39,474 bases of DNA from an uncultured Clostridia bacterium (GTDB lineage: Bacteria; Bacillota_I; Bacilli_A; RF39; UBA660), in contig CAMVLU010000004.1 in NCBI GenBank assembly GCA_947168405.1, forward strand, positions 1 through 39,474. The letters are read 5' to 3'. Below, one piece after another: positions 1-39,474 of this stretch. The position numbers and the translations under genes were made by a program. The notes under the pieces were generated by a model. The model saw nothing but the letters and a program-made list of their open reading frames with translations. It was not told the origin of the DNA and made no database searches. Position 1 is the stretch's first letter; each line of letters starts with the position of its first letter.

Positions 1-1
1 T

Positions 2-565
2 GTAATAGTCAATTCAAGTAGAATTAATTATTACACTCATATGGTACCAGGTAGATATGGTGGAACATATGCTCATAAAGATATTGCATTTGAATTTGGA
101 ATGTGGATTAATCCAAAATTCAAACTATTATTAATCAAAGAGTTTGAAAGACTAAAATCAGAAGAACAAAAACAAATAGGATGGAATGCCAAAAGAGAAT
201 TATCAAAAATTAATTATAAAATACATACAGATGCCATAAAACAACATTTGATACCTGATAAACTAACAAAAGATCAAATCAATCATGTATATGCGACTGA
301 AGCTGATGTTTTAAATATGGCATTATTTGGAATGACTGCAAAAGAATGGAAAAATAAAAATCCTAAAAAAACCGGAAATATAAGAGATTATGCCTCTATA
401 AATGAATTAATTTGTTTAGCTAATTTAGAAAATCTTAATTCAGTATTTATTAGTGATGGTTTAAATCAATCCTTAAGATTAGAAAGATTAAACAAAATAG
501 CTATTTCACAAATTAAAATTCTAAATGAAAATGATATAAAATATTTAGAAACCACAAATAATTGA
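2..565 (+). CDS. KilA-N domain-like protein, 5' truncated by window edge
   Basis: Frame is open from base 2 (VIVNSSRINYYTHM...). GGTYAHKDIAFEFGMWINPKFKLLLIKEFERL resembles KilA-N domains. Confidence 0.75.
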   Translation, partial: VIVNSSRINYYTHMVPGRYGGTYAHKDIAFEFGMWINPKFKLLLIKEFERLKSEEQKQIGWNAKRELSKINYKIHTDAIKQHLIPDKLTKDQINHVYATEADVLNMALFGMTAKEWKNKNPKKTGNIRDYASINELICLANLENLNSVFISDGLNQSLRLERLNKIAISQIKILNENDIKYLETTNN

Positions 566-573
566 TTTTAAAC

Positions 574-612
574 AAAAAAAAGAATTTAGACACTAATCTA
601 AACTCTTTTTTT
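574..612. terminator. Bidirectional terminator between convergent genes
   Basis: TTTAGA/TCTAAA stem extended by A-run/T-run; the stop of the minus gene (598-600) lies in the stem. Confidence 0.7.
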
Positions 613-1413
613 TCTTCTTCTACTTATTATAAATATTATTAATTTTAATAATTCTAATATTATTCCTATAATACAAATATATAATATATATTTAATATTA
701 TCATTAAAGATATTTTTTATTATATTTGATACAGAAGTATTCCAAAACTTAATAGATGATATATTTATTTTAGAAACAATAAATATATAACTAACTATAA
801 ATAATAAAATAGATGTAATTACAGGAATAGATAAAGTTATTTTTTTAAATAATATTCTAGTAATTATAGATAATATTACAAATAAAGATAATATACTAAT
901 AAATAATATATTTATTAACTTATTATATTTAGTAAAAGTTTTATTTAAATCATTTATTTTATCACTTATTATAATTCTATTTGTATATATTTTAAGAAAT
1001 TCTTCTTTAAATAAATTAATAGAATCATCATCAGTAATTGTAATATTAATTTTATTACAATATTCTTCTATATTACTATTTAATTTATCTTTTATTTTAC
1101 TTGTATCTATTTCTATTTTTTTACCTTTATAAAAATTATCCACATTTTTGTTAATAATTTCTTTTAAGTCATCTTCTGTAAATAAATTATTTTTAATACT
1201 TATATCAAATCCAGAAGGTCTTATATAATTTTCAAAATCATTATCTATTTCAGTATATAATTCATGATAATAATTAGTTTTATCTAATTGTTTTATAAAA
1301 TAATTTTTATTTAAAACAGTTAATTTTAAAGTAAATAATATTATTAAACTAAATAAACAAATTGTTAAAACTAATTCTAATAAATAATATATTAATACTT
1401 TTTTATTTTTCAT
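598..1413 (-). CDS. Membrane protein of unknown function (N-terminal TM, external domain, C-terminal TMs); sortase-operon partner
   Basis: ORF of 274 aa; ATG at 1413 preferred over GTG at 1422 because AGGTGAG precedes it; overlaps the sortase 3' end. Confidence 0.7.
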   Translation of the reverse strand: MKNKKVLIYYLLELVLTICLFSLIILFTLKLTVLNKNYFIKQLDKTNYYHELYTEIDNDFENYIRPSGFDISIKNNLFTEDDLKEIINKNVDNFYKGKKIEIDTSKIKDKLNSNIEEYCNKINITITDDDSINLFKEEFLKIYTNRIIISDKINDLNKTFTKYNKLINILFISILSLFVILSIITRILFKKITLSIPVITSILLFIVSYIFIVSKINISSIKFWNTSVSNIIKNIFNDNIKYILYICIIGIILELLKLIIFIISRRRKKRV

Positions 1414-2041
1414 AAGACTCACCTACCTTTTTAGCATATACTAAAAATCTATGTGTTTTATGACCAATTGTATTAACAGGATAACATGTATAAATCATTA
1501 ATACTTCTTTATCTTTATAAAATGGGAAAGCATCATTATCTTTAGCATCAATTACTCTAGTACTTTCTACTTCATATGTAAAAGTTCCATATACAGCATT
1601 TATAGTAATTTTATCTCCAACTTTAATTTCTGGTAAATGATATAAAAATCCACGATCATTATGACCAGCTAAAATAATTGTTCCACCTTCACCTGGAAAT
1701 AAACTTCCTGAATAATGACCTATACCATATCTCATAATATCCAATGTATCTCCTTGAAAAACTGGTAAATTCACATTAATACTTGGAATATCTAAAGTAG
1801 CAAATTCTTTACCCCAAAGAGGATAATCTTTTAATCTTTTAGAAACATTATCAAATTTAACTTCTGGATAGGTAATATCTTTTTCTTCAATAGAAATCAT
1901 ATTAACAATATTAATATAGTTATTTATTTTATCAATAAATACAAAATGAATTATTAAAATGATAATAGATACAAAGAAAAAAGAAATTACTATCTGTTCA
2001 GTAATTTCTTTTAAAATGTTTCTCTTGTTCTTCTTATGCAT
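1403..2041 (-). CDS. Sortase (class D-like)
   Basis: N-terminal TM; catalytic pattern AGHNDRGF (His), MIYTCYP (TxTC-like Cys), THRFLVY (Arg). Confidence 0.9.
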   Translation of the reverse strand: MHKKNKRNILKEITEQIVISFFFVSIIILIIHFVFIDKINNYINIVNMISIEEKDITYPEVKFDNVSKRLKDYPLWGKEFATLDIPSINVNLPVFQGDTLDIMRYGIGHYSGSLFPGEGGTIILAGHNDRGFLYHLPEIKVGDKITINAVYGTFTYEVESTRVIDAKDNDAFPFYKDKEVLMIYTCYPVNTIGHKTHRFLVYAKKVGESYEK

Positions 2042-2558
2042 TAAAAGCCTTTTTAGCTATGTATGCAACACCAAATACTGAAACAAAACCAGCAAATGCT
2101 AATACATAATAATTAACACCAGTTTGTTTAGCAATATCTTTATCAGTGATTTTAGTAAATACTGTTTTACCATCTGATTCAAATATTGTTAATACACCAT
2201 CATTTGTTAATGATGCTTTAACAGAAGTCTTACTAGAAATTTCTGCAACAATTGAAACTACTTTTGATTTGTTAGCACTTGATAATTCAGTAAAACTCTT
2301 AGCTCTGTCAGCTTTAGCTAATTCATAGATTTCATCCATCTTTTCAGCAATAAATGTACAATCTGCTTCACTAACTTCATACTTATTTAAATATCTTTCA
2401 ATTTCAGATACTTGATAATCTGAAGGTTTAACAGCCTTTCCATCTACTACATATCCATTAGTCATCTTTGTTTTTAATTCACTTTCAGTCATAGCTTTAA
2501 CATTAACTACACCTAAAAATAATACTAAAACAAATAATGCTGCAAATACTTTTTTCAT
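2034..2558 (-). CDS. Small secreted protein with C-terminal sorting-signal-like tail; candidate sortase substrate
   Basis: Signal peptide MKKVFAALFVLVLFLGVVNVKA; C-terminus IAKQTG-hydrophobic TM-KKAFNA; 8-nt overlap with sortase start. Confidence 0.75.
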   Translation of the reverse strand: MKKVFAALFVLVLFLGVVNVKAMTESELKTKMTNGYVVDGKAVKPSDYQVSEIERYLNKYEVSEADCTFIAEKMDEIYELAKADRAKSFTELSSANKSKVVSIVAEISSKTSVKASLTNDGVLTIFESDGKTVFTKITDKDIAKQTGVNYYVLAFAGFVSVFGVAYIAKKAFNA

Positions 2559-2641
2559 ATATAATCTCCCTCCATACAGACTAATTTTACTATTATTTTA
2601 CGTAAAATGCAAGAATTTATAGCATTTTTTTTAAATTTTTA

Positions 2642-3091
2642 TTAATTTTTAGCTTTTTTTTCTTTATTTTTATCATTTTTTTTATTATTTATATCAATTT
2701 CTTCTAATTTTCCAATCATGTCTTTCATTACATCAACAGTTTTATCACGAACTTCAACTGCTGCATTTTTTAGAACAGGAGTTCCTTTATCTATTGCTAA
2801 ATCTACTAAATCTTGACACTTATCTTTAATTTCATCAGATTTTTCTTTAGCAATACTTAATACCTTTTCCTTATCTAAATCATTTAAATCATGTCTTATT
2901 TCTGTAATTTTTTCTTCTACCAAAGATGAAACATCATTAATTGATAATTCTTTAGCACGAGAAACTAAATCAAGCATTTTTTCTTTTAATTCCACTCTTG
3001 TTTCCTTTCCTTTCTTAGGAGCAAACAATACTCCTAAACTAGCTCCTATAGCAACACCTAATAATAAATTACCTACACTTCTTCTTCCCAT
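2642..3091 (-). CDS. YtxH-domain-like protein
   Basis: GNLLLGVAIGASLGVLFAPKKGKETR is a typical YtxH N-terminus; ATG at 3091 preceded by AAAGGAGG. Confidence 0.8.
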   Translation of the reverse strand: MGRRSVGNLLLGVAIGASLGVLFAPKKGKETRVELKEKMLDLVSRAKELSINDVSSLVEEKITEIRHDLNDLDKEKVLSIAKEKSDEIKDKCQDLVDLAIDKGTPVLKNAAVEVRDKTVDVMKDMIGKLEEIDINNKKNDKNKEKKAKN

Positions 3092-3092
3092 A

Positions 3093-3380
3093 TTAAAATT
3101 CCTCCTTTTCATCTTCTTGGGTTTTATTTTTTCTAAAATGAAATAATTTTGTTAAAAGTGAAACAACTGCTTCAACCATTCTATCATTTACAAGTGAAAC
3201 AGAATCACTCACTTTATTAACAACATCAAATGCTTTGTTAACAGTATTCATTTTTCTTTGAACATCATCAAGTAATAAATCCATTTTAGATAAGGTTATA
3301 TTTAACCTCACTATTAATACTATTAACGCACTTAATAAAATTATTCCTAAAACTGCTAGCATTATCACTAAAAAATCCAT
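3093..3380 (-). CDS. DUF948-like small membrane protein
   Basis: N-terminal TM followed by coiled coil (SKMDLLLDDVQRKMNTVNKAFDVVNKVSDSVSLVND). Confidence 0.6.
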   Translation of the reverse strand: MDFLVIMLAVLGIILLSALIVLIVRLNITLSKMDLLLDDVQRKMNTVNKAFDVVNKVSDSVSLVNDRMVEAVVSLLTKLFHFRKNKTQEDEKEEF

Positions 3381-3382
3381 TT

Positions 3383-4327
3383 TTAATCCTCCTTATCATA
3401 CATAGATTCTATTAAATCAAATAGATTATCCTCCAAATTATTCTCTTTATCTTTCTTTTCAACTTTTCCATCACTTTGATCTTTAGATAAATCTTTATAA
3501 TCTGTATTATAAGCAAGTCCTAAATCATTATAATATTCATCAGCTTCTCCAATAGTTACTTTATCAATTGTAGGTTTTGAATCATCTTCTGATTTAGTAA
3601 TTTTTTCTATTTTTTTCTTTTTATTCTCTTTTTTTTCATCTTCAAGAACTATTTCTTTTGGCTCTTCTTTTTTATCATCACCAATATCATCAAATAAATC
3701 ATATTCTAAATCACCAAAAGCTTTATTACGAACACTATCAAAATCTACTCTACTTGGTCTTGATGATAATCTAATTTCGGTATTTTCTTTTACCTCTTCC
3801 TTTTTATAATTTTTATCTAAAATTCCATAAATTGGCGAAATAATTGGTGAAGGTGTAAAAGTTTTTTTGGTTGTTTCAACTTTCTTAGTGTAAACATATG
3901 TTTCTTTTGGTTTAACAGATTTCATTGGTTCAACCTTTTCTTTTGAAATTTCAACTTTTACTTCCTTAGACTTTGAAGGTATATCAACCTTTTTACTTAT
4001 CACTGGAGTTTCTCTTTTTCTTTCCTCTCTTTTAGGTTCTACTTTTACTTCCTGAGGTTTATCAAAAATAAAATCATCATCATCAAATATTAATTCAGTA
4101 TTAATTTTAACTTTTGGTTCTTCCTTCTTTTCTTCTTTTATCTCTTCTTTTCTTTCTTCAACTGGTTCTTCTTTCTTTTCTTCTTCTTTTTCAACTTTAG
4201 ACACTTCTACTTTTTTAGCAATCTTTTCATCTTTTTTACTTGTTTTTAAAGGTTTAGTATCATCAATATCATCATCATCTTCTTCCTCTTCAAAGAAAAT
4301 ACTTTTTAACTTATCAACAAATCCCAT
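3383..4327 (-). CDS. Lys/Glu-rich low-complexity protein of unknown function
   Basis: ORF with extended K/E-rich regions and an embedded ordered motif PSPIISPIYGILDKNYKKEEV. Confidence 0.7.
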   Translation of the reverse strand: MGFVDKLKSIFFEEEEDDDDIDDTKPLKTSKKDEKIAKKVEVSKVEKEEEKKEEPVEERKEEIKEEKKEEPKVKINTELIFDDDDFIFDKPQEVKVEPKREERKRETPVISKKVDIPSKSKEVKVEISKEKVEPMKSVKPKETYVYTKKVETTKKTFTPSPIISPIYGILDKNYKKEEVKENTEIRLSSRPSRVDFDSVRNKAFGDLEYDLFDDIGDDKKEEPKEIVLEDEKKENKKKKIEKITKSEDDSKPTIDKVTIGEADEYYNDLGLAYNTDYKDLSKDQSDGKVEKKDKENNLEDNLFDLIESMYDKED

Positions 4328-4339
4328 ATTCTCACTCTC

Positions 4340-4993
4340 CTAATCTTCTTCTGTTTCAATTATATCTTGATCTTTAGCCGTAGATTGTTCATATTTATCA
4401 AATTCTTCAACGTATTTTAAGAAATTATCATCATTCTTTTTAGAATTAAATATATTAAATTCTTCAGATTTAGTTTCAAATTTCTTATTACTTAATTTAT
4501 ATTCTATTGCACTATCATTAAATTTAATAGTAGATAAAATATAACAAACATTAATAAATCCATCATATAAATTATCTTCATCTAAATATGCCTCTATTTT
4601 AGCATAATTATACATAACCTCAAGAAAATACTTATCATCAACTTTCGTAATATCAATATAACCAAACTTATCTTTATTACTTAAATTTTTAGAATAAAAT
4701 ATTGAAGTATCTTCTTTATGTTCTGCTTTAGTTTTATAATAGTATGCAATAGTATCAACATATAAATAATAATTATTCTTTTTATCTTTTATTTCTAAAT
4801 TATACTCTTTTTTTTCTTTTACAGTCATTCCTCTTGGTTTATAAAATTTATAACCATCATATGATGTATTAATTAAATTAATATCCTTGTATAAGACTGT
4901 ATTAATTATACTATCAAAACTTCTTTCATCAACTTTAAGAATAGTACATCCTGTAAAAAGAAGTAACAAAAGAGCGAGTCCAATTTTTTTCAT
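4340..4993 (-). CDS. Putative lipoprotein
   Basis: Lipobox-type signal MKKIGLALLLLLFTGCTILKV. Confidence 0.75.
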   Translation of the reverse strand: MKKIGLALLLLLFTGCTILKVDERSFDSIINTVLYKDINLINTSYDGYKFYKPRGMTVKEKKEYNLEIKDKKNNYYLYVDTIAYYYKTKAEHKEDTSIFYSKNLSNKDKFGYIDITKVDDKYFLEVMYNYAKIEAYLDEDNLYDGFINVCYILSTIKFNDSAIEYKLSNKKFETKSEEFNIFNSKKNDDNFLKYVEEFDKYEQSTAKDQDIIETEED

Positions 4994-5049
4994 AATCCAC
5001 CTACTCTTCTAAAACATTATATCAAATTTTTTTAAAAAGATATAGTATT

Positions 5050-5688
5050 TTAGTAATTTTTCTTCTTATTTACAACAATTTTGTAAATTGGACTGTTAAG
5101 TTTTGTAAACTTTTCTTCATATTCTGTTTTAATATTATCTAAATCTTCTCTTTTTTCTAAATCAAAAGTTATATCTTCTATAAAATAATCAGCATTATTT
5201 AAAGTTTTTATACTATAACAAAATAAATCTTTATTATCAGTTTTAAATTCTATAACATTATCATTTTTAAATATTTGGTTATATTTTTCCAAAAAAACTG
5301 GACTTGTTAACCTTCTTTTTTCATGTCTTTTCTTAGGCCATGGATCTGAAAAATTTAAATATATTTTATCTATTTCTGAGTCAAAGATATTTTCAATAGT
5401 ATTAGCATCATAGTTAATTAGTTTTAAATTATTAATTCCATCAGGTACTTTTTTAATTGCTAAAGCTAAAATACTATCTTGTCTTTCTATTCCAATAAAA
5501 TTAATATTTTTATATTTTAAACTATTTTCAATAATAAACTTACCTTTTCCCATCCCTATTTCTATATATATAGGATTATTATTATCAAAAACACTTTTCC
5601 ATTTTCCTTTATATTCTTCTGGATTATTAATATAATAACTTGAATTATTTAATATTTCATGTTTATTTTTAACATTTCTTTGTCGCAT
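5050..5688 (-). CDS. trmB: tRNA (guanine-N7-)-methyltransferase
   Basis: IEIGMGKGKFI, NFIGIERQDSIL, LNFSDPWPKKRHEKRRLTSPVFLEKY motifs. Confidence 0.97.
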   Translation of the reverse strand: MRQRNVKNKHEILNNSSYYINNPEEYKGKWKSVFDNNNPIYIEIGMGKGKFIIENSLKYKNINFIGIERQDSILALAIKKVPDGINNLKLINYDANTIENIFDSEIDKIYLNFSDPWPKKRHEKRRLTSPVFLEKYNQIFKNDNVIEFKTDNKDLFCYSIKTLNNADYFIEDITFDLEKREDLDNIKTEYEEKFTKLNSPIYKIVVNKKKNY

Positions 5689-5763
5689 ATAACACCTCTA
5701 AAAAAGTATTATACACGAAAAACATTATATTGAAAAGAACATATAATATTAAAGGAGGTACAT

Positions 5764-5973
5764 ATGAACGGAATGCCATATTATGATATGAATATGAATC
5801 CAAATGGATATCAAATGAATAATAACTTTAATATAATAGAAAGAATAAATAATCGATTAAATAGATTAGAAAAACAAGTAAGGATATTAGAAAATAGAAT
5901 TAATAATTCAAATAATTATCCACAATTTATAAAAAACGAATATGAAGACAATAATAATATGTATATGCTTTAA
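5764..5973 (+). CDS. Small Asn/Met-rich protein with coiled-coil segment
   Basis: RBS AAAGGAGGT 5 nt before ATG; 69 aa (IERINNRLNRLEKQVRILENRINN heptads). Confidence 0.65.
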   Translation: MNGMPYYDMNMNPNGYQMNNNFNIIERINNRLNRLEKQVRILENRINNSNNYPQFIKNEYEDNNNMYML

Positions 5974-6140
5974 AAGTAAATAATCATTGCAGAAAAACAA
6001 TATATTTGATCTTCTCCATATGAAAAAGCTGATGTTTGATATTTTATATCTATAACATCTATATCATTTTCTTCTAAGAATTTATTAATAGCTTTTTCTA
6101 AATCTCCTTCATATTCTTCATCAAATATTTTTACTTTCAT
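5970..6140 (-). CDS. Cse60-like small protein (56 aa), absent from ORF track
   Basis: Translation MKVKIFDEEYEGDLEKAINKFLEENDIDVIDIKYQTSAFSYGEDQIYCFSAMIIYF*, similar to the Cse60 family; no strong SD seen. Confidence 0.7.
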   Translation of the reverse strand: MKVKIFDEEYEGDLEKAINKFLEENDIDVIDIKYQTSAFSYGEDQIYCFSAMIIYF

Positions 6141-6212
6141 AAATATCACAAATAAATAATAAAATATTTATTTGTTTTATTTTGTCGTTTTATAAAATTA
6201 AAAAAAAATATT

Positions 6213-6237
6213 AAAAGGTGAACATTTTTCACCTTTT
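6213..6237. terminator. Perfect 10-bp hairpin, terminator-like
   Basis: AAAAGGTGAA-CATTT-TTCACCTTTT in the intergenic region. Confidence 0.5.
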
Positions 6238-6371
6238 GACCTTTCTATTTCCTTGAAAAATAAGAAAATTAAAAAAAATAAATATTTTTTCAAAATTGCA
6301 AAAAAAATTAATATATTATAAGTGAAGAATAAAATATGAGAAATTTGTTTTTGAAAGGAGGAATAAAATAT

Positions 6372-7424
6372 ATGTCAAAAACAGCTGTAAAAAGAAAAAT
6401 CAAACTAAAACCTGGAGAAAAAGTTCCTTTATGCTTTGATGAATGTTTTAAAATAATGTTTGCAAATCCTAATAGATTAGAACCACTTACTTTATTACTT
6501 TCTAAAATATTAAATGTTGAATATGATGAACTAGAAGGTAAAATAGAACTTTATCCCTTAAGCATTCCTAATGAAACAATAGGAAAAAAGAAAATGGAAA
6601 GAGATGTTGTTGTAAAAATTAAAGAAAATATGGAAGGTAAAATTATTTTAGAAGTTAACTTTAGGGATTCTTTCTATGAAACAATTGTAAATAGAAATTT
6701 AAATTATTTATCAGAAGTAGCTAGTAAAGGTTTAAAAGAAGGAGATGACTATGATAAAATAATTCCAACATTACTTGTAAATTTTAATACTTTCTATGTA
6801 GATAATATTCATAAAAAAATGTTTGATTATTATTATTGGAAAAATGATGAAGGATACATATTAACAGAAAAACAAAAAATATTAAATATTAATATTGCAG
6901 AATGTTATAATAATTGTTATAATAAGACATATAAGACACCTATTGATGATAATGAAAGAGATTTATATTATTTATCAGCAGCAATGTATACAGATAAAAT
7001 CAAAGAATTTAAAGAATGCATAGAAAAAGTTATTACTAAAAGAAAAGTAAAAATTATAATGGAGGAGGTCTCAAATCGTATGAATGAAGAAGATGAATTA
7101 AAAATAAGATATGTAGACTTTTTAGAAGAAACCAAAAAGATTAATCGATCAATCTTAGCAGATGAAAGAAAAAAAGCAAGAATTGAGGGACATAAACAAG
7201 GACTTGAAGAAGGAAGAAAAATCGGAATTGAACAAGGAATTGAACAAGGTATTGAACAAGGTATTGAGCAAGGAATTGAACAAGGTATTGAAAAAGGCAA
7301 AACAGATGATGTTTTAAATATGCTAAATAATAATTTAGATATTAATTTAATATCTTTATATACCAAATTACCTACAGATACAATTAATAAAATTATTAAA
7401 GATAATAAAAAAACCAAGAAATAA
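6372..7424 (+). CDS. Rpn-like / PDDEXK_2 family protein (putative PD-(D/E)XK nuclease, often annotated transposase)
   Basis: FDECFKIMFANPNRLEPLTLLLSKIL...RDVVVKI...KIILEVNFRDSF; ATG at 6372 with GAAAGGAGG SD; C-terminal GxEQ repeats. Confidence 0.8.
   Translation: MSKTAVKRKIKLKPGEKVPLCFDECFKIMFANPNRLEPLTLLLSKILNVEYDELEGKIELYPLSIPNETIGKKKMERDVVVKIKENMEGKIILEVNFRDSFYETIVNRNLNYLSEVASKGLKEGDDYDKIIPTLLVNFNTFYVDNIHKKMFDYYYWKNDEGYILTEKQKILNINIAECYNNCYNKTYKTPIDDNERDLYYLSAAMYTDKIKEFKECIEKVITKRKVKIIMEEVSNRMNEEDELKIRYVDFLEETKKINRSILADERKKARIEGHKQGLEEGRKIGIEQGIEQGIEQGIEQGIEQGIEKGKTDDVLNMLNNNLDINLISLYTKLPTDTINKIIKDNKKTKK
7080..7424 (+). CDS. Predicted internal in-frame translation product (RpnS-like), 114 aa
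   Basis: GGAGGAGGT at 7061-7069 followed 10 nt later by in-frame ATG; GAG GAG codons are unusual in a GAA-rich gene. Confidence 0.45.
   Translation: MNEEDELKIRYVDFLEETKKINRSILADERKKARIEGHKQGLEEGRKIGIEQGIEQGIEQGIEQGIEQGIEKGKTDDVLNMLNNNLDINLISLYTKLPTDTINKIIKDNKKTKK
7224..7295 (+). repeat. In-frame 12-bp tandem repeat, 6 units (GIEQ x5 + GIEK)
   Basis: Units GGAATTGAACAA / GGTATTGAACAA / GGTATTGAGCAA read directly. Confidence 0.95.
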
Positions 7425-7436
7425 TTTCTTGGTTTT
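7410..7436. terminator. Bidirectional terminator; 12-bp perfect stem with the 3-nt loop being the stop codon of the Rpn-like gene
   Basis: AAAACCAAGAAA-TAA-TTTCTTGGTTTT. Confidence 0.85.
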
Positions 7437-7448
7437 AATATTCATTAA

Positions 7449-8633
7449 TTATTGAATAATTTTTGAAACTGATCCAGCACCAACAGTTCTTCCACCTTCA
7501 CGGATTGAGAACTTAGTTCCTTGTTCGATAGCAATTGGGTGAATTAACTCAACTGTAATTGTAACATTGTCTCCTGGCATTACCATTTCAGTTCCTTGAG
7601 GTAACTCAATTACACCAGTTACATCAGTAGTTCTGAAATAGAATTGTGGTCTGTAGTTTGCAAAGAATGGAGTATGACGTCCACCTTCTTCTTTAGAAAG
7701 AACATAAACTTCAGCTTCAAATTTAGTATGAGGTGTAACACTTCCTGGTTTAGCAAGAACTTGTCCACGTTCAACATCTTCACGAGCAATTCCACGAAGT
7801 AAAACTCCAGCATTATCTCCTGCTTCAGCAAAATCTAATTGTTTACGGAACATTTCAATTCCTGTAACAACTGTTTTTTGAGTAGGTTTAATACCAACGA
7901 TTTCAACTTCATCATTTAATTTTAATTGTCCACGTTCAACACGTCCTGTAACAACAGTTCCACGACCAGTGATTGTGAATACATCTTCAATACTCATTAA
8001 GAATGGTTTATCATTATCTCTTACTGGAGTTGGAATCCATTCGTCAACAGCATCCATTAATTGGTTAATAGCTTCAACATACTTAGGATCTCCTTCAAGA
8101 GCTTTAAGAGCAGAACCACGAATAATTGGAGTATTATCTCCATCAAATCCATATTCATTTAATAAATCACGGATTTCCATTTCAACTAATTCTAATAGTT
8201 CTTCATCGTCAACCATATCACATTTGTTCATGAATACTACCATTTTTGGTACACCAACTTGACGAGCAAGTAGGATATGTTCACGAGTTTGTGCCATAGG
8301 TCCATCAGTTGCAGCAATAACTAAGATTGCTCCATCCATTTGAGCAGCACCTGTGATCATGTTTTTAACATAGTCAGCATGTCCTGGACAGTCAACATGT
8401 GCATAGTGACGTGTTGCTGTTTGATACTCAACGTGTGCAGTATTAATTGTAATACCACGTTCTCTTTCTTCTGGAGCTTTATCGATATTTGCATAATCTA
8501 CAAATTCAGCATCTCCCTTGTCAGCTAATACTTTTGTAATAGCAGCAGTTAATGTAGTTTTACCATGGTCAACATGTCCGATTGTACCAATGTTAACATG
8601 TGGTTTACTACGATCAAATTTTTCTTTTGCCAT
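7449..8633 (-). CDS. tuf: Elongation factor Tu
   Basis: [17 protein letters not shown], full-length EF-Tu. Confidence 0.99.
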
Positions 8634-8726
8634 ATTAAAATTTCCTCCTTTTTTAATTTACTATTATATTTTATCTAAGTTTTAAATAAAATACAACTAT
8701 TTTTTTTAATATTTCAAACTTTTTTA

Positions 8727-10796
8727 TTAATTACCACTTTTTTTAATTATTTCAGCAGCAATATTTGTAGGTACTTCTTCATAATGATCAAATTGCATAA
8801 TAAAGTTTCCACGACCTTGTGTATTAGATCTTAAACTTGTTGCATATCCAAACATTTCAGAAAGTGGTACCATAGCACTTAATTTAATTGCATTACCAAC
8901 ATTTTCTTGTCCAAGTGGTCTACCTCTTCTACTTGTTAAGTCTCCCATTACGTTACCAAAATATTCATCTGGTACAACAACGTCAACTTTCATTATTGGT
9001 TCAAGTAAAACTGGTTTACACTTATTTTTAGCTTCCTTTAAAGCAAAACTTGCCGCAATTTTAAAGGCCATTTCGTTAGAGTCTACTTCATGATATGATC
9101 CATCATATAAAGTTGCCTTTACGTCAATCATAGGGTATCCAGCAAGTATACCTGACTGTAAAGCTTCTTGTAAACCTTTGTCAACTACTGGAATATATTC
9201 ACGAGGTACAACTCCTCCAACGATTTCATCAACAAATTCATATCCTTTATCAGGATTTGGTTCAAATCTAACCCAAACATGTCCATATTGTCCACGTCCA
9301 CCTGATTGTTTAATATATTTACCTTCACATTCACCAGCTTGTTTAATTGTTTCACGATATGCAACTTGTGGTTTACCAATATTTGCTTCAACAGCAAATT
9401 CACGTTTCATACGGTCAACTATAATATCTAGGTGAAGTTCTCCCATACCAGCAATAACAGTTTGACCTGTTTCTTGATCAGTATGAACTTTGAAGGTTGG
9501 ATCTTCTTCAGCTAATTTTTGAAGAGCAATTCCCATCTTTTCTTGATCTGCTTTTGATTTTGGTTCAACAGCTAGTTCAATAACTGGTTCTGGGAATTCC
9601 ATTTGTTCAAGAATAACTGCTTTCTTTTCATCACATAATGTATCTCCAGTAGTAGTATTTTTTAAACCTACTGCTGCAGCTATATCTCCTGTATATACAT
9701 CAGATATTTCTGTTCTATTATTAGCATGCATTAATAAGATACGTCCAATTCTTTCTTTAGAATCTTTAGTAGAATTTAATACATAAGAACCACTAGATAA
9801 ATGACCAGAATATACACGGAAGAATGTTAAACGTCCAACGAATGGATCAGTCATAACTTTAAATGCTAAAGCACTGAATGGTTCATCATCACTTGGATGA
9901 CGTTCTACAGCATCTCCTTTTAAATCTACTCCTCTAATTGAAGGAATATCAAGTGGAGATGGTAAATAATCAATTACAGCATCTAAAAGTAACTTAATAC
10001 CTTTATTACCTAAAGCAGTTCCACACATAACTGGGAAGAATTTTGCCTCCAATGTTCCTGTACGAATTGCTTTTTTAATCATTTCAATTGATATTTCTCC
10101 ACCATCAAGGTAAGTCATCATCATTTCATCATCAAATTCAGCAACTGCTTCAATTAATTCTTCACGTTTTTCTTTAGCAATTTCTAATAAATCAGCAGGG
10201 ATTTCTATTTCTTTTGCATCTTCTTCTGGTTTACCATCATATTCATAAGCTTTCATAGTAACTAAATCAATAACTCCACGGAATTCTGATTCAGCACCAA
10301 TAGGCCATTCGATTGGTTTTGCATTAACTCCAAGTCTTTGATCAATAGTTTTTAAACTATAAACAAAATCTGCCCCCATTTTATCCATCTTATTAGCAAA
10401 AATAAGTCTTGGTACTTTAAATTCGCTTGCTTGTCTCCATACTGTTTCAGTTTGAGGTTCAACTCCTGCTTGAGCATCTATTAAAGCAACTGCTCCATCT
10501 AATACTCTAAGTGAACGACTAACTTCAACAGTAAAGTCTACGTGTCCTGGAGTATCAATTATATTAAGACGATATTTTTTCCAATATGCTGTTGTTGCAG
10601 CACTTGTAATTGTAATACCACGTTCTTGTTCTTGAGCCATCCAGTCCATTTGAGACTCACCATCATGAGTTTCACCAATTTTATGGATTTTCTTAGTATG
10701 GAATAATACACGTTCTGTACAAGTAGTTTTACCTGCATCAATATGTGCCATAATTCCAAAATTTCTTGTCATTTCTAATGACGTTTCACGAGCCAT
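8727..10796 (-). CDS. fusA: Elongation factor G
   Basis: [21 protein letters not shown], full-length EF-G. Confidence 0.99.
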
Positions 10797-10811
10797 ATCC
10801 TTATTTCCTTT

Positions 10812-11279
10812 CTACCAACGATAGTGTGCAAATGCCTTATTAGCTTCTGCCATTCTATGCGTATCTTCTCTCTTTTTAACTGCTCCTCCTGTTCCATTGG
10901 AAGCATCAATTATTTCATTTGCAAGATTAATTGACATAGAGTTTCCTCCACGAAGTCTTGCATAATTAACTAACCAACGAAGTCCTAATGTTTGACTACG
11001 TTTAGCATCAACTTCAATTGGTACTTGATAGTTAGATCCACCAACACGGCGTGATTTAACTTCAAGTTGTGGTTTAATATTTTCTATAGCTTTTTCAAAT
11101 ACAGACATTGGTTCTTCACCAGTTTTTTCTTTAATTATATCAAAAGCTTCATATAAAATATGCTCTGCTTTACCTTTTTTACCATCAAGCATAATACGAT
11201 TTATTAACTTTGTAACTACTTTAGAGTTGTATATTGGATCTGGTAATACATCTCTAACTTCTGCACGTCTTTTACGCAT
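10812..11279 (-). CDS. rpsG: 30S ribosomal protein S7
   Basis: [35 protein letters not shown]. Confidence 0.99.
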
Positions 11280-11309
11280 TTCTAATCCTCCTTTCGTAAA
11301 AATTACTTA

Positions 11310-11726
11310 TTATTTTTTCTTTTCTTTCTTAGCACCGTATTTACTACGTCCTTGTTTTCTGTCTTTAACACCAGCAGTATCTAGTGTTCCTCTTATTATA
11401 TGATAACGAACACCGATAAGATCTGGAACACGTCCACCACGAATTAATACAACACTATGTTCTTGTAAATTATGTCCTTCACCAGGAATATAACAAGTAA
11501 CTTCCATTCCATTAGATAATCTAACACGAGCAAATTTTCTTAATGCTGAGTTCGGTTTCTTTGGAGTCATTGTACCAACACGTACACATACACCACGTTT
11601 TTGAGGAGCATTAATTCTTGTTTGTTTCTTTTGAATTGTATTTACTCCAACTAAAAGTACTGGTGCTTTAGGTTTTCTAACCTTTTTTCCACGACCATGT
11701 CTTACTAATTGATTTATTGTAGGCAT
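11310..11726 (-). CDS. rpsL: 30S ribosomal protein S12
   Basis: [14 protein letters not shown]...[18 protein letters not shown]. Confidence 0.99.
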
Positions 11727-11741
11727 ATCTTCTCCTTCCTA

Positions 11742-11798
11742 ACACACATCCAGGTGTGTCATTTTTCTTAATAAAATTAAAGCTTAACTAAAATAAGC
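11742..11798 (-). promoter_or_regulatory. Putative rpsL leader with two hairpins
   Basis: Minus strand ACACAC-loop-GTGTGT (11742-11759) next to the SD, and GCTTA...TAAGC (11782-11798) upstream. Confidence 0.4.
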
Positions 11799-11940
11799 CC
11801 CAATTTCACAAACATGAATACTATACAATAAGTATTGTTTCTTGTCAACAAAAATTTATACAAAAATTGAAAAAAATTATTAAAATACAATTATTCTTAT
11901 TTTTTTACCTTGTTTCTTCTTTAACTAATAATTTAATCTT

Positions 11941-12909
11941 TTATTTTTTCAAACTCTTCTTTTCACAATAATATTTCTCAGTAGCAATTCGACACATTTT
12001 AAGAATATCACTATATTCATTTGCATGTGCAAAAAATCTTTCATTGTGACAAAAAATGGCTGACTTTAATCCTGTTATTTCAGGTAATCTACTAGTTTCT
12101 CCAGCCCAACTTTCTGGAAGAGGTATTCTTGAAGAAAACGTATTATTCATTGAACGTGGAACGCATTGCAATGCATAACCTCCAGTTGGATATGGAAAAA
12201 CAACAAAATCTATTTTATTATTTGAATGTTCATTATAATTAACAACTTCATAAGTCCAGGAAAGAGTTTGAGAAGGTATTACTAAAATATTTCCTATATG
12301 TTTATCTGGATCATTTAATATTAATTTAATTTCATTTTTACCTAAAGATACTGAAATATAAGATTCAATTATATTTTCTAATACTTCATATACAACATTT
12401 ATACATTGTTCAAATTTTTCATCATAATTAATGGTTTGATTCCATTTAGGTAAAAAGAATCTAATAAATTGAAAGGGATGATTTGATGAATGTTGTCCGT
12501 TATCAATCATATCTACATTTTGAATAATATCTTTATCAATATCATCAAGTATATTGTAAATTTCTTTAACACTTAATTTATTATTTGATAAATTACTGAT
12601 TATTTTATAACCAAAATCTTTCCATATTAATCCTGCACTAGCATATTTTATTCCATTTTTTCTTTGACCATTTCCACCTTTTTGATGATGATCATATTCT
12701 CCACCACCTATATCTACTAACAAATCAACATTTTCTTCAAGAAAATCTAAATCTCTTGAACGAATTACAAAAAGATTACCATCTTTCTTAGTTAAAATTG
12801 CTAATAATGCTATAGCAATTATTTCATCACTATGAAATTTACCATTATGTGTTCCAATACAAATACTATTATCATCATCTATTGGTCTTTTATTTAAAAC
12901 TTTAATCAT
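11941..12909 (-). CDS. MYG1 family protein (UPF0160, DHH-like)
   Basis: ICIGTHNGKFHSDEIIAIALL, VDIGGGEYDHHQKGG; ATG at 12909 with AGGGGG SD. Confidence 0.85.
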   Translation of the reverse strand: MIKVLNKRPIDDDNSICIGTHNGKFHSDEIIAIALLAILTKKDGNLFVIRSRDLDFLEENVDLLVDIGGGEYDHHQKGGNGQRKNGIKYASAGLIWKDFGYKIISNLSNNKLSVKEIYNILDDIDKDIIQNVDMIDNGQHSSNHPFQFIRFFLPKWNQTINYDEKFEQCINVVYEVLENIIESYISVSLGKNEIKLILNDPDKHIGNILVIPSQTLSWTYEVVNYNEHSNNKIDFVVFPYPTGGYALQCVPRSMNNTFSSRIPLPESWAGETSRLPEITGLKSAIFCHNERFFAHANEYSDILKMCRIATEKYYCEKKSLKK

Positions 12910-12979
12910 AAATCCCCCTTGCAATATATTATATATTATTTAATCTTAAAATCAAATCATTTTCTTCAAATCAACAAAA

Positions 12980-13008
12980 AAAAACAAATTATATTAATTT
13001 GCTTTTTA
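12980..13008 (-). terminator. Terminator of the mscS-like gene
   Basis: Minus strand AAAAAGCAAATT...AATTTGTTTTTTTT; stop codon at its base. Confidence 0.6.
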
Positions 13009-13809
13009 ATCTTTATTATGAATATCTAATTGATTATATGGAACTGCAATATTATTATCTTCTAATACTAATAATATTTCTCTTAAAGAATCTCTTCTTA
13101 TTTGAACTTTATTAGTTGGATCAGTATAAACTTTTATTTGATATTTAATACTAGAATCAGCTAAATTATTAACTCCTCTATATTCAGCATTATTAACTTT
13201 ATTTAATTTCTTAATACTTTGAACCATTTGATTTAAAACTTTTTCAGCACCTTCAATATTTAATTCATATGGAAGAGGAACATCTATATTAATTAAATTA
13301 GATACTACTTGAACTTCTTCGATATTACGATTAGAAATAGATACTATATTAAATGTATTTACATCTTCTAACTTAGTAGTTTTAATTCCAATCGATAATA
13401 CTTTACCTGTTACATCTTTAAATTTAATAACATCTCCTACTTTATAATAAGAATCAGATATAATATCAAATCCTTTTATAATATCTTTTAAAGCATCTTG
13501 AATAGCAAATCCTAAAATAATACCAACTATTCCAAGTCCTGCAACCATAGATGAAACATTTATACCATTAATTTGTAAAATAATTAAAATTGTTAAAATT
13601 ATCATTACATATTTAATAATACTTCTAATTAATCTAACATAAGTTTTAATCTTTTTATTAGCTATTTCTTTCCTATTACCAAAACTCTTTTGAATAACTA
13701 TATCAACTACTTGATAAATAATAAAAGCAATTGCTATAACTAAAATAGATTCTATTAATTTAGAAAACCAATCTTTACTAAATAAATCATTTAAATTTTT
13801 CATATACAC
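13006..13809 (-). CDS. MscS family mechanosensitive channel
   Basis: GINVSSMVAGLGIVGIILGFAIQDALKDIIKGFDIISDSYYKVGDVIKF, MscS beta-domain pattern. Confidence 0.9.
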   Translation of the reverse strand: MYMKNLNDLFSKDWFSKLIESILVIAIAFIIYQVVDIVIQKSFGNRKEIANKKIKTYVRLIRSIIKYVMIILTILIILQINGINVSSMVAGLGIVGIILGFAIQDALKDIIKGFDIISDSYYKVGDVIKFKDVTGKVLSIGIKTTKLEDVNTFNIVSISNRNIEEVQVVSNLINIDVPLPYELNIEGAEKVLNQMVQSIKKLNKVNNAEYRGVNNLADSSIKYQIKVYTDPTNKVQIRRDSLREILLVLEDNNIAVPYNQLDIHNKD

Positions 13810-13839
13810 TCCTTTACTCTATTTTAACATAAAATTTAA

Positions 13840-13868
13840 AAAAACTTAGATTTTTTTCTAAGTTTTTA
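13840..13868 (-). terminator. asnS terminator
   Basis: AAAAACTTAGA / TCTAAGTTTTT stem; asnS stop lies in the stem. Confidence 0.7.
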
Positions 13869-15239
13869 ATAATCACAGTTTCCTGGAGTTCTTGGATAAG
13901 GAATAACATCTCTTATATTTTCAACACCAGTTAGATAAATAAGAAGTCTTTCAAATCCCATTCCAAATCCTGAATGATAACATCCACCAAATCTTCTTAA
14001 GTTTAAGTACCATTCCATTCCTTCTTCTGGAACACCCATTTCTTTCATTCTCTTAACTAATTTATTGAAATCTGCTTCTCTTTCAGATCCACCCATTAAT
14101 TCTCCAGCGCCTGGTACTTCCAAGTCAACTGCTGCAACCGTTTCATTATCATCATTTAATTTCATATAGAAAGCTTTAATATCCTTTGGCCAATTTGTAA
14201 TAAATACTGGTCCATCAAAATATTCAGTTATATATTTTTCATGTTCTTTAGCAATATCTTCTCCATACTCTGGAGTAAATTCCCATTTAACTTTAGCTTC
14301 TTTTAAGATTGTTATAACATCATGATGACTAATTCTTGTAAATTTACTATTAATTAATTTATTTAATTTATCAAGAAGTCCTTTTTCAACAAATTTATCA
14401 AAGAATTCCATTTCTTCTTTAGCATGTTCAAGTACATATTTTACAACATACTTTAACATATCTTCCATAATATCCATATCACCTTCTAGATCACAAAAAG
14501 CAATTTCTGGTTCAATCATCCAAAATTCACTAGCATGGGTTTTTGTATTAGAGTTTTCAGCTCTAAAGGTTGGTCCAAATGTATAAACTTTTTTATAAGC
14601 CATAGCATAAGTTTCTGCTTCAAGTTGACCTGATACTGTTAAAGCGGCACTTTTTCCAAAGAAATCTTTTGAATAATCAACACTTCCAGATTTAGCTACT
14701 CTATCTAAGTCAAGTGTAGTTACTTGAAACATTTGACCTGCTCCTTCACAGTCACTTGCAGTAATTAAAGGGGCATGAAAATAAACATATCCTCTCTCCT
14801 GAAAGTATGTATGAATTGCCATAGCAGCAACACTTCTAACACGAAACACAGCATTAAATAAATTTGTTCTAGGTCTTAAATATGCTTGTTCCCTTAAAAA
14901 TTCTCTTGTATGTCTTTTAGGTTGAATAGGATATTCATCAGGACAATCTCCAACTAAGTTAATACTTGATACTTTAATTTCAAATTCTTGTCCTTTTCCT
15001 TGAGACTTAATAACAGTACCATGAACTTCTATACTAGAACCTACTTTTATTTTTTGAATATCATCAAATTCTTTTAAACTATTATCATATACAAGTTGAA
15101 CAGTTCCAAAACAAGTACCATCAGAAAAATCAATAAAACCAAATTCTTTTTGTTTACGATGATTTCTAACCCATCCACATAATACTACATCCTTATCTAA
15201 ATATTTTTTTACATCCTCTACTATTTCTCTTACATCCAT
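13866..15239 (-). CDS. asnS: Asparaginyl-tRNA synthetase
   Basis: Class II aaRS (FRAENSNTKTHASEFWMIEPE, GFGMGFERLLIYLTGVENIRDVIPYPRTPG); ATG at 15239 with AGGAGG SD. Confidence 0.95.
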   Translation of the reverse strand: MDVREIVEDVKKYLDKDVVLCGWVRNHRKQKEFGFIDFSDGTCFGTVQLVYDNSLKEFDDIQKIKVGSSIEVHGTVIKSQGKGQEFEIKVSSINLVGDCPDEYPIQPKRHTREFLREQAYLRPRTNLFNAVFRVRSVAAMAIHTYFQERGYVYFHAPLITASDCEGAGQMFQVTTLDLDRVAKSGSVDYSKDFFGKSAALTVSGQLEAETYAMAYKKVYTFGPTFRAENSNTKTHASEFWMIEPEIAFCDLEGDMDIMEDMLKYVVKYVLEHAKEEMEFFDKFVEKGLLDKLNKLINSKFTRISHHDVITILKEAKVKWEFTPEYGEDIAKEHEKYITEYFDGPVFITNWPKDIKAFYMKLNDDNETVAAVDLEVPGAGELMGGSEREADFNKLVKRMKEMGVPEEGMEWYLNLRRFGGCYHSGFGMGFERLLIYLTGVENIRDVIPYPRTPGNCDY

Positions 15240-15262
15240 AATGTTTCCTCCTTTTATATAAA

Positions 15263-15483
15263 TAAAAAGCATCGACAAAAGAGGCTCATTAAGAACGGTA
15301 CCACTCTTCTTATCAATGCTTGATATCTCTTTTTGATAACGGTATTCACCGACATTTTCTACTTAATTTCAAAAATACACTCCGTGGTGTTATTCTTATA
15401 TTCTTCCTGTTAATTTTCACCAACCATTAACTCTCTAAATGTAACTAAATATAATACTTCTCCACATCAACACTTTAAATGTT
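15263..15483 (-). promoter_or_regulatory. T-box leader for asnS (AAC specifier)
   Basis: Minus-strand AGAGAGTTAATGGTTGGTGAAAA stem I motif, AAC at plus 15289..15391 span (GTT at 15389-15391), T-box GTGGTACCG at 15296-15304, terminator stem AAGCATTGATAAGAAGAG/CTCTTTTGTCGATGCTT then T-run. Confidence 0.93.
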
Positions 15484-15489
15484 ATATTT

Positions 15490-15519
15490 ATTATAATCCT
15501 TATTATTATTAAAAGTCAA
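15490..15519 (-). promoter_or_regulatory. Sigma-A-like promoter of asnS T-box transcript
   Basis: Minus strand TTGACT - 18 nt - TATAAT. Confidence 0.7.
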
Positions 15520-15593
15520 CATTTTTTATTCAATAAAAGTACTACTTTTATTCTAAAATGAAAGTGAAATTATTTTTGATACAAAAAAAACAT

Positions 15594-15622
15594 TTGACAA
15601 ATAAATACACTTTGTATATAAT
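15594..15622 (+). promoter_or_regulatory. Sigma-A-like promoter of rpsD
   Basis: TTGACA (15594-15599) - 17 nt - TATAAT (15617-15622). Confidence 0.85.
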
Positions 15623-15628
15623 ATGGGT

Positions 15629-15783
15629 ACATATTCAATTGATAACCCAGTTTATCTATTTTTTTAATGTGTTCTTTAGGTTTAGAAGTAACCAAGGTTA
15701 TCTGGTGAAACTATTAAAAAGAATTCCCTAAGAAAATAGTAAATATCAATGTTTATGAATAAATATTGAAAGGAGAATATAGT
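15629..15783 (+). promoter_or_regulatory. rpsD 5' leader, candidate S4 autoregulatory RNA
   Basis: GATAACC...GGTTATC long-range stem, ACTATT...AATAGT stem, and TTTAGG/CCTAAG possible pseudoknot in a ~155-nt leader. Confidence 0.6.
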
Positions 15784-16386
15784 ATGTCAAGATACACAGG
15801 ACCAGCTTATAAACAAAGTAGAAGTGTTGGATTTTCAACTCTTGAAAATGGAAAAGAATTAGCAAGACGTAATTACAAACCTGGTATGCATGGAGCAAAA
15901 AGACAAGGTAAACTTTCTAACTATGGAGAACAATTAAAAGAAAAACAAAAAGTTAAGTTTATGTATGGAATGAATGAAAGACAATTTCATAAAACATTCA
16001 TTGAAGCAGGACACATGCAAGGTATTCATGGCGAAAACTTCTTAAAGTTACTTGAATCAAGACTTGATAACTTAGTATATCGTATGGGATTTGCTAATAC
16101 TCGTCGTGGAGCAAGACAACTTGTTAACCATGGACATATAACTGTTGATGGTAAAAAAGTTGATATTCCATCATACAGAGTTAAAGTTGGATCAGTTATT
16201 GCTTTAAAAGAAAATTCAAAAGACTTAAAATGTGTTAAAGAAGCATTAGAAAACGTTACTACTAGAGTAGAATATATCGATTTTGATAAAACTAAAAATA
16301 CAGCAAAATATGTAAGACTACCTGAACGTAATGAATTAAATGCTGACATTAACGAAAGTTTAATAGTTGAATTCTATAACAGATAA
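15784..16386 (+). CDS. rpsD: 30S ribosomal protein S4
   Basis: [18 protein letters not shown]...[45 protein letters not shown] at 15784 with AAAGGAG SD. Confidence 0.98.
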
Positions 16387-16390
16387 TATT

Positions 16391-16415
16391 AAAAAACTAG
16401 TTTATCTAGTTTTTT
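16391..16415 (+). terminator. rpsD terminator
   Basis: AAAAAACTAG-TTTAT-CTAGTTTTTT. Confidence 0.85.
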
Positions 16416-16443
16416 TTATGCTATAATTATACTAGGTGATAGT

Positions 16444-18243
16444 ATGGAAGAAATAAAATTATGGGAATCTAATGATAAGTTTACATTTTTAAATAATATA
16501 GAAGAAGTAATAGATGCCATAAAAAATAATAAATTATCAATGTGTTTTGATTTAAAAGATAAATTTATTCCTGGAGAAGAAATAACTTCAATGTTTGATA
16601 ACTATGCTAGTAAAAGAAATTGTCTTTTTACTTATACAGATATAAATCATCCTGTTGCTATATCAGAATATCAAATATTTATTAATCCTACTTTTTTTAA
16701 ACAATATGAAGATATCATAAAAAAAGAATTTATTAATCAAGTAATAAACAATCCTAAACAAACATATTCTATTGAAAAAGAAATTTTTACTGATCAATTA
16801 TTAGAAGAATTATTAAAAATACCTGATGTATCTTTGTATTTATATAATGTAGATTTAACAAATGATCAAATTAACAAAATTAAAGAGAAATTTATCAATT
16901 GTTATGTTAAAAAAGATGGTAAACTTAATCAAATAAGTAGTAGATATCTTTTTGGTTATTATACTAAAGATGCTTTGGAGCAAAATAATAATATTTTAGT
17001 ATCAGTAGATGATTTAATAAAAAGTGATTTTAATAATTTAAAGTATCTTAAAGAAAACTCTGTTATTACAATAAATATTAATTCAAACTTAAAAGTTCAA
17101 GAAGAAAAAGTACTTAATTTATTAAAAGAGAAATTATTAATATTAGATAAATTAGATAGAAAATATATAGTAAAATTTAAAGTAGAAAAAAGAAGTATAT
17201 TTAATAAAATTTTTAAAGATATAAAATTTAATAATTTAGATTTAGTAATTAATAATGATTATTATGATTATCCATATGAAGAATATTTAAAAGAAGAAGA
17301 AAAATTAGATGAATTAGTTAAAGATATTAAAGATAAAAATTTATCACCTATGGAAAAATATTTGTATGTATATAATATAGTTAAAAACTATAAACCATAT
17401 AAAGAAAATCATGAAGATAAAGATCAATCTCGCTATTTAAGATATATAATTGACAATGAATATATGGTATGTGTTGGATATGCCAATTTACTTACAACCT
17501 TATTAGATAAAGTTGGAATAAATGCAACAGAAGTATCAATAGGAACAGATATTTCATATGATGAAGGCTTTACTAATGAAGAAAAGATAGTCGAATTAGC
17601 AGGTCACAAAAGAGCTATTGTTTCAATAGATGATGATAAATATAATATTCATGGATTATATATAACAGATCCGACTTGGGATAATGATTTAGATAAAAAC
17701 TATTTAAATCATGCTTTATTACCATTTGATAGATTACAAACTGAAAAAAGAATGTTTGAATATAACGCATATGAACCAATTTTAGATATTCATAATTTTA
17801 ATGAATATAATGATCAAATAAATTTTTTAATAAAAAGAGAATTAAAAATTCAAGAACAATATGATTTATATAAAGACTATCCATTTTCCAAAAAAATATG
17901 TATGGCTTATCAAGATGTTGCCAAAAAATTATTTAAAACATTAAAATGTGATCCAAATTATCAAACATTTTTAAATAATTTAAATGAATGTAAAACTGAA
18001 CAAGATTATATAAATTTTTATACAAATCTTGGTAATTATTTAATAAAAAGAATTAATAATCCAATAAATGAAGAAACATTATTTCAAATAAATAAAGAAT
18101 TATTAATTAAATTACAAAAAGAAAATATAGATAGTATTGATAAAGAAACAAGAAATGATTATTATGAATTAGATAATATTCAATTTCCTTATGAAATACC
18201 AAATGATTCAGAATTTAACTTAGAAGATAAAAAAACTAGATAA
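16444..18243 (+). CDS. Transglutaminase-like domain protein, apparently cytoplasmic
   Basis: Cys/His/Asp pattern MVCVGYANLLTTLLDKVG, LAGHKRAIVSI, YITDPTWDND; no signal peptide. Confidence 0.75.
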   Translation: MEEIKLWESNDKFTFLNNIEEVIDAIKNNKLSMCFDLKDKFIPGEEITSMFDNYASKRNCLFTYTDINHPVAISEYQIFINPTFFKQYEDIIKKEFINQVINNPKQTYSIEKEIFTDQLLEELLKIPDVSLYLYNVDLTNDQINKIKEKFINCYVKKDGKLNQISSRYLFGYYTKDALEQNNNILVSVDDLIKSDFNNLKYLKENSVITININSNLKVQEEKVLNLLKEKLLILDKLDRKYIVKFKVEKRSIFNKIFKDIKFNNLDLVINNDYYDYPYEEYLKEEEKLDELVKDIKDKNLSPMEKYLYVYNIVKNYKPYKENHEDKDQSRYLRYIIDNEYMVCVGYANLLTTLLDKVGINATEVSIGTDISYDEGFTNEEKIVELAGHKRAIVSIDDDKYNIHGLYITDPTWDNDLDKNYLNHALLPFDRLQTEKRMFEYNAYEPILDIHNFNEYNDQINFLIKRELKIQEQYDLYKDYPFSKKICMAYQDVAKKLFKTLKCDPNYQTFLNNLNECKTEQDYINFYTNLGNYLIKRINNPINEETLFQINKELLIKLQKENIDSIDKETRNDYYELDNIQFPYEIPNDSEFNLEDKKTR

Positions 18244-18256
18244 CTCTAGTTTTTTT
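18229..18256. terminator. Bidirectional terminator containing the stops of both convergent genes
   Basis: AAAAAACTAGA-TAAC-TCTAGTTTTTT. Confidence 0.85.
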
Positions 18257-18917
18257 CTATAATAACACTACTTATACTATTTCCTCGATAATGTCCTAGT
18301 TCATCAAAATCATCTGCATCATAAGTAAAGACACTTAATTCTATATTACTAGTTATTTTTTCTGAATTATGTCCCCACATAAGTTTAATACTAGAAAGAA
18401 CTGTATTATCATTATATTCTTCAGGCTCTATATGTGAATGCCACCCTGTTGTATTAATATCATCATATAACCATACATATAAATATTCTCCAAATGAATA
18501 ACTATTATATACTTGAGGTTTTAAGATATTTTCATGAACTTCTCCATCAGTAGTTTCAAATTTAACACTATAACCTATTTTATAATTATTAAAGTTTTCA
18601 TACTTACTAGATAATTCCTTATATAAACTTTTTCTATTACTTCCAGATACCTCATCTTCATTACTTAATAATATAGAAAAAATTCCTATTTCTTTAAATG
18701 ATTCCACTTTACTAGAAAAACTATTTAACTTTTTATAAGAACCATTTCCAGAATAAAAAGCTATTTTAATTGGATTAGTATCAATATACTCTTCTTTTTT
18801 TTCTTCTAATTCTATAATTTCTTCTTTATCATCTTTTTTAATTTCTTTAACCTCTTCTTTTTTATTACATCCTGTTAAAACTATAATTATTAAAATCATC
18901 CATACTATTTTTTTCAT
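18246..18917 (-). CDS. Putative lipoprotein
   Basis: MKKIVWMILIIIVLTGCNKKEEVKE lipobox. Confidence 0.8.
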   Translation of the reverse strand: MKKIVWMILIIIVLTGCNKKEEVKEIKKDDKEEIIELEEKKEEYIDTNPIKIAFYSGNGSYKKLNSFSSKVESFKEIGIFSILLSNEDEVSGSNRKSLYKELSSKYENFNNYKIGYSVKFETTDGEVHENILKPQVYNSYSFGEYLYVWLYDDINTTGWHSHIEPEEYNDNTVLSSIKLMWGHNSEKITSNIELSVFTYDADDFDELGHYRGNSISSVIIEKN

Positions 18918-18925
18918 ATACCCTC

Positions 18926-19615
18926 CTATTTATATTTTTTTATATTAACTATTATATTACCACTTTTAGTATTTTTAATTATTCCATTATATTTATATTT
19001 ACCATATTTTCTAATACTAAATAAATCATCTTTATTTAACTTTTTAGAAGTTTCTTTTAATAAATTATTATTTAATAAAATATCTTTATCACTTATTAAT
19101 TTTTTTATTTTAGTTCTATTTATTCCAATTAATTTTGAAATAATAGTATCTATTCTTTCACTTGAAACTATTAATTCTATATCATCATATTCACGTTTAT
19201 AATCTTTTAATAAATCTAAATCTCTTTCTTCTAATCTAACATTTATTTTTCCTATGTTAATTATATTATTCATAAAATAGTCTTTCATTTCCTCAAGTAC
19301 ATAAAAGTAATAATGATTGTTATATATTACTATATCACCAAATGTAGATGATTCAACACCTAAAGAAAAGATACTTCCTAGTATTTTTCGATGTTCAAGT
19401 TCTTCTTTAGTAATAATTTCTAATAAAGAAATTTTAGGTTCTATCTTATTATAATAAATTACTTTTTCAGAATCAGGATATGGATAATATATTAAATAAG
19501 AATTCTTTTTTAGTTTTCTTTTTAACTCTTCTTTAATTCCTAAATCTAAAAATTTAGTTGGTAATCCTTTATTTAATAATTCTATATTGTGAATAATATC
19601 ATAGTTATTGTTCAT
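18926..19615 (-). CDS. YlmH-like S4-domain RNA-binding protein
   Basis: C-terminal S4-domain pattern RIDTIISKLIGINRTKIKKLISDKDILLNN; overall YlmH-like layout. Confidence 0.75.
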   Translation of the reverse strand: MNNNYDIIHNIELLNKGLPTKFLDLGIKEELKRKLKKNSYLIYYPYPDSEKVIYYNKIEPKISLLEIITKEELEHRKILGSIFSLGVESSTFGDIVIYNNHYYFYVLEEMKDYFMNNIINIGKINVRLEERDLDLLKDYKREYDDIELIVSSERIDTIISKLIGINRTKIKKLISDKDILLNNNLLKETSKKLNKDDLFSIRKYGKYKYNGIIKNTKSGNIIVNIKKYK

Positions 19616-19679
19616 ATAAACTCCTATATATTTAGTATATCTTTTTTAATTATAAAGTCAATAAAAATGAGATAAATAA

Positions 19680-20609
19680 TTATCCCATTACTTGTCCACC
19701 ATTAATGTGGAAAACTTGTCCTGTTACATAACTTGAATCATTACTAGCTAAATATACGAAAGTTGGTGCTAGTTCATATGGATTAGCTCCTCTTGCCATA
19801 GCAGCATCTGCTCCAAGTGATGGTATTTTTTCTTTAACCCAACAAGCTGGCTGTAAAGGTGTCCAAAAAAATCCTGGTGCTATCGCATTAACTCTTATAT
19901 TTTTTAAAGCAAGATTTCTTGCAAGAGCTCTTGTAAATCCAACAATTGCTCCTTTAGTTGTAACATAATCAATTAATTGAGGATCGCCATAAAAAGTTGT
20001 TACACTTGATAAATTAATAATAGATGAACCACTTTTTAAATAAGGTAATACTTTCTTTGTTAAATAAAACATTCCATAGACATTAACTTGCATTGTATAA
20101 TCAAATTGTTCATTACTGATATTTTCTAATTTATCTTGTTGATATTGAACACCAGCATTATTAACTAATATATCTATTTTACCAAATCTTTTTAAAGTTT
20201 TATCCACAATTTCGGTGGAAAACTTAGGATTAGTAATATCTCCTCTTATTAATAAACTTTCTCCTCCAAGACTATCTATATAATTTTTAGTATCCATAGC
20301 ATCTCTTGTTTCATTTAAATAAACAATTACAACTTTAGCACCTTCTTTAACATAAGCAATACTACAAGCACGACCAAGTCCTGAATCTCCTCCTGTTATA
20401 ATTGCAACTTTATCTTGAAGTTTCCCTGATCCTATATAATTTGGATTATCAAATATAGGAAGTGGATTCATTTCATATTCCATTCCAGGTTGAATACTTT
20501 GAGATTGTTCAGGAGCTAAGATATTATAAACAATACTTTTTACTCCTTTATTACCATAATAATTATAAAAAGTATTTCCAAATTTATAATCAGCATTTTT
20601 TTCGTTCAT
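19680..20609 (-). CDS. SDR family oxidoreductase (general stress protein 39/YhdF-like)
   Basis: IITGGDSGLGRACS, VNNAGVQ, YVTTK (YxxxK). Confidence 0.92.
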   Translation of the reverse strand: MNEKNADYKFGNTFYNYYGNKGVKSIVYNILAPEQSQSIQPGMEYEMNPLPIFDNPNYIGSGKLQDKVAIITGGDSGLGRACSIAYVKEGAKVVIVYLNETRDAMDTKNYIDSLGGESLLIRGDITNPKFSTEIVDKTLKRFGKIDILVNNAGVQYQQDKLENISNEQFDYTMQVNVYGMFYLTKKVLPYLKSGSSIINLSSVTTFYGDPQLIDYVTTKGAIVGFTRALARNLALKNIRVNAIAPGFFWTPLQPACWVKEKIPSLGADAAMARGANPYELAPTFVYLASNDSSYVTGQVFHINGGQVMG

Positions 20610-20655
20610 ATAATCACCAAATAATTATATGATATAAATTCAAAAATATTAAAAA

Positions 20656-20672
20656 AAGCGATTAAATCGCTT
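20656..20672 (-). terminator. Terminator of the acyltransferase gene, stop codon in loop
   Basis: Minus AAGCGATT/AATCGCTTTTTTT. Confidence 0.7.
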
Positions 20673-22902
20673 CAATATTACTAACAATTATTTCAGTTAA
20701 TTTTTCATTTCCTTTACTAGATAAATGAACTTTATCAACTGCTAAATATTCTTTATTATTCTTAATTTCTTCATAAAAATCTATTACTTTAACTAAATCA
20801 TTTTCAAAATTTAATTCTTCATTAGTTAAATTAATAATATATATTTTATGATTTTTACATAATTCAATAATTTTATTATATTCATTTTTATTTAAAGAAG
20901 ATTCATTATCAAACAATAATACAATTTTATATTCTAATGTTTCATTATTAATTTTTTCACTTAAATCTTTATATAAACTATCAAATTTATAATCTTTTTT
21001 TATATTAAAATTAGAATTTTCAAATTTATCTTTTAAATAATTAAAAGAATAAGTTAAAGCATCATTTCCATAAAAAGTAATTTTTTGTTTTAATTCTTCT
21101 TCATGTTGTTTTATTGTTTCATTTTGTTTATTTTTTAATTCATTTAAATAATTATTATAAATAGTATCATAAATAGTTTTAACATAGGCAACTTTACCAG
21201 GATCTTTTAAATGTATACCATCAGCATAAAAATACTCTGGATGATTTTTAGAAGCTTCTTCCCATTCAACAATATGAATATTAGGATAACTTGCAGCAAA
21301 TTGTTTAAATCTTGTATTAAACTTCGGATCATCTGCTTTAACAGCACTTACCCAATATATTTCTCTATTACCTACTATATTCATTAAACCCTTATTAACT
21401 CTATCAGAATAATCACCATTATTAGCTAAAGCCAATATTAAAGTATTACTTAATTTACCACTATTTTTTAAACTAACTAATAAATCTTCTGCACCTATGA
21501 TAGAACGAGATACTTTACCATCAAAATATCCATTAGGAAATGTTTTATAAAATTCATCAATTGCACCTAATAAAACAGAATCTCCTATTCCAACAACCTG
21601 AATTTGTTTTATCTGATCAGCAATATTATCTTCTTCACTTTTCATATTATCAAGAACTTTATTCCATTCTTCTTGTTCTTTATTTAAATTATTTTCAAAA
21701 TTATTATTTCTTTCTTCTATAAGTTTTAAATTAGAATTTAATAAATTTTCTAATTCTTTCATTTCTTTAGTATTATCTTTTTCAGTAATTAATATATAAA
21801 TTCCAGGAAGAATAATACAACATAATAATATTATTTTAATAATTCTTATAATTATCTTTTTTGTAAATATATTTAAAATAAAATGTAATATATAAGAAAT
21901 AATAATTGTCGATACAAAAATAATTAATAATTTTAAATTATCTTTAACAACTAAATATTCAACAAAGAATATAACAGGATATTGAACTAAATATATTTCA
22001 TAGGTTGCAAGTGAAAATTTCTTAACGGTATTATTTATTATATTATTTTTAGAATAAGTAATAGTAGAATATTTAATTAATTCAACACTTATTATAGTAG
22101 CAATTATCATATATAAATAAAAATATTTCGAAGTATCAGGAACAATAATACATAAGGTAATTAATATTAGTAAAAATATTCCATATATTACTCTATTAAT
22201 TTTTTTAATAAATTTATTAATTTTCTTATTTCTTTTAGATTGAATTAAAGCAAATAAAACTCCAAATAAAAGAGAAAAACTTCTAGCAAAAGTATTATAA
22301 TACACAACCATAATATCTTTAGTAATACTTAAATATACAAATAATAAAGTTGATAATAAAGTTAAAAAACTTACTAATATTAAAGATAAATTTTTATTAA
22401 TTTTATCATCTAATTTTTTAAATAATTTAAATATTAAAGGAAATAATAAATCAAATTGCAATAATATAGCTATATACCATAAATGCATAAAAGGAGAATT
22501 AATATGTCTAGCAAAATAATCAAGTTTTGCTCCTAATTGCCAAAAATTATTATATCCAAACAAAACAGATAAAGTTTCAGGTTTTAAATTTAACCAAGTA
22601 ATGTTATTAAATTGTTTAAATACTATTAAAGTTAAAAATACTACAGTTATTAAAGGTAAATATATTTTTAATAAAATATTTTTATAATAATTTTTTATAG
22701 AAAAATTTTTACTTTTTAAAGATGACACACAACTTAAATAACCACTTAAAGTAAAGAAAGTACATACAGCTAAATATCCACCAGGAATTATATTTAAATG
22801 GTATAGTAATACTAATAAACAAGATACTATTCTAATTATTCCTAATCTATAATAATATATTTTTACTTCTTTCATATTGCACCTTCTATTATCCTTAAAC
22901 AT
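20662..22902 (-). CDS. OatA-like acyltransferase-3 membrane protein with tandem SGNH-like C-terminal domains
   Basis: RIVSCLLVLLYHLN acyltransferase_3 motif, multiple TMs, GIGDSVLLGA...YADGIHLKDPG, then second GNDALTYS...AVDKVHLSSKG. Likely start MKEVKIYYY inside the ORF. Confidence 0.88.
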   Translation of the reverse strand: MFKDNRRCNMKEVKIYYYRLGIIRIVSCLLVLLYHLNIIPGGYLAVCTFFTLSGYLSCVSSLKSKNFSIKNYYKNILLKIYLPLITVVFLTLIVFKQFNNITWLNLKPETLSVLFGYNNFWQLGAKLDYFARHINSPFMHLWYIAILLQFDLLFPLIFKLFKKLDDKINKNLSLILVSFLTLLSTLLFVYLSITKDIMVVYYNTFARSFSLLFGVLFALIQSKRNKKINKFIKKINRVIYGIFLLILITLCIIVPDTSKYFYLYMIIATIISVELIKYSTITYSKNNIINNTVKKFSLATYEIYLVQYPVIFFVEYLVVKDNLKLLIIFVSTIIISYILHFILNIFTKKIIIRIIKIILLCCIILPGIYILITEKDNTKEMKELENLLNSNLKLIEERNNNFENNLNKEQEEWNKVLDNMKSEEDNIADQIKQIQVVGIGDSVLLGAIDEFYKTFPNGYFDGKVSRSIIGAEDLLVSLKNSGKLSNTLILALANNGDYSDRVNKGLMNIVGNREIYWVSAVKADDPKFNTRFKQFAASYPNIHIVEWEEASKNHPEYFYADGIHLKDPGKVAYVKTIYDTIYNNYLNELKNKQNETIKQHEEELKQKITFYGNDALTYSFNYLKDKFENSNFNIKKDYKFDSLYKDLSEKINNETLEYKIVLLFDNESSLNKNEYNKIIELCKNHKIYIINLTNEELNFENDLVKVIDFYEEIKNNKEYLAVDKVHLSSKGNEKLTEIIVSNIEAI

Positions 22903-22928
22903 TATATCATATTTTTTTATAAAAAAAA

Positions 22929-22949
22929 GATGAAATATTAATTTTCATC
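22929..22949 (-). terminator. trpS terminator with stop in loop
   Basis: GATGAAA...TTTCATC followed by T-run on the minus strand. Confidence 0.65.
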
Positions 22950-24014
22950 TCTATTATATTTAAGATTTTTATTTTCAAAGTATTCAACACCAATTGCTTT
23001 TCTTACTCTATGTAATACTTCTTGAGCTTTTTTTCTAGCTTCACGACTACCTTTCTCAAGCATATCATATACAAAATCTAAATGTTCTTCATAATAATGT
23101 CTTTTTTCTCTTATAGGTTCTAATATTTCTTCTAAGACATTTATTAAGAATTTTTTAATTTTAACATCACCTAATCCACCTTTTTGATAATGTTTTTTTA
23201 ATTCATCTAAATTCTTATATTCAGGTAAATATTTAACAAAATGTTCATCAGTTGCAAAGGCTTCTAAATATTTAAACACAACATTATTTTTAACATCTCC
23301 AGGATCTTCTACTCTTATATGATTAGGATCTGTATACATACTCATTACTTTTTGTTTAACAACTTCCTTAGAATCTGATAAATAAATACAATTATTTAAA
23401 CTTTTACTCATTTTACTTTTACCATCTATTCCAGGTAATCTTTGACATATTTTATTTTCAGGAACAATTAATTTAGGTTCTACAAGAGTATCTCCATATA
23501 TAGAATTAAATGCTCTAACTATTTCTCTATCTTGTTCTATTATTGGTTCTTGATCAACTCCTCCTGGAACTATTTCAGCATCAAAGGCAGTTATATCAGC
23601 TGCTTGACTAATTGGATAAGTTAAAAAACCGACAGGAACATTATTATCATATCCTTTATCTTTCATTTCTGTTTTTATAGTAGGATTTCTTTTTAATCTT
23701 CCTAAACTAACTAAATTCATATAATACATCGTTAACTCTGCTAATTCAGGTATTTGAGATTGTACAAAAACAACACTTTTTTCAGGATCTATTCCAACTG
23801 ATAAATAATCAAGTGCTACTTCAATTAAACTTTTTCTAATCTTTTCTGGATCTCTAGCGTTATCAGTTAAAGCTTGTAAATCAGATATAAAAATATATGG
23901 TTTATACTTACCTGAATTTTGCATTTCTACTCTATTTTTTAATGAACCAACATAGTGACCTAAATGAAGTTTACCTGTAGGTCTATCTCCAGTTAACATT
24001 ATTTTCTTTTCCAT
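22938..24014 (-). CDS. trpS: Tryptophanyl-tRNA synthetase
   Basis: TGDRPTGKLHLGHYVGSL, KMSKSLNN. Confidence 0.97.
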   Translation of the reverse strand: MEKKIMLTGDRPTGKLHLGHYVGSLKNRVEMQNSGKYKPYIFISDLQALTDNARDPEKIRKSLIEVALDYLSVGIDPEKSVVFVQSQIPELAELTMYYMNLVSLGRLKRNPTIKTEMKDKGYDNNVPVGFLTYPISQAADITAFDAEIVPGGVDQEPIIEQDREIVRAFNSIYGDTLVEPKLIVPENKICQRLPGIDGKSKMSKSLNNCIYLSDSKEVVKQKVMSMYTDPNHIRVEDPGDVKNNVVFKYLEAFATDEHFVKYLPEYKNLDELKKHYQKGGLGDVKIKKFLINVLEEILEPIREKRHYYEEHLDFVYDMLEKGSREARKKAQEVLHRVRKAIGVEYFENKNLKYNRDEN

Positions 24015-24027
24015 AATTGCCTCCATT

Positions 24028-24519
24028 TTATTTACTACTTTTATTATATATTACTTCTATATTTTTAGGATTATCCATAATAACAGCCATTCTTAAATTA
24101 TTTACATAATTATTCTTTTCAAATCTATATATTATAGAATTTACTCTTACAAATATATCTTTAGTAATAATCCCCATTTCTAAATCAATAAATAAATTTT
24201 TTCTTTTTAACCACAATAATTCAGTTATTTCTTTTAATTTATCTATTAATAAATCTTCATTATATTCACGAAATCTATTAATCCATCCTTCACATTCTAT
24301 TATAGATGACATAATCTGAATTGCCATTTCACGAGATATAATATTTAATTGATAATACCTATCAACAAATAATAATTTATCTTTATTTTCATCAGATAAT
24401 TCATCAAAAGAACTAGGTATATATTTTTCATTTAATCTTCCAACAACTCGAGATGTTAATGACTCTACAAATCTATTTCTATGAGTTAATAAAGATTTAT
24501 TTTCATTATTATTTTCCAT
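24028..24519 (-). CDS. Hypothetical protein directly upstream of trpS
   Basis: 163-aa ORF, 13 nt from trpS start. Confidence 0.6.
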   Translation of the reverse strand: MENNNENKSLLTHRNRFVESLTSRVVGRLNEKYIPSSFDELSDENKDKLLFVDRYYQLNIISREMAIQIMSSIIECEGWINRFREYNEDLLIDKLKEITELLWLKRKNLFIDLEMGIITKDIFVRVNSIIYRFEKNNYVNNLRMAVIMDNPKNIEVIYNKSSK

Positions 24520-24570
24520 ACATTATTCCTCTTGTTGATAGTATTATATCACATATTATTATTTTTTATA

Positions 24571-25320
24571 TCATTTATTATTAATACTTTTCAAATATTC
24601 AAAACCTCGTTTTATTTTTTTCTCAATAGATATATCTTCTTTATAAATATCCCTTAATTTATCCATTACTAATTTATCACCATCATACATTTCATAAAAA
24701 GAATCATATCCTCTTTCATTAAATTTAAATATTTTATTAAATGGTTTATCATTTAATATTGGATCTGTTACCATTTCACTATATTGCCAAGAAAGATATG
24801 GTGAATTATATTCCCTTCTTTGAATTTGTGGGTATAACTGTTTCCATTTAATAAACCACCAAAAATGTAATGTTTCATGTGCTGATACTTCGATTAATTT
24901 ACTTTCACTAACATTAAATCCAATAGAAAAGCTATTATTATCTAAATATCTTGGAAAAACTGGTATTATTCCTACACTTGCATCTATTATATCTTCATAA
25001 ATCCATTCAATATTTAAATATCTAGATAAATTTTCAAAATAAATATCATTATATTTTTCCCATAATTTATTATATCTTTTTACTTCTATTTCAATTTTAG
25101 ATTCATTTTTTAAATAATCTTTTTTTACTACTTTTTCAATTATTTTATATATTTCATCTTTGGATAAATTTTTATCAATATTTGCTAATTCTGGAAAACA
25201 TTCAATTGTATAATCATGAACACTTAATAAAGCATTATCTTCAAAATAAGACCATTTAATAATTTCAATATTTTCTTCTAATGTCATTTTTCTAAAAATA
25301 ATTTTAGGAAGTTTATTCAT
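24571..25320 (-). CDS. Putative HExxH zinc metallopeptidase-like protein
   Basis: SAHETLHFWWF (HExxH at 24865-24879) with downstream QYSEMVTD. Confidence 0.6.
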   Translation of the reverse strand: MNKLPKIIFRKMTLEENIEIIKWSYFEDNALLSVHDYTIECFPELANIDKNLSKDEIYKIIEKVVKKDYLKNESKIEIEVKRYNKLWEKYNDIYFENLSRYLNIEWIYEDIIDASVGIIPVFPRYLDNNSFSIGFNVSESKLIEVSAHETLHFWWFIKWKQLYPQIQRREYNSPYLSWQYSEMVTDPILNDKPFNKIFKFNERGYDSFYEMYDGDKLVMDKLRDIYKEDISIEKKIKRGFEYLKSINNK

Positions 25321-25415
25321 AATATACCTCATACTATATTTTTTAACTATTTATTATATTATATCACAATATAAAAAAAATAACTAACATATTATTAGCT
25401 ATTTAATATTTCACG

Positions 25416-25499
25416 TGGTGCTTGTGGAGGGAATCGAACCCTCACATCATAGATACACGATTTTGAGTCGTGCGCGTCTACCAGTTCCGCCACACAAGC
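25416..25499 (-). tRNA. tRNA-Leu(CAA), CCA encoded
   Basis: GCTTGTG/CACAAGC acceptor, CACGA-CTCAAAA-TCGTG anticodon arm, long variable region, GGTTCGATTCC T-arm, terminal ACCA. Confidence 0.96.
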
Positions 25500-25545
25500 A
25501 AGATATAAGTATTATATCATAATTTTTTAAAATTAAATACCTTTC

Positions 25546-27015
25546 TTATATCTTTTTTAATTTTTCAAATATTTTTACCATTGCATAAGTATCAAGTTCA
25601 CAATATTTAAGCATATTTTTTCTTAAAGTCTTTTGTTCTTCATAACTTAGTGTTGGTAACAGTAAATATGAATTACTAGCTTCATCACCTTTATGTACTT
25701 GTTCTAAATTATGATAATCTAAACTAGGATCATTTGGAAATAAAGCAGGTAAAACTTTTTTTATAGAATAACTACCTCCCATATCTTTTACGTAATAATC
25801 TTGATTAGAAAAAGGAATCATTAAATCAATTATATTATCTCTAATATTTAATAAATGTTCACGAAATTCTGGAAATAATTCAGCCATTTCTCTAAGTCTT
25901 GCTTTTTCAAATGTTTGATTATACACTAAAACACATGAATTCATAGGAATATCTTCACATAATTGCCTACATAATCCATACATAGGATTACCTTCATAAT
26001 CATCACATAAATATTCTTTATGAAATAATTCTCCATTTTCTTCTAAATAATAATGTAAACTATATTGAAAACATATTTGTTGATAAGGTCTAGTTCCATC
26101 TATTGTAGGAATACTTGATTGATATGATTCAAAATCTAAAAAGTATAAGGGATATTTAAAAGTATTTAAGAGTTTTTTTATATTATTTTCATTAATTTTG
26201 GGTTTATCATTTTCAAGTTCAAAATTTATTTGTTCAATTGCTTTATCATTAACTACTTCTTTATTTATTATATCTTTATAAGTAATATTTCCTCTCTTAT
26301 ACATTTCTATTTTTTTATCAAAACGAACATTCCAACCTAAATCAAATACATTAGGTGAAGGTAATTTCTTTATACAATACTTAAAGAAAGGACAATCATA
26401 TGGTTTATGACATGAAATTGATAAATCAATATTAGGTTCATCTTTAGAATTTAAAACTTCTTTTAAATCTTTAATATTATTTTCTACTTTATCTAAATCA
26501 AGTAAATCAGTAACATCTTTAATATTAAAGAATTTATTAATATTTAATTCACCATTTTTAACATAATGATTATTAACATATACAATAAAAGATTTTTTTA
26601 CTTTTAATCCACACTTTTTTAAAACCCAAGTTTGATATGAAATATCATGAATATATATATCGCTTATCTCAGTAGAAGATTTTACTTCATATATTTCTAC
26701 ACAATCTTTATCATTTTTTAAAACATCTACAGAACAAAAATTACCATCATAATTAAATGATGCTTCACAGATAATATTTGGTTTTTCTTTCAAATATTTT
26801 TTTGTTTCATCTAACATACTTTGAATTCCTTTATCAAAGTCAATTAAGATATAATTATCTCCAAATAAATGTCTTGCTAAATCTCCTATTTTATTACCAT
26901 TTTCAAGAACCGAATCATTTCCTAAATCTTCTGCTTCTTCTGGTTTATAGCATGATAACCATAATTTTTTTTTACACGTTATACCTTGTGTATATCTTGA
27001 TTTTGATAAATTCAT
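25546..27015 (-). CDS. DUF2779-domain protein with N-terminal PD-(D/E)XK (RecB/Cas4-like) nuclease
   Basis: FCSVDVL...IYEVKSST nuclease motifs, CHKPYDCPFFKYC, YFLDFESYQSSIPTIDGTRPYQQICFQYS; ATG at 27015 (MNLSKSRYTQGITCKKKLWL). Confidence 0.85.
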   Translation of the reverse strand: MNLSKSRYTQGITCKKKLWLSCYKPEEAEDLGNDSVLENGNKIGDLARHLFGDNYILIDFDKGIQSMLDETKKYLKEKPNIICEASFNYDGNFCSVDVLKNDKDCVEIYEVKSSTEISDIYIHDISYQTWVLKKCGLKVKKSFIVYVNNHYVKNGELNINKFFNIKDVTDLLDLDKVENNIKDLKEVLNSKDEPNIDLSISCHKPYDCPFFKYCIKKLPSPNVFDLGWNVRFDKKIEMYKRGNITYKDIINKEVVNDKAIEQINFELENDKPKINENNIKKLLNTFKYPLYFLDFESYQSSIPTIDGTRPYQQICFQYSLHYYLEENGELFHKEYLCDDYEGNPMYGLCRQLCEDIPMNSCVLVYNQTFEKARLREMAELFPEFREHLLNIRDNIIDLMIPFSNQDYYVKDMGGSYSIKKVLPALFPNDPSLDYHNLEQVHKGDEASNSYLLLPTLSYEEQKTLRKNMLKYCELDTYAMVKIFEKLKKI

Positions 27016-27091
27016 AACATCACCAAGAATATTATAGCATAAATAAATATCACATGATATGAATAAAAACAAAATAATAAATAATAATATG

Positions 27092-27316
27092 TTATATTTT
27101 TCTATAAGAGTTTTGATTTTCAATAAATTGTTTTATTTTCTGTTCACATGAATTAATTTTTTCTTCAACAATTATTATTTCTTTATTATATTTCTTTTTT
27201 TTATTAAATTGAAAAAAGAATGGTTTATGTTTTTTTATAATATTTAAATAATCTTTATAATATTTTAATTCTGAATAATAAGAATCTAAAATAAGTACTT
27301 CATTTTTTACATTCAT
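27092..27316 (-). CDS. Hypothetical small protein (74 aa)
   Basis: ORF only; coiled-coil-like Lys/Glu composition. Confidence 0.4.
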   Translation of the reverse strand: MNVKNEVLILDSYYSELKYYKDYLNIIKKHKPFFFQFNKKKKYNKEIIIVEEKINSCEQKIKQFIENQNSYRKI

Positions 27317-27427
27317 AATATCCTCACTTAGGTTAGTATATCATATTTTTTAAAAAAATATAACTGACAATAGCAATTAATAATAATATACCACTCAAAA
27401 TGTAAAAATGAATTTGGTGGTAAAATA

Positions 27428-27889
27428 ATGATTACGTTTGAACGACTTAAAGATATACGAGAAGATCATGATTTAAGTCAAGAACAAATGGCTAAAATAT
27501 TGCATGTTAAAAGAGCTAGATATTCTTTATGGGAACTTGGTATAAATATTATTCCCTTAAAATATTTATCTATGTATGCAGATTATTTTAACTATAGTAT
27601 TGATTATGTCTTAGGTCTAACTAATGATAAAGATAATTCTTTATTAAAAAAAGGTTTAAATAAGGAGACGCTTGGTAAAAATATACACAAATTAAGAAAA
27701 GAAAACAACATATCTCAAAAGAAACTAGCAAACAAATTAAGAGTTACTCAAGCATGTATTACTAAATATGAAAAAGGTTTAATTGAAATATCTACATCTA
27801 ATTTATATGAATTATCTAAATTTTTTAATGTATCTATGAATAGTCTATGTGGTAAAACTAAAAAAAGAATTATTGTTACAAATAAATAA
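27428..27889 (+). CDS. XRE-type regulator with two tandem HTH_3 domains
   Basis: RLKDIREDHDLSQEQMAKILHVKRARYSLWELG and KNIHKLRKENNISQKKLANKLRVTQACITKYEKG. Confidence 0.9.
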   Translation: MITFERLKDIREDHDLSQEQMAKILHVKRARYSLWELGINIIPLKYLSMYADYFNYSIDYVLGLTNDKDNSLLKKGLNKETLGKNIHKLRKENNISQKKLANKLRVTQACITKYEKGLIEISTSNLYELSKFFNVSMNSLCGKTKKRIIVTNK

Positions 27890-27923
27890 CTATATGATAT
27901 AATATTTCTCCAAGAGGGATATT

Positions 27924-28496
27924 ATGTTTTTATATAGAGTGGTTTTAAAAGATAATACTAAAATAATAAATAGTCCTTGGAAAGGAATAAATACTTTTCA
28001 ATATGAAAATAATAAAGAATATTTACATTTTTATTTTTTCCCAGAACATGCAGAATTTTTACAAAAAACAAAATATTACAATAAAGAAAGTACTATTATT
28101 AAATGTGATATTCCTTTAGACTTATTAGAATTTGGAATTGGTTTATACAATTATTATTTTACTTTTCAAAAATCACCTTTTTTAGAAGCAAGAATTGAAT
28201 ATGATAAATTTGATGAAAGTTTTATAATTGAAAAAAAAGATACTATAAATGACAATTGGAAAAATCCTTTATTATATAAAAGATATTTAAAAAACTGTGT
28301 CTATGGAGATAAACCATACTATATTATTGATAAAAATGATATTACAATATCAATAGTAAATGACTTTGATTTTCTATACTATATAAATGAAAATTATTAT
28401 TTAAATAAAAAAGAAAAATTAAAATTTATAAAAAAAGTATTATATAAATTATACGAAAAAAAACAAAAAACAAAAGAAAAAAAATTAATTAATTAA
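27924..28496 (+). CDS. Hypothetical protein beside tandem-HTH regulator
   Basis: 190-aa ORF, ATG preceded by AGAGGG; TATAAT upstream. Confidence 0.65.
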   Translation: MFLYRVVLKDNTKIINSPWKGINTFQYENNKEYLHFYFFPEHAEFLQKTKYYNKESTIIKCDIPLDLLEFGIGLYNYYFTFQKSPFLEARIEYDKFDESFIIEKKDTINDNWKNPLLYKRYLKNCVYGDKPYYIIDKNDITISIVNDFDFLYYINENYYLNKKEKLKFIKKVLYKLYEKKQKTKEKKLIN

Positions 28497-29093
28497 TTTA
28501 ATTAATTTTCCTTTTGTTTTTATTATTCCAGAATTTTTCAATTTTTTTATTTCTCTCATCATAGCACTTCTATCAACAAATAAATAATCAGCTAAATCTG
28601 TATACGTAAATGGTAAAGTAAATATTTGTTTAGGTTTATCTTTTGAAAGAATTAAAAAATATGATAATAATTTATCTTTGATAGTTCTTTTAGAAAGTAT
28701 TTCTAATCTTATGTTTTCATCTATAATTTTCTTTGATAATAAATTAAAAAAATTACTCAAAAATACTTTATTTTTTACTTTATTAATTATAGAATCATAA
28801 TCTAATAATAAAACTTCACATTCCATTGTCGTGACAATCGAAATATCTTTTCCAAATTGATAAAAATATTTTCCAAATAAAGAATTATCAGATAATTTTT
28901 CTAAAATAGATCTATTACCATCATAGTCATATTTTTCAACATTTGCTTCTCCTTTTAAAATAATTCCTATATTATAGTTAACTTCATTATTTGAAATAAT
29001 TTCATTTTTAGAAAATATAATTGGTTTAGTTTCAAGTACTTTTAAAATTTTATCTTTTTCTTTATCATCTATTTCATCAAACAATGTTTTCAT
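28485..29093 (-). CDS. Crp/Fnr family transcriptional regulator
   Basis: cNMP-binding-like N-terminus (GIILKGEANVEKYDYDGNRSILEKLSDNSLFGKYF) and C-terminal HTH (YTDLADYLFVDRSAMMREIKKLKNSGII); ATG at 29093 with GAGGTG SD. Confidence 0.88.
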   Translation of the reverse strand: MKTLFDEIDDKEKDKILKVLETKPIIFSKNEIISNNEVNYNIGIILKGEANVEKYDYDGNRSILEKLSDNSLFGKYFYQFGKDISIVTTMECEVLLLDYDSIINKVKNKVFLSNFFNLLSKKIIDENIRLEILSKRTIKDKLLSYFLILSKDKPKQIFTLPFTYTDLADYLFVDRSAMMREIKKLKNSGIIKTKGKLIKLIN

Positions 29094-29128
29094 ATGCACC
29101 TCATTAAATATATTATATACTTTAAAAT

Positions 29129-29142
29129 GTTGCAATTGCAAC
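29129..29142. promoter_or_regulatory. Perfect 14-bp palindrome GTTGCAATTGCAAC, candidate operator
   Basis: Overlaps a minus-strand -35 (TTGCAA - 18 nt - TATAAT) of the Crp/Fnr gene. Confidence 0.6.
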
Positions 29143-29189
29143 TATAATTGTATAGTAAATTTGATATAATATTTAAGAAGGAGTTTAAA

Positions 29190-29624
29190 ATGGAAAAATT
29201 AGAAATTAAAAAGTTAGATGAGAGAGCTATTATTCCAACATATGGAACAGTAGATTCAGCTGGAGCCGATTTATATGCAATTTTAGATGAAGAAATAACA
29301 ATTAATCCGGGAGAAACTAAAGTTATATCAACAGGACTTTCTATGGCTATTCCTAAGGGATATGTAGGTTTAATATATGCAAGAAGTTCACTTGGAACTA
29401 AAAAAGGATTAGCACCTGCAAATAAAGTTGGAGTAATTGATGCAGATTATCGAGGAGAAGTAAAAGTTGTTCTTTATAATCAATCAAAAGAAGAACAAAT
29501 AATATCTCCAAATGAAAGAATTGCTCAAATAATAATAACACCTTATATGCAAGTAGATTTCACTGTAGTAGATGAACTTTCAGAAACAGAAAGAGGAACT
29601 GGAGGATTTGGTTCAACGAACTAA
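29190..29624 (+). CDS. dut: dUTP diphosphatase
   Basis: DSAGADLYA, YARSSLGTKKGL, GVIDADYRGEVKV, RGTGGFGSTN. Confidence 0.97.
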   Translation: MEKLEIKKLDERAIIPTYGTVDSAGADLYAILDEEITINPGETKVISTGLSMAIPKGYVGLIYARSSLGTKKGLAPANKVGVIDADYRGEVKVVLYNQSKEEQIISPNERIAQIIITPYMQVDFTVVDELSETERGTGGFGSTN

Positions 29625-29693
29625 ATTCTTTTTTTCTTGATTTAATTTTAAATGTATGATATAATATCACAGATTTATTAAGGGGGAGATGTT

Positions 29694-30695
29694 ATGGATA
29701 AATCAAATAGACAAAATTATAAAGATGATATTTACTACAGACTTTATACAATGAATGATAGAAATATAAGTGTTTTAAAAGAATATTGTGTTTACTTTGA
29801 TATTTCATTAAAAAATTTTTTAGAACATATAGTAAATTATATTAATAGTAATTTTCCAATTCCAGATTATGTAAATATTATTAATAAATTATCAACAATA
29901 ACTGATGATAATTTAGTTATTAAATTTTTAGATTCAATTACTTTTGATTATAAAATATTAAAAAATAATTTAATGGATTACTTTATTAATTTTAGACCTG
30001 ATATTTATTATGCAAATGAAATACTAAAAAATAGAATCTATAATAATTTAAAATTATATGAGACATATAAAGCTAAATTAGAAACACCAAGTAAGTGTGA
30101 TAATGTAAATTTAGATGATCATATGAATAATACTATAATAGATTATATTGAAAGTGATTATACAATAACAAGATACTGTTTTAATAAAAATTTAAGTAAA
30201 ACTTTATTTAAACAATATATTGCTAAAATTAAAACAAAAAAACCTGAATTATATAATAAATTTGTTGAAGCAACAAATAAAAAAGAACAAATAAAAAATG
30301 AAATAATTGAAAATGATGTTTATACAATATTAAATATTATTAAAGAAAACTCTAGCATTTCAATTATAGATTTTCTATTAATTACAAATTATGATGTTTT
30401 TGAATTAGTTGAAGTTGCAGATAGAATCTTATCAATTGAAGATAAAAAATTATTTAGAATGAATGTTAAAGGAATACGTTATATTAATAGATTAAGTGAA
30501 AGTGGACTTGGTAATATATTAAATTCTACTTATACATTTAATATAAATGGCGAACTAATAGAATTATCAGGAAATGATAAAATAGAAATATTCCAATTCT
30601 TAAAAGATAATAATATTCCAGTTTGTAATGATACATGGACTGATGCATGTATTAAATATTTAAATGATGAATTAAAAAAAGGATGTTCAAAATAA
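29694..30695 (+). CDS. Hypothetical protein
   Basis: 333-aa ORF with GGGGGAGAT SD; no recognised domain. Confidence 0.65.
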   Translation: MDKSNRQNYKDDIYYRLYTMNDRNISVLKEYCVYFDISLKNFLEHIVNYINSNFPIPDYVNIINKLSTITDDNLVIKFLDSITFDYKILKNNLMDYFINFRPDIYYANEILKNRIYNNLKLYETYKAKLETPSKCDNVNLDDHMNNTIIDYIESDYTITRYCFNKNLSKTLFKQYIAKIKTKKPELYNKFVEATNKKEQIKNEIIENDVYTILNIIKENSSISIIDFLLITNYDVFELVEVADRILSIEDKKLFRMNVKGIRYINRLSESGLGNILNSTYTFNINGELIELSGNDKIEIFQFLKDNNIPVCNDTWTDACIKYLNDELKKGCSK

Positions 30696-30704
30696 CATCC
30701 TTTT
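30677..30704. terminator. Bidirectional terminator; stop of plus gene inside hairpin
   Basis: AAAAGGATGTT-CAAAAT-AACATCCTTTT. Confidence 0.85.
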
Positions 30705-31833
30705 AATTTTCTTTATATTCAGTTAATTTTATTTTTGTTGTATGTTCTTTACCATCTCTTAAATAAGTAACTGTAATTGTATCTCCAACACTATACTTAT
30801 ATAATTCATATCTTAAATATGCAACATTGCTAATCTTTTCATCATTTAATTTAGTAATTACATCACCTTTTTGTAAATCAGATTTACTAGCACCAGAGTC
30901 TTTAGATATTTCTACAACAACAACTCCTTCTGTGATACTTTCATCTAAAACTATTCTACTTCTATATAAAGAATATGTATCATTTGCATTAACCATACTT
31001 ATTCCAAGCATTGGTCTAACAATTGCTTTTCCTTGTTCTAAATTTTCTATATGGCTCATAGCATATTCAATAGGTATAGCAAATCCCATATTTTCTACTT
31101 CTGTTTGAACAAGTTTTAAAGATATAATTCCAATTACTTCTCCACTTGCGTTTAGTAAAGGTCCACCACTGTTACCAGGATTAACTGCTGCATTTGTTTG
31201 CAATACTTTCATTACATAATCATTAGTATTACCAGATATACTTACAGAAACCATACGATCTTTACCTGATAAAATTCCATCAGTAACTGTTCCACGATAT
31301 TCATATCCTAAAGGGGAACCTATTGTAAATACAGTATCACCTACTTTTGAATTTTCACTTGTTGTAATTACAGCTTTATCTATAACTTCATCTTTATTAA
31401 TTCTAACAACTGCTAAATCGAGGTAAACATCACTTCCTAAAACAGTTCCTTCAATTTCTTTATCATCACTTCTAATTAATGTTATTTTACTTGCTCCATC
31501 AATAACATGATGATTTGTTAAAACATATCCATATTTATCATCTGTTTTATAAACAAATCCAGATCCAGTTGATTGTATTTGATTTTCTTTATAATTTCTA
31601 ATCATCATTACAGCATCATATACTTTTTCAACACTTGCTGACAATGATCCATCATTTACAATAACTGTTCCACTATAAGCACGAACAACACTTCCAGAAG
31701 TTGTTTTAATTTCTTTACCCAAAAGTGAACTAATTTGATCAGAATTAATTGTTAAAAAATACATTAAAACTCCACCTAAAACAAATGCAACAAATAGACC
31801 TAAAACTAAACCAAAATAATTATTTTTTTTCAT
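30703..31833 (-). CDS. Membrane-anchored HtrA/DegP-like S1C serine protease with PDZ domain
   Basis: VLTNHHVIDGA, DLAVVRI, NPGNSGGPLLN catalytic blocks; N-terminal TM; C-terminal PDZ. Confidence 0.95.
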   Translation of the reverse strand: MKKNNYFGLVLGLFVAFVLGGVLMYFLTINSDQISSLLGKEIKTTSGSVVRAYSGTVIVNDGSLSASVEKVYDAVMMIRNYKENQIQSTGSGFVYKTDDKYGYVLTNHHVIDGASKITLIRSDDKEIEGTVLGSDVYLDLAVVRINKDEVIDKAVITTSENSKVGDTVFTIGSPLGYEYRGTVTDGILSGKDRMVSVSISGNTNDYVMKVLQTNAAVNPGNSGGPLLNASGEVIGIISLKLVQTEVENMGFAIPIEYAMSHIENLEQGKAIVRPMLGISMVNANDTYSLYRSRIVLDESITEGVVVVEISKDSGASKSDLQKGDVITKLNDEKISNVAYLRYELYKYSVGDTITVTYLRDGKEHTTKIKLTEYKEN

Positions 31834-32771
31834 TTTACCACCTCATTTATATTTTTTAAATCGTAATAATTTTTTGGAAATCCCATTCCATCTAATACTT
31901 TATCAATTTTAATACTATGTAAATTCATTTCTAAATTCTCTATATTATGTTTTATTTCTTCAATAAAATTAGAAAATTCTTCATCTTTTAACATTCTTTT
32001 TAATACAATTATTAAAGCAAATAAATCATTTTTACCATATATATACTCATCATCCATTATAGGAATATTTAGTAATTTATGATAAACATTATCCTCTAAT
32101 TCTCTTTGTGTTTTATTACAAAAAACTATATCTTCATGTGCACATAGATTACGATAATTTGATAATATTGTCAAGTAATTTGCTAATGTATCAACATCTA
32201 ATCCATAAATATCAGCAATAGACATTTGATCTTCTTTTTTTAATATAGAATATAATTCTCCAACTATTCCAAATGATAATACTTTAACAAGTACCCAAAG
32301 AGGAATATATCCATAATTATTAACATAATGACTTGTTGCTGAATGCTGAGATGCATTAAAGTTAATTTGTCTTTTCATCTTTTTAAGAATATCAACTACT
32401 TGTCTAGACTTTTCTTTATTTGCAGTAAAGTTTTTAGGAACTAAATATTCTTTTTCTCTATATCCATATTTAGAAGATAATTGATAACTAATAATTGATT
32501 TAATATTATTTTCAATTATTAAAATATTTTTAAACAATATATTTCTTAAAGTTCTATCAAATAAAAACATACTATATAATTCTTCAAAAGTAGAACCATC
32601 TATATATCTTCTATCAACATTACTTTTCATAAATAAATGTCTATATCCATTTAAAAAGAAATAGTTTTCACGAAATAAAACATCTTTTGCATATTCAGGA
32701 TTGTCAACCTTTAACCCTTTGGCTTTAAATATATTTATTTGTTCATCAAGGGTTTTAAATTCCTTTTTCAT
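31830..32771 (-). CDS. Abi family (Abi_2/AbiD-AbiF-like) protein
   Basis: YRHLFMK, ENNIKSIISYQLSSKYG, NYRNLCAHEDIVF (RxxxxH HEPN-like motif). Confidence 0.85.
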   Translation of the reverse strand: MKKEFKTLDEQINIFKAKGLKVDNPEYAKDVLFRENYFFLNGYRHLFMKSNVDRRYIDGSTFEELYSMFLFDRTLRNILFKNILIIENNIKSIISYQLSSKYGYREKEYLVPKNFTANKEKSRQVVDILKKMKRQINFNASQHSATSHYVNNYGYIPLWVLVKVLSFGIVGELYSILKKEDQMSIADIYGLDVDTLANYLTILSNYRNLCAHEDIVFCNKTQRELEDNVYHKLLNIPIMDDEYIYGKNDLFALIIVLKRMLKDEEFSNFIEEIKHNIENLEMNLHSIKIDKVLDGMGFPKNYYDLKNINEVVK

Positions 32772-32921
32772 TCTTTTTTTCTCCTACCTAAATAAGTATA
32801 TCACAAATTATGAAAAATTATATGTTTTTTTTGTGAATTTTTTATATACTTTTGAAGAATTACTTATCAAAATAGTAATTTAAAAAAAAAAAATAAATTT
32901 AAATAATATATCTTAAACTAT

Positions 32922-32943
32922 ATCATAAAAATAATTTTATGAT
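32922..32943. repeat. Inverted repeat ATCATAAAA-ATAA-TTTTATGAT upstream of DUF2975 operon
   Basis: 9-bp perfect arms, 4-nt spacer. Confidence 0.5.
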
Positions 32944-33005
32944 TATCAATAAATTTATATTGACAAACAATAAAAATATGATATATTATTTATTGAGGTG
33001 AAATT

Positions 33006-33458
33006 ATGTCAAATTTTAATTTAACTAAAATTATTTCTTATGTATTAAAAATAATATTTATAATCGGAATAATATTAATTCCCTTTATTCCAACTATTTA
33101 TAATTTAATTGGAACTGAAAATTTAAAAGTATTTGCAGATCAAACTATTTTATATCAAATAACTTTATATATTTGTTATCTATTTAGTTTAAGTATTATT
33201 TATATTTTAATTTTAATGTTTTCTAGTATTGATAAAAATGGCCCATTTATTATGAGTACTTCAAAATATTTAAAAATAATATCTTTATTTTTTATAATAT
33301 TATCAATTATTATTTTTATTAAAATACTATTTATTCCAACTATTATATCAATTGCTATATGTGTAATAACTTTTATTGTTAGTTTATGCTTTTACACATT
33401 AAGTGAAATATTTAAAGAAGCAATTAATCATAAAAAGGAGTTGGATTATACAATATGA
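33006..33458 (+). CDS. DUF2975-like membrane protein
   Basis: Four TM segments; FSSIDKNGPFI motif; partner HTH gene overlaps by 4 nt. Confidence 0.75.
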   Translation: MSNFNLTKIISYVLKIIFIIGIILIPFIPTIYNLIGTENLKVFADQTILYQITLYICYLFSLSIIYILILMFSSIDKNGPFIMSTSKYLKIISLFFIILSIIIFIKILFIPTIISIAICVITFIVSLCFYTLSEIFKEAINHKKELDYTI

Positions 33459-33658
33459 TAGTAGTAAATTTAGATGTCATGATGGCTAAAAGAAAAATGA
33501 GTTTAAATGAGCTTAGTAAACAAACAGGAATTACAACCACTAACCTATCTATTTTAAAAACAAATAAAGCAAGAGCTATAAGATTTTCTACATTAGATAT
33601 TATTTGTAAAGTACTGAATTGTAGTCCAAAAGATATATTAGAATATAAGGAGGATTAA
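33455..33658 (+). CDS. Small XRE-family (YozG-like) HTH regulator
   Basis: MIVVNLDVMMAKRKMSLNELSKQTGITTTNLSILKTNKARAIRFSTLDIICKVLNCSPKDILEYKED. Confidence 0.92.
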   Translation: MIVVNLDVMMAKRKMSLNELSKQTGITTTNLSILKTNKARAIRFSTLDIICKVLNCSPKDILEYKED

Positions 33659-33659
33659 A

Positions 33660-34871
33660 ATGGATTTTAATGATATAAAAGAATCATATCAAAAATATGA
33701 TTTAAAATTTTTAACTACAACAACTTTAATTACAACATTAATTATTACGATTATTTTTAATTTAAATATTGATTTTTATTTAAGAGGATTTATTATTCCA
33801 ATTATTTTAGTTTTAATTAATTATATTTTAAATTTGAAATATAGTATAATTAAAACTAATAATAAAAATTATAGATTATTAATACCTATTTTATTTAAAG
33901 TAGATAGCAGTAATATATTTTTAAATATTATTATTTTACCAATTATAATAACTTATTTTATACTATCTCTTTTAAATAAAAATATTAGTAAAAAATTATT
34001 TATCTTATTTATTGAAGATATTCCTAGTAGATTATTTACTAATTTAAACAAATTAGATAGTATATGGAAAGAAAAAACTAAAAAAAATAAAATATTTTAT
34101 ATAATAATAGGTATTTTAATAGGTATTCCAATTTGTTGTTTAATGATATCTCTTTTATCAAGTGCTGATTCTTACTTTGAGTATTTTATTCATCATATTC
34201 TGGATAATATATTTAATGTAATAGATATAGAATTTATTATAAAAAATATCTTTATTATCATTATAGTATTTATTTTAACATTTAGTATATTTATAAATTA
34301 CATGTTAAAAAGAAAAGAAGTAAAAGAAGAAATAAAATATATTAATGTTCCAAGTACAATTATTTCAACTATATTAATTCTTTTAAATTTAGTATTTGGG
34401 TTATTTATAATAGCAGAAATATCTAAATTAACAACTAATTTTTTACATATTCCAAGTGAATATACATATGCAAGCTATGCTAGAGAAGGATTTTTTCAAT
34501 TATTATTTATTACAAGTATTAATTATATAATAACAATATTTATTCTTTATAAAACAAAATTAAAAGATAATAAACTTATTAAAACATTATTGCTTATTTT
34601 AATTGGATTTTCAATTTTATTAATATTCAATTCTTATTATAGAATGATACTTTATATAAATGCATATACATTTACAATACTAAGACTTCAAGTAACATTA
34701 TTTTTATTGTTAGAATTAATTTACTTTGTTATATTAATTAACAATATAGTAAAAAATGATTATTTAAATAAATTTAAGTTATATTCAAGACTTGCTTTAA
34801 TATTTTATATTTTAAATCTATATTTATGTAATGAACAATTTATTAATGTTATAAATAATTTGATAAAATAA
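33660..34871 (+). CDS. DUF4173/DUF4153-like polytopic membrane protein
   Basis: Many TMs; TYASYAREGFFQLLFITSIN motif. Confidence 0.8.
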   Translation: MDFNDIKESYQKYDLKFLTTTTLITTLIITIIFNLNIDFYLRGFIIPIILVLINYILNLKYSIIKTNNKNYRLLIPILFKVDSSNIFLNIIILPIIITYFILSLLNKNISKKLFILFIEDIPSRLFTNLNKLDSIWKEKTKKNKIFYIIIGILIGIPICCLMISLLSSADSYFEYFIHHILDNIFNVIDIEFIIKNIFIIIIVFILTFSIFINYMLKRKEVKEEIKYINVPSTIISTILILLNLVFGLFIIAEISKLTTNFLHIPSEYTYASYAREGFFQLLFITSINYIITIFILYKTKLKDNKLIKTLLLILIGFSILLIFNSYYRMILYINAYTFTILRLQVTLFLLLELIYFVILINNIVKNDYLNKFKLYSRLALIFYILNLYLCNEQFINVINNLIK

Positions 34872-34895
34872 AAAGATTCTATTTTGAATCTTTTT
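34870..34895. terminator. Bidirectional terminator
   Basis: AAAAAGATTC-TATTTT-GAATCTTTTT. Confidence 0.85.
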
Positions 34896-35490
34896 TATTA
34901 GATATTTTTTTTACTTCAACTATATCAGCATCAGTTATTTTTTCTTTTTTCTTACTAGTATTCTTATAACTTTTTCCATTAAATATATAACCTATTATTT
35001 CTAAAACAGCATATACCATTAAAACTATTCCTATTGCTTTAAAAGCTAAATTAGATTCTAAAATAGTATATAATCCTCCTGCAATTAATAAAATTGATAA
35101 AATGATTGATACCCAAAATTTACTAAATCTTTTATCTAAATTAAATGATAATATTAATCTATTAATTCCAGAATATAATATCCATCCACCTATTATTAAT
35201 CTGATAAAGGCTTCAACAACACCTGCTAAAAATATACATACTATTCCTAAAATACTTAATACAAGTCCTACAACCATTTCTGTAGATGAAGTATAATTAT
35301 CTTTTTTTACATCTAAATAGTTTTTAACACATTTAAAAAGTCCTATAGCTACTAATAAACCTCCAAAAATATAAGTAGTAAATATAACTACTTCTTTAGG
35401 ATTAGTATACATAACTGCTCCTAAAATTAAAAATAAAATTGAACTTACTAAAACAAAAACATTTGAATAATTTTTTATACTTATTTTCAT
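34879..35490 (-). CDS. DUF308 (HdeD-like) membrane protein
   Basis: Six TM segments, repeated LxGxL..I.G pattern. Confidence 0.7.
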   Translation of the reverse strand: MKISIKNYSNVFVLVSSILFLILGAVMYTNPKEVVIFTTYIFGGLLVAIGLFKCVKNYLDVKKDNYTSSTEMVVGLVLSILGIVCIFLAGVVEAFIRLIIGGWILYSGINRLILSFNLDKRFSKFWVSIILSILLIAGGLYTILESNLAFKAIGIVLMVYAVLEIIGYIFNGKSYKNTSKKKEKITDADIVEVKKISNKKDSK

Positions 35491-35571
35491 ATAACCTCAC
35501 TTAATTTAAATTATACTATAAATTTAGATGATTAATCAATATATTTATTAAATTTTTAACATATAATTACA

Positions 35572-35621
35572 TATATCGTATATTTAAAAAAATACTTGAA
35601 AAATTTCAAATTTACGATATA
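35572..35621. repeat. Inverted repeat TATATCGTA...TACGATATA flanking a promoter
   Basis: 9-bp perfect arms at 35572-35580 and 35613-35621; second arm overlaps TATACT -10. Confidence 0.6.
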
Positions 35622-35623
35622 CT
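35596..35623 (+). promoter_or_regulatory. Sigma-A-like promoter for DUF975 gene
   Basis: TTGAAA - 16 nt - TATACT. Confidence 0.55.
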
Positions 35624-35667
35624 ATATGTAGATATATATCTATGTATCGGGAAGGAGTATTTTTAAA

Positions 35668-36309
35668 ATGAACAGAAAGGAAATTAAGGAGTTAGCTAAG
35701 ACTAAAATCAAAGGTAATCTTTGGACTTTACTTTGGCCAGCATTAGCAATTGGTGCTGTTGGAGGAATTTTATCTACAATACTTACTCCAAAAGCAAGTG
35801 TTGATGCAACTACTGGAGCTGTTAGTTATGCACAAGTTCCTGTTGTAAACGTAATTCTTTTATTAGTAGTTGGTATTATTTTAGGAATTGCTACAGTTGC
35901 TTACAAAAAATATGTTCTTAATTTTGCAAGAACTGGAAAATGTGATTTCAAAGACATACTAGATTGCATGAAAGAAAAATGGATTAACATTCTTGTTTCA
36001 GAAATTTTAGTTGGAATAATTGTTTCAATAGCTTCAATTGTTGTTATTCCTGGAATTATCTTAGCTTTTGCTTATACTATGGTTCCATATCTAGTTATCG
36101 ACACTGATTTAGGTGCTACTGATGCTATGAAAGAAAGCCGTCGTATAATGAAAGGTTACAAAATGGATTATTTTGTATTCCAATTAAGTTTCATTGGATG
36201 GGGATTACTTGCTGGATTAACATTTGGTATACTATTAATATGGTTAGCACCATATATGAGTGTTGCAGAAGCAATTTACTATGATAAATTAAAAGAAAAA
36301 CAAAAATAG
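35668..36309 (+). CDS. DUF975-like integral membrane protein
   Basis: MNRKEIKELAKTKIKGNLWTLLWPAL... SRRIMKGYKMDYFVFQLSFIGWGLLAGLTFGI; GAAGGAG SD. Confidence 0.88.
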   Translation: MNRKEIKELAKTKIKGNLWTLLWPALAIGAVGGILSTILTPKASVDATTGAVSYAQVPVVNVILLLVVGIILGIATVAYKKYVLNFARTGKCDFKDILDCMKEKWINILVSEILVGIIVSIASIVVIPGIILAFAYTMVPYLVIDTDLGATDAMKESRRIMKGYKMDYFVFQLSFIGWGLLAGLTFGILLIWLAPYMSVAEAIYYDKLKEKQK

Positions 36310-36316
36310 TAAAATA

Positions 36317-36345
36317 GAAGAATTACAACTGGTAATTCTTCTTTT
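36317..36345 (+). terminator. Terminator of DUF975 gene
   Basis: GAAGAATTAC-AACTG-GTAATTCTTC-TTTTA. Confidence 0.8.
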
Positions 36346-36380
36346 ATTATGTTAAAATATCTTTTTGTAAGGAAGAGATT

Positions 36381-37055
36381 ATGAAAAGATTAACAGAAGA
36401 AGAAGCATTGAAATTATTACTTCAAAATATTAAAGATAAAAAAGAATTAAATTTACCAGAAAACAAATGGATTCTTCATAGTATTTATGTTGGAGAAGCA
36501 GCCAAAAGAATTGCTAAAGCAATAAAAATAAATTCAGATAAAGCAGCTGCATTTGGATATATTCATGATATAGGAAGAAGAATAAATCATTCTAATCATC
36601 CAATAGAAGGATATAATTATCTAAATAATTTAGGATATATAGAAGAAGCAAGATATTGTTTAACTCATTCTTTTATTGATAATGATATTAATAAAACTGC
36701 TGGAGGAGGTCCAAAAGATACAGAAAGTTATGATTTTATTAATAACTTTTTACAAAATAACAATCATAATATATATGATAATATAATACAACTATGTGAT
36801 TTATTTTGTTTAGAAACAGGATTTACAACTATTGAAAATAGATTACTTGATATATATTCAAGAAAAGGTGTATTTGATAATTCATATGATCATTATCTAG
36901 CAGTAATGGATTTAAAAAAAAGAATAGAAAAAGGATTACAATATAGTTTATATACTTTATTTCCAGAAATAAAAGAAATTAATAACATTGAAGATGATTC
37001 AAGAAAATTAAAAGAATTATTGCAAAAGGATATAAAAATATATATATTAAAATAG
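36381..37055 (+). CDS. HD-domain phosphohydrolase
   Basis: LHSIYVGEAAKRIAKAI...GYIHDIGRRINHSNHPIEG...CLTHSF. Confidence 0.88.
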   Translation: MKRLTEEEALKLLLQNIKDKKELNLPENKWILHSIYVGEAAKRIAKAIKINSDKAAAFGYIHDIGRRINHSNHPIEGYNYLNNLGYIEEARYCLTHSFIDNDINKTAGGGPKDTESYDFINNFLQNNNHNIYDNIIQLCDLFCLETGFTTIENRLLDIYSRKGVFDNSYDHYLAVMDLKKRIEKGLQYSLYTLFPEIKEINNIEDDSRKLKELLQKDIKIYILK

Positions 37056-37064
37056 AGGTGAATA

Positions 37065-38651
37065 ATGACAGATTACGAAATTAATAAAAAAGCTAAATTA
37101 AAACCAATTAAAGAAGTTGCTAAAAAGTTAAATATCAAAGAAAAAGAATTAATTCCTTATGGTAATTATATGGCTAAATTAAATATTAAAAAAACTAGTA
37201 ATAAAAAAGGAAAATTAATTCTTGTAACTTCAACTAACCCTACTCCATATGGAGAAGGAAAAACTACTTTAGCAATTGGATTAAATGATGCCATGAATAG
37301 ATATGGTAAAAAGTCTGTTGCTGTTTTAAGAGAACCTTCTTTAGGACCTGTATTTGGTAGTAAAGGTGGCGCAACTGGAGGAGGAAAAAGTCAAGTTGCA
37401 CCCATGAATGAAATAAATCTTCATTTTACAGGAGATTTTCATGCTATAACATCAGCTAATAATTTAATATCAGCAATTATAGATAATCATATTTATTTTG
37501 GAAACAAATTAGAAATAGATAAAGTTTATTTTACAAGATGTCTTGATGTAAATGATAGGTCATTAAGAAAAATAAATACTAAACTTCGAGAAGATTGTTT
37601 TACAATTACAGCTGCTTCTGAAATAATGGCTATATTTACTTTATCAAAAGATTTAAATGATTTAAAAGAAAGACTTGATAATATCTTAATTGGAAAAAGC
37701 AAAAAAGGAAAAGATATTTATTTAAAAGATCTTGGAGGAACTGGGGCTGTTGTTGCTTTACTTAAAGATGCTATGAAACCAAATTTAGTTCAATCTTTAG
37801 AAAATAATCCTGTAATTATTCATGGAGGACCTTTTGCAAACATTGCTCATGGATGTAATTCTATAATTGCAACTAATTTAGGGTTATCACTTGCTGATTA
37901 TGTTATAACTGAAGCTGGATTTGGTAGTGACTGTGGAGCTTTAAAATTCTTAGATATAAAAAGTAAAGACAATAATTTATATCCTGATTTAATAATTTTA
38001 AATGCTACTATTAGAAGTTTAAAATATCATGGAAATGGTAACTTACAAGAAGGAATTAGTAACTTAGAATTTCATATAAAGAATATGCAAAAATATACAG
38101 ACAATTTATTAGTTATCTTAAATAAATTTAATGATGATAGCAAATATGATATAAAATATGTAAATGATTTTTGTAATTCATTAAATTGTAAAATGTTAAT
38201 AAGTAATATGTATAAAAATGGTAGTAAAAATACTAAAGAATTAGTAGATAATATTATAGAATATACAAATAAAAATAATACTAAACATTTCAAAATATAT
38301 AATAAAAATGATTCTATTATAGAAAAAATAGATAAATTTTGTAAAAATATGTATGGAGTAAAAAATATTATTTATAAAGATAATTTAAAAGATGAATTAA
38401 ATAATCTCGATAAAAAATATCAAAGTTATAATATTTGTATATCTAAAACTCCAGTATCTATAACTGATAATGCTAAAATTCTTGGATATCCAAAAAACTT
38501 TGATATGACTGTTACAGGTTATAAAATTAATAATGGTTCTAAATTTATTACTATATTAATGGGTGATGTAATGACGATGCCAGGTCTTATAAAAAACGCT
38601 AATTACTTTAACATAGACGTAATAGATGATGAAATAATTGGAATATTTTAA
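37065..38651 (+). CDS. fhs: Formate--tetrahydrofolate ligase
   Basis: TPYGEGKTT, LREPSLGPVFGSKGGATGGGKSQVAPM, NLHFTGDFHAIT. Confidence 0.97.
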   Translation: MTDYEINKKAKLKPIKEVAKKLNIKEKELIPYGNYMAKLNIKKTSNKKGKLILVTSTNPTPYGEGKTTLAIGLNDAMNRYGKKSVAVLREPSLGPVFGSKGGATGGGKSQVAPMNEINLHFTGDFHAITSANNLISAIIDNHIYFGNKLEIDKVYFTRCLDVNDRSLRKINTKLREDCFTITAASEIMAIFTLSKDLNDLKERLDNILIGKSKKGKDIYLKDLGGTGAVVALLKDAMKPNLVQSLENNPVIIHGGPFANIAHGCNSIIATNLGLSLADYVITEAGFGSDCGALKFLDIKSKDNNLYPDLIILNATIRSLKYHGNGNLQEGISNLEFHIKNMQKYTDNLLVILNKFNDDSKYDIKYVNDFCNSLNCKMLISNMYKNGSKNTKELVDNIIEYTNKNNTKHFKIYNKNDSIIEKIDKFCKNMYGVKNIIYKDNLKDELNNLDKKYQSYNICISKTPVSITDNAKILGYPKNFDMTVTGYKINNGSKFITILMGDVMTMPGLIKNANYFNIDVIDDEIIGIF

Positions 38652-38678
38652 AAAAAAAGCAAATCATTGCTTTTTTTT
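38651..38678. terminator. Bidirectional terminator
   Basis: AAAAAAAAGCAA-AATCA-TTGCTTTTTTTT (overlapping one base in loop assignment). Confidence 0.8.
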
Positions 38679-39309
38679 ATTTAAATATACTATTTATAAA
38701 ATTATTAATAATATCTACCATTGGTTGATTTATACAAATAAAGCCAAATACTGCTCCACATAAACCTCCTATTAAATGAGAATCATGTGCAATATGATCT
38801 TTTTTTCTTAAACTTTTAATTTCATCAATAATATAAAATAATATTATTAATACTAAAGTAATAGGAATTTTCTTTTCTGTAATATTAACAAAAGCACTTA
38901 AAACAGTAAGCATAAATGATATACAACTAGCACCTTTAAGCCAAGCTTTACCTTTAATAAAATTAAATATTCCAACAACTAAAGCTGTTATTAAAATCAT
39001 TATTAAATAATTAATAGATCCATATTTTTCTTCTATTAAAGGTCCAAGTAACAATATTTTTAAATAATTACTAGATAAATGATTCCAATCAGCATGTCCT
39101 AATATATGAGTAAAAAATCTAATATAAGTTAAAGGATTTAATAAAGAAGCTCTTTCAGTTGAAAAGAATAATCTTGTTGTTTTTCCTTTAGATATTTTAT
39201 CTAATAATAACACAAATAAAGAAATAAAAAACATAGTTAAAGTAACAAAAGCATTATAATCAAAATAATCTAATATATTAAAATTTTGAATATTCATAAA
39301 ACTCTCCAA
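38677..39309 (-). CDS. Rhomboid-family intramembrane serine protease-like protein
   Basis: FTHILGHADWNHLSSNYLKILLLGPLIEEKYG, WLKGASCISFM, HDSHLIGGLCGAVFGF. Likely start MNIQNF downstream of the ORF start. Confidence 0.85.
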   Translation of the reverse strand: MESFMNIQNFNILDYFDYNAFVTLTMFFISLFVLLLDKISKGKTTRLFFSTERASLLNPLTYIRFFTHILGHADWNHLSSNYLKILLLGPLIEEKYGSINYLIMILITALVVGIFNFIKGKAWLKGASCISFMLTVLSAFVNITEKKIPITLVLIILFYIIDEIKSLRKKDHIAHDSHLIGGLCGAVFGFICINQPMVDIINNFINSIFK

Positions 39310-39474
39310 TTATTCATCTTTCATATATGACTTTAAATCTTTAATTACTTTTTTATTTTTTCTAATTTCTCTTGCCTTAATAATATCTTCTTTAGTATGA
39401 TGATTTGAATTTAATGCTAATTTCTAACTTCTGCTTCCTCTTTACGTTTTTCATCTTTTTCCTTGTTAGCTTCT
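39310..39474 (-). pseudogene. 3' end of a Lys/Glu-rich gene with apparent frameshift, continuing beyond window
   Basis: EANKEKDEKRKEEAEVRN* in one frame and KLALNSNHHTKEDIIKAREIRKNKKVIKDLKSYMKDE* in another; join near 39420. Confidence 0.4.

Follow-up and report, generated by a model that had tools for sequence, protein, structure and literature searches.

The rpn genes of E. coli encode RpnL together with an internally started RpnS that inhibits RpnL (Zhong et al, 2023, PMC10327210), and an rpn gene of C. difficile, when expressed, also yields an internally started RpnS (PMC10327210). According to the same work, repeats of four amino acids in helix 1 determine specificity, one extra repeat abolished cross-inhibition in E. 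coli, separate rpnS genes exist, an internal promoter gives rise to the short transcript in E. coli, and RpnP2 protects against T-even phages (PMC10327210).

Here we analyzed a 39,474-nucleotide stretch of DNA deposited under an uncultured Clostridia bacterium (contig CAMVLU010000004.1, referred to as the window), which carries an rpn-like gene; the host belongs to the Bacilli and is of gut type. We interpret this gene, with a probability of about 0.86, as an Rpn toxin–antitoxin locus (rpnL/rpnS) in which the antitoxin gene is nested in the nuclease gene. This interpretation is based on a conserved internal start, the occurrence of tail-only genes, 4-aa repeats, predicted helices and a C-terminus matching RpnA_S. 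The locus fits the Rpn systems of Zhong et al (2023) on all features that can be tested on sequence except the NCBIfam score, with weak tail homology and no internal promoter found. The features of the locus are as follows.

6191–6335, plus strand: upstream cassette, consisting of the hairpin AAAAGGTGAACATTTTTCACCTTTT (GGTGAAC...TTCACC) and an AT-rich promoter-like region; also found at a paralog, putative function.
6355–6361, plus strand: Shine–Dalgarno (SD) sequence of the full-length start, AAGGAGG, in the arrangement AGGAGG-N10-ATG, with the same spacing as before tuf.
6372–7424, plus strand: full-length rpn gene (RpnL-like), 350 aa, with a PDDEXK_2 nuclease domain at residues 23–229 followed by the C-terminal tail.
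7061–7069, plus strand: internal SD GGAGGAGGT, a nucleotide motif conserved in relatives.
7080–7424, plus strand: internal ORF in the rpn frame, predicted to encode an RpnS-like antitoxin of 114 aa; Met237 is invariant and standalone copies share the start.
7195–7297, plus strand: 12-bp tandem repeat encoding the 4-aa unit GIEQ (TRF, 8.6 copies).
7410–7436, plus strand: bidirectional terminator-like hairpin between rpn and tuf.

Like the RpnL/RpnS pairs described so far (E. coli RpnA–E and RpnP2; C. difficile), the locus combines a PDDEXK nuclease with an internal ribosome-binding site and an in-frame start just past the nuclease domain, followed by a helical tail with 4-aa repeats and a probably related C-terminal segment; separate downstream tail genes accompany some members. 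It differs from E. coli RpnA in the length of the tail (114 aa versus 48–49 aa) and in the distance between SD and ATG (10–11 nt versus about 7 nt; in rpnA, AAGGAG precedes the internal ATG). Compared with the E. coli and C. difficile systems, the repeats lie further from the internal start, about 35–40 residues after it rather than the reported 8–20, and the window protein has as many as 13 matches per genome in this genus.

The mechanically called ORF (6336–7424) has ATG 6336 as its first codon, whereas AAAGGAGG precedes ATG 6372 with a duplex energy of −15.6 kcal/mol; because of this strong SD, ATG 6372 is the likely start, giving a product of 350 aa. The identification of this product as an Rpn-like nuclease, made in the sequence-only reading, is supported. 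Its nuclease domain matches PF12784 (PDDEXK_2; E = 5.6e-9, 36.5 bits against a gathering cut-off of 27.4), as do 14 of 14 aligned relatives, and TIGR01784 (Rpn family; E = 1e-9), where the score of 38.7 bits lies under the curated cut-off of 52.1, an annotation threshold rather than a functional feature; 11 of the 14 relatives match TIGR01784 at E ≤ 1e-3. Similarity of the C-terminus to E. coli RpnA adds to this assignment. D78 and E94 are invariant in the alignment of relatives and, by their position in the motif, are probably the catalytic acids. A PDB sequence search with the full-length protein and the short form gave no match, and Foldseek comparison of both models with the PDB retrieved nothing significant, neither the RpnA_S crystal structure nor a nuclease; the short model is a poor Foldseek query because of its long repeat helix. 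Two other annotations were discarded: the old TIGR01784 name “transposase” (T_den_put_tspse) is unsupported for this gene, and NCBIfam matches to FliH are accounted for by the low-complexity GxxxG/E-rich repeat, not by a flagellar function.

The PF12784 match ends at residue 229, eight residues before the internal Met (Met237). In the AlphaFold2 model of the short form (mean pLDDT 82, pTM 0.43), a long helix spanning residues 3–83 is followed by two short helices (88–95 and 99–113), the same predicted helix order as in RpnA_S, and the full-length model retains the same tail. Helix 1 of the short protein is predicted to be extended by the GIEQ repeats, whose number differs among relatives. A profile comparison aligned the final 40 residues to E. 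coli RpnA (E = 2.9e-4), pointing to a weak but supported tail homology. The only PADLOC hit was weak and fell in the repeat region.

By analogy with the E. coli work, RpnL, initiated at ATG 6372, would be a DNA nuclease of the PD-(D/E)XK type with a helical tail. Ribosomes would also bind the internal SD (7061–7069) and initiate at ATG 7080, producing the 114-aa tail alone (RpnS), whose long helix, extended by the GIEQ repeats, would pair with the corresponding tail in RpnL, keeping the nuclease inactive until a trigger, plausibly phage infection, frees it. Translation of the short form, its inhibitory action and a role in defence are all modelled on that precedent. The short form could instead be made as a positive subunit, like Cas11d in type I-D Cascade; there are precedents for internal starts whose products act in a complementary way (cited in PMC10327210). 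We consider this improbable, although it is the best of the alternatives, as the short form of E. coli Rpn inhibits the long one (PMC10327210) and both the domain order and the tail architecture are the same here.

The toxin–antitoxin reading is further supported by relatives in which the two parts of the gene are separated. In L015, L052 and L065, a standalone tail gene with its own SD lies downstream of the nuclease gene and starts at the residue corresponding to the internal Met. In L060 (1330–2060), two standalone tail genes lie in tandem behind the nuclease gene; they begin at the internal Met, have their own SD and contain different numbers of repeats. In L085, a frameshift has cut off the nuclease, as an ORF of 221 aa, from the tail, whose SD–ATG–tail ORF is intact. 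Together, the standalone genes and the L085 split indicate that the tail beginning at the internal Met functions as a separate protein. Re-encoding of the tail as a separate downstream gene in L015, L052, L060 and L065 resembles RpnE/YpaA (standalone RpnE_S, PMC10327210), from which L060 differs by its two tandem extra copies and the window locus by lacking a standalone tail; the window contains no separate tail gene downstream of rpn, the next gene being tuf on the other strand. These natural dissections also bear on the idea that the SD-like sequence, which sits at the domain boundary, acts not as a start but as a translational pause between nuclease and tail that aids folding. A pause is hardly likely, since most relatives keep a start codon at SD spacing, Met237 is one of 18 invariant columns among the 14 aligned sequences, and the tail-only genes of relatives start at Met237.

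We return to the nested start. ATG 7080–7082 is in frame, 10 nt after GGAGGAGGT, and the stop codon ends at 7424; the resulting arrangement, AGGAGG-N11-ATG, is close to the AGGAGG-N10-ATG found at the two real starts of rpn and tuf. The SD position, ATG, product length and stop given in the sequence-only reading are thus right, except that the first ATG occupies 7059–7061 and does not begin at 7058. Its remark that most Glu codons of the gene are GAA is likewise borne out (35 GAA versus 4 GAG), with two of the four GAG codons forming the adjacent pair within the SD. Synonymous recoding of MEEVSNR, with codon frequencies taken from 32 other genes of the window, produced a duplex energy at or below the observed −13.2 in 0.52% of trials; AGGAGG arose in 0.38%.

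Searches of genomes from the genus and family yielded 59 distinct full-length homologs. Of these, 53 have a start codon at the homologous column or close to it and six lack one, and the distance from SD to start is mostly 9–12 nt in most relatives. An SD-like site of ≤ −10 kcal/mol was found in 40 homologs; among the 332 other internal ATGs in these genes, 3 reach this value. Some homologs that keep the start codon have a weak SD. With one member retained per cluster at 70%, 26 of 38 clusters reach ≤ −10. The comparison of homologs suggested in the sequence-only reading therefore came out clearly in favor of a conserved SD and ATG (53 of 59 for the start codon, 40 for an SD of ≤ −10). Across the wider order and class, 35 more rpn genes showed a tail ATG with an SD of ≤ −8 in 24 cases, as against 3 of the 54 ATGs that lie within the nuclease portion, a rough comparison given that the former count takes the best site of the region. 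The presence of this arrangement in a low-GC Gram-positive genome, as had been proposed, is supported by the conservation of SD and ATG but is not new, RpnS of C. difficile being already known (PMC10327210).

The way in which the motif is encoded distinguishes selection on the RNA from selection on the protein. It is written as GAG GAG GTC (EEV), GAA GGA GTG (EGV), GTG GAG GTG (VEV), AGG AGG TCA (RRS) or AAG GAG ATA (KEI), and the residues over it also include KGV, KGG and RKE, so that all three codon phases are used. In the closest relative (72% amino acid identity), both rare GAG codons are kept, while the following two codons differ synonymously. Persistence of the motif in all three phases despite changing amino acids argues for selection on the RNA, as a protein-level constraint would not give that; GAG GAG GTC thus appears to have been selected for the SD and not for the protein, as originally proposed. 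The same observations leave very little room for GGAGG arising merely as a consequence of protein-level conservation (of E-E-V or E-G-V) in a helix before the tail, which would account neither for EEV, EGV, KGV, VEV, RRS, KGG and RKE in three phases nor for the use of the rare codons GAG, GTG and AGG. What this explanation has in its favor is that in several EGV homologs the SD is no better than synonymous chance; in EGV and KGV genes, single-gene recoding is not significant because the amino acids alone yield a fair SD.

The backgrounds for internal SDs were drawn from the genes of the window and from the rpn genes themselves. A functionless chance SD, in favor of which stands that the evidence on the window rpn gene itself comes from sequence, is the least credible explanation: a value of ≤ −10 kcal/mol is reached at 40 of 53 starts in the homologous column, but at 0 of 161 other internal in-frame ATGs in genes of the window and at 3 of 332 within the family. 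Judged from these comparisons, the internal SD and start are not due to chance and are held by selection at the RNA level. They provide comparative evidence, independent of E. coli, that an intragenic rpn start is under RNA-level selection across an uncultured lineage of Bacilli. A scan for internal promoters gave 12 promoter-like matches versus 10.1 ± 3.6 in shuffled sequences; a TATAAT at 7055–7060 abuts the internal SD, and transcription starting from it would come too late.

Single genomes of the genus contain pairs or triplets of rpn genes whose nucleases are 92–99% identical but whose tails have different repeat numbers or end modules. Nuclease identity is 98% between L034 and L038 (tails of 116 and 84 aa) and 99% between L054 and L057 (tails of 109 and 101 aa). 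Since adding a single repeat abolished cross-inhibition in E. coli (PMC10327210), such sets may be insulated parallel systems. We tentatively suggest from the sequences, as a possibility rather than the expected outcome, that the tail is a swappable address code stopping cross-neutralization among parallel copies, with the internal start traveling with the tail module. Such within-genome paralogs with differing tails may be what is novel here, and their near-identity allows a direct test of the proposal by Zhong et al that specificity depends on repeat number. Near-identical nucleases with diverged tails were seen in L011, L034 and L038 of one genome and in L054/L057 and L041/L042, likewise of one genome, and tail end modules have apparently been exchanged between paralogs.

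In L002, the nearest paralog of the window gene within its own genome (55% identity), the frame of the start codon is broken at an A-rich run near the N-terminus (about 2430–2490); L002 is therefore a pseudogene or phase-variable, unless the assembly is in error. It retains an intact internal SD (AAGGAGGT) and ATG.

A region in front of a RhuM-Fic gene elsewhere in the genome (L139, 1505–1660) shares 87% identity over 121 nt with the cassette upstream of rpn. The SD in that region leads into ATG TAA, which may be what is left of an rpn gene. The cassette hairpin is also found 5′ of several other rpn genes in the genus. Rfam returned nothing at the rpn locus; elsewhere in the window, a T-box leader lies at 15277–15479 on the minus strand.
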